From IMG/VR virus record IMGVR_UViG_3300038555_000007, positions 1-44,470 of that record: a stretch of DNA of 44,470 nucleotides. One strand, written 5' to 3'. Source of the stretch: a virus. Made by a program: the position numbers and the translations under genes. Position 1 is the stretch's first letter. Each line of letters starts with the position of its first letter. The notes beneath the pieces were generated by a model. That model saw only the letters and a list, made by a program, of their open reading frames with translations, was not told the DNA's origin and did not search any database. Positions 1-44,470 of the stretch are shown one piece after another.

Positions 1-753
1 TCAGACCCGTCCGGCAGTGGCCGCAAAGAGCGCAATGGCGGCGGCATTGGAAACGTTGAGCGACTTGATCGGGCCGGGCATGTCCAGCTTGACCATCTCG
101 TCGCAGAGTTCGCGGGTGCGCTGGCGCAGGCCCTTGCCCTCGGCGCCCATGACGATGGCCATGGGTTGGTCGTCGGTGCGGGGCTTGAGCTGATGTTCTG
201 ATTCAGAATCAAAGCCCAGCACCAACATGCCGCGGGCCTTGAGCTTTTCCAGTGCGTCGCCCAGGTTGCGGACCTCGATCATCGGCACGAGGTCGAGTGC
301 GCCCGAGGCCGATTTGGCCATGACGCCGGTCTCGCGCGGCGAATGGCGCGCCGTGGTGATGACGGCATCGGCGCCAAAGGCGCAGGCCGTGCGCAGGATG
401 GCGCCGACATTGTGCGGATCGGTGATCTGGTCGAGCACAACCACCAGCTTGAGCGGGTGGATGTCGTCGAGCCCGAAGCGGCTCACCGGATCGACCTCGA
501 GCGCGGCACCCTGGTGCACGGCATCGTCGCCCAGCAGCTTGTCGAGCTCCTTGGGCGTGGTCTCCTTGACCGGCACCTTGCCGATCTCGCCGGTCTCCTT
601 GAGGCGCATCAGCGCATTGGGCGTGGCCAGCAGCACCTTCTTGATGCGGTTCTTGTTGTCCAGCGCGGCGCGCACGGTGTGCAGGCCATAAAGATAGACC
701 GGACCGTCATCGGGATTGTAGCGCGGCTTGGGCGGAAATTTATTGAAGCTCAT
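1..753 (-). CDS. rlmB: 23S rRNA 2'-O-ribose methyltransferase RlmB (SpoU/TrmH family)
   Basis: Family knowledge: RlmB methylates the 2'-OH of G2251 in 23S rRNA using SAM, through a knotted SPOUT fold. Seen: an N-terminal substrate-binding region (VYLYGLHTVRAAL, residues 19-31) and all three SpoU motifs, DQITDPHNVGAILRTA (108-123), VMGAEGKGLR (201-210) and SLNVSNAAAIAL (231-242). The frame is open for 12 more codons upstream, but the start at MSFNKF gives 250 aa, the usual family length. The gene is complete, with its stop at the window edge. It is the only clear housekeeping gene here and marks the host side of the left junction. In Rhizobiales rlmB is often near tRNA-Tyr, which would fit the tRNA-like fragment just upstream. 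Confidence 0.93.
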   Translation of the reverse strand: MSFNKFPPKPRYNPDDGPVYLYGLHTVRAALDNKNRIKKVLLATPNALMRLKETGEIGKVPVKETTPKELDKLLGDDAVHQGAALEVDPVSRFGLDDIHPLKLVVVLDQITDPHNVGAILRTACAFGADAVITTARHSPRETGVMAKSASGALDLVPMIEVRNLGDALEKLKARGMLVLGFDSESEHQLKPRTDDQPMAIVMGAEGKGLRQRTRELCDEMVKLDMPGPIKSLNVSNAAAIALFAATAGRV

Positions 754-847
754 GGCGCCAGCCGTAGCGCCTTTGTGGCGGGGCAGCAAGCGGCTCGCCC
801 GCGCTGTCGCGCCGGGGACAGCAGTTTTGCGTCATGGGGAAGGGCGA

Positions 848-959
848 TGGTGGAGGGGACTGCTCTGCACCACATTATAGCGATCAATGACTTGGCGTGG
901 CTAACCTGCCGGATACCGCTCATTGATCGAAAACGGCTTTCTGCCAGGGTTGGCTAACC
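848..959. other. Candidate left attachment region (attL) with tRNA 3'-end fragment and recombinase-type repeats
   Basis: On the minus strand 858..848 reads CCCCTCCACCA, which is what the 3' acceptor strand plus CCA of a tRNA beginning GGAGGGG (for example alphaproteobacterial tRNA-Tyr) would look like. No T-arm precedes it, so it is a fragment and not a tRNA gene. Beside it lie a 10-bp inverted repeat, CGATCAATGA (881-890) and TCATTGATCG (920-929), and a 9-bp direct repeat TGGCTAACC (898-906 and 951-959). Short repeats next to an integrase gene resemble integrase arm sites. The order rlmB, tRNA fragment, repeats, integrase suggests insertion into a tRNA 3' end. The matching right copy was not found in the window. 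Confidence 0.42.
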
Positions 960-1982
960 GCCAATCGCCTTCATTGCTCTGTCGGCCAGTTTGATCTGAT
1001 CAGCTGCCGCCGTATAGCGGGTGACCTCCTTATCGGTCCGGTGCCCTGTGATGGCCATGATCTCCTTATTGCTGCACCCTGCCTCGGCCATGCGCCGGGC
1101 CGCTGCCTTGCGCAGCCCATGCGAAGTGCATTCCGGCAGTCCCGCTGCCGTGCACCACTTGCGCATCCTGTTCCCAAATCCATTGGCCGTGAACGGCTTC
1201 CCGAACTGCGTCAGCAGGATCGGCATATCCGTGCGCTTAGCGCTGGCGAGTATCTCTGCCAGGTCAGGGTGAATCGGGATCGACAGCAGCGCGTCGGTCT
1301 TGATCTGGTGCACGCGGATCCGGTCATTGGCGATGTGCTGCCAGCCCATCTTGACCATGTCCGATCGGCGCTGGCCGGTGTGCAGCATCAGGCCCATGGC
1401 CAGACGCGCGCTCGTGCCTATGGGGTAGGCTTCGCAGAACTTGGCAATGTCCTCTTCCGACCAGGTGTGGAAGCCGTCACCGGAGGCCTTGAAGCCTCGG
1501 ACGCGATAGGTGGGGTCGTCGGACCGCCACTCGTCATCCATGGCCAGCTTCATCAGCACGCGAAGGCGATCGAGCAGATTGTTCGCCGCGGCCGGCGTGG
1601 CCGACATGGCGCCGATGATGGCTTTGATATGAGCGCGGGTGAGGGTGGCGACCTGCTTGTCGCCGTGGACCTGCCGAAACCGCTCGAGCATGTTGCGATA
1701 GGTGCGCTTGGAGCTCTCGGCCAGGCCGGTGAATTCAGGCGTGCCGTAGTAGACAGCGATCAGGGCAGAGATGGTGCCGGGTTTGGTCTTGGCGCTGGTG
1801 CGGACGCGCTTCTCTGGCTCGCCAGTTCGTGCCCGCTCGTATTCCTCATGCCAGCCGTCCTGGCCGGGCCTGGTCGTCAGATAGACTGTGGGCTGACCCT
1901 TGGCGCGATAGCGCAGGTGCCACTGGCCATGCCGATCCTTGAACTCAGTGACGCCCTTTGGCAGGCCGCTTTTCTTCGGCAT
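954..1982 (-). CDS. int: Tyrosine site-specific recombinase (phage integrase)
   Basis: Catalyses integration and excision of the prophage by strand exchange at att sites. Seen: the catalytic set in order, R205 (HTGQRRSD), K228 (QIKTD), H288 and R291 (SHGLRK), H314 (ITGHRT) and the nucleophile Y323 (VTRYTAA). An N-terminal arm-binding segment (about 1-70) and a core-binding SAM-like region (about 72-165) precede them. Start chosen at MPKKSG (342 aa), because the longer frame overlaps the upstream 70-aa gene too deeply. It is the last gene of the minus-strand early operon and its stop lies inside one copy of the TGGCTAACC repeat. No motif residue is missing, so it is probably active. Confidence 0.93.
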   Translation of the reverse strand: MPKKSGLPKGVTEFKDRHGQWHLRYRAKGQPTVYLTTRPGQDGWHEEYERARTGEPEKRVRTSAKTKPGTISALIAVYYGTPEFTGLAESSKRTYRNMLERFRQVHGDKQVATLTRAHIKAIIGAMSATPAAANNLLDRLRVLMKLAMDDEWRSDDPTYRVRGFKASGDGFHTWSEEDIAKFCEAYPIGTSARLAMGLMLHTGQRRSDMVKMGWQHIANDRIRVHQIKTDALLSIPIHPDLAEILASAKRTDMPILLTQFGKPFTANGFGNRMRKWCTAAGLPECTSHGLRKAAARRMAEAGCSNKEIMAITGHRTDKEVTRYTAAADQIKLADRAMKAIGG

Positions 1983-2157
1983 TGAAAACCACGTCCCATT
2001 CGTTGGCCGGGGATGCATCTTCACCCGCCTCGCCAAAATCCGCAACGATCCTGCCGGACCTGTCGATAACCACGCGCTTGACCGCCATGCCGGCGGCCTT
2101 GGCGCCCTTCAGGAGCTTGCTGATATCGCCCTGCGTGAATGCCGCCGGCTTGGTCAT
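1945..2157 (-). CDS. Small conserved phage protein upstream of integrase
   Basis: 70 aa, starting MTKPAAFTQGDISKLLKGAK and ending in a charged, disordered tail. It overlaps the integrase start by 38 nt in another frame and its own start overlaps the next upstream stop as ATGA. Proteins with this opening are commonly found directly ahead of integrase genes in rhizobial prophages, in my recollection. The QGDISKLLKGAKAAG segment could form a short DNA-binding helix, and the position would suit a recombination directionality factor (excisionase). I see no winged-helix signature that would prove that, so the function is not assigned. Confidence 0.7.
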   Translation of the reverse strand: MTKPAAFTQGDISKLLKGAKAAGMAVKRVVIDRSGRIVADFGEAGEDASPANEWDVVFNAEEKRPAKGRH

Positions 2158-2660
2158 TTCGGGGCCTCCTGGGATAGGCCGGCGCAGAACTCATCGGCCT
2201 CGTGAACGCTGATCGAGTAAATCTGGTCGTAGTCGATCCAGTGTTCCTTGATGATTTTCAGCAGTTCGGAAAGCTGCTCGATGTGCTCTCGTGCTGCCTT
2301 TAGCTGGGCTTCTGCAGCCAGCATCGTGCGGATTTCTGTCCGCATCTTGTCGTAGCCTTTGCCCTCAAATCCGGCCTCTTCTAGAGCTGCCACCATCGGG
2401 TAGATATGATCCGACCAGCCCACGGTCTGAAATCCGATGATGCTGTTGCGGATGGCGTCGATCTTCTCCAACGCCTCACGCAGCCGCGCATTCTCCGCAG
2501 TTACTTCGGTCAGGACGCGACGGATGCCGTCTGTGCGCTTTTCCCCGCCCTTGACGCCGAAGTCTGAGCATATGGACTGTAGCTCGGTGAGCGTGGCCTC
2601 AAACAGCGCATACCGCTCCACCAGATCGCCCGCCCCTTCTAGATTGTCGGTGGGGGTCAT
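2154..2660 (-). CDS. Hypothetical coiled-coil protein of the early-left operon
   Basis: 168 aa from MTPTDN. Alternating charged and hydrophobic residues over residues about 15-75 (SDFGVKGGEKRTDG, VTAENARLREALEKID) and again about 115-145 (LKAAREHIEQLSELLKII) predict coiled-coil or helical hairpins. No catalytic motif, membrane segment or signal peptide is seen. The start codon overlaps the stop of the upstream HNH gene as ATGA, which decides the start over the in-frame ATG 15 nt earlier and implies translational coupling. Function unknown; many phages carry proteins of this kind in the recombination region. Confidence 0.68.
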   Translation of the reverse strand: MTPTDNLEGAGDLVERYALFEATLTELQSICSDFGVKGGEKRTDGIRRVLTEVTAENARLREALEKIDAIRNSIIGFQTVGWSDHIYPMVAALEEAGFEGKGYDKMRTEIRTMLAAEAQLKAAREHIEQLSELLKIIKEHWIDYDQIYSISVHEADEFCAGLSQEAPK

Positions 2661-3052
2661 GACAGCAGGCTCCATTTCTCGATCTTGCGGGTGGCGCTGC
2701 GCTGGGGCTCGGCCTTGGCGAATCCACCGGATGACTTGAACTGCGATGGCTTCCGCATTCCGTTGTGCCGATCGGCCATGCGTTTGCCCTTGGCCTGCAT
2801 GGGGACGTCATAGGATCTGGTCTTGAAGCTGTGGCAGTCGACGCAGCAGGTGACCGCGTTCTCCAGCACATCGCTGCCCTCGTCGGTCGCCGGGATAGGA
2901 TAGTGGTCGATCTCGACGCGCTTGCCGTCCAGGAGGGCGTTGCAGCGCTGGCCGGGGCGAAGGCCATAGACTGCCCCTTCGGCCTCACAGAAGCCGCCGG
3001 AGCGCTCCCGAGCGAGGCGCTTGACCTTGGCGGAGAAGTTATGGCGCGGCAT
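2657..3052 (-). CDS. HNH endonuclease-like protein (early operon)
   Basis: 131 aa. The HNH beta-beta-alpha metal motif is visible as EIDHYPIPATDEGSDVLENAVTCC split around residues 47-71: the DH pair supplies the general base, the Asn of LENAV and the following CVDCHSFK the rest. Cysteines near FCEA, QRCNAL and CCVDC are placed to hold a structural zinc. HNH proteins nick or cut DNA and serve as homing endonucleases, packaging factors or repair enzymes. It sits far from the terminase genes, so a role in recombination or early takeover is more likely than packaging. The start overlaps the end of the next gene by 14 nt. Confidence 0.75.
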   Translation of the reverse strand: MPRHNFSAKVKRLARERSGGFCEAEGAVYGLRPGQRCNALLDGKRVEIDHYPIPATDEGSDVLENAVTCCVDCHSFKTRSYDVPMQAKGKRMADRHNGMRKPSQFKSSGGFAKAEPQRSATRKIEKWSLLS

Positions 3053-3257
3053 CTGCTCGCCCCTCTGCAGTCAGATGGAAGCGAGGCAAAGCCCCATCGT
3101 CAGCTTCCTCGCGAAGCCTTCCCTTGCTCCTGAGAGACTTCAGCGTTGATCGAACCAGTGGCTCTGCCCATGCTTCATCATCAGGACACCATGAGCCTCC
3201 TGCCTTAGCGATAAGGTGGAGCATACGGGCTTCGTCGGGAGACAAGCGGCGGGTCAT
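3039..3257 (-). CDS. Small winged-helix-like protein
   Basis: 72 aa from MTRRLSP. The pattern DEARMLHLIAKAGG, then VRSTLKSLRSKGRLREE, then PRFHLTAEGR reads as helix, recognition helix and wing of a MarR/PadR-like winged helix, with the common LTAEGR ending of such phage proteins. The start is fixed by an ATGA overlap with the upstream stop; an upstream in-frame start would run through that gene. It is probably DNA-binding, but neither target nor effect can be read from the sequence. Confidence 0.65.
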   Translation of the reverse strand: MTRRLSPDEARMLHLIAKAGGSWCPDDEAWAEPLVRSTLKSLRSKGRLREEADDGALPRFHLTAEGRADAAP

Positions 3258-3526
3258 TGCTGCACCCCGCGCCGCTGGCGGTATTCGGCCGGCGACACAA
3301 CGCGACCGTCGGCGGCGTGCCATGACAGACCGCCCAGGCCAATGCCGATAGTCCCGTCCAAGATCAGTTCGGCCCCATCGGCCATGAATCTATCAAGGTG
3401 TTCCGGGCTGGCGGCCAGGCACGAAATAATCTGGCCAGCCGTCTCAACGCCACCGACGCCGGCGGCATCGCTGAATGCCGCCGAAACCTCTGCCACGCGG
3501 TTCAGGAATTCCAATGCGGTCGTCAT
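3254..3526 (-). CDS. Hypothetical early-operon protein, 90 aa
   Basis: 90 aa, MTTALEFLNRVAEVSAAFSD onward. The N-terminal half is predicted helical; the C-terminal half holds a glycine-rich stretch (GTIGIGLGGLSW). No motif recognised. Both ends overlap neighbours as ATGA (stop into the 72-aa winged-helix gene, start out of the 46-aa gene), so it is clearly part of the compact operon. Confidence 0.6.
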   Translation of the reverse strand: MTTALEFLNRVAEVSAAFSDAAGVGGVETAGQIISCLAASPEHLDRFMADGAELILDGTIGIGLGGLSWHAADGRVVSPAEYRQRRGVQQ

Positions 3527-3663
3527 GCCACTTGCTCCGTCTTCACGACTTCACCCACCGGCAATCCAGTCTCCACATATCCATTTCCCTTACGAGATAG
3601 GATCACAGGAACACGGGTCCAGTTGCCGTTGACCATGGTTATCTTGGTGGTGGTGAGGGTCAT
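3523..3663 (-). CDS. Very small early-operon protein, 46 aa
   Basis: 46 aa, opening MTLTTTKITMVNGNWTRVPV and ending KTEQVA. Its start overlaps the upstream stop as ATGA at 3660-3663 and its stop overlaps the downstream start as ATGA at 3523-3526. Two exact couplings with no spare bases are hard to explain unless the frame is translated. The sequence reads as a short beta-rich protein (VPVILSRKGNGYVETGLPVG). Function unknown. Confidence 0.6.
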   Translation of the reverse strand: MTLTTTKITMVNGNWTRVPVILSRKGNGYVETGLPVGEVVKTEQVA

Positions 3664-4043
3664 TCAACCGGCTCCCAATGGTCGATCTCGTATTCCTGGG
3701 CGAGGGTGCGCGCGGCGCTGCCGGACCAGTCCCAATCGGGATGGCCGAACTTCACGCCGCCATTGTCCTGCCGGAACTGCTGGTAAACCTGCACGGCCAT
3801 ATCGTGCGCCCGTTTGTAGGGCAGCGGCGGGCGCGACCGGTCGATCAGCTCTGCTGTGATCTTTAGGATGAACCCGGCCAGCGAAAGGCCGTCATCGCTG
3901 CCCTTGCGCACGGTATCCATGATCGCGGCCTCGATCAGGTGATCGAAGGCGCCCGCGTCAAAGTCTTTCAGAACCTGCGCTGCCGCCTGCTCGCCGATCT
4001 TGCGCCCGATGCGCCCGCCGATTGCCTTTGCAAACCAGCCCAT
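3660..4043 (-). CDS. Hypothetical early-operon protein, 127 aa
   Basis: 127 aa from MGWFAK, with a GGGGAG ribosome site 7 nt upstream; five codons earlier is another ATG without such a site. An N-terminal amphipathic segment (GWFAKAIGGRIGRKIGEQAA) could touch membrane. Mid-protein it is helical (EAAIMDTVRKG, LAGFILKITAELI), and the C-terminal part reads HDMAVQVYQQFRQDN, with DWDWSGSAARTLAQEYEIDHW. No family recognised. Start overlaps the upstream small membrane protein stop as TGATG. Confidence 0.62.
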   Translation of the reverse strand: MGWFAKAIGGRIGRKIGEQAAAQVLKDFDAGAFDHLIEAAIMDTVRKGSDDGLSLAGFILKITAELIDRSRPPLPYKRAHDMAVQVYQQFRQDNGGVKFGHPDWDWSGSAARTLAQEYEIDHWEPVE

Positions 4044-4147
4044 CAGAACGCTCCCCATATCGGCGCATCAAACCGAGCCCAGAACCCCGTAGCAATCAGC
4101 AGAGCGCCCCAAGCAAGGCAGAGAGTGGTGGAGAGGGTGGAGGTCAC
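4043..4147 (-). CDS. Single-span small membrane protein, 34 aa
   Basis: 34 aa beginning at GTG (GTGA overlap with the Arc-like gene stop) and ending in TGATG over the next start. Residues about 9-24 (LCLAWGALLIATGFWA) form one hydrophobic span, so it should sit in the inner membrane. Coupling on both sides is the main support. Function unknown; tiny membrane proteins of this sort in early phage operons may alter host membrane processes. Confidence 0.55.
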   Translation of the reverse strand: MTSTLSTTLCLAWGALLIATGFWARFDAPIWGAF

Positions 4148-4428
4148 GATCCGGACCTCTCGGCAAGCATCGCGTCAGCCATGTCGAAAGCCCACGACGC
4201 CGTTGCTGCATACGGCTCACTATCGGCATCCGGTCGCATCAGGTACGCAGTGAGCGCTGCCATGGCGAACCGGTCGCGCAGCGTTTCGGCGCCGGCGTCG
4301 AGGCGCGCGAGAATTTCGCTGTTCATGGATCGGCCATTGGCGTCCGCAGCGCCCCTGATAGCTTCACGCATCCCGTCAGGCATGCGGAGCGGAAACTGGT
4401 CAGAGCCTCGGCTCGGAACGCGGCTCAT
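4144..4428 (-). CDS. Arc-like ribbon-helix-helix DNA-binding protein
   Basis: 94 aa. The N-terminal region SDQFPLRMPDGMREAI followed by GRSMNSEILARL (about residues 9-43) matches the Arc/MetJ-type ribbon-helix-helix: a beta strand with R/Q contacts, helix A, and the SMNSEI turn into helix B. Arc family proteins bind operator DNA as dimers of dimers and repress. The C-terminal half is an additional helical region without a known motif. In phage P22 Arc regulates the immunity region; here the gene lies in the left operon, so it may shut off early genes. Confidence 0.78.
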   Translation of the reverse strand: MSRVPSRGSDQFPLRMPDGMREAIRGAADANGRSMNSEILARLDAGAETLRDRFAMAALTAYLMRPDADSEPYAATASWAFDMADAMLAERSGS

Positions 4429-4754
4429 TCTGCCGCCTCCACGTTGTCATGGTTCAAATCCGTATCGCCTTCGACAGCGGTACGGGCGTAGAAGTCTGTG
4501 ATCTTGTCGGTGCCGCGCCGGGCCTTGCGCTGGATCAGCATTTCCGAGGCGCGGTCTGGCCCGTGCTCATCGAAGTCCTTGCGCCACTGAGCCATATCGG
4601 CGTTGTGCTCGGCATGCTTCCGGCGGTGCTCCGCCTTCTCTTCGTCGGTCAGGGAATTGAACGCTGCCAGGCGTATCTCGGCATTGGTCTTGCGAGCCGG
4701 CCGATAGCCGAGCTGTTCCATCTTGCCAACTTTGCGAACTCCACGCGTTGCCAT
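4425..4754 (-). CDS. Hypothetical charged protein, 109 aa
   Basis: 109 aa starting MATRGVRKVGKMEQLGYRPA. Highly charged and helical (TDEEKAEHRRKHAEHN, MAQWRKDFDEHG), with a basic N-terminus, so a nucleic-acid-binding role is possible but unproven. The in-frame extension of 29 codons upstream is rejected since it would run over the 70-aa gene. Stop overlaps the Arc-like start as ATGA. Confidence 0.62.
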   Translation of the reverse strand: MATRGVRKVGKMEQLGYRPARKTNAEIRLAAFNSLTDEEKAEHRRKHAEHNADMAQWRKDFDEHGPDRASEMLIQRKARRGTDKITDFYARTAVEGDTDLNHDNVEAAE

Positions 4755-4758
4755 GGTT

Positions 4759-4971
4759 TCAGCCTTCCTTGTTGAGATCACTGAGAGAGAGCTGCAGCCG
4801 CCCTTTGGCGCGCAGACTGTCCTGGGAGAGATTTCCGCCATTGCCGTTGCCGACGAACTGGCCGCCGATCATGTCGCCAGTCTCATCACGCTGGATTGAG
4901 GCAGCCAGTGCCGCCGCGTCATGCGCGACCTGGTGGAATGCGGCCAGCTGGCGTTCGGAAATCTCAGGCAC
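4759..4971 (-). CDS. Hypothetical early-operon protein, 70 aa
   Basis: 70 aa from a GTG codon, PEISERQLAAFHQVAHDAAA onward, with a helical first half and a glycine/asparagine-rich middle (VGNGNGGNLSQDSL). The ribosome site is weak, making the start uncertain; an internal ATG at codon 34 is too late to keep the conserved-looking helix. It ends 4 nt before the next gene. Function unknown. Confidence 0.5.
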   Translation of the reverse strand: MPEISERQLAAFHQVAHDAAALAASIQRDETGDMIGGQFVGNGNGGNLSQDSLRAKGRLQLSLSDLNKEG

Positions 4972-4981
4972 TTGGATAAAT

Positions 4982-5011
4982 CGGCGGGCTGGTTATTGGC
5001 CGGGCCCGCCG
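4982..5011 (-). terminator. GC-rich hairpin in the early-left operon
   Basis: CGGCGGGC (4982-4989) pairs perfectly with GCCCGCCG (5004-5011), an 8-bp stem, between the PP-loop gene and the rest of the left operon. On the minus strand it is followed by ATTTAT, not a run of U, so it may be an attenuator or RNA processing site more than a strong terminator. Confidence 0.35.
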
Positions 5012-5029
5012 CCCTGGAGGGGAAAGGGG

Positions 5030-6118
5030 TTAAGCGGCCGAGGCCATCAGCAGCGGTTGACCGGGCTTCGCAGCAATGAGGTCGGCATAGCGTTGGTGAA
5101 TTGGCTGCCGATCGACGAAAGTCGGTGCTAGGCCGATGATGCTGGAGACCTCGGCGCGCACTTCGGCCAGCAGGTCAGCCTCGCCGTCCGTCAGCATGCG
5201 GGTTGGCCAGCCCTTCACGTAGAGCATGTCCTTCGTCAGCCGCTTCTCGGCGGCGACACGACGGGCGGCGTTGACCTTGGCCAGTGCCAGACGATCAGCC
5301 AGTTCACCTCCCAGCAAGTGCGGCGCTACATCGCCGAGCCAGCGGGAGCCCTGGAAGGCAAATGTGCTGTCCGCTTCAAGGGTGACTTGGCGGCGATATA
5401 GGTCATGTCCTTCGGGCTGTGCCGCTGCTGCAACCATGTCGTCAATGTTCGACATGATGCACCACCGGCATGACACTCGGCTCATCCCAAACACCCTGTA
5501 GGCAGGGTGAGGATCGAGGCCGCTTGCGTCGATCGCAGCAAAGACTTCATCGACCGACCAGTCGACTATGGGGCGCCAAGTCAAAATGCGCCTGTCAGCA
5601 TCCCAAGCCGAGACAGTGGATTTGGATCGGGCAGCGCTTTCTGCCCGCCGTACGCCTGTCACGTTGATGATAGGCTGGCCCTTGAAGCGGCGCTTCAACT
5701 CAGCCGTGATAGGATGGGTTTTGAGTTCCGATGTGCAGAAGCGCATCGATGGCGTCGACCAACATGGCACCAGCGTCACCGTCGAGAGGGCCTCCCAGCG
5801 GTCTTTGCTCGACTGCCAGCGGCTTTCCCATCGCTCCATCAATCCGCCCGCCTTGCGGCGGACGGTGACCAAGCCGATGTCCAGGTGCCCCGCAAGGCGC
5901 TCGCAGACTGGGAAACTGTCTTTCCACTCGACAGAGCCGAGGTCAGCGTGGATCAGCAGGCGAGGCCCGCCATGCCCGACGCTGTCCAGGTAGGCGATTG
6001 TGGCGAGAGCGGCGGCCTGACTGTCCTTGCCGCCAGAGACCCCAATCGCCACGACAGCGCCTTGCTGGATCAAGTTATCGACTGCGGGGCATTCCGCGAC
6101 GGATGGCTCTGTTCTCAT
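5030..6118 (-). CDS. PP-loop ATPase, PAPS-reductase/DndC-like
   Basis: 362 aa. The PP-loop SGGKDS (28-33) binds ATP and adenylates substrates in the PAPS reductase/ATP sulfurylase superfamily. Further family marks are C119, C128 (FCTSELK), GVRRAES (155-161), WRPIVDWS (181-188) and HPAYR (204-208). CRWC (217-220), with the earlier cysteines, could hold a metal or iron-sulfur cluster as in DndC. It is the first gene of the left operon, directly after the operator-controlled promoter, so it would be expressed early after induction. No sulfate-assimilation or dnd genes are near. Phage homologues may alter DNA or nucleotides, or counter host defences; the true substrate cannot be told from sequence. 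Confidence 0.82.
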   Translation of the reverse strand: MRTEPSVAECPAVDNLIQQGAVVAIGVSGGKDSQAAALATIAYLDSVGHGGPRLLIHADLGSVEWKDSFPVCERLAGHLDIGLVTVRRKAGGLMERWESRWQSSKDRWEALSTVTLVPCWSTPSMRFCTSELKTHPITAELKRRFKGQPIINVTGVRRAESAARSKSTVSAWDADRRILTWRPIVDWSVDEVFAAIDASGLDPHPAYRVFGMSRVSCRWCIMSNIDDMVAAAAQPEGHDLYRRQVTLEADSTFAFQGSRWLGDVAPHLLGGELADRLALAKVNAARRVAAEKRLTKDMLYVKGWPTRMLTDGEADLLAEVRAEVSSIIGLAPTFVDRQPIHQRYADLIAAKPGQPLLMASAA

Positions 6119-6164
6119 CTTTCATCCCCGTCATCTGCCAAGGCGGCCTGCCTGGCTGGTGATA

Positions 6165-6179
6165 TGGAATTTAAATCCA
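6165..6179. promoter_or_regulatory. Left operator, copy 1 (TGGAATTTAAATCCA)
   Basis: An imperfect palindrome identical over all 15 bases to the site at 9184-9198 in front of cro, about 3 kb away. It overlaps the -10 element of the promoter reading into the PP-loop gene. Exact identity at two promoters flanking the repressor gene is what a CI-type repressor regulon shows, so repressor binding is the likely role. Confidence 0.78.
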
Positions 6180-6196
6180 ATTGGGGAGGGTGTCAA
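6168..6196 (-). promoter_or_regulatory. Promoter of the early-left operon
   Basis: On the minus strand TTGACA (6196..6191) is followed after exactly 17 nt by TAAATT (6173..6168), a perfect -35 and a 4/6 -10 element. Transcription would start near 6160 and leave a ~40-nt leader to the start codon at 6118. The -10 lies inside the operator, so bound repressor would block it, as at lambda PL. Confidence 0.68.
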
Positions 6197-6203
6197 CAGG
6201 AAA

Positions 6204-6218
6204 TGGAATTATCTTCCA
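6204..6218. promoter_or_regulatory. Left operator, copy 2 (TGGAATTATCTTCCA)
   Basis: A second 15-bp dyad, TGGAA-N5-TTCCA, centred 39 bp from copy 1. It shares the TGGAATT half-site with copy 1 and with the cro region. The 39-bp spacing is near four helical turns, so two repressor dimers could bind one face of the DNA and cooperate. Confidence 0.62.
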
Positions 6219-6264
6219 ACTGACGATTCCGACTCGACTCTGCCCTCGCCTCATCCCTTAATGA

Positions 6265-6279
6265 GAACGTAACGAGAAC
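6265..6279. promoter_or_regulatory. LexA (SOS) box, GAAC-N7-GAAC
   Basis: GAAC (6265-6268), seven bases, GAAC (6276-6279): a perfect match to the direct-repeat LexA site of Alphaproteobacteria. It lies 15 nt ahead of the start codon at 6295, where bound LexA would block transcription. It predicts that the two genes downstream are expressed on DNA damage through host LexA, separately from the prophage repressor. Confidence 0.72.
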
Positions 6280-6294
6280 AAACCGGAGGCGGTT

Positions 6295-6519
6295 ATGTGT
6301 GATGGAGCATCAGTGTTGCTTCACGTCCGCTGCGGCGGGTGCGCGAAGCTGTACCAGCAGACCGTGATCTTGCCGGCGGGGCAGGGCGTCCCCCGGGATG
6401 GAGACGAGCTTATGGAATACCCAGAGGTTCGGAACGCGAACTTCCAATGCCCCAAGTGCGAGGCGCCCTATGCCGAGATCGTGGCGTTCAAGGTGAGGGA
6501 GACGAACCGTGCAGCATGA
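6295..6519 (+). CDS. Small zinc-ribbon protein under a LexA box
   Basis: 74 aa with a good ribosome site (GGAGG, 6 nt before ATG). Two CxxC pairs, CGGC near residue 14 and CPKC near residue 52, separated by about 35 residues, suggest a rubredoxin-like zinc ribbon. No catalytic residues. It begins right after the SOS box and is followed by an overlapping second gene. In coliphage 186 the LexA-controlled gene in a comparable place encodes an antirepressor; that role is only an analogy here. It could also be a host-interaction protein. Confidence 0.68.
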   Translation: MCDGASVLLHVRCGGCAKLYQQTVILPAGQGVPRDGDELMEYPEVRNANFQCPKCEAPYAEIVAFKVRETNRAA

Positions 6520-6820
6520 GGTCAACCAGTTCATCGTCGTCGCGCCCGCCGGAATGGGGAAAGCCATCGAGTGGGCGGAGCCGCAACTGCGATCATACCT
6601 GGAGGGGCATTTCCCGCTCTATAGCTTCCGGATCGAGCCGTATGGTCCGTTTCCCGATGAAGAGGACTTCGCGGTCATACCGATCATGAGCCGATCGGCT
6701 GAGTTAGGGGAGCAGAAAGAGCCTGACCAAATTTTCTTGGCTCAGCTTGATCCTTCAGTGATTCCTGAAATTCGGCAGGTGCTCAGGGCATTCGACCCAA
6801 GTGGTCTTCAAGCCCACTGA
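6509..6820 (+). CDS. Hypothetical protein, second gene of the SOS-box pair
   Basis: 103 aa from GTG at 6509, preceded by GAGGGAGA and overlapping the first gene by 11 nt. It opens with a strand-rich part (NQFIVVAPAGMGKAIEWAEPQ), contains FPLYSFRIEPYGPFPDEEDF, and ends with a helix (PSVIPEIRQVLRAFDPS). AGMGK recalls a P-loop, but the spacing GxxxxGK[ST] is not met, so no nucleotide-binding call is made. Expected to be co-induced with the zinc-ribbon gene. Function unknown. It converges on the DUF3037 gene, with only 28 nt between. Confidence 0.6.
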   Translation: MQHEVNQFIVVAPAGMGKAIEWAEPQLRSYLEGHFPLYSFRIEPYGPFPDEEDFAVIPIMSRSAELGEQKEPDQIFLAQLDPSVIPEIRQVLRAFDPSGLQAH

Positions 6821-6848
6821 TCCTGCAATTCGACAACGCTCGTCGTCC

Positions 6849-7694
6849 TCAATCGAAAATGTTGGCCGTGCGCCGAAGCTTTGGGTCGGGAGTCGCCCCG
6901 GGAAGAGCAAAACTAATCAACCCTTGAACGTCATCCATATCGATCACGTTGACCCCAAGGCCGCGCAGACCCATGACCGCTTCGTCCTTGGCCTCTCTGG
7001 CGTACGGCTCATTCGGGTCGACCGCGTGGTCGATTGGCAGGAGGACGTGATGCGGCTCAAGCTTATTTTTTGCCACCAGGTGGCGTAAGCGTGCCTGCCA
7101 AGTTGCGCCGTGATCTATGATGCCGATTGTGGACTTCTGAAGAAAAGCGAGGGGCTTTATCACCCGTGTGCCGTTGCTCTCGCTGCCCAAGTCGAACGAA
7201 ATAGGCATGATCTCATCTTCGATACGTATCCTGCGATAGCCTCGAATAGCGTTCTTCTTCAGGGTTTGGCTCACCGAGCGCGTCAGCAGCGCCTCTCGGT
7301 ATTCCGGCGTGACGAAGCTCCGCATCACGTACCGCTGATACAGTTCGTCAACGATGGACTTTAGGCTTCCATCGGCCATGATGAGGCGTACTTCACTAAA
7401 CGTGACCGCGGATTCGCGCTCCTTAGTGAGGTGGTCAAATGCCATCCCGGCCGAAGTTCGCCGGTCTTGCTCTATGCGCTTGAATTCGAGGCGAAGGCCA
7501 GCGACCGTGTTCGAATACACAGCAGCATCGACGTCATGAAAGAAGCCGCTGATCCGGCGCAGCCTTCTCGGCGCAAGCTTGAAAGCAAAACGTTGAGTTG
7601 AAAACTGCAGCGCGACAATGCCAACATTGGCAAACTCGCCAGTTTCGACGAAAGGCCTAAATCTAACAATGCTGTAGCGTACTATCGTGCTCAC
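6849..7694 (-). CDS. DUF3037 family protein, partner of the HipA-like kinase
   Basis: 281 aa. The opening STIVRYSIVRFRPFVETGEF followed by ANVGIVA is the hallmark of DUF3037. The GTG start at 7694 has a GGGAG ribosome site and overlaps the kinase stop as GTGA; the ORF could be extended 5 codons, but that would discard the coupling. DUF3037 genes often occur beside HipA-like kinase genes in bacterial genomes. The protein may be a substrate, inhibitor or targeting partner of the kinase; I know of no fixed biochemical role. No membrane segments. Residues PHHVLLPIDHAVDP (about 220-235) form a conspicuous histidine-rich turn. Confidence 0.85.
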   Translation of the reverse strand: MSTIVRYSIVRFRPFVETGEFANVGIVALQFSTQRFAFKLAPRRLRRISGFFHDVDAAVYSNTVAGLRLEFKRIEQDRRTSAGMAFDHLTKERESAVTFSEVRLIMADGSLKSIVDELYQRYVMRSFVTPEYREALLTRSVSQTLKKNAIRGYRRIRIEDEIMPISFDLGSESNGTRVIKPLAFLQKSTIGIIDHGATWQARLRHLVAKNKLEPHHVLLPIDHAVDPNEPYAREAKDEAVMGLRGLGVNVIDMDDVQGLISFALPGATPDPKLRRTANIFD

Positions 7695-8422
7695 AGCAGC
7701 GGCTCCCAAAATTCTTGCTGTTCATAAGCCCAGAGACGGGCGAAGATATCGTAAATGTGGCCCGGTGCCTGTTCGGTCCAAGCGCCAGGAATTTCCGCCG
7801 CTATCGAGTGCATACTTTCCAGAGCCAAAGACATATCACCCCGAATGGTATCAGGGAAAATCAAATCAACTGCGGGTTGCCGCCATCCTCTCTCGCAAAC
7901 ATGCAGAGGCGAATTCGCGACAAAATCGAAAGCCGGATCGAACGCCATATTGTGATCAATTACAACGGGCTGGGACTTCGCGAAATCGAAGAACAAGTTT
8001 GGATTGCCTTGACCATCGACACCCGTCCGGTCCTCGTTCTTGATCCAATAGTCGAAGAGAAACAGTCGCTGTTGAAAGGCTCTGGGTAGGCCCTTTAGCG
8101 TTGCGAGTGGCATCTCTACCATAGTTGGCACCGCTCTCGATGCAAAACACCACCCAGTTCCCAAGGAGCTTCGCGCTCCAGCATCGAAGTCCAGCATTTC
8201 TGCTGGCGCCTGCGCTAAGCAAAACTCCGGGATTGGTAGGCCGAAGGCTCTGCCCAAAGTTCCGGCTACCAGCTCGTTTATCAGTCCTGTAGCTAGGGCC
8301 TGCCGGCCCTTTACGAAATAGGAGAGGCCATCTGAGAGCGTACAGAGGTAGGGCGTCGTCATCCCACTCTCAGCGGGCCTGATGATCTCGCGAATTGTCT
8401 GATGCGAGATTTCGGCCGTCAT
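7691..8422 (-). CDS. HipA-like protein kinase (HipA_2 type)
   Basis: 243 aa. Kinase elements are visible: the ATP-anchoring lysine K38 (YFVKG), a catalytic loop KNEDRTG (128-134, base D131) with metal-binding N142 (GNPNLFF), and a DFG-equivalent IDHNMAFD (155-162, D156). HipA itself phosphorylates glutamyl-tRNA synthetase and causes dormancy; the compact HipA_2 group lacks HipA's N-terminal subdomain and its substrates are not known to me. The ATG shares one base with the repressor stop (TGATG), so the start is at 8422, and the kinase should be made whenever repressor is. No HipB-like antitoxin is adjacent; the repressor HTH or DUF3037 might fill that role. Confidence 0.87.
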   Translation of the reverse strand: MTAEISHQTIREIIRPAESGMTTPYLCTLSDGLSYFVKGRQALATGLINELVAGTLGRAFGLPIPEFCLAQAPAEMLDFDAGARSSLGTGWCFASRAVPTMVEMPLATLKGLPRAFQQRLFLFDYWIKNEDRTGVDGQGNPNLFFDFAKSQPVVIDHNMAFDPAFDFVANSPLHVCERGWRQPAVDLIFPDTIRGDMSLALESMHSIAAEIPGAWTEQAPGHIYDIFARLWAYEQQEFWEPLL

Positions 8423-9126
8423 CAACCCGGCAGCCTATGGATGATATCCCTCACCAGCCCCACGATGGCCACCTCGACCCCGTTGTCTTCCCAATTGTCA
8501 TGTTCAACGATGATGGGCTTGTGCTTAGGGTTCGTTGACCGCGGCTGGAATTCAATCCTGTCTTCGAACCACTCCACCTGCTTGACCGACAGCTCACGCT
8601 CCTGGCCGCCGTTCTTTGATCGTTGGATGACGACCACCAGGCCGTTGCGAAGGGGCGACCGGCTGGAGATCTCGTCATAGTCGATCGCGACCAGGCGCGA
8701 CCCGGGCGTGATCGGATGGGGCTTCAGGTCATTCATCGAATCCCCAGCTACGTCATAGACCCGCTGCGTTGCGTCAGGAAACTTGTCGTCAGCGGGCACC
8801 GTGACCCACTCCGGATCATCCTGGGCGAGCTCGTCCACTTCGCGCCAGGCGCCCGCCTCCACAATGGCCACTACAGGAGCTGTACCGGCAGAGCGTGATA
8901 CCCGCCGGATCTCGGCGCCCTCGGCCTCAATGCCTTCCTTGAGCCATAGCGCTGTCTTGTCAACGGCCTTGGCCAAGGTCTCGAGCACGTTGCCGCGCGG
9001 GTTGTCCACTTCGCCCCGAAGGTACTTGTTGAGGCTGTCGTAAGAGATGCCCGAACGCCGATGAAGCTCGGCCTTGTTCCAGCCGAGCTCGTCAATCCGA
9101 GCCTGAAGTCGTTCCCACCATTTCAT
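8422..9126 (-). CDS. CI-type prophage repressor with S24 (LexA-like) self-cleavage domain
   Basis: 234 aa. XRE/Cro-type helix-turn-helix at residues 1-65 (WNKAELHRRSGISYDSLNKY), linker, then a LexA-fold peptidase: cleavage site A91-G92 (VEAGAW), nucleophile S130 (GDSMN) and general-base K182 (SVKQ). It should hold the lytic promoters silent and be inactivated when RecA filaments trigger autocleavage. Start at MKWWER; the ORF could begin 4 codons earlier. It is transcribed away from cro across the shared operator region, and its transcript carries the HipA-like and DUF3037 genes. Confidence 0.92.
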   Translation of the reverse strand: MKWWERLQARIDELGWNKAELHRRSGISYDSLNKYLRGEVDNPRGNVLETLAKAVDKTALWLKEGIEAEGAEIRRVSRSAGTAPVVAIVEAGAWREVDELAQDDPEWVTVPADDKFPDATQRVYDVAGDSMNDLKPHPITPGSRLVAIDYDEISSRSPLRNGLVVVIQRSKNGGQERELSVKQVEWFEDRIEFQPRSTNPKHKPIIVEHDNWEDNGVEVAIVGLVRDIIHRLPG

Positions 9127-9149
9127 GGCAAGAAGCATAGGTCAGGAAA

Positions 9150-9170
9150 ATAATTCCGAATTGGAATTAT
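9150..9170. promoter_or_regulatory. Inverted-repeat operator between cI and cro
   Basis: ATAATTCC-GAATT-GGAATTAT, a perfect 8-bp inverted repeat around a 5-bp centre. Each arm is the GGAATTAT half-site also seen at 6205-6212. It lies 24 nt upstream of the repressor start and next to the cro promoter, so it is the best candidate for repressor autoregulation or Cro binding. Confidence 0.68.
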
Positions 9171-9176
9171 CAGGCA

Positions 9177-9205
9177 TTGAAACTGGAATTTAAATCCAGT
9201 ATGAC
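9177..9205 (+). promoter_or_regulatory. cro promoter with operator inside its spacer
   Basis: TTGAAA (9177-9182), 17-nt spacer, TATGAC (9200-9205). The spacer holds the 15-bp operator TGGAATTTAAATCCA (9184-9198), identical to the left operator, so repressor would exclude polymerase. The predicted transcription start, 9211-9213, coincides with the ATG at 9213, suggesting a leaderless cro mRNA. Confidence 0.58.
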
Positions 9206-9212
9206 ATTGGGC

Positions 9213-9431
9213 ATGGAAAGCACCCTGACAGTTGCCCAGATCATCAAAATGGCCGGCGGCCCTGCTGCAATCGCGGAAGCGAGTGCGGGCGCTATCAAGA
9301 AGGACGCGGTCTACAAATGGCCGTCCATCGGCGTGCCTGACCGTCACTGGCAAATCCTCATTGAGCGGGCAGGGGTCACGGCAGAGCAGCTGTACGCGGC
9401 CAATCTCGGCGCGCGCGGGGTGGCGGCATGA
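9213..9431 (+). CDS. Cro-like / YdaS-type helix-turn-helix protein
   Basis: 72 aa. TVAQIIKMAGGPAAIAEAS followed by KKDAVYKWPSIGVPDRHW is the usual helix-turn-helix plan of small Cro/YdaS proteins, where the second helix (DAVYKW) enters the major groove. Divergent from the repressor, under the operator-bearing promoter, it should be the first rightward gene and oppose repressor synthesis. The frame is open from a TTG at 9177 and an ATG at 9201, but these fall within the operator and -10, so ATG 9213 is preferred. Stop overlaps the next start as ATGA. Confidence 0.75.
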   Translation: MESTLTVAQIIKMAGGPAAIAEASAGAIKKDAVYKWPSIGVPDRHWQILIERAGVTAEQLYAANLGARGVAA

Positions 9432-9844
9432 CGCGGCCAGCGGATATCCCCAGCATCATCGGCGCTGATGCAAAGGCCGTAGCGGACTGGTTCATAGCCA
9501 ACCATGCCGGAGCAATTTGCGGGGACCAGAACACGCTGGCCAGCGATCTGGCCGATGTGCTGGCCGATTTCCGCAGCGTCCCGACAAATGCCGGCCTGAC
9601 CTCCCGCCAGCGCCAGTGCCTCGGCTTCATCAAGCGCTATCTCTCCGGCGGCGATGGCACCCCGCCAACCGTCCGTGAAATTGCTGACGGCATCGGCGTA
9701 ACCCTGAGCCGTGCCCATTCCACGCTGAAGCAACTCCAGCACCGCGGCTACATCACCATGACGCCGCGCTGCCCCCGCTCGATCGCGCTCGTCGGCAAAG
9801 TCGACGATGTAAGCGCTGCTCACAAGAATTCCGGAGAAGCGTAA
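9428..9844 (+). CDS. LexA-type winged-helix DNA-binding protein without peptidase domain
   Basis: 138 aa. Residues about 57-118 (LTSRQRQCLGFIKRYL, PPTVREIADGIGV, AHSTLKQLQHRGYI) reproduce the LexA N-terminal winged helix closely, but no S24 domain follows, so it cannot self-cleave. Such stand-alone domains occur in rhizobial phages in the position of early regulators such as lambda CII. It might compete for LexA boxes (there are two in this window) or bind phage promoters. The first 55 residues are helical and unassigned. Confidence 0.77.
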   Translation: MTRPADIPSIIGADAKAVADWFIANHAGAICGDQNTLASDLADVLADFRSVPTNAGLTSRQRQCLGFIKRYLSGGDGTPPTVREIADGIGVTLSRAHSTLKQLQHRGYITMTPRCPRSIALVGKVDDVSAAHKNSGEA

Positions 9845-10885
9845 ATGACCGTCGAGGACAGTGTTGCCCAGGACCAGTTGCGCGCCTTCGTGGAGCGCAT
9901 CGAGCGGATGGAGGAAGAGAAAGCCGCCATCGCCGCCGACATCAAGGAAATCTACGCCGAGGCCAAGGGCAACGGCTTCGACACCAAGATCCTCCGCAAG
10001 CTCGTCACGATCCGCAAGCAGGACGCGAACGAGCGGATGGAGCAGGACAGCATCCTTGAATTGTATATGGGCGCCCTCGGCATGGTCGCGGCGCCGCCAG
10101 AGGACGATTACGAGCCCGTGCGGCAGCCGGCCACCCTCAGCAACAGCGAAGCCACGCTCGACGCTCTGATCGAACGCCTGTCCGGCGAAATCGACCCGAA
10201 GCTGCTGATGCAAATCATTGAGGGCAGCAAGACCGTCGACGGTCGCCAAGCAATTCTCAGCGCCCTCGACGCCGTGAAGGCCGAGAGCATCACCGAACCC
10301 CAGCCTGCCCTCCAGGCTGAGAGCGACCTGACCAGATCCCATGCCCCTGAAAATGGTCAGGTCGCAGATAATTCCGATATCGCCAATCCGATATCGAACG
10401 AGAAGGCAGAGGCTGCCGAGCTTACCTACAGCGATCCGCAGCGGTCGGTGCCGGCTACCCGTGAGGATGCCCCATTGGTCGCCTCTGCCCCCATGTATGC
10501 CGAACCCGGCGTCATCACCTGGGAATCCTGCCCACCTGAACCAGTAGAGCGCCACGAATACAGCGCTGCCTTCGGTGATCTCGGCCAGGATATCGAGGTC
10601 ATCACCGAAGACATGCAGCAGGCTCGCTCCGCTCCCATCGTCAAGGTCAAGAACAAGATCCTCGACGGCTGGGCCCGGTACATGAAGGCCCGCGAGCTCG
10701 GCATCGAATACCCCGTTGTCCAGTACGACGGCACCGACTGGCTGGTCGACTGCATCAAGTGGAACATCGAGGGCCGTATCCTCACCGATCAGCAGAAGCG
10801 GACCATCAGCAATCGGCTGATCGCCATCTTCCCACAGCGCAAGGGCATCATCTGGGCGGCCATGGCCGGCGAGGAGATTGGCTGA
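9845..10885 (+). CDS. GapR (DUF2312)-ParB-like domain fusion
   Basis: 346 aa. Residues 1-80 match the whole of Gap[41 protein letters not shown] and [15 protein letters not shown]. GapR is an alphaproteobacterial nucleoid protein that wraps overtwisted DNA ahead of forks and polymerases. A low-complexity linker (about 81-240) leads to residues 243-327, which resemble the ParB/sulfiredoxin fold: [20 protein letters not shown], then [13 protein letters not shown] and [13 protein letters not shown]. The ParB CTP-box residues (GxxRR) are replaced by GWARY, so CTP use is doubtful. ATG directly follows the previous stop. It may organise replicating phage DNA. Confidence 0.8.
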
Positions 10886-11007
10886 TGACCCGGATTCCCC
10901 ACGGCTTTGTAAACACAGCTCCAGCGATCTGGGCAATGACCGGCGCACTTGGTGTTGTCGCATTTGCGGCGGCCGTCCTGCGGGCAGTGGGAGGGTTTGC
11001 ATCATGA
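10885..11007 (+). CDS. Single-span small membrane protein, 40 aa
   Basis: 40 aa; starts in TGATG overlap with the GapR fusion and ends in ATGA overlap with the next gene. Residues about 13-34 (PAIWAMTGALGVVAFAAAVL) form one membrane span with the start probably outside. Function unknown. Confidence 0.55.
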   Translation: MTRIPHGFVNTAPAIWAMTGALGVVAFAAAVLRAVGGFAS

Positions 11008-11285
11008 GCGCTTGGGCGGTTCCTGGAGCGAAATGCATCTGCGTCCGTGACCCGTACCTTTTGGTCGATGGCGGCTATCCGCCGTTCCGCAAGGGCGACG
11101 TGCTCACGGTAGCGGCGTCGCATATGTGGGCGCCTCACGGCCTTATGCTGCGGTTCGTTGAGCGCGAGATCGACCATTGGGGCCACGTCGACGGCTTCCG
11201 TCCGCTCATCACCAAGTCTCAAGAGCAAGACGTCGGTCTCTTCGTCCATCACCTGGAATCCACTCCAGTCGGTGAAGACGCATGA
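11004..11285 (+). CDS. Hypothetical early protein, 93 aa
   Basis: 93 aa from MSAWAVPGAKCICVRDPYLL. Strand-rich, with FRKGDVLTVAASHMW and LMLRFVEREIDHWGHVDGFR resembling a small SH3-like barrel, a common layout in phage proteins of this position. The start is set by ATGA overlap; an in-frame extension upstream is a shadow of the GapR fusion. No function assigned. Confidence 0.65.
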   Translation: MSAWAVPGAKCICVRDPYLLVDGGYPPFRKGDVLTVAASHMWAPHGLMLRFVEREIDHWGHVDGFRPLITKSQEQDVGLFVHHLESTPVGEDA

Positions 11286-11707
11286 TCTCACTGGCTCCAC
11301 ACCAACTTCAGAAATGGACGCACACCGAGCGGGGCAACTCGTCGGGGCTGTGTGCGCCCATTCCTGCAGTTGTCTACGACGAGCTGCAGGCTTGTAGCCT
11401 TGGCCGGGGCTTCGCCACCCCGGTCCTTTTCCAGAATTCCCATCGGCAGAAAACCCTCCCTCTGCCGCAACTGCGAGCGCGCGCCTTTGCCGGCTGCGCC
11501 TCGCGCTTTCATTCCGTGCACTCGACCGGTTGCAGCCGGTCCCGTGCGCAATCCTTGCCGGCGAAGCAATGCTTTCAACGTCTCGCTTACCGGCTCCATT
11601 CCCATCTCAATCGCCTTTCCTTGGGCTCGACTGTTCGTGAGATCAGTTGTGAACCCAAAGGATTAGGAAATGTCCGAAAAGTCTTCGGAGAACTCCGAAA
11701 TGTCTGA
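11282..11707 (+). CDS. Uncertain ORF in a poorly explained 384-nt stretch
   Basis: 141 codons open, beginning with an ATGA overlap to the preceding gene, which is the only good sign. The product (MISLAPHQLQKWTHTERGN onward) is rich in Ser, Arg, His and Cys and looks unlike a folded protein after residue ~45. It overlaps the next gene by 38 nt. A competing minus-strand frame, 11605..11288 (105 aa, METs preceded by AAGGAAAGG), covers the same ground with a plausible helix (SETLKALLRRQGLR). A terminator-like hairpin also lies within. I cannot decide which, if any, is translated. Confidence 0.28.
   Translation: MISLAPHQLQKWTHTERGNSSGLCAPIPAVVYDELQACSLGRGFATPVLFQNSHRQKTLPLPQLRARAFAGCASRFHSVHSTGCSRSRAQSLPAKQCFQRLAYRLHSHLNRLSLGSTVREISCEPKGLGNVRKVFGELRNV
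11404..11430 (+). terminator. Possible rho-independent terminator of the first rightward segment
   Basis: CCGGGG (11404-11409) pairs with CCCCGG (11418-11423) around an 8-nt loop, followed by TCCTTTT. It would end transcripts from the cro promoter before the 11670 gene, a place where lambdoid phages keep an early terminator. Short and with an interrupted U tract, so moderate support only. Confidence 0.38.
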
Positions 11708-12056
11708 AGTCGCCTTTGCATCCGAGATGCTCAAGTCGGCAATCGCGCCGGCTGCCATCTCCAGCCACATCGGTGAGCGCATCCGCGCGGCCGCCGTAAC
11801 CCTGCGCTGGTCGCAGTCCCGGACCAAGGACATTTGGTACGCGGATCCGCGCGTCAGCATCAAACCGCGCGAGCTGCGCCAAATCGAGGAAATCACAGGT
11901 GTCCGCTATGGCCGCGAAGAACTCGCAAATATCGACGCCCTCATCAGCCGAGCCGACGCGCTCCTGGTGGACGAAAGCCCGCGTGGCGGTAGCCCGATCC
12001 TTGCTGCGCTCCGCGCGCTGGTTGGCGCTGTTGATCGCGCCGGAGCTCGCTTCTGA
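11670..12056 (+). CDS. Hypothetical protein, 128 aa
   Basis: 128 aa with AGGATTAGGAA as ribosome site. The first 15 residues are Ser/Glu-rich (SEKSSENSEMSE); then a helix-turn-helix-like stretch: SSHIGERIRAAAVTLRWSQS, RTKDIWYADPRVSIKPRELR, QIEEITGVRYGREELANIDA. This resembles a small DNA-binding protein that counts on a C-terminal dimer helix (AALRALVGAVDRAG). Family not recognised. It begins a new gene group after the uncertain stretch and may have its own promoter. Confidence 0.65.
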   Translation: MSEKSSENSEMSEVAFASEMLKSAIAPAAISSHIGERIRAAAVTLRWSQSRTKDIWYADPRVSIKPRELRQIEEITGVRYGREELANIDALISRADALLVDESPRGGSPILAALRALVGAVDRAGARF

Positions 12057-12088
12057 ACCGTCTGAACACAACCAGGGAGAAGACGACC

Positions 12089-12412
12089 ATGACCGCACGT
12101 AAGCAGAACCAGCCCGTCGAAGTCACCACCCCGGCCATCCCGGCAGATATCGCTTTCGCCAATGCCATCAACGCAACGCGGGATGCCGCCGTTGTCGATG
12201 AGCAGGCGCTGGCATCACAGAAGGCCGCCCGTATCGGCCAGATGGAACGCGACATGGCACGGCTCCACGCCGCCTATGACGCCGATATCCGTGCGCTCGA
12301 TGAGCAACTGAACCAGCAGGTCAACATCATCGAGGCGGCCGACGCGGCGCTGTTCCACCTGACCCAGGCGCACAACAAGCCGAACAACGTCGTTGCCATG
12401 GCGGCTGAGTAG
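12089..12412 (+). CDS. Hypothetical coiled-coil protein, 107 aa
   Basis: 107 aa with a CAGGGAGA ribosome site. A long helix with heptad spacing (SQKAARIGQMERDMARLHAA, DIRALDEQLNQQVNIIEAAD) spans residues about 40-90. The N-terminal 30 residues are polar and probably unstructured. No catalytic motif. Likely an oligomeric accessory protein of the early region. Confidence 0.65.
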   Translation: MTARKQNQPVEVTTPAIPADIAFANAINATRDAAVVDEQALASQKAARIGQMERDMARLHAAYDADIRALDEQLNQQVNIIEAADAALFHLTQAHNKPNNVVAMAAE

Positions 12413-12421
12413 GGTCCGGCC

Positions 12422-12627
12422 ATGAACCGCGGCGTCAGGCTCAAGGTCAACCAGTGCGAGGGCAAACGTCCCTACGCTCGTTGACAGAGGCAACCAAGTG
12501 GCGCCGGAACATGCATGCCCTCGAAGCATATCACTGCCCGCACTGCGGACAGTTCCACCTCGGAAACAAGCCGAAAGGGCAGGGGCGTCCGAAGCCTCCC
12601 CCGCCGGCGATTGAACTGGAGTTTTGA
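12422..12627 (+). pseudogene. Zinc-ribbon protein gene split by a frameshift
   Basis: The first frame (12422-12484, MNRGVRLKVNQCEGKRPYAR, then TGA) continues in sense in the -1 frame from TTG at 12481, giving LTEATKWRRNMHALEAYHCP and HCGQFHLGNKPKGQG to a stop at 12625-12627. Joined, this is a ~68-aa zinc ribbon (single C near residue 12, CPHC, H). Either one T has been lost (or mis-sequenced) at CGTTGA, or the second half is read from TTG, or ribosomes slip. The sequence CGTTGA is not a classic slippery site, so a mutation or error is most likely. Confidence 0.55.
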
Positions 12628-12629
12628 GC

Positions 12630-12914
12630 ATGGCAAAGCCTGACGATATTCCGCAGGACGTGTGGGACGCTGCTCTCGAGCCAAGCGAGAAGGCTTACAT
12701 AGCGTTCCGGTACGACGAGGCTCAGGCTATCGTCGCCCGCGCCATGATGGCCGCCGCAGCGAAAGAGCGGGAAGCATGCGCGCTGATCGCGGACAAGAAC
12801 GCGCAGATCGATCCGCAGGAAGACAATGTCGACCCCTCTGAGGAGTTCGAGATTGGAGGAAGGGTTCGCGCCAGAGCAGTCGCCGCCGCCATCCGCAAGC
12901 GTGGGAAGGCATAG
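12630..12914 (+). CDS. Hypothetical phage protein, 94 aa
   Basis: 94 aa from MAKPDDIPQDVWDAA. The core FRYDEAQAIVARAMMAAAAK, EREACALIADKNA and the ending RVRARAVAAAIRKRG form a pattern I have seen often in rhizobial phage early regions, where it is always a hypothetical protein. Mostly helical, no motif. Start at ATG 12630; TTG two codons earlier overlaps the zinc-ribbon stop. Confidence 0.68.
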   Translation: MAKPDDIPQDVWDAALEPSEKAYIAFRYDEAQAIVARAMMAAAAKEREACALIADKNAQIDPQEDNVDPSEEFEIGGRVRARAVAAAIRKRGKA

Positions 12915-12916
12915 CC

Positions 12917-13117
12917 ATGTCCCTCAAGATTGAATCCCTCCCCCAACTCACCAGCATCAACCCTCCCGTAAAAGGTGAAACGGGCGACCATCGTCTTGTT
13001 CACCGGCTCAGAGCAGAGAAAACCGCCGCTCTCGTAGCAGGAGTAAAAGCCAAGGCCAGGGCAACTGATCGTCGTGTTCAGGGGTATCTGGATATGATCG
13101 CGGGGAGGCACCCATGA
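12917..13117 (+). CDS. Hypothetical basic protein, 66 aa
   Basis: 66 aa, MSLKIESLPQLTSINPPVKG onward, with a basic helical C-terminal half (EKTAALVAGVKAKARATDRR) that could bind nucleic acid. The next gene starts inside its last codons (ATGA). No family recognised. Confidence 0.55.
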   Translation: MSLKIESLPQLTSINPPVKGETGDHRLVHRLRAEKTAALVAGVKAKARATDRRVQGYLDMIAGRHP

Positions 13118-13677
13118 CGGTCGTTGCCTCGAACTTCGCGCCCGTCGCCAACCACTTCTACCAGACCGAGCCATGGGCGACGGAAGTGCTGTTGCGGCAT
13201 TTCCCCGTCGCCGGGCTGAGTGTCTGGGAGCCGGCCGCTGGCGGTCATCTTATGGCTGAGGCCCTATTGGAAGGCGGCGCAGAGGTCTGGACTAGCGACA
13301 TAGCTGAGTACGGCCCGATTCATGACTTTCCGGGCCTCGACTTCTTCGCGGCGAATCTACCGCTGCCGCTCGGCTGCGATGCCATCATAACCAACCCGCC
13401 ATACGGCAAGGGCAACCGGATGGCCGTTAGCTTCGCCGAGCTCGCGCTCGAGCGCTGCAATGGCATGGTTGCGCTGCTGCTCACCGCCAAGTTCGACTTC
13501 GGCAAGACGCGCCGACACCTGTTCCAGGACAACCCCCGGTTCATGGCGAAGATCGCCCTTCTCGACAGGATCTCATGGGCTGGCAATGGCGAGACCGGCA
13601 CTGAAGACCACGCCTGGTACGTCTGGGGCCCGGTTGGGCAGCAGCGCCAGCCGCTCATGTTGTGGGGCGCGAAATGA
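13114..13677 (+). CDS. DNA adenine methyltransferase-like protein
   Basis: 187 aa. SAM-binding motif I appears as WEPAAGGHLMAEAL (about 39-52), an acidic end of strand 2 as TSDI (about 61-64) and catalytic motif IV as NPPYG (about 94-98), the N6-adenine type. The protein is short and lacks a clear target-recognition domain, so specificity may come from a partner, or it could act on a non-DNA substrate. No restriction enzyme is adjacent, suggesting an orphan enzyme that protects phage DNA or marks it for regulation, for example with the GcrA-like protein nearby. Start couples to the preceding gene. Confidence 0.78.
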   Translation: MTVVASNFAPVANHFYQTEPWATEVLLRHFPVAGLSVWEPAAGGHLMAEALLEGGAEVWTSDIAEYGPIHDFPGLDFFAANLPLPLGCDAIITNPPYGKGNRMAVSFAELALERCNGMVALLLTAKFDFGKTRRHLFQDNPRFMAKIALLDRISWAGNGETGTEDHAWYVWGPVGQQRQPLMLWGAK

Positions 13678-14189
13678 CCCAAGCCCTAACCACCACTCGC
13701 CAGACACCAGCGAGCGTCACTGATCTCGTTCGCCACTACGACGACGTCCGCGCTCGCCTGTACAACGGCACAACGCCCCCAGAGCGCCCCAGGCGGTTCA
13801 TTGCCGTCCGTCCGCAGCCACACCGCCCGGATATCATTCCCCCGGCGCCACGCATCCCCATGGTCCGCATAGACGAGGCCGTAAAGCAGCGCGTGCGTGA
13901 TATCCTGACCATCGCCCAGGAGAACCGAGCAGAAGCGTTCGATCCTGGCCACTGGCTGGAGATCATTGACCAGGTCTGTGCCAAGCACGGCCTAACACGG
14001 GGCGAGCTCCTCAGCAGCCGTCGCTCCAAGTCTCTCGTCGCTGCCCGTCACGAGGCCATGTACCGCATGGGCAAGGAGACCAGCATGTCTCTGCCTGCCA
14101 TTGGCCGGCGCATGGGCGGGAAAGATCACACCACCGTCCTGCACGGCATCCGGAAGCATGCGGCAAAGCTGGAGGCAGCAAGGAAATGA
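13674..14189 (+). CDS. DnaA domain IV-like DNA-binding protein
   Basis: 171 aa from ATG 13674 (ATGA overlap). Residues about 100-165 read like the DnaA-box-binding domain: CAKHGLTRGELLSSRRSKSL, VAARHEAMYRMGKETSMSLP, IGRRMGGKDHTTVLHGIRK. The GGKDHTTV signature loop (DnaA: GGRDHTTV) is intact. There is no AAA+ ATPase, so it cannot open DNA alone; it may bind DnaA boxes to recruit or compete with host DnaA. It lies two genes before the initiator gene that carries the iterons, consistent with a replication role. Confidence 0.83.
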   Translation: MTQALTTTRQTPASVTDLVRHYDDVRARLYNGTTPPERPRRFIAVRPQPHRPDIIPPAPRIPMVRIDEAVKQRVRDILTIAQENRAEAFDPGHWLEIIDQVCAKHGLTRGELLSSRRSKSLVAARHEAMYRMGKETSMSLPAIGRRMGGKDHTTVLHGIRKHAAKLEAARK

Positions 14190-14521
14190 ACTGGACACCA
14201 GAGAAGATCGCAACGCTCCGCCAGTTGTGGATCGAAGGCTGCAGCGCAGCCCTCATAGCCAAGCGCATGGGGCCCGACGTCACCAAGTCCATGATCGACG
14301 GCAAGATCCTCAGAATGGGCCTCAAGCGTGAAGGCAAGGCCACCCAGCTTCTGACCAGCCATCCGGACTATGAGCCCAAGATGCCGCGGGAAAATCGGCC
14401 CATCCCATCACATAGCCAGGTCTGGGAAATGAGCGATGACGAACGCCGCATCCGTTTTGCCCAGCGGGCAGCCAAAGGGGCTCGGCAGACACGGCAGGCG
14501 CTGGAGGCGGCAGGGCAATGA
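14186..14521 (+). CDS. GcrA-like regulator
   Basis: 111 aa. The N-terminal segment MNWTPEKIATLRQLWIEG, CSAALIAKRMG and SMIDGKILRMGLKR matches GcrA's N-terminal DNA-binding helix-turn-helix. GcrA, an alphaproteobacterial cell-cycle regulator, works with sigma-70 at promoters bearing methylated GANTC. The C-terminal half here (QVWEMSDDERRIRFAQRAAK) is not GcrA's sigma-binding domain, as far as I can see, so it may act as a competitor or as a helper for phage promoters. Coupled by ATGA on both sides. Confidence 0.75.
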   Translation: MNWTPEKIATLRQLWIEGCSAALIAKRMGPDVTKSMIDGKILRMGLKREGKATQLLTSHPDYEPKMPRENRPIPSHSQVWEMSDDERRIRFAQRAAKGARQTRQALEAAGQ

Positions 14522-15384
14522 GCCATGAGGCCACCAATTGGGCAGTAAAGCAGAAGGGTCTGCGCCCGATCGCCAAGATCGTGTTGTGGCATCTGTCCGA
14601 CTGCCACAACCCGACGCAGGGTTGCTTCCCCACGCAGGAATACCTGGCTGATATGGCCGAGGTCAGTCGCGCGTCGGTCAATCGCATCCTGTCCGAGCTT
14701 GAGCATGGCGGCATCATTCGTCGCGAAATCCGTCTCCATCCGGAGACCAAGCGGCGCATCTCGACGCGCTATCGCCTAGCGTTCGAAAAGGACTTCGAAC
14801 CACTACATGTTGAGGATCAAGTAACTGGATGCGACATGGCTTCGGACGATGCTCCATGTCTCAAAAACGACGATAGCCATGTCTCAAAAACGGCTGTTTC
14901 CATGTCTCAGAGCTGTGAGACACAAACTAGTAAGGGAACCAGTAACCTAACCGGTAATCCCCCCCAACCCCCCGAAAACGGGGGGCACGGCTTCGCCGAT
15001 GTTTGGAGGATTTGGCCAGGTAAGTATCGAGGCCGGCAGGACAACGCCGAGGGCGCATTCAACGCTCTGCCAAGGACGGAGCGTCGTGCTGCCGTTGAGC
15101 TCGCCCCCACCGTCCTGACCGCCTTGATGCGGCAGAAGAAGCGTATCCCGGCATTGGTGGCCTATCTCCGCAAGCGCATCTTCTCGGAATACCTCGATGC
15201 TCCAGAGGTCGACACTGACGGCCGCTTCGTCATTCGACCTGGCATGGCCGAGTGGAACGAATGGGCGGGCTGGGCACGGCGCAATGCTGGCGGCGACAAG
15301 GGCGTCGAGCGGATGGTCAAGCAGGGCTATCTGTTGACCAAGACCAGGTGGCCGGAACCTGAGGCCGACGAGGTGGCCGCATGA
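14518..15384 (+). CDS. Replication initiator protein with winged-helix N-domain; gene carries the presumed origin
   Basis: 288 aa. Residues 8-85 form an HTH_36-type winged helix (LRPIAKIVLWHLSDCHNPTQ; GCFPTQEYLADMAEVSRASV; NRILSELEHGGIIRREI). The low-complexity middle (about 100-155) is encoded by the iterons and hairpin listed separately. The C-terminal part (FADVWRIWPGKYRGRQDNAE to WARRNAGG) resembles the C-domain of phage replication proteins that contact helicase. The plan mirrors lambda O, where the origin is inside the initiator gene. No helicase loader is evident, so the host DnaB/DnaC-type machinery or DnaA would be used. Confidence 0.8.
   Translation: MSHEATNWAVKQKGLRPIAKIVLWHLSDCHNPTQGCFPTQEYLADMAEVSRASVNRILSELEHGGIIRREIRLHPETKRRISTRYRLAFEKDFEPLHVEDQVTGCDMASDDAPCLKNDDSHVSKTAVSMSQSCETQTSKGTSNLTGNPPQPPENGGHGFADVWRIWPGKYRGRQDNAEGAFNALPRTERRAAVELAPTVLTALMRQKKRIPALVAYLRKRIFSEYLDAPEVDTDGRFVIRPGMAEWNEWAGWARRNAGGDKGVERMVKQGYLLTKTRWPEPEADEVAA
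14854..14985. repeat. Presumed replication origin: three 23-bp-spaced iterons, 12-bp repeats and a hairpin
   Basis: CCATGTCTCA recurs at 14854, 14877 and 14900, exactly 23 bp apart; the first two copies extend to CCATGTCTCAAAAACG. An inverted copy (TGAGACA) follows the third. Next come three 12-bp units at 14929, 14941 and 14953 (AGTAAGGGAACC, AGTAACCTAACC, GGTAATCCCCCC) and a perfect 7-bp hairpin CCCCCCG-AAAA-CGGGGGG (14968-14985). Since 23 is not a multiple of 3, the iterons are read in three frames (PCLKN, HVSKT, MSQSC), so selection must act on the DNA. Confidence 0.72.
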
Positions 15385-15545
15385 AGCCGTCACCAGAGGC
15401 CGATCTGCCCCTCGATGAACGTGTCGCCAGGGCGATGGCAGAGAGCGTCAGAGATCCGGAATGGTCGCATTACCTTAAGCCGGCAAGGGCAGCGATCGAA
15501 GTGGTTCTCGCTGATCAGTCGAGCAAGGCGGAGGCCGCGCCATGA
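15381..15545 (+). CDS. Hypothetical small protein, 54 aa
   Basis: 54 aa, opening MKPSPEADLPLDERVARAMA and ending SSKAEAAP. ATGA overlap with the initiator stop on one side and with the next start on the other. Predicted helical and acidic. Function unknown. Confidence 0.58.
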   Translation: MKPSPEADLPLDERVARAMAESVRDPEWSHYLKPARAAIEVVLADQSSKAEAAP

Positions 15546-15751
15546 TGGCCGAGCGCACCCGTCCAGATGTGGACAAGCGCAGCGCTGTTGCCCGGTTCTT
15601 CGCCGCTCTCCGTCAGATCGACACCGAATATGGACGCGCAGATATCAGCGCGTCTGCAGCAATGGCCGAAGTGCGGGCAGCGCTAAGGCAACTAGACCGA
15701 AATCAGGGCAGAATTCAAAAAGGGGAATATCATGGCAAAGCGCCGGTATGA
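15542..15751 (+). CDS. Hypothetical small helical protein, 69 aa
   Basis: 69 aa from ATGATG at 15542 (ATGA coupling). Two helices are likely: DKRSAVARFFAALRQIDTEY and ASAAMAEVRAALRQLDRNQG. The end overlaps the NusG-like start by 20 nt, which fits regulation of that gene by translation of this one. No motif recognised. Confidence 0.55.
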   Translation: MMAERTRPDVDKRSAVARFFAALRQIDTEYGRADISASAAMAEVRAALRQLDRNQGRIQKGEYHGKAPV

Positions 15752-16337
15752 CGATGACGAATACCACTGGTATGCGCTCGACGTGATGCGCCAGAAGGAA
15801 TACGCGGCCGGCCATCTGCTCAACAAGATGGGCTGCATGACCTTCATTCCGACAGAGACCAGGTTCCGCAAGAAGAACCGCTATGCCAAGGCAAAGATGG
15901 AAGTGGCATATGCCTCGTTCTCTGGCGTGGTGTTTGCGGGTTTCCCAGAGGCGCCCAGGTGGTTCGAGGTCATGTCTATCAGCCTGATCAATGGCGTGCT
16001 TTCGCTGCCTGACGAGGATGGCCGCATGTGGCCGCGCCGCATCGACACTGCCTGCCGTGAGTGGATCGGCTATCGGTCGCGGCTGATGGATGGCCAGCTG
16101 GTGATCGAGCGTCACCGCATGCCTGTCCGGGTCAAGGGTGAAATGGTCGACGTTGAGCGCTCAGTCCCGCTCATCAGCGTGCAGGGCAAGGGCGTGATCC
16201 GTAGCCCGGCCATGCTCAAGACCAAGGCGTCGGCCAACCGGCCGTTGGTGGTGCGTGCCGCAGGTGAGCGGGCAAAGCTGCTCGGCGCCTTGCTGGAAGG
16301 CCCGCATAAGGCTGGACATCAGCAGCAGGCTGCTTGA
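15732..16337 (+). CDS. NusG-like (NGN domain) protein, likely late antiterminator
   Basis: 201 aa with AAAAAGGGGAA as ribosome site. The N-terminal ~100 residues resemble a NusG N-terminal domain: HWYALDVMRQKEYAAGHLLN, GCMTFIPTETRFRKK and YASFSGVVFAGF (strand, helix, strand order as in NusG). The C-terminal KOW domain is absent; instead there is a basic tail. NGN domains bind the clamp helices of RNA polymerase and suppress pausing. As the last early gene, ahead of a terminator and the late genes, it occupies lambda Q's place. It might alternatively affect only certain host operons, like RfaH. Confidence 0.78.
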   Translation: MAKRRYDDDEYHWYALDVMRQKEYAAGHLLNKMGCMTFIPTETRFRKKNRYAKAKMEVAYASFSGVVFAGFPEAPRWFEVMSISLINGVLSLPDEDGRMWPRRIDTACREWIGYRSRLMDGQLVIERHRMPVRVKGEMVDVERSVPLISVQGKGVIRSPAMLKTKASANRPLVVRAAGERAKLLGALLEGPHKAGHQQQAA

Positions 16338-16464
16338 CACCGCGTGCCAAATCACCACTACTGAGCAGCGGATGACCCAGCGATCCGTAGCCAGCCCATT
16401 GAGGCCGAGGCTCGGCAGGCCCAGAGGTAACAGATACCTCGCAAGCCGTTATTGCCCCCAAAGC
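16338..16464 (+). other. Non-coding stretch after the NusG-like gene, candidate late promoter region
   Basis: 127 nt between the NusG-like stop and the terminator. A 34-codon plus-strand frame (from ATG 16371) is present, with no ribosome site or recognisable product. The interval may hold the late promoter or the site at which the NusG-like protein loads, as lambda qut lies beside pR'. I could not pick out a convincing -35/-10 pair. Confidence 0.3.
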
Positions 16465-16494
16465 AACCCGCCCTAGCCGGCGGGTTTATTTTTG
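16465..16494 (+). terminator. Rho-independent terminator before the late region
   Basis: Perfect 8-bp stem AACCCGCC (16465-16472) and GGCGGGTT (16479-16486) with a 6-nt loop, followed by TTTATTTTT. It is strong in the plus direction. It lies between the NusG-like gene and all head and tail genes, as expected of an antitermination-controlled terminator, and also ends the convergent HEPN-like gene, whose stop it overlaps. Confidence 0.82.
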
Positions 16495-17091
16495 TGGTTC
16501 TGGCTCATCCAATGTTGCTCCCAGCCCGAACAAACCCCCGAGTGAATTGGACGTTGCCCATGTCGATCCTTCTCGGGGCGTTTCGTTCTGAGTAAGCGCC
16601 TCGGCAATGCGCATCATCGACAGCTTGCTCTGGATAGACCGGATGTCGTTATCGAGCGTGTTGATGTGGTCGATGGCCTTTAAAAAGGCATCAATTGACC
16701 AGTCCATTTCTAGATTGCGCAGCTCTTTCGTTGCGGACCAAGCAAAGAACTCAACCCCATCCGTTTGCTCGCTTCTCCTAAATGGTGAGTGGGCAATTAC
16801 ATTGCGGGTCTGGCCCAGCTTCCTCGCCTCGGTTGCCATGGTGTCAAAGCGTTTCCTCTCGACCGGATCGTAGATGAACCAGTCTATAAGCGTACGAAGC
16901 GACTTAAGCTTGTCGTCGTAACCCATGTTGCGGCCAACGATAATGCGCCTGGCGCCATCGATGCCGAGAGTTACCCCTAGCGCTTCGTTCACGCCTTCTT
17001 CCAGCAGGGCAAAATAGCCCATGAACGCGCCGACCAAGGCGAACGCTCTGGTGTCTGGTTCGAGATTCAGTAGCACCGGCTTTATGAGCAA
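16486..17091 (-). CDS. HEPN-like protein (RNxxxH motif), minus-strand accessory gene
   Basis: 201 aa from a TTG start with GGAGGG 7 nt upstream; the ORF extends further but would invade the HNH gene. The all-helical sequence contains R96-N-V-I-A-H101 (QTRNVIAHSPF), the Rx4-6H catalytic motif of HEPN RNases and abortive-infection proteins. Upstream helices (FALVGAFMGYFALLEEGVNE) fit a HEPN four-helix bundle dimer. It points against every neighbouring late gene and stops inside a terminator, a typical independently transcribed accessory gene. No nucleotidyltransferase (MNT) antitoxin gene is beside it, so it may be controlled otherwise. The HEPN assignment rests on the motif and helices only. 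Confidence 0.62.
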   Translation of the reverse strand: MLIKPVLLNLEPDTRAFALVGAFMGYFALLEEGVNEALGVTLGIDGARRIIVGRNMGYDDKLKSLRTLIDWFIYDPVERKRFDTMATEARKLGQTRNVIAHSPFRRSEQTDGVEFFAWSATKELRNLEMDWSIDAFLKAIDHINTLDNDIRSIQSKLSMMRIAEALTQNETPREGSTWATSNSLGGLFGLGATLDEPEPQK

Positions 17092-17106
17092 CGGCAGGCC
17101 CTCCAA

Positions 17107-17487
17107 ATGCCCAAGCTTACCACCCTCAAGCACAGGCCGAGCAAGTGGGATGCGCGCAGCGATCAGGCCAAGGCTTATCGCAAGCTCTATTGGACGAACC
17201 GGTGGAAGGCGGTACGGCGCAACCAACTGGCAACGCAGCCGCTGTGTGAGAACTGCCTAAAGCACGGGCGCTATACCCCAGCGACCGTCTGCGACCACAT
17301 TGACCCTAAATCCAAGTTGGATCCGACGACGTTCTTTTCTGGACCCTTCCAGAGCCTGTGTGATGCCGATCCATATCGGTGCCATTCGAGCGCAAAGCAG
17401 TCCGAGGAACGCCTTGGCTATGTGAAGGGCAGCACGATCAGCGGCAGGCCTGTTGATCCCATGCACCCATGGGCAAGAAAGGCTTGA
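17107..17487 (+). CDS. HNH endonuclease near terminase
   Basis: 126 aa. CENC (about 49-52), HIDPKS (about 63-68, DH of the HNH) and CDADPYRCHSSAKQ (about 84-97) form the HNH/zinc unit of phage packaging-associated nucleases; these enzymes, next to terminase in many HK97-type phages, promote cutting of concatemeric DNA. The ATG is only 15 nt from the start of the divergent HEPN-like gene, so that gene's promoter must lie within this coding region. No obvious ribosome site, perhaps because the original upstream sequence was replaced by the insertion. Confidence 0.83.
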   Translation: MPKLTTLKHRPSKWDARSDQAKAYRKLYWTNRWKAVRRNQLATQPLCENCLKHGRYTPATVCDHIDPKSKLDPTTFFSGPFQSLCDADPYRCHSSAKQSEERLGYVKGSTISGRPVDPMHPWARKA

Positions 17488-17579
17488 TGTTCCCTATGTG
17501 TTCGCTAAGGTAATTCGGCCCAGCGGAGTGCTTGCAACACTCAACGCTAGGCCTAACCAAGCGATCGAGTGAGGATCGG

Positions 17580-18584
17580 ATGGCTGTCGCCGAACTAACA
17601 TGCGCCCGATGTGGCGCGCAATTCGTTTCACCCGTCAAGCGCGGTCCGAAACCAAAGTTCTGCGGTGAATCCTGCAAGGCGCTAGACAGGACGCAGAAGC
17701 CGCCAAGCCGGTGCAGCATAGATGGCTGCGTGACCAGGGCCACAACGGCTGGCCTGTGCACCAAGCACTATCAACGCAAGCGAGCTCATGGAGACCCTGC
17801 AGCGCCTGCGATGGTGACGAAGCCATGCGAGTACTGCGGGGAGAAATTCACTGGTCGCCGTAATCGTCGGTGGTGCGGATGGAAGTGTCGCAGCCGATCG
17901 ATGGGCGCAAAGCCGGCAGAAGAGATAATTGCAAACGCCAAGTGCCGAAAGACTTATCACTGCGAGCACTGCGCCGTTGAGTTCAGGCCTAAGAGAGTGG
18001 CCAACAATAGGTTCTGCTCAAGGGATTGCGCATTTGCGCATAAGGCAGAACGGAAGACCAAGGTCAAAGCGCCCCTTCCGCCTAAGCCGTGTATTGACTG
18101 CTCATTGCCCATTAGGCGCGGCCAGCGTTGCACTAAATGCTCAAGGGCCCGAACTCTAAAGGCAGGCAGAGAAGCCTACTATGCATCCAGGGGCGACGTC
18201 GTGTGTCGGGATTGTGCGGCGCCTATTGCCAACGACGGGTCATACCAGAGGCGCTGCCCTTCGTGCTGGGCTGATAGGGATCAGGCGCTTAGAAGGGCCG
18301 CGCGGCAAGTGCGCAAGCACAGGCAGCGCGTTGCAACTGTCGAGCGCTTCGACCCGCTTGAAGTATTAGAGCGTGATGGTTGGCGCTGTCATATGTGCGG
18401 GAAGAGGACACCAAAGGAAAGGCGTGGAACCTTCCATGACAACGCGCCTGAGCTTGACCACATCATCCCGCTAGCAAAAGGCGGAAGCCATAGCCGAGCG
18501 AACACAGCGTGCTCATGTCGTCGGTGCAACCTTCGGAAGTCGGACAAAGTGCTGGGTCAGCCAAGCCTGTTCAGCGCCGCATAG
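17580..18584 (+). CDS. HNH endonuclease with an array of zinc modules
   Basis: 334 aa from MAVAEL (GTGAGGATCGG ribosome site). It has about seven cysteine-pair modules in a row: CARCG..FCGESC, CSIDGC..C..H, CEYCG..WCGWKC, CEHCA..FCSRDC, CIDCS..CTKC, CRDC..CPSC, then CHMCG. A C-terminal HNH core follows: APELDHIIPLAKGGSHSRAN, with CSCRRCNLRKSD. The HNH cuts DNA; the fingers would bind a long, specific target, as in homing endonucleases. Placed between the packaging HNH and TerS, it may be a free-standing homing gene or a second packaging nuclease. Confidence 0.82.
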   Translation: MAVAELTCARCGAQFVSPVKRGPKPKFCGESCKALDRTQKPPSRCSIDGCVTRATTAGLCTKHYQRKRAHGDPAAPAMVTKPCEYCGEKFTGRRNRRWCGWKCRSRSMGAKPAEEIIANAKCRKTYHCEHCAVEFRPKRVANNRFCSRDCAFAHKAERKTKVKAPLPPKPCIDCSLPIRRGQRCTKCSRARTLKAGREAYYASRGDVVCRDCAAPIANDGSYQRRCPSCWADRDQALRRAARQVRKHRQRVATVERFDPLEVLERDGWRCHMCGKRTPKERRGTFHDNAPELDHIIPLAKGGSHSRANTACSCRRCNLRKSDKVLGQPSLFSAA

Positions 18585-18704
18585 GCACCCGGGGGCTAGT
18601 CATAACTAGCCAGCCTCTCACTTCTGCACCGGCGGTGTAGTTGCGTACGCGGCGGCACGTTTTTTGAAGATAAAAGTTCAGCCTACCCCGAAGGGGTAAC
18701 TTGC
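18585..18704. other. Intergenic region before terminase, with two hairpins
   Basis: GGCTAGT-CATA-ACTAGCC (18594-18611) is a perfect 7-bp hairpin just after the HNH stop and may protect or process the mRNA 3' end. CACCGGCGGTG lies further on. TACCCCGAAGGGGTA (18684-18698) is a second hairpin that covers the AAGGGG ribosome site of the terminase small-subunit gene. This non-coding stretch is a candidate cos or pac region, but no other support is visible. Confidence 0.4.
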
Positions 18705-19136
18705 ATGAAGCCTGTTGAGAACGCCGGGTCCATCGTTCCCGAGCCAGATTGGGAATCGCTTTTCAGCGATGTGCTGGAAGTGGCCTCAGCAATCGAACAC
18801 TGGCGCGTGCTGACCACGGAATTGCGCGAACGCCAGCTGCTGGCGCCCGGGAATGCCCATGCTCTGCAGCGCCTCGTCGTCGCGTACGTGCTCTATGACC
18901 GGGCCGTCCGCGAGGTCGCCGAGCACGGCGCCGTATCCAAGCCGAAGCGCGGCAACAGCCGAGCGATTGCGCGGACGTCACCGCATTTTACCGTGATGCG
19001 CGAGGCCGCGTCAGACGCCGCGTCACTGGAAGCTGAATTCGGTCTGTCGCCGCGCCGTCGTGCCGCTGCGGGGAAAGTCCAAAATGGCAAGAAAGCCCCG
19101 AGGGCAGCGGACGGTTACCTCTCGGCCGTCAAGTGA
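18705..19136 (+). CDS. terS: Terminase small subunit (P27 family)
   Basis: 143 aa. Typical P27 layout: an N-terminal helical hairpin (SLFSDVLEVASAIEHWRVLT, LRERQLLAPGNAHALQRLVV) that binds the packaging site, then a basic linker (SKPKRGNSRAIA) and the C-terminal motif SLEAEFGLSPRRRAAA that contacts the large subunit. It recognises phage DNA and loads TerL to start packaging. The TerL start lies within its last 53 nt, so expression is coupled. The ribosome site AAGGGG lies in a hairpin. Confidence 0.85.
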   Translation: MKPVENAGSIVPEPDWESLFSDVLEVASAIEHWRVLTTELRERQLLAPGNAHALQRLVVAYVLYDRAVREVAEHGAVSKPKRGNSRAIARTSPHFTVMREAASDAASLEAEFGLSPRRRAAAGKVQNGKKAPRAADGYLSAVK

Positions 19137-20937
19137 CCCGACGACAGAGTATGCCCAGGCGGTCGTAAAAGGCCGCCGGCCAGACGGCAGCCTGCCTGGC
19201 GAGTTCGAAATCGCTGCTTGCCAGCGTCACATCGATGATCTGAAGCATGGCCCTGACCGCGGCCTGCGCTGGGAGCCCGACCGGGCCGCTCACGCGCTGG
19301 GGTTCTTCCCGGCGATGCTGACGATCTCGGAGGGCGCCAAGGTCGGTCAACCGTTTGAACTACTGCCCTGGCACGTGTTCGTCGTCGGCGCTTTGTTCGG
19401 TTGGCGAAAGACATCGGGACGCATGCGGTTCCGGTCAGCTTGGCTGGAAACCGGCAAGGGCCAGGCGAAGTCGCCATTGATGGCGGCGATCGGGCTTTAC
19501 ATGGCGGGCTTCTATGGCATCCCGCGTGCCAAGGCGTTCGCAATCGGCCAGGACCGGAATACGGCTAACGTGCTGTTCAAGGATGCCGTCGCGATGTGCC
19601 GCGGCCCTATACCGCCGGCACCTGGTGAAGAGGTTGATGAAGGCGACACGCTGGTCAACCGCGGCGTGGCGCTGATCCGCGGCGAAGGCGACAACGCATG
19701 GAAGGTGGAGTTCCCGGACTCGGGTTCGCTATTCCAGGCTCTGGCCAACGGTGAAGCGGTCTCGGGCCCGAAGCCAATCCTGGTGGCGGCCGACGAGATC
19801 CATGAGTTCAAGTCCAACACCTCGATCGAGGTTTGGAAGGCCGCTATCGGCAAGATGCCTGGCGATGCGCTGATGCTGCTGGGGACCAACACCCCAGCCG
19901 TCGATCAGATCGTCGGCTCCAACTATTCGGCGTTCTACCAGAAGGTGGCGACGGGCAAATTCTTCGATGATGAGGCGTTCTCATTCATCGCCCGGGTCGA
20001 TGCCAAGGATCACGAGACGATCTTTGACACCCCCGAGGTCTGGACGAAATCTCTGCCGGCGCTGGGCATCACGTTCCCGCGCGAGAACATCGACGGCATG
20101 GTCAACACGGCCAAGCAGATGCTGTCGACGGCGTTGTCGACCAAGCGGCTGTATTTCGGCATTCCGGTCGGTGCCAGCGAGTTCTGGATCGCCGAGGATG
20201 CCTGGCTGGCGGTTCTGGGCGAGGTCGATCCGGCCAAGCTCAAGGGTTGCAAGTGCTGGCTGTCGCTGGACTTGTCCAAAAAGAACGATCTCACCGCGCT
20301 GACGGCGGCCTGGCTGGATGCCAAGGATCACCTCTGGGAGAAGACCTGGTACTGGACGGTGCGCGATCGGCTCAAAGAACGGTCGATTGCCGATCAGGCG
20401 CCCTATGTGGAGTGGGTTGAGGCGAAGCTGATCACAGCCGTAGACGGCGCAGTGATCGACAAGACCTTCATTGCGCAGCAGATCGCAGAGATTTGCGCCG
20501 AGCATGACGTTGAATTTCTAGCGTTCGACCCGGCCGGCATCGCGGACTTCATAGCAGCCTGCGAGCAGATCGGTTTCCCGGTCTGGAAATTCGAGGGCCC
20601 AGACGAGCCGGAAGGGCAGGGGCTGAAACTCGTCAGCCATGCCCAGGGCAAGATGGTCCGCTTCGAAGAAAAACAGCTAACCATGCCGCGGTCGATCGAG
20701 CGTTTCGAGGATCGCATCCTGGCCAAAACGATCACCATCGAGGACTCGCCTGTCACCACATCATGCGCGGCAAATGCACATGTCGTGAGCGACGGACAGG
20801 CAAACCGGGCCTTCGATAAGGACCGCAGCCGTGGCCGCATCGACGGACTGGTGACATCGGCCATGGCCGCAGGCGCTGCCGACAATGAACTGGGCGAGCA
20901 ATTTGACGCCACAGATTGGATTGCGAGCTATTCATGA
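19084..20937 (+). CDS. terL: Terminase large subunit (ATPase/nuclease packaging motor)
   Basis: 617 aa from MARKPRG. Walker A-like LETGKGQAKS (121-130), Walker B LVAADEIHEF with D237/E238, and the RNase H-like nuclease acidic residues D396 (LSLDLSKKND) and D482 (FDPAGIADF), with a third near DGLVTSAM at the end. The motor cuts concatemers and pumps DNA into the prohead through the portal. The N-terminal Terminase_1 type with P27 TerS is common in HK97-like siphophages. Coupled downstream to the portal gene by ATGA. Confidence 0.94.
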   Translation: MARKPRGQRTVTSRPSSDPTTEYAQAVVKGRRPDGSLPGEFEIAACQRHIDDLKHGPDRGLRWEPDRAAHALGFFPAMLTISEGAKVGQPFELLPWHVFVVGALFGWRKTSGRMRFRSAWLETGKGQAKSPLMAAIGLYMAGFYGIPRAKAFAIGQDRNTANVLFKDAVAMCRGPIPPAPGEEVDEGDTLVNRGVALIRGEGDNAWKVEFPDSGSLFQALANGEAVSGPKPILVAADEIHEFKSNTSIEVWKAAIGKMPGDALMLLGTNTPAVDQIVGSNYSAFYQKVATGKFFDDEAFSFIARVDAKDHETIFDTPEVWTKSLPALGITFPRENIDGMVNTAKQMLSTALSTKRLYFGIPVGASEFWIAEDAWLAVLGEVDPAKLKGCKCWLSLDLSKKNDLTALTAAWLDAKDHLWEKTWYWTVRDRLKERSIADQAPYVEWVEAKLITAVDGAVIDKTFIAQQIAEICAEHDVEFLAFDPAGIADFIAACEQIGFPVWKFEGPDEPEGQGLKLVSHAQGKMVRFEEKQLTMPRSIERFEDRILAKTITIEDSPVTTSCAANAHVVSDGQANRAFDKDRSRGRIDGLVTSAMAAGAADNELGEQFDATDWIASYS

Positions 20938-22214
20938 ACTGGTTCTCACGACTGCTCAGCCTTGACGGGGCTAAGGACATCATGCCCTGGCGCGGCCGTC
21001 AGGTGTCGACTGAAAACGCCGACAACTTCGTCACCAACCAGGTCACACTAGCCGACTATCGGGACGCCAGGGCGTCGGGGGCTGCCATAGGCCTGTCCGC
21101 GACATGGGCTTGTGTCCAGCTCATCGCCGGGACAATCGCCTCTCTCCCTCTGATGGTTTACCGGACGGATGCTAGCGGCATTCGATCGGTCGCCAAGGAT
21201 CACCCGCTCTATTTCGTTCTCCATGATAGCCCTAACTACGATCAGACTGCCGTGGACTTCTGGGAGGTGATGGCGGCAAGCATCGAGCTTCACGGTAATG
21301 CGTATGCCCTGATGGAGCGGAGATCGAGTGATGGCGTTCTGACGGCGCTGCACCCGATCCGTCCTGACCTGGTGAAGGTGCGCCGGAAGGCGAACGGAGA
21401 TCTGGAATACGAATGGACGGACAACGGGCGCCGCGTGGTCAAGCCCGGCGCTCAGGTGCTACATATTCGCGGCTCGCTCGGTGATGCACTTTCTGGCGCA
21501 TCAACCCTGTCCATGTGCCGCAGCGTCTTCGATGACGCTTTGGCGGCAGAGGATGCCGCGGGCGCCATGTTTAGCAACGGCGTTAATCCAAGCGGCATCC
21601 TGCGGACGAAGCCTGAGATTAAGCTGACCCAGCAGCAGCGGAACGAACTCGAAGACCTGCTCATCAAGAAATACCAGGGATCGATCCGCCAGGGCCGGCC
21701 GATGCTGTTGGACAACGGGCTCGAATGGCAGCAGCTGTCCATTGACCCAGCCGACGCACAGATGCTCGAGAGCCGCAAGTTCAGCGGCGAGCAGATTTGC
21801 CGCATCTTCGGTGTGCCGCCTGGAATGGTTGGGTTCGGCGACAAGGCATCGAATTGGGGCACCGGCAAAGAAGTCGACGTTCTCGGCTTCCAGAAATTCA
21901 CGCTGCGCAAGCGCCTAAAGCGCATCGAGCAGGCGCTGTTGAAGCAGCTCGTGCCGTTGGCGGAGCGCCGCGCGCAAGGGATCACCATCGAGTTCAACTT
22001 CGAAGGCTTGCTGCGAGGCGATACCGCCAGCCGATATGACGCCTACGAGAAGGCAATTCGCATGGGCATCGCGACCCGGAACGAGTGCCGGGCCCTCGAA
22101 AATCTGCCGCCAGTTGAGGGTGGCGACGTCGTCACCGTGCAAATGCAGGATATCCCGCTGGCCGACGCCATCAATGGAGACCGGAATGGACAAGAAGACA
22201 GCACCGGTTCTTGA
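20934..22214 (+). CDS. Portal protein (HK97 family)
   Basis: 426 aa from MNWFSRL. Twelve copies form the ring at one capsid vertex through which DNA passes. Recognisable features: IGLSATWACVQLIAGTIASL near the N-terminus, HGNAYALMERRSSDGVLTAL, and FSGEQICRIFGVPPGMVGFG followed by EQALLKQLVPLAER, all standard HK97-portal blocks. The protease gene starts within the final codons (22186), coupling the head genes. Confidence 0.94.
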   Translation: MNWFSRLLSLDGAKDIMPWRGRQVSTENADNFVTNQVTLADYRDARASGAAIGLSATWACVQLIAGTIASLPLMVYRTDASGIRSVAKDHPLYFVLHDSPNYDQTAVDFWEVMAASIELHGNAYALMERRSSDGVLTALHPIRPDLVKVRRKANGDLEYEWTDNGRRVVKPGAQVLHIRGSLGDALSGASTLSMCRSVFDDALAAEDAAGAMFSNGVNPSGILRTKPEIKLTQQQRNELEDLLIKKYQGSIRQGRPMLLDNGLEWQQLSIDPADAQMLESRKFSGEQICRIFGVPPGMVGFGDKASNWGTGKEVDVLGFQKFTLRKRLKRIEQALLKQLVPLAERRAQGITIEFNFEGLLRGDTASRYDAYEKAIRMGIATRNECRALENLPPVEGGDVVTVQMQDIPLADAINGDRNGQEDSTGS

Positions 22215-22854
22215 GATCAAGGCTCTCAAGGACAGCGGCGAATTTGAGGGGTACGGCAGCACTTTCCTTGGCGAGCCGGACGCGTATGGCGACATCATCG
22301 CTGTCGGTGCCTACTCGGAAAGCCTGGCGACCCACAAGGCGAAGGGCACGATGCCAAAGCTGTTTTGGCAGCATGACTCTGGTCAACCGATTGGCAAGTG
22401 GATTGACGCGTCTGAGGACGACCATGGTCTGTTGCTCAAGGGCAAGCTGAACATGGACGTGCAGCGTGGCCGAGAAGCCTATGCGCTGTTGAAGGCCGGA
22501 GACATCGATGGGCTGTCGATTGGCTATCGTATCAAGGAATACAGCGTCGACACCGAGTCCCAAGTCTGGACTCTCGAAAAGCTTGATCTGATCGAGGTCA
22601 GCGTCGTGTCTGTCGGCGCGAATGAAAACGCAGTCGTTTCGAGCGTCAAGGCCGCCAAGGCCGCTCACGACTTGATGGAAAAGCTGAAGGCTGGGGACCA
22701 GCTTTCAGGCCGAGAGTTTGAAACCTGGCTCAAGGGGCTGGGATTTTCGAACTCGCAGGCGGAACGCGCCGCGCGTCTCCACCTGAAAGGGCAGGGGGAA
22801 CCTGCCGATGCGGAAGCGCTCGATTTTCTTCGGGCATTGCAGGCTTCGGCCTAA
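22186..22854 (+). CDS. Prohead protease (HK97 family, peptidase U35/S78)
   Basis: 222 aa from MDKKTAP, with GGAGA 7 nt upstream; the longer frame is a shadow of the portal. Catalytic H63 (WQHDSGQPIG) and S111 (GDIDGLSIGYR) are in place. It cleaves the scaffolding delta domain from the capsid protein after prohead assembly and then digests itself. The C-terminal region (LKAGDQLSGREFETWLKGLG) is a short helical scaffold-like extension. Confidence 0.92.
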   Translation: MDKKTAPVLEIKALKDSGEFEGYGSTFLGEPDAYGDIIAVGAYSESLATHKAKGTMPKLFWQHDSGQPIGKWIDASEDDHGLLLKGKLNMDVQRGREAYALLKAGDIDGLSIGYRIKEYSVDTESQVWTLEKLDLIEVSVVSVGANENAVVSSVKAAKAAHDLMEKLKAGDQLSGREFETWLKGLGFSNSQAERAARLHLKGQGEPADAEALDFLRALQASA

Positions 22855-22880
22855 CTCAACTTTCAACGGAGGTTCCCATC

Positions 22881-24173
22881 ATGGAACGCAAGACCACGGC
22901 CCCAGCGGCCGGCGGGCGCTTTGGTGCACCCGCAATGAACTACTTCGGCGCCCCTCAAATCGCTTTTGACAAGTCGAACGATCAGGGCAGCAAGACTGCT
23001 GCCGAACTGGCCGCCGAGTTCAAGCTCGACTTCCAGACCAAGCACGACAAGGTCAAGGAAATCGCCGAGAAGGCGCTCGCCGAGGCCGCGAAGGGCGTTC
23101 CGATGGCAGAGACCGCCAAGGAACTGGCCGACCAGGCCATCACTGGAATGAACGAGGCCAAGGCCCGTCTCGATGAGATGGAGCAGAAGATGGCTCGCGG
23201 CGGCGAGCAGGGTGCTGGCGAGCGCACTGCTGGCGAGCGGTTCGTGGAAGACGAGGGCTTCAAGGCCTTCGCCAGCCAGACCCGCCCTCGTGGTCGGTTC
23301 ATCTCCGAAGTGAAGGACATCTCTTCGCTGACGACCGACGCAGCCGGCTCTGTGGGCACGCTCGTGCAGCCGCAGCGGGTTCAGGGCACCGAACTCCCGC
23401 GTCGTCGCCTGACGATCCGTGCGCTTCTGGCCCAGGGCAACACCAACTCCAACTCGATCGAATACGACAAGGAGAAGGGCTTCACCAACAACGCCGCCCC
23501 GGTGGCTGAAGGTGATCTGAAGCCACAGTCCGAAATCCAGTTCGAAGAGGCGACCGCACCGGTTCGCACCATCGCTCACTGGATGCGGGCGTCGGTTCAG
23601 ATCCTGGCGGACGCCCCCGGCCTTCGCTCGATGATCGACAACCGCCTGCGCTATGGCCTTGCCTATGTCGAAGAAGCCCAGCTTCTCAATGGCAGCGGCA
23701 CCGGCCAGAACCTGGAAGGTCTCGTGACTGTCGCCACTGCGTTCGCAGCGCCCGGCGGCCTCGTCGCAGGCCAGATGATCGACACGGTTCGTCTCGGTAT
23801 GTTGCAGGTCGCGCTGGCCGAATACCCGCCCAACGGCATCGTGCTCAACCCCATCGATTGGGCCTTCATCGAGATGATGAAGGATGGCGACGGTCGCTAC
23901 CTGATCGGCAACCCACAGGGCACTCTCAGCCCGACGCTTTGGGGTCTGCCGGTGGTGCCGACCCAGGCGATGGGCGAGGATAAGTTCCTCGTCGGCGCTT
24001 TCGACCTCGCCGCCCAGATTTTCGACCGCCAGGATGCGACGGTGGAAGTCTCGACCGAGGACCAGGACAACTTCGTGAAGAACAAGGTGACGATCCGCGC
24101 TGAAGAGCGTCTGGCCCTCGCCATCTATCGCGAGGAAGCCCTGGTTTATGGCGATCTGGGCCGAGTAGCCTGA
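22881..24173 (+). CDS. Major capsid protein (HK97 fold)
   Basis: 430 aa. Residues about 30-100 are a charged coiled coil (AELAAEFKLDFQTKHDKVKE, AEAAKGVPMAETAKEL) typical of the delta scaffolding domain, removed by the protease. The HK97 shell domain follows from about 115: RRRLTIRALLAQGNTNSNSI, VRTIAHWMRASVQILADAPG and the C-terminal DQDNFVKNKVTIRAEERLAL. The ribosome site GGAGG precedes the ATG. A terminator-like hairpin follows, so the capsid should be the most abundant head transcript. Confidence 0.95.
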   Translation: MERKTTAPAAGGRFGAPAMNYFGAPQIAFDKSNDQGSKTAAELAAEFKLDFQTKHDKVKEIAEKALAEAAKGVPMAETAKELADQAITGMNEAKARLDEMEQKMARGGEQGAGERTAGERFVEDEGFKAFASQTRPRGRFISEVKDISSLTTDAAGSVGTLVQPQRVQGTELPRRRLTIRALLAQGNTNSNSIEYDKEKGFTNNAAPVAEGDLKPQSEIQFEEATAPVRTIAHWMRASVQILADAPGLRSMIDNRLRYGLAYVEEAQLLNGSGTGQNLEGLVTVATAFAAPGGLVAGQMIDTVRLGMLQVALAEYPPNGIVLNPIDWAFIEMMKDGDGRYLIGNPQGTLSPTLWGLPVVPTQAMGEDKFLVGAFDLAAQIFDRQDATVEVSTEDQDNFVKNKVTIRAEERLALAIYREEALVYGDLGRVA

Positions 24174-24193
24174 CAAGTTCGTCTCATCACAAG

Positions 24194-24220
24194 CGGCGGC
24201 GCTTCGGTGCCGCCGTTTTT
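24194..24220 (+). terminator. Terminator after the capsid gene
   Basis: A 9-bp stem (CGGCGGCGC/GTGCCGCCG, one G-U pair) closed by the very stable UUCG tetraloop and followed by TTTTT. It should stop part of the transcription leaving the capsid gene, lowering expression of connector genes relative to capsid. Confidence 0.85.
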
Positions 24221-24242
24221 ATGAGCCGAAGGAGAGACAGCC

Positions 24243-24461
24243 ATGACCCCCATCAAAGCAATCTTGATCAAGCCCCTCGATGGCGAGCCCGCCGGCGCGC
24301 ACCGCGAGTTCAGCAAGACGGACTTCGACCGACTGAAAGCCTTGGGCGCAGTTCGCGCGCTCCCGCAGAAAGAAGCCAAGGCAGCGCCCACACCCTCCAA
24401 CAAGATGGCGTCGGAAGTGGCCAACAAGGCTGCGCCGACGCCAAAGAACAAGAACGAGTAA
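24243..24461 (+). CDS. Small head-region protein, 72 aa
   Basis: 72 aa, with GGAGAGACAG before the ATG. It reads MTPIKAILIKPLDGEPAGAH, then SKTDFDRLKALGAVRALPQK and a Lys/Pro/Asn-rich tail. The FDRLKALGAV segment recalls small proteins placed after capsid genes in related phages that may fit the E-D head-fibre or FI-like role; unproven. The start is distinct from the terminator T-run. Confidence 0.62.
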   Translation: MTPIKAILIKPLDGEPAGAHREFSKTDFDRLKALGAVRALPQKEAKAAPTPSNKMASEVANKAAPTPKNKNE

Positions 24462-24464
24462 GCC

Positions 24465-25034
24465 ATGTACGCACCTGTCCTCGTCACCCCGCCCGCAGTT
24501 ATGCCAGTCACCCTCGATGAGGCTAAGCTGCATTTGCGCGTGGAAGGTGACGAGGAAGACGCGCTGATCGACGGCCTCATTGCCGGCGCGGTGTCGCACC
24601 TGGACGGCTGGACCGGCGTGCTGGGCTGCGCAATTGTCGAGCAGACATGGCGGCAGGATTTTGACACCTTCGCCTGCACGATGCGCTTGCCTATCGGGCC
24701 GGTGTCCGAGATCGTCAGCATCACCTATCGCACTGCCGATGGCCAGGTTTCGACCGTTGCCGACAGCAACTATGCGCTCGTGACGGACGGGAGCGGGCCG
24801 AAGGTGTTCTGGGATGCAGGATACTCGGCACCGGGCGACCTATACGAGCAAGGCGCTGTCTCGGTGACCTATAAATCGGGCTACGATGAAGTCCCCGCGG
24901 CCATTAAGGTCGCGATCTTGCTGATGGTTGGGCACTGGTACATGAACCGCGAGACGGTTGCCGAGGGCGGCTTCTCCGAACTTCCGTTCGCGGCTAACGC
25001 GCTGCTTACGCCATTTCGTCGGATGTCGATCTGA
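24465..25034 (+). CDS. Head-tail connector (gp6-like)
   Basis: 189 aa. The blocks VTLDEAKLHLRVEGDEEDAL, IDGLIAGAVSHLDGWTG and the C-terminal VPAAIKVAILLMVGHWYMNR identify the HK97 gp6-like connector, which assembles as a ring under the portal. The middle SITYRTADGQVSTVADSNYA forms the strand insert seen in this family. Its last base is shared with the next start (TGATG). Confidence 0.9.
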   Translation: MYAPVLVTPPAVMPVTLDEAKLHLRVEGDEEDALIDGLIAGAVSHLDGWTGVLGCAIVEQTWRQDFDTFACTMRLPIGPVSEIVSITYRTADGQVSTVADSNYALVTDGSGPKVFWDAGYSAPGDLYEQGAVSVTYKSGYDEVPAAIKVAILLMVGHWYMNRETVAEGGFSELPFAANALLTPFRRMSI

Positions 25035-25363
25035 TGTTGGCCGGCAAACTCGACCGTCGCATCACCCTCCAGCGCTACGGCATCACCTATAACGATGACA
25101 ATGAGCCGGTAGAGGGATTCACTGACCTGGCAACAGTATGGGCTTCGTGGCGCCGGGCATCTGCTCGGGAAACGCTGGCGAGTGCCGAGATCAATGCCGC
25201 GGCCACCGATGTGTTTGAAATCCGCTGGTCGTCGGTCGTGTCGGAGATCAACCCCAAGGATCGCCTGATCTATCAGGGTGACGTGTACGATATCCAGGCT
25301 GTGGCCGAGATCGGCCGGCGCGAAGGTCTGCGCATCGATGCCACCAGGCACACAGACGAATGA
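25034..25363 (+). CDS. Head closure / head-tail adaptor (gp16-like)
   Basis: 109 aa. Begins AGKLDRRITLQRYG and carries TVWASWRRASARETLASAEI, FEIRWSSVVSEINPKDRLIY and the ending YDIQAVAEIGRREGLRI, the signature of SPP1 gp16-type adaptors. It plugs the portal after packaging and gives the surface on which the tail docks. Overlaps its neighbours at both ends. Confidence 0.9.
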   Translation: MLAGKLDRRITLQRYGITYNDDNEPVEGFTDLATVWASWRRASARETLASAEINAAATDVFEIRWSSVVSEINPKDRLIYQGDVYDIQAVAEIGRREGLRIDATRHTDE

Positions 25364-25836
25364 AGACAACCATGCATATCGAGGGCTTGCGCGAACTGGA
25401 TGCGACCCTTGGGGCTTTGGTGGCAGAATACGGCAAGCCCGCCGGGAAGGGCGTCCTGCGGCGGGTCGGGGTAAAGGCGTTGCAGCCGATGGCCGAAACC
25501 GCGCGGCAGCTAGCGCCGGATGATCCGGACACCAGTGGCAATGACCTCAAGGCATCGATCGTCGTAGGCACTAGGCTCACGAAGCGGCAGGCGCGAGAAG
25601 CCCGCAAGGATCAGAACAAGTCGACTGTGACCGTCTACATGGGCACTGCTGACCCCGCCGGACTGCAACAGGAGTTCGGCAACATCAACCACGGTCCGCA
25701 GCCCTTCATGCGCCCCGCGTTCGATCAGCACAAGGAAGGCACGGTTCGAAGCGTCGGCAAGGAACTTGGCCCGGAAATCGAGAAGACGGCAGCGCGGCTG
25801 GCAAAGCGGCGCGCGGCAAAAGCAGCGAAGGGGTAG
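25360..25836 (+). CDS. HK97 gp10-family tail completion protein
   Basis: 158 aa. MHIEGLRELDATLGALVAEY, ALQPMAETARQLAPDD and PAGLQQEFGNINHGPQPFMR (the family's E-FG...PQPFMRPA block) identify gp10. The protein joins the tail tube to the head. The basic C-terminus (AARLAKRRAAKAAKG) is a usual feature. Coupled to the adaptor by ATGA. Confidence 0.9.
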   Translation: MKTTMHIEGLRELDATLGALVAEYGKPAGKGVLRRVGVKALQPMAETARQLAPDDPDTSGNDLKASIVVGTRLTKRQAREARKDQNKSTVTVYMGTADPAGLQQEFGNINHGPQPFMRPAFDQHKEGTVRSVGKELGPEIEKTAARLAKRRAAKAAKG

Positions 25837-26241
25837 ATGATGGAAACCAGCCTCATGGCATTGCTGGTCGGTTATGCGCCTCTGGCTGCACTGGTCGGCA
25901 ACAGGATTTATTGGGACGAGATACCCCAAGGCACCGTTCGGCCGTGCATCGTGATGTTCGTTGTGTCGAGCACGCCGGGTTACACCTTCGAGGGTGCTGA
26001 TCCGTTGGTCCCCGTTCGTGTCCAGATCGATTGCCAGGTGACCACGGCAAGCTCCGCCAAGGTCGCATTGGCGAAGACCGTCAACGACCTGCTGTCGGGA
26101 TACAAGGGCACGGTCGGCGGCACGAAGTTTTCAGGAATATTCCAGCTGCTGACCCGGGATCGGACAGACAAACCGGCCAGCGGCAGCACAATCCGCACCC
26201 GGCAGATGGATTACGAAGTCTGGGCCAAGCCGGCCGCGTAG
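25837..26241 (+). CDS. Tail terminator (DUF3168 family)
   Basis: 134 aa from the first of two ATG codons directly after the gp10 stop. METSLMALLVGYAPLAALVG, NRIYWDEIPQGTVRPCIVMF and the DYEVW ending are typical of DUF3168 tail terminators, which cap the tail tube at its head-proximal end and set the docking surface. A terminator follows within 25 nt. Confidence 0.88.
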   Translation: MMETSLMALLVGYAPLAALVGNRIYWDEIPQGTVRPCIVMFVVSSTPGYTFEGADPLVPVRVQIDCQVTTASSAKVALAKTVNDLLSGYKGTVGGTKFSGIFQLLTRDRTDKPASGSTIRTRQMDYEVWAKPAA

Positions 26242-26265
26242 TCGACCAACCAATTTCAACCCTTG

Positions 26266-26289
26266 AGCCGTCCTTTGGGGCGGCTTTTT
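26266..26289 (+). terminator. Terminator ahead of the tail tube gene
   Basis: AGCCGTCC (26266-26273) pairs with GGGCGGCT (26278-26285, one G-U) over a TTTG loop, with TTTTT to 26289. Together with the hairpins at 24194 and 34615 it divides the late operon into separately tuned segments. Confidence 0.8.
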
Positions 26290-26303
26290 CTATGGAGATT
26301 CAG

Positions 26304-27023
26304 ATGCCTGAACAGCTTTCTCAAGTGGACATTGGCCACGGCACGGTGATCCGCATCGGTCGCGGCGGCGGACCGACCTGGACCCAGATCATGGGCGGCG
26401 AAACCGCCAGCGTCCCGTCGCAGCCACCGAACGACGTGCTCGCGTCGCACTTCCAGTCCCCGAACCGGACGGACGAGACGATCCCCGGCATGAAGCCAAT
26501 CGCGGACTATGCGCTGCAGTTGCAGTACTGGCCGAACTCCCCCACCGATCTGCTGTTGTCGGAGCTTGCCGACCTGACGGCGGCCGGAACCCGGGAAATC
26601 GTGATCTATGAGATCACGCCCAACGGCGGCCGGACCATGCAGTACATGTCCTATATCAACTCCTATGTGCCCTCATCGTCTGTCGGCGATAAGCAGATGG
26701 TTGACGTGCAGATCAAGGTCATGGCGCGCATCATCAGCGAGGACCCACCGACCAACACACTATTGCCCGCGATTTCTGGCATTGCACAGGTTGGCGAAAC
26801 GCTCACGGCCATCGAAGGCGCATGGACGGACGCGCCGACGTTCACCTATCAGTGGCAGGAAGACGATGCCGGTTGGGCCGATATCGTCGGGGCCACGGCT
26901 GCCACCTATGACCCCATTGTCGGCAATGTCGGCAATGCGCTCCGGGTGATCGTCACCGGCACGAACGATGAAGGCAGCGCAAGCGCCACCTCGGCGCCGA
27001 CAGCCGCCACGCTGGCCGCTTAA
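26304..27023 (+). CDS. Major tail (tube) protein with C-terminal Ig-like domain
   Basis: 239 aa from MPEQLSQ (GGAG 8 nt upstream). Residues 1-150 are the tube domain: VIRIGRGGGPTWTQIMGGET, SQPPNDVLASHFQSPNRTDE and the strand-rich QMVDVQIKVMARI. Residues about 155-239 (LPAISGIAQVGETLTAIEGA, FTYQWQEDDAGWADIVGATA, ALRVIVTGTNDEGSAS) form a bacterial Ig-like domain, as on lambda gpV, displayed around the tail surface. Such domains may aid weak attachment to cell surfaces. Position after the terminator and before the chaperones supports the call. Confidence 0.86.
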   Translation: MPEQLSQVDIGHGTVIRIGRGGGPTWTQIMGGETASVPSQPPNDVLASHFQSPNRTDETIPGMKPIADYALQLQYWPNSPTDLLLSELADLTAAGTREIVIYEITPNGGRTMQYMSYINSYVPSSSVGDKQMVDVQIKVMARIISEDPPTNTLLPAISGIAQVGETLTAIEGAWTDAPTFTYQWQEDDAGWADIVGATAATYDPIVGNVGNALRVIVTGTNDEGSASATSAPTAATLAA

Positions 27024-27025
27024 GC

Positions 27026-27382
27026 ATGGCCAAGGACAAGAAGAGCCCGCTGGGCGAACTCACTGTCGACGTGAACGGCAAGACCTATCGCCTACATTTC
27101 GGCATGAGCGTCATTGCCGACCTGCAGGCCAAGTATGGCGAAAAGGTCGAGGCCATCCTGACGCAATCGCAAAACGTCGGCGGCTTGCCGGACATGGCGA
27201 TCGTCGTGGATATCTTCCTCGGCGCACTGCAGCGGCACCATGCTGATGAGGCTGACCGGTGGCTGGTCGATGACATCGTCTCGGCCAATGCCAACCTGCT
27301 GCCCAGGCTGATGGGCGTTGCATTCCCCGACACGCCGGAAGGCGATGAAGGTGGCGAGGGAAACGGGAAAGCGGCGGCCTAG
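27026..27382 (+). CDS. Tail assembly chaperone, short (zero-frame) product
   Basis: 118 aa: LGELTVDVNGKTYRLHFGMS, VIADLQAKYGEKVEAILTQS and DMAIVVDIFLGALQRHH, the pattern of gene-transfer-agent and lambda gpG-like chaperones that coat the tape measure. Near its 3' end lies a canonical -1 slippery heptamer, so a fraction of ribosomes should enter the overlapping frame to make the long form. The ATG is 2 nt after the tube stop. The acidic C-terminus (EGDEGGEGNGKAAA) is the zero-frame ending only. Confidence 0.86.
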   Translation: MAKDKKSPLGELTVDVNGKTYRLHFGMSVIADLQAKYGEKVEAILTQSQNVGGLPDMAIVVDIFLGALQRHHADEADRWLVDDIVSANANLLPRLMGVAFPDTPEGDEGGEGNGKAAA

Positions 27383-27690
27383 ATCTCCCCAAATGGTGTG
27401 AGAACTACGTCGCCGCAGGCCTCCCGCCAGACCGGTTCTGGCAGATAACCCCTCGTCTCTTTGCGACAGAAATGGCAGGCGCGGTTCAGCGCCTGACACA
27501 CGGCCGGGTGCTCGTCTGGGAACAGGCGGCGCTGCTCCGGATGGAGCAGCTCATTCCGCTAGAGCAGTACACGGGGCAGAAGCCGGCACCACAGCCCGCG
27601 GGCATGCTGGACATGCATCTCCGGGCAAGCGCTCGAGGCATCAAGGCCATCTCCCTGAAGCAATACCTGGCGAGCAAAGCCGCCTCTTAG
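27349..27690 (+). CDS. Tail assembly chaperone, -1 frameshift extension (gpT-like)
   Basis: The -1 frame opens after a TGA at 27346-27348 and runs to 27690. Its unique part after the slip reads LDLPKWCENYVAAGLPPDRF, WQITPRLFATEMAGAV and LVWEQAALLRMEQLIPLEQY, a pattern found in the second chaperone domain of related phages, with the DRFW...TPRL block. No good start codon or ribosome site lies at its head, so it is probably made only as fusion with the upstream frame (about 220 aa). The ratio of short to long form matters for tail assembly in lambda. Confidence 0.82.
   Translation, partial: RWRGKRESGGLDLPKWCENYVAAGLPPDRFWQITPRLFATEMAGAVQRLTHGRVLVWEQAALLRMEQLIPLEQYTGQKPAPQPAGMLDMHLRASARGIKAISLKQYLASKAAS
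27358..27364 (+). promoter_or_regulatory. Programmed -1 frameshift site GGGAAAC
   Basis: In the zero frame it reads GA[G GGA AAC], exactly X XXY YYZ (X=G, Y=A). A GC stem, GCGGCG (27371-27376) with CGCCGC (27411-27416), begins 6 nt downstream, the right distance for a stimulator. The zero frame ends 15 nt after the heptamer, and the -1 frame encodes the conserved second domain. Confidence 0.85.
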
Positions 27691-27713
27691 CCTCAATACA
27701 TCGAAGGTGATGC

Positions 27714-29486
27714 ATGGCCAGTCTTATTGGGGCTCTGAGGGTTTCCCTCGGGCTCGACACGGCGCAGTTCTCCAGCGGACTCAACAATGCCAAGGGGAGC
27801 CTTGCTTCCTTTGGCAGGGTCGCGGCTGTTGGATTTGCGGCAGTCGCTGCAGCGGGCGTCGCGGCCATGACTGGCCTGGGCTACGCGGTGAAGGGCGCCA
27901 TCGATGATTTCGATGAGATGGCCAAGACTGCACAGAAGGTCGGTCTGACCGTCGAGGAACTGACCCGGCTTCGGTATGCGGCAGGACTTAGTGGGGTGGA
28001 GATTTCTGGCCTCGCGACGGGCCTACAGCGACTGAGCAAGAATATGGCCGACGTCGCCGCTGGCGCTAAGGGTCCGGCGGCGCAGGCATTCGCCGCTCTG
28101 GGCATCAGCGTTGTCGATGCCGATGGCAAGCTGCGTTCGTCTCAAGACGTCCTGTACGACTTGGCCGAGCGCTTCAAGTCCATGCCGGACGGCGCGAACA
28201 AAACGGCCATGGCCATAGCCATCCTGGGCAAGAGCGGGGCGGAAATGATCCCGCTGCTCAACGGCGGAGCGCAAGCCCTGCGCGACATGGCTGACGAATC
28301 CGACAGGTTCGGCCAGACCGTCAGCACCAGAGCAGCCAAGGCCGCCGAAGTTTTCAATGACAACGTGAGCCGCCTGCAGTCTATGCTCGGCGGCGTGGTC
28401 AATCGCATCGCGGAGGCAGTTCTGCCGACGCTGGCGGACCTGTCCACGCGGTTTGTTCAGGCTGCCGCCGATAGCGGCGTGCTCGAGGCTGCATCTGGCG
28501 CCATCATCTGGGTATTGAACCAGGTGGCGAAGGCGGCTGTCTGGGTGTCCGGCCAGGTGCAGGCCATGGGCGAGATGTTCTTCTGGACTGCCCGCGCCAT
28601 GCAGCAGTTGCAGCAGGGCAATTTTGCCGGCGCTGCGGATGCGATCGGGTCAGGCTTCGCCGAGGCCGACGCGATCCTGCAGGACATGACGAAGCGCATC
28701 TATGAGATCGACAACGGTCTCAATGAGATTGAGGCGCCTGATTTCGCGCCGACCACGACGGCGCTTCAGGACATTCAGGTAGCGTCGGCTGCTGCTTCAT
28801 CTGCCCTCAAGAAGCTGGCCGACGAAGGTAGGGCGGTGTTCGAAGCAACCCGCACTCCTGCCGAAAAGTACGCGGCAGAGATCGAGCGGCTCAATATGCT
28901 GCTGCAGAAGGGCGCGATCGACCAAGACACATACTCACGCGCGGTGCTTCAGGCTCAGGATAGCTTCCAGAAAGCCGAGATGGCCGGCAACCAGTTGGCC
29001 TCTACTCTTGCCAGCGGTCTGGCAAATGTCTTCAGTTCCGTCGTGGATGGTTCGAAGTCTGCCGTCGAGGCTGTGGGCGATCTGCTGAAATCTCTCGGCC
29101 AGATGCTGATCAATCAGGGCTTTCAGGCGCTGATCGGTGGCATCTTTGGTGGTGGCGGTGGTGGGCTTGGCAATATCTTCGGCGGGCTGTTTGGCGGCGG
29201 TGGCGGTCTGAAACTCGGGTTCAACGGCATTCCGGGCTTTGATGGTGGCGGGTTCACCGGCTCGGGCAGCCGCACTGGTGGCCTCGATGGCAAGGGCGGG
29301 TTTCTGTCCATGCTCCATCCAGATGAAACCGTGATTGATCACACCAAGGGGCAGGGCGGTCTACCCCCGATCAACATCAATATCACCGGCTCTCGGCAGG
29401 ATGCCGCGGAGATCGCGCGCGAAGTCCGCAAGGTGCTTCCCGACGCCATCCAGAGCTACGACCGCAACCCCTACCGGAGGACGTAA
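27714..29486 (+). CDS. Tail tape measure protein
   Basis: 590 aa. The N-terminal signature LIGALRVSLGLDTAQFSSGL of lambda-like tape measures, a hydrophobic stretch at about 40-65 (VGFAAVAAAGVAAMTGLGYA), and long helical zones with VEELTRLRYAAGLSGVEISG and DLLKSLGQMLINQGFQALIG. The glycine-rich segment at about 475-510 and FLSMLHPDETVIDHTKGQGG near the end are common in this family. Its length fixes tail length (about 590 residues implies a short to medium tail, roughly 90 nm at 1.5 A per residue). The gene's TAATG stop leads directly into the next tail gene. Confidence 0.92.
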   Translation: MASLIGALRVSLGLDTAQFSSGLNNAKGSLASFGRVAAVGFAAVAAAGVAAMTGLGYAVKGAIDDFDEMAKTAQKVGLTVEELTRLRYAAGLSGVEISGLATGLQRLSKNMADVAAGAKGPAAQAFAALGISVVDADGKLRSSQDVLYDLAERFKSMPDGANKTAMAIAILGKSGAEMIPLLNGGAQALRDMADESDRFGQTVSTRAAKAAEVFNDNVSRLQSMLGGVVNRIAEAVLPTLADLSTRFVQAAADSGVLEAASGAIIWVLNQVAKAAVWVSGQVQAMGEMFFWTARAMQQLQQGNFAGAADAIGSGFAEADAILQDMTKRIYEIDNGLNEIEAPDFAPTTTALQDIQVASAAASSALKKLADEGRAVFEATRTPAEKYAAEIERLNMLLQKGAIDQDTYSRAVLQAQDSFQKAEMAGNQLASTLASGLANVFSSVVDGSKSAVEAVGDLLKSLGQMLINQGFQALIGGIFGGGGGGLGNIFGGLFGGGGGLKLGFNGIPGFDGGGFTGSGSRTGGLDGKGGFLSMLHPDETVIDHTKGQGGLPPININITGSRQDAAEIAREVRKVLPDAIQSYDRNPYRRT

Positions 29487-30136
29487 TGGCCCTGCCGGAA
29501 ATCCTCCCCATCGCCTCGTTTGCCGACCTGGTGCGGGTGTCAAACGCAACGTTCATACAGGAATGGCAGCAGCAGCGGTCGGCGACAGGTGGCGGTGAAA
29601 CTCGTTATGCCGATCGCGCGCCGTCGCTCTGGAAGGCCGAGCTGACCACGCCGCCGATGGAGCATGCCGAAGCCGAAGGGCTGATGGCTCTGGCTAATTC
29701 GCGGGCGGGCGGGCTCAAGACCTTCCTGCTCTACAATCACCGCATGCCCTATCCGTCCAGCGATCCTGATGGGTCGATCATCGGCGCGACCGTGCCGAGC
29801 CTGGGCGCCATCACCGACCGGCTGCATGTGGCCTTCACTGGATTCCCGGCCAACTACGTGATCCCGCTCGGCACCTATTTCGGCATCGTGTTCGACACGA
29901 GCCGCTACTATCTGGGCCAGTTCGCCGAGGCCAAGGTGGCCAGCGGTGCGGGCGCCGTATCGGCAGCAGAGATATGGCCGCCACTGCCGGCGTCGATCAG
30001 CGGAACGCCTGACATCATCATCAAGAAGCCCGCGGCCAAGTTTCGCCTCGTGCCTGGCTCTGCCTATCCATCCTCGATCAGCCCGGTGCACTCCACCTTC
30101 AAGCTGTCGGCCGAACAGACTTACTCAGCCGGTTAG
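29486..30136 (+). CDS. Tail protein (distal tail region)
   Basis: 216 aa. TAATG overlap with the tape measure. Strand-rich, with VSNATFIQEWQQQRSATGGG, SLWKAELTTPPMEHAEAEGL and a repeated DIIIKKPAAKFRLVPGS end. In siphophages of this layout the gene after the tape measure makes the distal tail hub. Its exact family (DUF2460-like or otherwise) is not secured from the sequence. Confidence 0.72.
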   Translation: MALPEILPIASFADLVRVSNATFIQEWQQQRSATGGGETRYADRAPSLWKAELTTPPMEHAEAEGLMALANSRAGGLKTFLLYNHRMPYPSSDPDGSIIGATVPSLGAITDRLHVAFTGFPANYVIPLGTYFGIVFDTSRYYLGQFAEAKVASGAGAVSAAEIWPPLPASISGTPDIIIKKPAAKFRLVPGSAYPSSISPVHSTFKLSAEQTYSAG

Positions 30137-30144
30137 GCCCCTCC

Positions 30145-30768
30145 ATGTCCTATGACGTTGACACGATCGCTGCTCTGGAGAGCGGCGCCATAGTCGTTCG
30201 CGACATTCTGACCATCAAGGGGAAGACCCTTGGCGGTTCGGCTGCCGAGTTCGTCTATTGGACGGGCGAGGACAATGTCGCCATCAATGTCGTGCCGGCT
30301 GGCGAAACCACGCCAGTCAGTCGCAATGCGGTCGGTGGCGGCACTCTGCTTGATGTGCCGCAGATCATCGACGCGATCGGCCTTGAAGCCCGCGGTGTGT
30401 CCTTCGGTCTGGACCATATCAGTGACGCCGCCGGGCGGCCGATGGACATGGTCTATGGCAACAATGTTCGGGTGGCCCGGGTTGAGCTCCACCGGGGCAT
30501 ATTCGATCCTGCGACGTGGTACCTCGTTGCCGCGCCACACATCATGTTTGCCGGCCGGGTCGACGGCGCCGCGGTGAATGATGCCGCTGCCGGCGGGGAG
30601 GGGGGTCTATCGCTCGAGGCCATCAGCAGCGCGATCGATCTGACCCGCACAAATCCAGCGATGGAATCCGATGAACAGCAGCGGCGCCGGGATGGCGACC
30701 GCTTCCGCCGCTATGGCGACACAGCCGGCCAGGTGCAGACCTGGTGGGGTCAGGCGCAGGACTCGTAG
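30145..30768 (+). CDS. Tail tip / baseplate hub-like protein
   Basis: 207 aa. A beta-rich body (LESGAIVVRDILTIKGKTLG, VRVARVELHRGIFDPATWYL) and a charged C-terminus ending ESDEQQRRRDGDRFRRYGDT then WWGQ. The R..GD..RRY..T..WWG pattern is common in phage hub proteins related to DUF2163, and the position between distal tail and J-like gene supports this. Not identified further. The next ATG follows its stop immediately. Confidence 0.7.
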   Translation: MSYDVDTIAALESGAIVVRDILTIKGKTLGGSAAEFVYWTGEDNVAINVVPAGETTPVSRNAVGGGTLLDVPQIIDAIGLEARGVSFGLDHISDAAGRPMDMVYGNNVRVARVELHRGIFDPATWYLVAAPHIMFAGRVDGAAVNDAAAGGEGGLSLEAISSAIDLTRTNPAMESDEQQRRRDGDRFRRYGDTAGQVQTWWGQAQDS

Positions 30769-33333
30769 ATGAACTTCATCATCCAGATCATCGTCGGCGT
30801 CATCCTGACGCTGGCGTCTACGCTGCTGACCCAGGCATTCGCTCCCAAGCCCTCCGAACAGGCGCGGCGCACCGGTACGCGCGGATCCGCCCAGATCGGC
30901 GGCAAGGTCCCGCAATACTTCCTCGTCGGCACTGTCGGCGATGCGGGCAAGCTCGAATATCAGAACGCATGGGGCAATGACGGCGAAGTGCCGAATGCCT
31001 ATCTGACCAGCGTCTATTCGTTCGGCGATCTGCCGATCACTGACCTGGTGGGGCTGTTCGTCAATGGCGTCCGCGTGACGCTGACGGAGAGCGGCGCCGT
31101 GGCACAGGGCTACCCGGTGCCGGAGTACAGCGGCAATCTCTGGTGGAAGTTCTTCGACGGCAGCCAGAGCGCGGCCGACAGCTATCTGGTCGACAAGTTC
31201 GGTGGTGATGCTGACCGCGCGTGGGCCACCGATATGGTCGGCGTGGGTGTGCCGTACCTGATCACCACAGCTCTGTGGTCGGAGACCCTGTGGACGGGCT
31301 TCCCGAGCTTCATGGGGGAGTTTCAGGGCATCAAGCTCTATGACCCCCGACAGGACACCACGGCAGGCGGTAGCGGCTCGCAGCGTTGGGCGGACCCATC
31401 CACTTGGGGCTTCTCCGACAACAACATGGTCATCATCTACAACATCGAGCGTGGCATCTTTTACGATGGCGCGCGGGTATGGGGTGGCTCGGCCACAGCT
31501 GCGCAGTTGCCCTATGAGCCATGGGCCGCGGCAATGGACGCCTGCGACGAACTGGTGTCGCTGGAGGCCGGCGGGACGGAGAAGCGTTTCCGCGCCGGCC
31601 GTCGCATCAGCCTCAACGAGCGTCCGGCCGACGTCATCAAGGAATTCCTGACCGGGGCGAATTCCCGCATCAGCCATGCCAGCGATGGCACGATCTATCC
31701 ACTTGTCGGCGTGCCGGCCGAAGCCGATGGCGCTTTCTCGGATGCTGACGTTCTGGCGACGGAGCCGCTGGGTTCCATCCCTTGGCCGAACCTCGATGAT
31801 ACGGTCAACGGCGCCGCGGCGACCTATCGCGAGCCCGCGCAGGCCTGGGAGGACAAGGAGACAGCCCCTTACATCCGCAGCGACCTTGTGGATGAGGACG
31901 ACGGGCGAGAGAATAGCGATGGTCTCGACCTAGGGACGACGTTCTCGGGCACCCAAGCGCAGCGCATCCTTAAGGCTGTGATCGAAGAGGGTAGGCGATT
32001 CCGCCGCCACGTTGTGGCGCTTCCACCAGAGTTCGCGCAGTTCCGGCCGCTGCAGGTGCTGGCATGGACGTCGGAACGCTTCGACTATTCGGCAAAGCTG
32101 TTCCTGATCACGGCCCGCACCCGCACCCCTTGGGGCCAGGTGGTGTTTGGCCTGCAGGAGATCGATCCTGCAGACCATAACTGGACGCCGGGCACTGACG
32201 AGCAGCCCTTGAGCTTTGCGCCCGTGGTGACCAATCGCCCGGCGCCGCAAGAGGTATCCGGGTTCTACGTGGAGCCTGCGATTGCGCTGGATGATCAGGG
32301 CCGCCCGCGGCGACCGGCCATTGACGCCTTTTGGGATTCGACGTCGGTCACAGTCGACGTGCGCTTCGTTCGTGTATCGATCCGGCTTTCTGGCTCAACG
32401 GCCAACGAGTGGGACGGCGTGATCCCTCGGCCGCAACTGCTGGAGGGCTCGGCCCGACTGACCCAAGCGATCCTGCCTAACACGATCTATGAGGTGCAAA
32501 TCCAGTACCTGCCGGAGAGCGGCCGCGCGACGGTGGAATCGCTCTGGCTGGAGGTGACGACGCCCGACATCAAGCTGGGCCCGCTCGATGTCGTCTATGG
32601 CGATATCGACTTGGACGAGCTCGGCACCCAGATCGAGGGCTATTTCGACTGGATCGGCGGCAATATCCGCGAGGTCATCGAGAAGGCGCAAGAGCAGGAT
32701 CTTGCCGGCGCTGACCAGGAACTCGCGAACGCCATGCAGTTCGATGAGGTGCGCCGCAGCCTGTCTGTGGTGACTGGCGATCTATCGGCGTCGTTCTCGG
32801 AAACCATCACGGTTGCCATCGTTCCAATGCAGGGGCAACTGGTGGCGATTGCGGATGCGCTGACGGAGCTGAGCGCCGCTGACGAGGGCGCCGTCAACAC
32901 AGCCAGGATCCGCTTCACTGCGATGACCGGACCAACCGGCTATAGCCGTGTCGGCATTGAAACCCGGTTCGACCCGCTGGACAGTGGGGACTATCGGTTG
33001 GCCGGCAGTTATTGGGACACCCCAAATAACGCCTCGCTGCCGACGCGCCGCGTGGAAATCGCCGAGCAGTTCGTTATTGCCGAAAGCGTGGCCGCTGCCG
33101 CCTTCCAGCCCTTCATTTTTGAGAGCGGCAACCTCCGGGTGGTCAATGCCTACATCGCCAACCTGACGGCCGCCAATATCCAAGCCGGGTCGATCACTGC
33201 TGATCGCCTCAATGTGACGGCGCTGTCTGCTGTATCGGCCAACCTGGGCACGGTGACGGCTGGGACGGTCTCGCTGGGCGCGGGCAAATTGCTGATCGAC
33301 GGCCCGAACGTCCGCATCCTTGTGAGCGACTGA
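30769..33333 (+). CDS. Tail tip attachment protein, J-like
   Basis: 854 aa. N-terminus MNFIIQIIVGVILTLASTLL is hydrophobic, as often in rhizobial phage tail tips, then GGKVPQYFLVGTVGDAGKLE and LPITDLVGLFVNGVRVTLTE form the hub domains. A fibronectin-like zone (about 500-610) precedes a C-terminal run YIANLTAANIQAGSITADRL and LGTVTAGTVSLGAGKLLIDG that resembles the DUF1983 tail of lambda J. It likely directs injection and contacts the receptor. Its stop overlaps the next start as TGATG. Confidence 0.86.
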   Translation: MNFIIQIIVGVILTLASTLLTQAFAPKPSEQARRTGTRGSAQIGGKVPQYFLVGTVGDAGKLEYQNAWGNDGEVPNAYLTSVYSFGDLPITDLVGLFVNGVRVTLTESGAVAQGYPVPEYSGNLWWKFFDGSQSAADSYLVDKFGGDADRAWATDMVGVGVPYLITTALWSETLWTGFPSFMGEFQGIKLYDPRQDTTAGGSGSQRWADPSTWGFSDNNMVIIYNIERGIFYDGARVWGGSATAAQLPYEPWAAAMDACDELVSLEAGGTEKRFRAGRRISLNERPADVIKEFLTGANSRISHASDGTIYPLVGVPAEADGAFSDADVLATEPLGSIPWPNLDDTVNGAAATYREPAQAWEDKETAPYIRSDLVDEDDGRENSDGLDLGTTFSGTQAQRILKAVIEEGRRFRRHVVALPPEFAQFRPLQVLAWTSERFDYSAKLFLITARTRTPWGQVVFGLQEIDPADHNWTPGTDEQPLSFAPVVTNRPAPQEVSGFYVEPAIALDDQGRPRRPAIDAFWDSTSVTVDVRFVRVSIRLSGSTANEWDGVIPRPQLLEGSARLTQAILPNTIYEVQIQYLPESGRATVESLWLEVTTPDIKLGPLDVVYGDIDLDELGTQIEGYFDWIGGNIREVIEKAQEQDLAGADQELANAMQFDEVRRSLSVVTGDLSASFSETITVAIVPMQGQLVAIADALTELSAADEGAVNTARIRFTAMTGPTGYSRVGIETRFDPLDSGDYRLAGSYWDTPNNASLPTRRVEIAEQFVIAESVAAAAFQPFIFESGNLRVVNAYIANLTAANIQAGSITADRLNVTALSAVSANLGTVTAGTVSLGAGKLLIDGPNVRILVSD

Positions 33334-33755
33334 TGACCAATCGAGTGATTGTCGGGGCATTGCCGGGCGGGGGCTATGGCCTCCGCGTCTCCCGGCCCGG
33401 CTATGACGTGACAAACACAGGCCTCACCGGGCAGCAACTGGCGTTCGATAGCCGCTGGCCCGCGACGGCTCGGGTGTTTCTCAACGGGTCGGTGACCATC
33501 GGCGTGGTGTTCCCGCTGGCCTATTACACGGTGAGCTTCGGCACGACCTTCGCGTCGGTGCCGCCGGTCATCATCATGCAACGCAGCACGGCTGGTTCGG
33601 CCTGGCAGCCAGTCGACGGGTCGCTCAACGATTCATGGTTGCCGTCTGGCGGCATTTTTGAGCCGGCGCGGATCTACACGGATCGGATCGAACTGGCATA
33701 CCCGACCTTCGGCAGCAGCCGGGAATACTGCTATCTCGTGATGAGGCCGGTCTGA
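33333..33755 (+). CDS. Tail accessory protein, copy A of a tandem family
   Basis: 140 aa: MTNRVIVGALPGGGYGLRVS, RPGYDVTNTG, then strands ending YTVSFGTTFASVPPVIIMQR. The GLRVSRPGYDV block recurs in the next two genes (AWVSKPGVDV, GLKVSKPGVEV). Placed after the J-like gene and overlapping it by 1 nt, it is likely a tail-tip decoration or receptor-binding adaptor. No enzymatic motif. Confidence 0.72.
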   Translation: MTNRVIVGALPGGGYGLRVSRPGYDVTNTGLTGQQLAFDSRWPATARVFLNGSVTIGVVFPLAYYTVSFGTTFASVPPVIIMQRSTAGSAWQPVDGSLNDSWLPSGGIFEPARIYTDRIELAYPTFGSSREYCYLVMRPV

Positions 33756-34132
33756 TGGCAAACCGCGTAATCATGGGGCAGCGCGGCGGCGTCTACGGCG
33801 CTTGGGTCTCAAAGCCCGGCGTTGACGTGGTTTCGGCAAGCGCCGAGCAGCTGATGATGTCGACTGACATCGGGAACGTCCATGCCATTGCTTCTGGCGT
33901 TGTGTCCTCGCCTGGGGGCAGCTTCGGCATCAGTTGGACCGACCTTGGCTATTACCCATGGGTCATTCTCGGCTCTGAGCGCTACCGGTCGAGCTTCACC
34001 TATACCTCGACTTCATCCATCACCGTGACGCGCGGCGCGACAAACCCGCTGGTAGCGGCATGGAACGTCGGCACACCACCGACGATCCCTGACGAAATCC
34101 GATACATCATCCTCAACATTCCGAGGCCCTAA
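33755..34132 (+). CDS. Tail accessory protein, copy B of a tandem family
   Basis: 125 aa: MANRVIMGQRGGVYGAWVSK, PGVDVVSASAEQLMMSTDIG. Shares the N-terminal plan of copies A and C, but the C-terminal two thirds (WVILGSERYRSSFTYTSTSS) differ. Coupled as TGATG to copy A. Divergence limited to the distal part would suit changing surface contacts. Confidence 0.7.
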   Translation: MANRVIMGQRGGVYGAWVSKPGVDVVSASAEQLMMSTDIGNVHAIASGVVSSPGGSFGISWTDLGYYPWVILGSERYRSSFTYTSTSSITVTRGATNPLVAAWNVGTPPTIPDEIRYIILNIPRP

Positions 34133-34585
34133 GTGACCGGACGTGTTCTTCTCAACGCATCCGGGCTCAAGGTGTCAAAGCCGGGAGTTGAGGTGACGAC
34201 GACGGGGCCGGGCGGCCTGCAGTTCTCGTCGGACTGGTCGGCATTCGGGGAATACACCAACGGAGCATACGGGGTTGGATGGACTGCGCTGGGTGGAGAG
34301 ACAGGGCGGCACGACGGATCGATATCCTTCGGCAAGACCTTTGCCACCAAACCTGCCGTTTGGTTCTATCTGCAGTCCAGCGGCGGGCTGGTGCCCATCG
34401 GCAATGCGGCGGGTTTCTCGCTCTATGGGTCGGACAGCACAGGCACTCCGCCAAGGTCGTTTGGCGTCATTGCGCAGGTCACGACGACCGGCATCATTGT
34501 GACCGGCTACTACTACAAGAAGACGTCCGGCTGGCCGGCGCCGAGCATCACGTTCAACTACCGGGTGTTTGAGTACAACCTCTAG
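34133..34585 (+). CDS. Tail accessory protein, copy C of a tandem family
   Basis: 150 aa from GTG, directly after the stop of copy B. MTGRVLLNASGLKVSKPGVE, then GGLQFSSDWSAFGEYTNG, ISFGKTFATKPAVWFYLQSS and FGVIAQVTTTGIIVTGYYYK. The SFGKTFATKPAVW segment matches SFGTTFASVPPVI in copy A, showing homology beyond the N-terminus. A terminator follows at 34615. Confidence 0.72.
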   Translation: MTGRVLLNASGLKVSKPGVEVTTTGPGGLQFSSDWSAFGEYTNGAYGVGWTALGGETGRHDGSISFGKTFATKPAVWFYLQSSGGLVPIGNAAGFSLYGSDSTGTPPRSFGVIAQVTTTGIIVTGYYYKKTSGWPAPSITFNYRVFEYNL

Positions 34586-34614
34586 CCCTTCGTAACCTTC
34601 CGAACTAACCCACT

Positions 34615-34637
34615 CCCGCCCTCACAGGCGGGTTTTT
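34615..34637 (+). terminator. Terminator before the tail fibre gene
   Basis: CCCGCC (34615-34620) and GGCGGG (34627-34632) with loop CTCACA, then TTTTT. A compact, perfect hairpin 30 nt after the copy C stop, separating the tail-tip genes from the fibre gene. Confidence 0.85.
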
Positions 34638-34650
34638 CTTTGGAGCATCC

Positions 34651-36231
34651 ATGGCCGTCCTCAGTGACTATATCAGCGGCAGCATTTCTCTCACAAACGG
34701 CTCGGTGGACTTTACCGGCGTCGGAACGGGCTGGCTTCTGGCTGGCTTCAAAGAGGGCGACACGATCATCGATATCACTGGCGCCACCGAGTACATGGGC
34801 GTGGTGGCGACGATCGATGCCAACGGCGCAGGGACGCTCACCAAGGCGTGGGAAGGTCCGACGCTGGCCGATGTGGCGTATCGCATGCGCTACCAGCCTG
34901 ACGGTGCTCGGGTGTCGGCGCAGTCGCGCAACCTGATCGAGATTATGGGCAATGGCAATCTGCAGGCCCTGGCCGGGCTCTCCGGGTCGGCGAACCAAGT
35001 GCCGATGTTTACCGGGCCGGGGGCAATGACACTCGTTCCGAAAACTGATCTCGTAAGCGGCGTTGCCTATGATGTGCAGGTCGACCTGCTGACTGATCGG
35101 GATGCATACGACGGCCAGGCCGAGGGCTTTTCGGTTCTGGTAGCCGATGTCGGCGACGGGCGCGCCGCGGTCTATGCCAAGGCCTCGGCAACGTCGGGCG
35201 ATTGGTCTGATCCAGCATATGTGACGGGGCCTATTGGTCCGCTGCCCGAGGTAACGGTCGGCACTGTGACGACCGGCGACCCCGGCACTAGCGTTATAGT
35301 CACGCCCACGCCAACAGTTGATGGCGTCGAACTGGATTTCACTATTCCGGCTGGCAGGGGCCCGGTCATCGAGGGGGACTATAACCCGGCCACAGCGTAC
35401 GTCCTTGACGACGCAGTGCTGTATAACGGCTCCACCTTCATCGCGCTGGGCCCCACCACCGGTAATGCGCCGCCGACGCTCCCAACCACCAGCAACGCCT
35501 ATTGGCAGCTGCTGGCTCGGCAGGGAATTGATGGAGCTGGTACTGTCAACAGCGTCGGCGCTGGCGCTGGAATTTCGGTAGACAGTTCCGATCCGACTGC
35601 GCCAGTCGTCAGTGCTCCCACCCTTGTCGCGGGTCCCGCGTCTGTGACGAACGAGCGCCTACCCGTTTTCGACGGCACGACTGGAAAGCTTGTTAAGGCG
35701 ACGCCGGTCTCGGTTGACGGTACGGGAAATATGGCCGGGCTCGCGGCGCTGGGGCTGAGCGGCGCGATTGTTCAGGCCGGCGTCAACCTGAAGGCAATCC
35801 GACACATAGGGCTTATTGGGTCGACGTCGACGGTTTACTCAACATCTGGCCAAGTTCTGGTCTCGGGGCAGGCTCAGGCATACACCGCGCTTTCTGCCAC
35901 CTCGAGCCTGCTGGTTATTGCTCAACTGCAGACGGAAATATCGCGAACCGGCGCCAACGGCGGTGTTGGGTCTGAGGTCACCCTCTATCGGTACAACGGC
36001 ACGGCTTACGTCGCGTTCGGCGTCCTCCTGGGGCAGGAGCTTGGAAGCGCGACCGTGACCGGCGAGACAATCAGAAATGCCGTGACGTTGGTCGGCGTCT
36101 TGACGGCGGCGGAAAAACGCTCGGACAACCCGACGCAATGGGCGATCAGCAGCTATTTCCAATCGCTATACGCGGGGTGCTTGGCCGCGGTTTACAACCA
36201 TCGCTTCTATGTTGTGGAGTTTGAGCCGTGA
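34651..36231 (+). CDS. Tail fibre / host-recognition protein with carbohydrate-binding-like module
   Basis: 526 aa. N-terminal anchoring zone (ISGSISLTNGSVDFTGVGTG, VVATIDANGAGTLTKAWEG), then a middle module YNPATAYVLDDAVLYNGSTF with NAYWQLL at the end (about 245-285), closely resembling the CBM5/12 chitin-binding fold where aromatic residues stack on sugars. The C-terminal third (LGLSGAIVQAGVNLKAIRHI to YNHRFYVVEFEP) is probably the receptor head. Such fibres bind surface polysaccharide. The small assembly gene follows with an ATGA overlap. Confidence 0.82.
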   Translation: MAVLSDYISGSISLTNGSVDFTGVGTGWLLAGFKEGDTIIDITGATEYMGVVATIDANGAGTLTKAWEGPTLADVAYRMRYQPDGARVSAQSRNLIEIMGNGNLQALAGLSGSANQVPMFTGPGAMTLVPKTDLVSGVAYDVQVDLLTDRDAYDGQAEGFSVLVADVGDGRAAVYAKASATSGDWSDPAYVTGPIGPLPEVTVGTVTTGDPGTSVIVTPTPTVDGVELDFTIPAGRGPVIEGDYNPATAYVLDDAVLYNGSTFIALGPTTGNAPPTLPTTSNAYWQLLARQGIDGAGTVNSVGAGAGISVDSSDPTAPVVSAPTLVAGPASVTNERLPVFDGTTGKLVKATPVSVDGTGNMAGLAALGLSGAIVQAGVNLKAIRHIGLIGSTSTVYSTSGQVLVSGQAQAYTALSATSSLLVIAQLQTEISRTGANGGVGSEVTLYRYNGTAYVAFGVLLGQELGSATVTGETIRNAVTLVGVLTAAEKRSDNPTQWAISSYFQSLYAGCLAAVYNHRFYVVEFEP

Positions 36232-36620
36232 GCCATTATCTGATGAAGGCTGCAATGCAGGTGCTTGGCCGGGACGATGTCGTTCTGGTTGATGGTCGGG
36301 CCACAACGGGCAAGGTCAACCCAAAGAATCTGTCAGCGCCGGTATTCGTATCCGCGACAAAGCAGGCTTTGATTGAAGCGCTGGCCGAGCGTCTGCGGTC
36401 TGAGGACAAAGCCAATACCGCCTGGGAGGCGTTTAGGCATGAGCGCGACCGGCTGCTTGCCAGTTCTGACTGGACGCAGTTGGCGGACGCGCCGATTGAT
36501 CAACAGGCTTGGGCGGTCTATCGCCAATCGCTTCGCGACTTGCCCGAGGCGGTATCCGATCCTGCAGGGATGGTCTGGCCGGAGCCACCAGGCCCGACTA
36601 GCTCCTCCGATCGGAGCTAG
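36228..36620 (+). CDS. Tail fibre assembly-type protein
   Basis: 130 aa. The C-terminal pattern WAVYRQSLRDLPEAVSDPAG followed by VWPEPP is the common ending of phage tail fibre assembly and XkdW-like proteins (YRQALRDLP...WPxPP). The helical N-half (KQALIEALAERLRSEDKANT) is typical as well. Coupled to the fibre gene, as for assembly chaperones. Its stop lies within a perfect 9-bp inverted repeat shared with the converging gene. Confidence 0.8.
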   Translation: MSHYLMKAAMQVLGRDDVVLVDGRATTGKVNPKNLSAPVFVSATKQALIEALAERLRSEDKANTAWEAFRHERDRLLASSDWTQLADAPIDQQAWAVYRQSLRDLPEAVSDPAGMVWPEPPGPTSSSDRS

Positions 36621-36621
36621 T
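36597..36621. terminator. Inverted repeat between convergent genes
   Basis: ACTAGCTCC (36597-36605) and GGAGCTAGT (36613-36621), a perfect 9-bp stem with a 7-nt loop. It contains the stop codons of both converging genes (fibre assembly and the minus-strand accessory block). There is no T-run on either strand, so it may protect mRNA ends more than terminate. Confidence 0.5.
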
Positions 36622-36880
36622 TGCCGAACATGCGCTTGGCGCGCAGCACTAGGTCCTGCAACAAGGTTGGCCTCATCCCCATCAATTCACGGCCGGCGGC
36701 GGTCAGCGAGTAAACATCGTCAACGCCCCACCCTCCCGATGCAATCCGCTTCAACAGGCCGCGCAGTTTCGCCTCGCGGATTTCATCCTCGTACCGGTGC
36801 GCGTCCATCTCAAATATCGAGATGAGCCCATCCGGTGCAGCCATTCGCATTAGATCCATGCATTGAGGTGAGGTCGTCAT
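36617..36880 (-). CDS. Winged-helix-like small protein of the accessory block
   Basis: 87 aa from MTTSPQC, with GAGGG 6-9 nt upstream. EDEIREAKLRGLLKRIASGG and WGVDDVYSLTAAGRELMGMR read as recognition helix and wing of a small winged helix (the LTAAGRELM ending is frequent). It is last in a minus-strand block that interrupts the late genes and may regulate that block. Function unproven. Confidence 0.58.
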   Translation of the reverse strand: MTTSPQCMDLMRMAAPDGLISIFEMDAHRYEDEIREAKLRGLLKRIASGGWGVDDVYSLTAAGRELMGMRPTLLQDLVLRAKRMFGN

Positions 36881-36976
36881 TTCGTGGCCCTCGTCCATTT
36901 GCGACCAAAATAAACGCAGTTGCAATCAGCGTGCAACTGCAACCTTGGCCGATGTATCCGATCTCGAATACGCCAG

Positions 36977-37507
36977 TTATGAAGTGGCTTTTTCCGTTAA
37001 TTTATCGCGGCGAAGAGAATTGAGGAAAAACGTCAGCCAAATAGCGCCAAAGAGTGTCCAAACTGACGCGGAAATGATGCGGGACGTGTAGCCTCCATCC
37101 GAAATGTCAGCCGTTTTCGCTTTGATGTATTCCGCCCATTTCGCATACTGAGGCTGCGCGGCCTCACCCGTTTCCGAGAGCGCTCTAAGGTTGGCCAAGG
37201 CGCCTTCAATCACTGCCGACAGTGACCCAGCGTTGCTGTCAGTTACTGTCAAGACGGTTCGGTAGTCCCCTTCGCGGTATATATCGACCCCTTCAGGCAA
37301 GTCACTTGTGGCGCTGACTACAGCGCCGGCCAATCCAGGAGGATGAGAAAGGTCAAGCTTCGCGGTAAAGACGTGGGGATTTAATGTTGCCGACACGAAG
37401 TAGAATGCCGCTGCTGCAACTGGCCAAAGGACCAGTAGGAACCAAAATCTCTTCAAAGAGTCGATGGCGAACTCTGAGGTGAATCGCTCTGCCTGCGAAT
37501 GCGTCAT
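36977..37507 (-). CDS. Wzz-like two-span membrane protein
   Basis: 176 aa. Two membrane spans: FWFLLVLWPVAAAAFYFVSA (about 21-40) and IISASVWTLFGAIWLTFFLN (about 144-163), separated by a ~100-residue periplasmic domain with helical character. This is the topology of Wzz/PCP proteins that set O-antigen chain length, and NPHVFTAKLDLSH after span 1 echoes their P-x-Y-x-A start. It lacks an evident PG-rich motif in span 2. A phage gene of this kind could change the host surface and receptor exposure. It has no partner polysaccharide gene here. Confidence 0.6.
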   Translation of the reverse strand: MTHSQAERFTSEFAIDSLKRFWFLLVLWPVAAAAFYFVSATLNPHVFTAKLDLSHPPGLAGAVVSATSDLPEGVDIYREGDYRTVLTVTDSNAGSLSAVIEGALANLRALSETGEAAQPQYAKWAEYIKAKTADISDGGYTSRIISASVWTLFGAIWLTFFLNSLRRDKLTEKATS

Positions 37508-37706
37508 TTGGTTTACCCGTTCTTGATGCTCGCACCTTTGTAAAGATTATCATCGGCCACGCAACGCCTGCCTCCTACCGTTCACCCGTGGCTTCACCGC
37601 GGCAAAGCTGCTGGGTGGAAAACTACCCCTGCCACCCGTTCCCCTGTCCCCAGACTTCGATGGTCTCCCGAGCCCCATCAGGTATGAGTTTCGACCAGAA
37701 TTGGTG
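37508..37706 (-). other. Intergenic region of the accessory block
   Basis: About 200 nt without a convincing reading frame, between the Wzz-like gene and the secreted-protein gene. It should contain the promoter for the Wzz-like gene. I could not identify a clear promoter or structure, only C-rich runs. Confidence 0.3.
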
Positions 37707-38033
37707 CTAGGATGGCGGCCCAAGTGCGGGTGGTATCGGGTCGGAGTGAACGGGGAGCAACGGTAGCGCAGAGTCGCTAGAACTGACAGCAGGTGTCACC
37801 GCGTCGCTCGCGCTATTCTGACTCTCGGTCTCAATGTGGGAGATTTCGGAGACGCTGCTCTGGATCATGTTCTCGTTCGCGCCGGAGTCCGCTTCGGCCA
37901 CGAAACAAGTAGGGCTGCTAATTGGAACGCCGCTAACTGTCGATTGGAGGCACGTTTCTGAGGGCTGTGCCTTTACGGGACTTGCGATAAAGCCGAATGC
38001 CACAATGCCGACAGACAGAACCAGGGGTTTCAT
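37707..38033 (-). CDS. Secreted small protein with signal peptide
   Basis: 108 aa from MKPLVLSVGIVAFGFIASPV; the cleavage site is likely at VKA|QPS (about 22). The mature part is Ser-rich and largely unstructured, with two Cys (TCLQ, TCFV) near the N-terminus that could form a disulfide. The start 20 codons upstream would hide the signal peptide. Exported by the host Sec pathway, it might act in the periplasm or at the cell surface of the lysogen. Function unknown. Confidence 0.6.
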   Translation of the reverse strand: MKPLVLSVGIVAFGFIASPVKAQPSETCLQSTVSGVPISSPTCFVAEADSGANENMIQSSVSEISHIETESQNSASDAVTPAVSSSDSALPLLPVHSDPIPPALGPPS

Positions 38034-38162
38034 GTGCGTTACTCCCTCATCGCGACGAGTGTGACGCAGCCACACTAATCGCGCCAAGGGCAATCTTAAT
38101 ACATCATTAACTACCGGCCAGCAGGTCTAGTTAGTTAGGAGTCGTAGGGACTTGGAGTGAGG

Positions 38163-38405
38163 CTAGTCCCCCAACACCTTCGCCAGATTGCTCCTGCCCC
38201 TCGGCTTGCGCTCAACGGCGTCTGACGGCTCTGCCTCGCGAACTGGAGCCGGCGCCGCTGCTTTCACTGCCGTGACCGAATTCACCGGCACCGTCACTGG
38301 ATACCCATAGTGAGGTATTCGGATAGTCATCTCTGATCCGTCTTTCGAAACCAGAGACACTGTGGCCTCGATAACCACTGTGTCGCCTTCCTTGATCTTT
38401 GCCAT
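38163..38405 (-). CDS. Hypothetical protein, 80 aa
   Basis: 80 aa from MAKIKEGDTVVIEATVSLVS, with GGAGG 8 nt upstream. The N-terminal half is an SH3-like barrel candidate (VVIEATVSLVSKDGSEMTIR, YPVTVPVNSVTAV), followed by an Ala/Pro/Arg tail. It resembles small phage proteins that bind membrane or nucleic acid; no family identified. Confidence 0.6.
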   Translation of the reverse strand: MAKIKEGDTVVIEATVSLVSKDGSEMTIRIPHYGYPVTVPVNSVTAVKAAAPAPVREAEPSDAVERKPRGRSNLAKVLGD

Positions 38406-38466
38406 CACCACATCCTCCGGCTGAGCCAGGGGGATAACGATCATCATCGGATCTGCGTTGCGGCGC

Positions 38467-38703
38467 CTATCGCCTGTCGGGTGTTTGGGGCGTCACGATT
38501 GCAAAGCCGCACGCCGCCAGCTCGTTCTCTATGGCGAGGGCATCCAGATCGCCGAACATCCGGTCACCGGTATCGACCGTCGCATAGTAGGTCCAGCCGG
38601 TTTGATACTTCGGCGGGATGGCGGATTGTGGCGACATGGGAAGCACCAGCAGATCGCTCTGCAACTGCCCTTCGCTTCGGGTGATGAAAACATTGACCTG
38701 CAT
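38467..38703 (-). CDS. Hypothetical protein, copy 1 of a paralogous pair
   Basis: 78 aa with GGAGG ribosome site, opening MQVNVFITRSEGQLQSDLLV. It shares MQVNVF, LLVLP and the ending A..E....GFA/YALI with the copy at 38785, so the two arose by duplication. The segment DLDALAIENELAACGFAI is helical. No motif for function. Confidence 0.62.
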   Translation of the reverse strand: MQVNVFITRSEGQLQSDLLVLPMSPQSAIPPKYQTGWTYYATVDTGDRMFGDLDALAIENELAACGFAIVTPQTPDRR

Positions 38704-38784
38704 TTGACGATCCTCCCTCCGGGCATTCTGCGCCGGCGCGATTGACAGTGCAATTGACCGAGATCAACGGAGGCTGGTGCTGCA

Positions 38785-39003
38785 TCACGCGCCAATCAGC
38801 GCATAGCCTCGGCACCCTATCTCTGCCTCGATACGCAGTCTTTTGGAACGCAAGAGCCGATCGTCGGTAGTGGCCGTGGCCAGCTCGCGCCAGTGCATGG
38901 TCCGCAGGGATATCGGTATGGTCCCAGCCACGCCGAAGGGCAACACCAGCAATGGTGTCTGCTGGTCGTCGACGCCGTCTCTAACAAACACGTTGACCTG
39001 CAT
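38785..39003 (-). CDS. Hypothetical protein, copy 2 of a paralogous pair
   Basis: 72 aa from MQVNVFVRDGVDDQQTPLLV; the second of two close ATGs is chosen because GGAGGA is 7 nt before it and because it aligns with copy 1. Identities with copy 1 include MQVNVF, LLVLPF/M and GYALIG against GFAIVT. It is first in the minus-strand block. Confidence 0.62.
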   Translation of the reverse strand: MQVNVFVRDGVDDQQTPLLVLPFGVAGTIPISLRTMHWRELATATTDDRLLRSKRLRIEAEIGCRGYALIGA

Positions 39004-39105
39004 CTTCATATCCTCCGGCCCTTTACGTGGCCCTTGAATGCGTCGCCGCAATGGCCGCGCCGATCACTCCCTCGTTTGTGAAACCCGACATCAATGGAGA
39101 CCATC

Positions 39106-39870
39106 ATGGCCAAGGGGAATTTCCCTCCGGCGCTCGCTGACGTGCTTGTGCACGAGGGCGGTTACACTGCCGATCGGCGCGACCCAGGCAACTGGACGGG
39201 CGGCAAGGTCGGCCGTGGCGAGCTCAAGGGGACCAAGAAGGGCATCGCCGCGGCGTCCTATCCCCAGCTCGATATCAAGAACCTGACCGACGCCAAGATC
39301 GCCGAGATCTATGAGGCCAATTACTGGCGGAAGATCCGGGGCGACGAGCTGCCGGCAGGCGTCGATCTGTCTGGCTTCGACTATTCGGTCAACAGTGGCG
39401 TGTCCCGCTCGGCCAAGGATCTGCAGCGCGTGCTCGGCGTCACCGTCGACGGCCGCATTGGACCGGTCACCATCCTGGCCGCGCGAGCGCAGGACGCCCG
39501 AACCATCATCAAGGGCCACTGTGCCCGCCGGATGAGCTTCCTGCGATCCCTGGCCATCTGGAACACTTTCAAGAACGGCTGGTCGACCCGTGTCGCCAAG
39601 GTCGAGGCTAAGGCCCTGTCATGGGTCAGCAGCAAGGCCCAGCTCGAGGCCGATGCCAAGGCGGCCAAGGACAAGGCAGCTGCGCAGGCCGGCGGGGCTG
39701 TCGTGGGCACTGGTGGCGGCGTTGGCGTCGATCAGGCGCCGGACCTGGCCGGACTGCCCGTATGGGCCATCGTGGCCGTCGTGGCGGCCATCGTCGTGCC
39801 GCTGATCATCCGAGCCATCATCAATGCTCAACGCGCTTCGGCGCTCAACGCTGTGGCCAAGGAGGCCTAA
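39106..39870 (+). CDS. Endolysin, GH108 N-acetylmuramidase with C-terminal membrane anchor
   Basis: 254 aa from MAKGNF (GGAGA ribosome site). The catalytic E17 lies in VHEGGYTADRRDPGN, the GH108 signature. A peptidoglycan-binding_3 region follows (LQRVLGVTVDGRIGPVTILA, about 106-125). Residues about 217-239 (LPVWAIVAVVAAIVVPLIIR) form one C-terminal membrane span, preceded by an Ala/Gly linker. It should cut the glycan strands after the holin opens or depolarises the membrane. A C-terminal anchor is uncommon; signal-arrest endolysins carry theirs at the N-terminus. Coupled to holin-like genes. Confidence 0.87.
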   Translation: MAKGNFPPALADVLVHEGGYTADRRDPGNWTGGKVGRGELKGTKKGIAAASYPQLDIKNLTDAKIAEIYEANYWRKIRGDELPAGVDLSGFDYSVNSGVSRSAKDLQRVLGVTVDGRIGPVTILAARAQDARTIIKGHCARRMSFLRSLAIWNTFKNGWSTRVAKVEAKALSWVSSKAQLEADAKAAKDKAAAQAGGAVVGTGGGVGVDQAPDLAGLPVWAIVAVVAAIVVPLIIRAIINAQRASALNAVAKEA

Positions 39871-39874
39871 CGCC

Positions 39875-40180
39875 ATGCTCAATCGCATCTGGGAAACGCT
39901 GGTTCGCTGGCGGACGTATTTCCTCAACATCATTCTGGCGCTGCTGTTCATCGCGCCCGAGGTGCTGAACTCGCCCGAGATCCTCGCCATCATCCCGGCC
40001 GAGTATCAGCGGTGGTTCCTGGTGGCAGCCTTCCTCGCCAATATCTGGATGCGCCCGCGCGCCGCTGCGGTGAAGAGCGACCCAGAGGTCCAGGTCCGCG
40101 AAACCATCAAGGCTGCCGATGGACCAGTTCGGGTGATGGTCGAGGAGGCCGGCGAGACCAAGGCGATCATCCGTGCTTAG
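39875..40180 (+). CDS. Small two-span membrane protein, holin-like
   Basis: 101 aa, GGAGG upstream. A hydrophobic N-terminal span (YFLNIILALLFIAPEVLN, about 15-32) and a second near WFLVAAFLANIWM (about 47-59) precede a soluble tail (VRETIKAADGPVRVMVEEAG). Located between endolysin and the 3TM holin. It may be a holin partner, antiholin or pinholin-type subunit; which is not evident. Confidence 0.65.
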   Translation: MLNRIWETLVRWRTYFLNIILALLFIAPEVLNSPEILAIIPAEYQRWFLVAAFLANIWMRPRAAAVKSDPEVQVRETIKAADGPVRVMVEEAGETKAIIRA

Positions 40181-40571
40181 CGCCATCCTCAATTGGCTGG
40201 GCGGCGGGATCGTGAAGCAATTCACTGACCCGCTCCTGGCAGCCTATCAGGCAAAGCTCAACGCCAAGAGCGACACCGACAAGCTCGATGCGGAACTTAC
40301 CATCCAACGCATCGAGGCCGCACGCGATATCGCATTGGCCGAAGCGGGCCGGGCATGGTCGGCGACGTCGGTCGGCCGCTGGCTGATCGTGGTGCCCTTT
40401 GGCCTTTGGTGGTCGGCGATCTACCTGGTGCAGATCATCAACCCATGGTTCGGCCTCGATCTGGTCGTGATCGACGTTCCCGCGCGGATCCACGACATGG
40501 CCTTGGTGCTGGTCCCGGCCATCGTCATTGCCGATGCCGGCGCCTTCGCGGCCCGATCTCTACGACGTTAA
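40173..40571 (+). CDS. Holin, 3TM type (GTA_holin_3TM-like)
   Basis: 132 aa from GTG, overlapping the preceding gene. An amphipathic N-terminal part (LSAILNWLGGGIVKQFTDPL), a charged helix (KLNAKSDTDKLDAELTIQRI) and then hydrophobic spans (WLIVVPFGLWWSAIYLVQII; ALVLVPAIVIADAGAFAA) agree with the GTA holin family, in which alphaproteobacterial phage and GTA particles are released. The WW and INPWFG residues are typical of the family. Likely the main holin. Confidence 0.8.
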   Translation: MLSAILNWLGGGIVKQFTDPLLAAYQAKLNAKSDTDKLDAELTIQRIEAARDIALAEAGRAWSATSVGRWLIVVPFGLWWSAIYLVQIINPWFGLDLVVIDVPARIHDMALVLVPAIVIADAGAFAARSLRR

Positions 40572-40574
40572 AGC

Positions 40575-40610
40575 GAGCCCGGGAAACGCGCCACCACGCT
40601 TTCCGGGCTC
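40575..40610 (+). terminator. Hairpin after the holin gene
   Basis: GAGCCCGG (40575-40582) and CCGGGCTC (40603-40610), a perfect 8-bp stem around a 20-nt loop. No T-run follows, so termination may be weak or factor-dependent. It marks the end of the lysis pair. Confidence 0.42.
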
Positions 40611-40686
40611 TGACCATCACTCCGAATAGGATCGGCTTAATGGCTATTGACCACCCTGCATTTCAAAACCTTGAGGGCGTGTGAAG

Positions 40687-41037
40687 ATGACGATCGACTC
40701 CGCCGTCAACATGCCCACCATTGTCACCATCATCATTGCCACCATTGGGGCTGTGGCCTGGCTTATCCGTATGGAGGGCAGGGTCAATTCCTCAGCCAAG
40801 GACGTGGACGATCTCAGCAAGCAGATCGGCGCCATAGACGCCCTGGTCATGCTCCACCATTCCCAATTCCATCAGTATCAGCTCGAGGCCGCCGAGAAGT
40901 ACATGACGCAGGCCGCGTTCGGGGAGATCAAGCGGGAGATCGTCTCCGAGATCAACCGCATGGAGGGCCGGCTCGAAGCCCAGATCGAGCGCGTTGGGAA
41001 CAAGTCCACATCGCGGCGCACCACAGGTCAGTCGTGA
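40687..41037 (+). CDS. Membrane-anchored coiled-coil protein
   Basis: 116 aa. N-terminal span PTIVTIIIATIGAVAWLI (about 10-28), then a long heptad helix (NSSAKDVDDLSKQIGAIDAL, EIKREIVSEINRMEGRLEAQ). This resembles inner-membrane spanin-like or phage host-lysis accessory proteins; no outer-membrane partner was found. ATG 40687 chosen, with GAGGG upstream; GTG at 40681 is possible. Confidence 0.62.
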   Translation: MTIDSAVNMPTIVTIIIATIGAVAWLIRMEGRVNSSAKDVDDLSKQIGAIDALVMLHHSQFHQYQLEAAEKYMTQAAFGEIKREIVSEINRMEGRLEAQIERVGNKSTSRRTTGQS

Positions 41038-41195
41038 AGCTCTCCGACCTTACTGCCATCCTCTCCCGCGTCGGCCGTGATCATCCTGACCTCGTCGCAG
41101 ACGAAAAGGTCAGACGGTATATCCTGCTGGTCGTGGAAGAGGGGAGGCAGCTGCCGGCGGAGAAGGCGCCTAATGGCCGTCAGTCATTGAACTGA
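41034..41195 (+). CDS. Hypothetical small protein, 53 aa
   Basis: 53 aa from GTG (GTGA overlap with the previous stop), opening MKLSDLTAILSRVGRDHPDL and continuing VRRYILLVVEEGRQLP. Helical, amphipathic. Its end overlaps the converging PilZ gene by 16 nt. It is the last gene with clear phage-type coupling and may be close to the right end of the prophage. Confidence 0.5.
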   Translation: MKLSDLTAILSRVGRDHPDLVADEKVRRYILLVVEEGRQLPAEKAPNGRQSLN

Positions 41196-41425
41196 AGTCC
41201 GACGCTCATCCCGTCGCGCCAGACGATGCGGCAAGGCTGCATCCGATGGTCGGGTAGCAGCAAGTAGAAATCTTCTGGCAAAGCGAGATCTGGGTGTACC
41301 GCAACGCGCGCACCGGTATTTGTCATGTCGAGCACCGCGCCATCAAGGCGCGTCATGCCCGCATCGAGTACGATGGTGGCGATCAGATCTACTCGTTCTC
41401 GCTGCAGCAATCTACGTTCTTGCAT
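41180..41425 (-). CDS. PilZ-domain protein
   Basis: 81 aa consisting of a single PilZ domain. The N-terminal RxxxR (QRERVDL) and the later D/NxSxxG motif (DMTNTGARV) that bind cyclic di-GMP are both recognisable. The fold ends with GMSVGLQF, typical of short alphaproteobacterial PilZ proteins. It would sense c-di-GMP and regulate motility, surface polysaccharide or another target. Whether it belongs to prophage or host is open: it converges on the last phage gene with an overlap. Confidence 0.82.
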   Translation of the reverse strand: MQERRLLQRERVDLIATIVLDAGMTRLDGAVLDMTNTGARVAVHPDLALPEDFYLLLPDHRMQPCRIVWRDGMSVGLQFND

Positions 41426-41479
41426 GGTCGTAGCTTAGCTGCTGGAAACTACTGATCCGCTCAGCAAAACCGTAAACAT

Positions 41480-41617
41480 TTAGCGACCGCGTCCGGGCGG
41501 GTACTCAAGGCGTTGCTGGCTCCTTACTTTCTGAGAACAGCATTGCCGGCTATGGCGACCATGCTGGCGCAAAGTCTCTAGGCCCTCGATGACATGAGTA
41601 GCCGGGCGGGGTGCCAT
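41480..41617 (-). CDS. Small basic protein with a very strong ribosome site, 45 aa
   Basis: 45 aa, MAPRPATHVIEGLETLRQHG onward, with two adjacent Cys (RQCCSQ). The ribosome site GGGGAGGTGACC directly before the ATG is almost a full anti-16S complement, the best in this region. Arg/Gln-rich with pI clearly basic. Function unknown; sequence alone gives no more. Confidence 0.48.
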   Translation of the reverse strand: MAPRPATHVIEGLETLRQHGRHSRQCCSQKVRSQQRLEYPPGRGR

Positions 41618-41747
41618 GGTCACCTCCCCTCAAATGAGGGGGTTTCAACTCAGGACAGTCGCAACGACGCGGCTATTCAAAACACTCAGCTACGCATCCC
41701 TGGCAATGATCGTTGACGCCCGCGCAGATGTATTGGCACATGTCGGA

Positions 41748-41978
41748 ATGACCCCCGACGAGGCCGATCAGCACATAATTAAGTCCCGACGTTTCCTTGC
41801 GGACTGGATAGCCGTGGGGGCGGGGAGCGAGATCGAGGATGTACTGAAAATGGTCAGCGAAGAGATATTGATCCTCGAAGCGCTGGCGGAGGAGTATCCC
41901 GGAAAGGTGGACAGGGTCATCGCCCTGGCCATGGAATGGATCGAGTTCCAAAAAAGACTGAAGAAGCAACTCAACTGA
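41748..41978 (+). CDS. Member 1 of a three-copy ~76-aa family
   Basis: 76 aa from MTPDEADQHI by alignment with the other copies. Shared features: S-R-x3-L near residue 13, then E-x2-(I/L)-x-I/L-(A/L), (E/Q)YPxK and W..(F/L)...L...(L/M)N at the end. ATG 41706 is 14 codons upstream in frame and could be the true start (the region between, VDARADVLAHVG, aligns weakly with upstream sequence of the 44120 copy). The protein is almost all helix. Function unknown. Confidence 0.6.
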   Translation: MTPDEADQHIIKSRRFLADWIAVGAGSEIEDVLKMVSEEILILEALAEEYPGKVDRVIALAMEWIEFQKRLKKQLN

Positions 41979-42025
41979 GATTCTCCACCTCGCCGCACCG
42001 CCCGCGCGGTTCCTGGATGTGATTT

Positions 42026-42040
42026 GTTCTCATTCCGTTC
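42026..42040. promoter_or_regulatory. LexA (SOS) box, GTTC-N7-GTTC
   Basis: GTTC (42026-42029), seven bases, GTTC (42037-42040), a perfect alphaproteobacterial LexA site on the other orientation of the 6265 box. It lies 36 nt upstream of the gene at 42077, in the right place to repress it. Confidence 0.75.
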
Positions 42041-42076
42041 CCGGTGCTAGCGATATCCGCCTCGGGGGTGGAATCG

Positions 42077-42544
42077 ATGGCGACACTGAGAGAGATGAAG
42101 GAGAGAGGCGACCGGATCGTCTTCTACTGCCGCGCCGATGTGGCGATGTGCACCCACAGTTGGCAGCCCTCGTGGGATCAGCTCATCCAATATTTCGGAC
42201 AGGACGCAGACTTCACCCTTGATCGGTCAGAGTTCGGCCGGCTGGTTTGTGAAAATTGCGGCGGCCGGGGCGCTAAGATCATCGTACAGCCACCCGAGGG
42301 CACAACGGGCATGGGCGGCGGCTACGGCTATGATCACGGCCCGGGTCTTTCCGTGGAGGAAGCGGCGCTCGAGCATCACGCCAGAGCGGCAGAGCGCAAG
42401 CGCCTGGGCATCAAGAGCAACGCCGAACTGAACGCCGAGAGCCGCGCGGCCCTGAAGGCGGCGAGACTGGCGGAGCGGAAGGGTGAGCACTTCATTGGCC
42501 CACCAAACCCTTGGGCGAACCGAAAGCGCGGCCGATGGCTATAG
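42077..42544 (+). CDS. SOS-box-controlled protein with zinc-binding cysteines
   Basis: 155 aa from MATLREMKERGDRIVFYC; GGGTGGAA precedes the ATG. Cysteines/histidine in FYCRADVAMCTHSW (about 17-30) and CENCGG (about 71-76) suggest one zinc site. The Gly-rich TTGMGGGYGYDHGPGLSVEE (about 88-107) and a charged helix with NAESRAALKAARLAE follow. It resembles a hypothetical family common in Rhizobiales. The LexA box implies a role in the response to DNA damage, for example together with the SRAP protein that converges on it with a 6-nt overlap. Confidence 0.68.
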   Translation: MATLREMKERGDRIVFYCRADVAMCTHSWQPSWDQLIQYFGQDADFTLDRSEFGRLVCENCGGRGAKIIVQPPEGTTGMGGGYGYDHGPGLSVEEAALEHHARAAERKRLGIKSNAELNAESRAALKAARLAERKGEHFIGPPNPWANRKRGRWL

Positions 42545-43222
42545 CGAGTTGATCAGCGGCTTCTTGGTGTCGGTGCCTTCATAGCGCGAGTTGTTCACGT
42601 CGCGGGCGACGCGATGGAAAGTCAGCAGGGAATCGATCTGGCTGCCGAGCAGCAGGGCCTTCGCGTCATCGTCCTTGAGGTCGGTATCGAGCCAGGCGCC
42701 GTAAGTCTCGGTCGGCAAGATAACCGGCATGCGCGTATGGATGTGAGCAATCTCCGGCACGGCCGGAGCGGTGATGATGGTGCAGCTCGTCACGCCCAGG
42801 TTGTCATTGTGGGCCCAGAGGCCCGCGAAGCTGAAGCCTTTGCCATCCGGCATCTGCAGGAGCCACGGATCCTTCTTCCCGTCTTCATCCGAGACTGTCC
42901 ATTCGAAATAGCCATCGGCCGGTATCAGGCAGCGCCGCGACTTCCAGGCATCGCGAAACGCCGGGGTACTATCGGCTGTCTCGATGCGGGCATTGAACAG
43001 CGTGGCCTTGGGCACTTCCTTCGCCCAGAACGGCACCAGCCACCATCGGCCCTCGTCCAGCTCCATCTCCCCGGTCTTGTCGAGGTGGGCGAACTGGACG
43101 GTCTGGGTTGGGGCGATATTGTACCGCGGCTGCATATTGGTTGCCGGCGGGCCCTTGTCGTGGATGCTGTAGAGGGCGTGCAGCTCCGCCCAGGTCATCT
43201 CATTAGTAAAGCGTCCGCACAT
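42539..43222 (-). CDS. SRAP (HMCES/YedK) abasic-site shielding protein
   Basis: 227 aa. The invariant catalytic C2 (MCGRFTN), N77 (FNARIET), E107 (DGYFEW) and H162 (HTRMPVIL) are all present, so the protein should form a covalent thiazolidine crosslink with abasic sites in single-stranded DNA, protecting forks from strand breaks. The family is induced by SOS in many bacteria. TGATG coupling with the preceding gene (43222) makes it the second cistron. Its own box was not found upstream. It may be host or accessory to the prophage. Confidence 0.93.
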   Translation of the reverse strand: MCGRFTNEMTWAELHALYSIHDKGPPATNMQPRYNIAPTQTVQFAHLDKTGEMELDEGRWWLVPFWAKEVPKATLFNARIETADSTPAFRDAWKSRRCLIPADGYFEWTVSDEDGKKDPWLLQMPDGKGFSFAGLWAHNDNLGVTSCTIITAPAVPEIAHIHTRMPVILPTETYGAWLDTDLKDDDAKALLLGSQIDSLLTFHRVARDVNNSRYEGTDTKKPLINSL

Positions 43223-43551
43223 CAGTCAAAGCCCTCGATCTCGCGAAGCTCGCCCCATTCCCGGCGCCATAGCGAGCGGTCCTGGATCGCGATCACAACG
43301 CGATTGTAGGCCCAAAGGTAGCAGAGGCTGTCGGCCCTGCGCAAAGCTTCCTCAACGGGGTAGGGGCCTTCAAGGGCAGCCTTGACCTTGTCGCCCTGGG
43401 TGATCCAGTCCGGCCAGTAGATCGAAGCGACAACTTCGCCGAACTCGATGCCGGCGGCGGAGAATGCCACCTCGTCGCTGCCAATGCCCACGATGATCGC
43501 GTCGAGCGCGACTTCATCGTCATCGGTCGTCCACTGATAGGGGCCAAGCAT
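43222..43551 (-). CDS. Hypothetical protein coupled to SRAP
   Basis: 109 aa, opening MLGPYQWTTDDDEVALDAII, with a middle SAAGIEFGEVVASIYWPDWI and a helical VEEALRRADSLCYLWAYNRV. Acidic, no recognised motif. Coupled to SRAP by TGATG, which hints at a joint role in protecting or processing damaged DNA. Confidence 0.6.
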   Translation of the reverse strand: MLGPYQWTTDDDEVALDAIIVGIGSDEVAFSAAGIEFGEVVASIYWPDWITQGDKVKAALEGPYPVEEALRRADSLCYLWAYNRVVIAIQDRSLWRREWGELREIEGFD

Positions 43552-43583
43552 GCCCCACGCTTATGGGGATTCGGCGCGGGGCC

Positions 43584-43688
43584 TTAGGGGCCGCTGGGCG
43601 GTTTCCCCGGATTTGCGTCGGCGGCTATCTTTTCAGCGATGCGCTGAAGCCTGGCGATGAAGAAACGCCCGGGCGCAGCCTGCGTCAT
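43584..43688 (-). CDS. Possible 34-aa ORF in the region before SRAP operon
   Basis: 34 aa: MTQAAPGRFFIARLQRIAEK then IAADANPGKPPSGP, with GGGGGCAGAG ahead of the ATG. An amphipathic helix is predicted in FFIARLQRIAEKIAAD. It lies in a ~283-nt stretch (43552-43834) otherwise without genes and containing the direct repeat CCCGGGCGCA (about 43667 and 43699). Weakly supported. Confidence 0.32.
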   Translation of the reverse strand: MTQAAPGRFFIARLQRIAEKIAADANPGKPPSGP

Positions 43689-43834
43689 CTCTGCCCCCGG
43701 GCGCACTGACGCTAGGAGGTCATCCTCTCAGCATCGGGTCAGGGCCCTCCTGCAGGGCTGGATCTGACGACGGCGAAACGGCCAGGGGGAGGGTTGGTTC
43801 CGCCGTTCCTGTCGACCTGATAGGCCGTGCGGCA

Positions 43835-44068
43835 TCAGTTCATCTTCTGGCCCACCCGTCTCGCCAGCGCCTTCCAGCGCCGCACAAGGTCTCCAACGCT
43901 CAGCGCCTTTTCGGGGTACTGCGCGATGATCTCCTGGAGGATCGCGACCTCCTCCCGCAGAAGCTTCAGCGTCTGCTCCGGCATGACGTGTTGGGCAGCC
44001 ATCTGCTCGTATTTCGCCAGAGTGTTTCTGGAGAGCACAATTCGGGAATTTGTGAGTTCGTCGGCCAT
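43835..44068 (-). CDS. Member 2 of a three-copy ~76-aa family
   Basis: 77 aa from MADELTNSRI; aligns without gaps to the copy at 44120 (R-I-x2-S-R-x2-L, then M at residue 23, E-x2-I/L-L near 41-44, YPEK / HPGK, W-x-A-L, and the N-terminal ending MN/LN). A possible upstream start at 44095 adds 9 residues. Helical, no membrane segment. Function unknown. Confidence 0.62.
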   Translation of the reverse strand: MADELTNSRIVLSRNTLAKYEQMAAQHVMPEQTLKLLREEVAILQEIIAQYPEKALSVGDLVRRWKALARRVGQKMN

Positions 44069-44119
44069 GGTGGGAACATCGTTCGGCGCGCGCATGGCGT
44101 CAACTGGACGGCGGGACGT

Positions 44120-44353
44120 CTAGTTCAGCTTGTTTCTCAGGCTGCTCTGAAGCGCAGACCACTGAGCCACCAGGCCTATGATCTGATTGATTTTGCCCGG
44201 ATGCTCTTCAGCAATGGCTGCGAGCAAGTCAATTTCCTGCTGGAAGATGGGATGTTCATCTACAGGCCATTGGTGCGTTTCAATCATCTCCCGGAACTGT
44301 TTGAGCATAGTCCGGCTCTGGATGATACGATCGTCAGCTTCTGCAGGGTCCAT
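44120..44353 (-). CDS. Member 3 of a three-copy ~76-aa family, possibly longer than the window
   Basis: 77 aa from MDPAEADDRI. The frame remains open upstream to the window edge (44470) with LAILAFAVWLRLRAHV, a possible membrane span, but no ATG or GTG. So either the ATG at 44353 is the start, or this is the C-terminal part of a longer anchored protein cut off by the window. The segment GRTFHDVPAMDPAEADD lines up with APNDVPTMADELTN before copy 2, which favours homology extending upstream. Confidence 0.58.
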   Translation of the reverse strand: MDPAEADDRIIQSRTMLKQFREMIETHQWPVDEHPIFQQEIDLLAAIAEEHPGKINQIIGLVAQWSALQSSLRNKLN

Positions 44354-44470
44354 GGCCGGAACATCGTGGAAGGTGCGGCCGCCGTCAACGGTGCAATCGA
44401 TGATGCGGCTCCTTACATTTCGGACGTGTGCGCGCAGCCGCAGCCATACCGCGAACGCAAGAATGGCTAA

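Follow-up and report, generated by a model that had tools for sequence, protein, structure and literature searches.

The HipA-like kinase and DUF3037 protein of Retron-Sda1 protect E. coli from phage Bas51, and while deletion of the kinase abolishes defence and deletion of DUF3037 is toxic, the upstream HTH gene, the RT and the ncRNA are all dispensable for it (PMC12548924). The same architecture is represented by DS-6, since renamed HipAD, where a catalytic kinase mutation removes defence, AlphaFold3 predicts a kinase-DUF3037 complex and DUF1829 was reported in the second protein, DS-6B (PMC13092281); that paper credits HipAD to Brenes & Laub 2025. PDC-M66 is thus no longer a mere candidate, its role as an anti-phage toxin-antitoxin system having been validated in 2025-26. 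Among phages, Escherichia phage PhiR5_1 (PV340545) carries cI, HipA and HipD in this order, annotated as toxin/antitoxin, with the pair present in 284 of 5,426 complete E. coli genomes, and the repressor, kinase and DUF3037 genes of Klebsiella phage Kp4864-1 stand in the same order. Salmonella phage SW-37 (L003, 4990-5701) likewise shows this order, there with HipA_2 split over two frames by an apparent frameshift and an intact DUF3037 gene.

The window analysed here, a virus record of 44,470 bases taken over its whole length, belongs by gene content to a temperate tailed phage with integrase (954-2045), replication, terminase, portal, tape-measure, tail-fibre and endolysin genes. Its nearest isolate phages have Sinorhizobium and Rhizobium as hosts, and 150 genomes from the family of a Sphingomonas contained no close match to its repressor. 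An S24-type CI repressor gene on the minus strand is followed by genes for a HipA_2 kinase and a DUF3037 protein, overlapping from stop to start (Table 1). Judged by its sequence, this pair corresponds to HipAD/DS-6, that is PADLOC PDC-M66, an already described anti-phage toxin-antitoxin system. The original prediction had seen in it a little-described system, which does not hold given the published defence and the cI-hipA-hipD genes in the same place of PhiR5_1, and the function it proposed is close to the results obtained with the homologues. While the system itself was known, what is new is another HipAD member, the alphaproteobacterial phage group carrying it, and a cassette slot that becomes visible against close relatives. 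We consider it probable that the locus is a HipAD-type (PDC-M66/DS-6) anti-phage toxin-antitoxin system, carried as interchangeable immunity-region cargo of a temperate alphaproteobacterial phage, which would be expressed in the lysogen, restrained by DUF3037 and act by abortive infection.

Table 1. Features of the immunity region and of the slot behind the repressor gene (window positions).
Feature	Position	Strand	Basis or remark
CI-type repressor, HTH + S24 peptidase	9126-8422	minus	Pfam; alternative ATG 9138
HipA_2 kinase (HipA of HipAD; PDC-M66A), probable toxin/effector, 243 aa	8422-7691	minus	Pfam PF20613, PADLOC, conservation, model
DUF3037 protein (HipD; PDC-M66B), probable antitoxin, possible trigger-sensing partner, GTG start	7694-6849	minus	Pfam PF11236, PADLOC, phrog_5137
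Promoter-like site for repressor operon, TTTAAA-17-GATAAT	9166-9194	minus	Weak; overlaps operator-like sites
OR-like operator-like 15-mer TGGAATTTAAATCCA	9184-9198		Exact copy at 6165; position conserved in relatives
Second OR-like site, weaker half TGGAATTATCAGGCA	9162-9176		Proposed from position; degenerate pattern at chance level window-wide
Third OR-like site AGGAAAATAATTCCG	9144-9158		Proposed from position; chance-level pattern
OL-like operator-like 15-mer TGGAATTTAAATCCA	6165-6179		Exact copy of 9184 site
Second OL-like site TGGAATTATCTTCCA	6204-6218		39 bp from first; relatives' pair about 40 bp apart
Divergent Cro-like regulator	9177-9431	plus	phrog_409, transcriptional regulator
Exchangeable cassette	6690-8413		L232 homology stops at 8414, resumes at 6689
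Convergent gene closing far side of slot, 103 aa	6509-6820	plus	Conserved in most relatives
Convergent 74-aa gene, paired CxxC (zinc-ribbon-like), between slot and OL-like sites	6295-6519	plus	Conserved in most relatives

Three features of HipAD/PDC-M66 were found: a HipA_2 kinase, an adjacent DUF3037 gene in the same operon, and the catalytic residues K38, N129, D131, N140, N142 and D156. The kinase matches HipA_2 with 217 bits (cut-off 27) and PDC-M66A with an E-value of 2.5e-7, and it keeps every residue that is invariant across 153 aligned kinases, so that the active site, of which the original prediction had singled out K38 and D131, is intact (K38 in 152 of the 153; E50, D124, N129, D131, R132, N140, N142, D156, N158 and H174 in all). 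A single-sequence scan of IMG/VR with the kinase returned zero relatives and an alignment-based scan was needed; phmmer and profile searches against the PDB gave nothing usable for either protein. The structure model, built from 65 homologues (pLDDT 94.9), has PI4KIIalpha and the CtkA of H. pylori as its best matches and HipA and HipT as weaker ones further down the list, and these matches assign the modelled fold to the HipA/PI3-4-kinase-like kinases. Identity between the kinase and other members is no more than 26-39%, and its branch in the kinase tree is long, so that its target and trigger may differ from those of the homologues.

The DUF3037 protein scores 64 bits against its Pfam family and E 1.9e-12 against PDC-M66B, and at several positions that are conserved elsewhere in the family it departs from the consensus. 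DUF1829 was listed by hmmscan for none of 64 family members, and its assignment to DS-6B in the paper may stem from more sensitive methods; a separate DUF1829 search matched nowhere at all and is therefore uninformative. The model has a pLDDT of 92.2 with a low-confidence C-terminal tail, and Foldseek against the PDB found no confident solved relative. Its weak matches were XisH, BsoBI and Card1, and the C-terminal half (residues 130-263; window 7305-6905) is predicted to follow an alpha-beta-beta-beta-alpha-beta order in residues 130-252, a hint, which we do not raise to a claim, that this half might be restriction-endonuclease-like and perhaps a DNA-binding or sensing domain.

Direct reading of both junctions confirmed the overlaps that had been proposed: the repressor TGA (8424-8422) and the kinase ATG (8422) share one base in TGATG, and the kinase TGA (7693-7691) overlaps the DUF3037 GTG (7694) as GTGA. 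An alternative kinase start, TTG at 8425, would overlap the repressor stop as TTGA, and the repressor ORF starts at 9126 or at an in-frame ATG at 9138, kept in most relatives. The original prediction placed all three genes on one mRNA and named a terminator between repressor and kinase as evidence to the contrary; on the minus strand between 6500 and 9500 we found no terminator-like site, hence none between the three ORFs, which together with their overlaps supports a single operon that would be transcribed polycistronically. Two promoter-like sites were found versus 1.2 expected, lending weak support to a repressor-operon promoter. The Shine-Dalgarno match is weak at the kinase start (-4.0, about the 29th percentile of random sites in the window) and better at the DUF3037 GTG (-6.5, 7th percentile), which fits a kinase coupled to translation of the repressor and a DUF3037 gene served by its own site, being compatible with such coupling but short of proof.

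Control of the operon appears to follow lambda. The 15-mer TGGAATTTAAATCCA occurs exactly both in the gap between the repressor and Cro-like genes and beyond the convergent genes, and within three mismatches it has five matches across the window versus 0.34 expected. In relatives, a site of this type recurs some 776 bases before the end of the repressor, and beyond the slot there are two, spaced by about 40 bp; within two mismatches, the 38 related loci hold 132 sites, against 0-2 in shuffles. A degenerate operator pattern, TGGAATTNNNTTCCA, was rejected as it was at chance level, and only the 15-mer and its conservation were used for this reason. With predicted operators flanking the repressor operon and a divergent Cro-like gene, the layout is, as far as the DNA can tell, that of lambda OL and OR, with repressor and passengers between putative operators. 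The repressor has HTH_26/HTH_3 and Peptidase_S24 domains above cut-off, S130 (in GDSMN) and K182 are invariant in nine aligned sequences, and an Ala-Gly at 91-92 is a possible self-cleavage site, so that it looks cleavable. From this and the OL/OR-like layout we infer that lysogens would be supplied constantly with the pair, and that the supply would be lost upon induction and repressor cleavage. The translational link to an apparently cleavable repressor thereby yields a testable prediction, namely that defence is switched off upon induction.

Just past the OL-like operators lies a PAPS-reductase-like gene (5030-6118, minus strand) with weak PADLOC matches to BrxP/DndC/SspD, preceded by a promoter-like TTGACA-17-TAAATT (6196-6168) that overlaps an operator-like site. 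It looks like the first gene of a leftward lytic operon, and as homology to contig L232 also breaks at the operator, it may be a second exchangeable module.

Relatives of the window repressor were present on 38 contigs, with identities of 95% in L232, 85% in L235 (C-terminal part) and mostly 49-60% in the others, and HMMs for both proteins detected the kinase/DUF3037 pair in 0 of these 38 loci. The original prediction had counted such absence from most prophages with the same repressor, if joined by a lack of effect on infection or growth, against itself; the absence is what we found, and we read it as the mark of exchangeable cargo, rather than as absence of function. Compared with L232, the window shows DNA homology of 86% as far as 8414, immediately beyond the repressor stop, and homology of 81% once more from 6689, 1.7 kb further on. 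The slot, defined as the stretch from the repressor to the small convergent genes and scored in the 34 contigs sharing the zinc-ribbon-like gene, is empty in 24 of them, and in the other 10 it is longer or occupied. In L232 (6702-7694) it holds three small overlapping ORFs with zero Pfam or PADLOC matches among them, of which the first overlaps the repressor stop as ATGA, while a hydrophobic segment is present in the third; elsewhere it contains DUF3800 (L235), a PDC-S42-like protein (L240), PDC-M06B (L277/L292), an unnamed 338-aa protein (L236/L276) or an antisense acetyltransferase (L278). Of the cultured phages, Sinorhizobium phi3LM21 has an empty slot, and Rhizobium RHph_TM3_3_3 carries DUF3800 right after the repressor. 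The homology break at the repressor stop and the contents of the relatives' slots identify the pair as cargo at a defined exchange point, which bears out the proposed lambda rex-like position. Tentatively, the region from repressor stop to convergent genes might even be a dedicated slot for defence cargo, with cassettes swapped at the repressor stop under OL/OR-type control, and its unannotated genes (the L232 trio and the 338-aa protein) might then represent undescribed anti-phage systems. As has been done in enterobacteria with the P2/P4 hotspots and the rex position of lambda, the slot could be mined for new defence genes, here in rhizobial phages and their relatives.

How often such pairs follow a repressor, a tabulation proposed at the outset, was determined by alignment-based scans of virus and genome contigs, which gave 233 kinase hits (157 distinct kinases), every one (233/233) with an adjacent DUF3037 gene. 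Taking as upstream protein the longest ORF ending within 700 nt, a CI-like repressor preceded the kinase on the same strand in 58 of 86 distinct virus-record kinases versus 4 of 71 from bacterial contigs (Fisher p about 1e-16), and in 31 of 51 versus 4 of 62 once sequences more than 85% identical were removed. Given this definition of the upstream protein, the abundance of enterobacterial phages among the virus records and the chance that one prophage is sometimes present as both a virus and a genome record, the counts are indicative. Among 81 distinct upstream proteins from virus records, Pfam found HTH_3 in 47 and S24 in 39; in bacterial contigs, the commonest upstream domain was Type I restriction specificity (8/66). 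Trusting well-supported branches only, the kinase tree requires at least 11 changes for the repressor-linked copies of virus records, so the link has arisen or been exchanged on many occasions. In two virus contigs (L005, 5081-5989; L081, 4395-5285), the gene of an RNase_T-family exonuclease, for which the Pfam tally also has BRCT, shares 4 nt with the HipA_2 start and is possibly a third component of a HipAD variant. In several virus contigs (L064-L069), the gene before HipA_2 is DinI-like, which suggests a second recurrent, SOS-linked location for the pair.

This distribution bears on an alternative in which the kinase acts mainly on the prophage switch, phosphorylating the repressor or a host regulator to tune lysogeny and induction, with defence secondary. 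The predicted translational coupling of kinase to repressor would suit it, as would KKP in Pseudomonas, which PMC11341870 describes as a prophage kinase module controlling lysogeny and defence. However, the pair stands behind many different repressors, in bacteria accompanies Type I restriction genes without a repressor, and is dispensed with by the relatives of the window repressor, and we consider this alternative unlikely.

We therefore return to defence by a HipAD-type system, for which the following course may be envisaged. In the lysogen, the CI repressor promoter would yield a single mRNA encoding all three proteins, the kinase being translated mainly by re-initiation at TGATG and DUF3037 from its own fair ribosome site; DUF3037 would bind and restrain the kinase, infection by another phage would presumably disturb this restraint, and the freed kinase might phosphorylate an essential target, so that growth of cell and invader stops in an abortive infection. 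The restraining role, which the original prediction had assigned to DUF3037, gains support from the homologue, where removing it is toxic and removing the kinase puts an end to defence (PMC12548924). The window and its relatives show the anatomy of the operon, the intact active site, the membership in the family, the exchange of the cassette and the conserved operators; defence, its dependence on the kinase and toxicity without DUF3037 have been demonstrated by others with homologues, and the window copy itself would be expected to defend. Against this explanation we count the divergence of the kinase, the 0/38 related contigs, the deviations in DUF3037 and the weak promoter. The same toxin-antitoxin logic, extrapolated from the homologue where loss of DUF3037 is toxic, together with the constitutive lysogenic expression expected from a repressor operon, would also serve a prophage-addiction module, in which loss of the prophage frees the kinase to kill cured cells and other phages play no part; this we hold to be quite unlikely, since homologues block phages (PMC12548924, PMC13092281) and the slot of relatives holds other defence-candidate genes.

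Separate HipB-like genes are lacking in the locus. That the upstream HTH repressor, whose gene overlaps that of the kinase and lies ahead of it, as hipB does with respect to hipA in hipBA, is itself the HipB equivalent neutralising the kinase, with DUF3037 as an accessory, is most improbable and was set aside because of the published deletion data, with 67 of 71 bacterial copies moreover keeping DUF3037 yet having no detected upstream repressor-like gene. In Retron-Sda1, deletion of the HTH gene leaves defence intact, whereas deletion of DUF3037 is the toxic one (PMC12548924).

HipAD, a recently validated defence system, is now placed in alphaproteobacterial phages, as cargo lying exactly after the repressor gene against a background of 38 relatives, and from its junction with the gene that keeps the phage dormant, the dormant phage probably shields its host from rival phages. 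Like HipBA and HipBST, the window pair joins a HipA-like kinase toxin to an operon partner, but their antitoxins (the HTH protein HipB and HipS, respectively) are other than DUF3037. Moreover, classical HipA has about 440 aa, whereas the window kinase has 243 and the HTH protein upstream of it is an S24 repressor. The locus has a two-gene PDC-M66 system like that of Retron-Sda1, which is functional without the retron parts, although there the pair lies beside a type III retron RT and ncRNA, with no phage repressor. Lambda RexAB, P. putida RexAB and BTP1 BstA are likewise lysogen-expressed defence genes downstream of cI (PMC12894663, PMC8585504), but their proteins and mechanisms are unrelated to the window pair. 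Closest is HipAD/DS-6, with a HipA_2 kinase gene followed by an overlapping DUF3037 gene, which in PhiR5_1 stands directly behind the CI repressor; however, alignment of the two kinases gives an identity of about 27-30%, cI and hipA of PhiR5_1 lie 122 nt apart where the window genes overlap, and PhiR5_1 is an enterobacterial phage, whereas the window derives from an alphaproteobacterial one.
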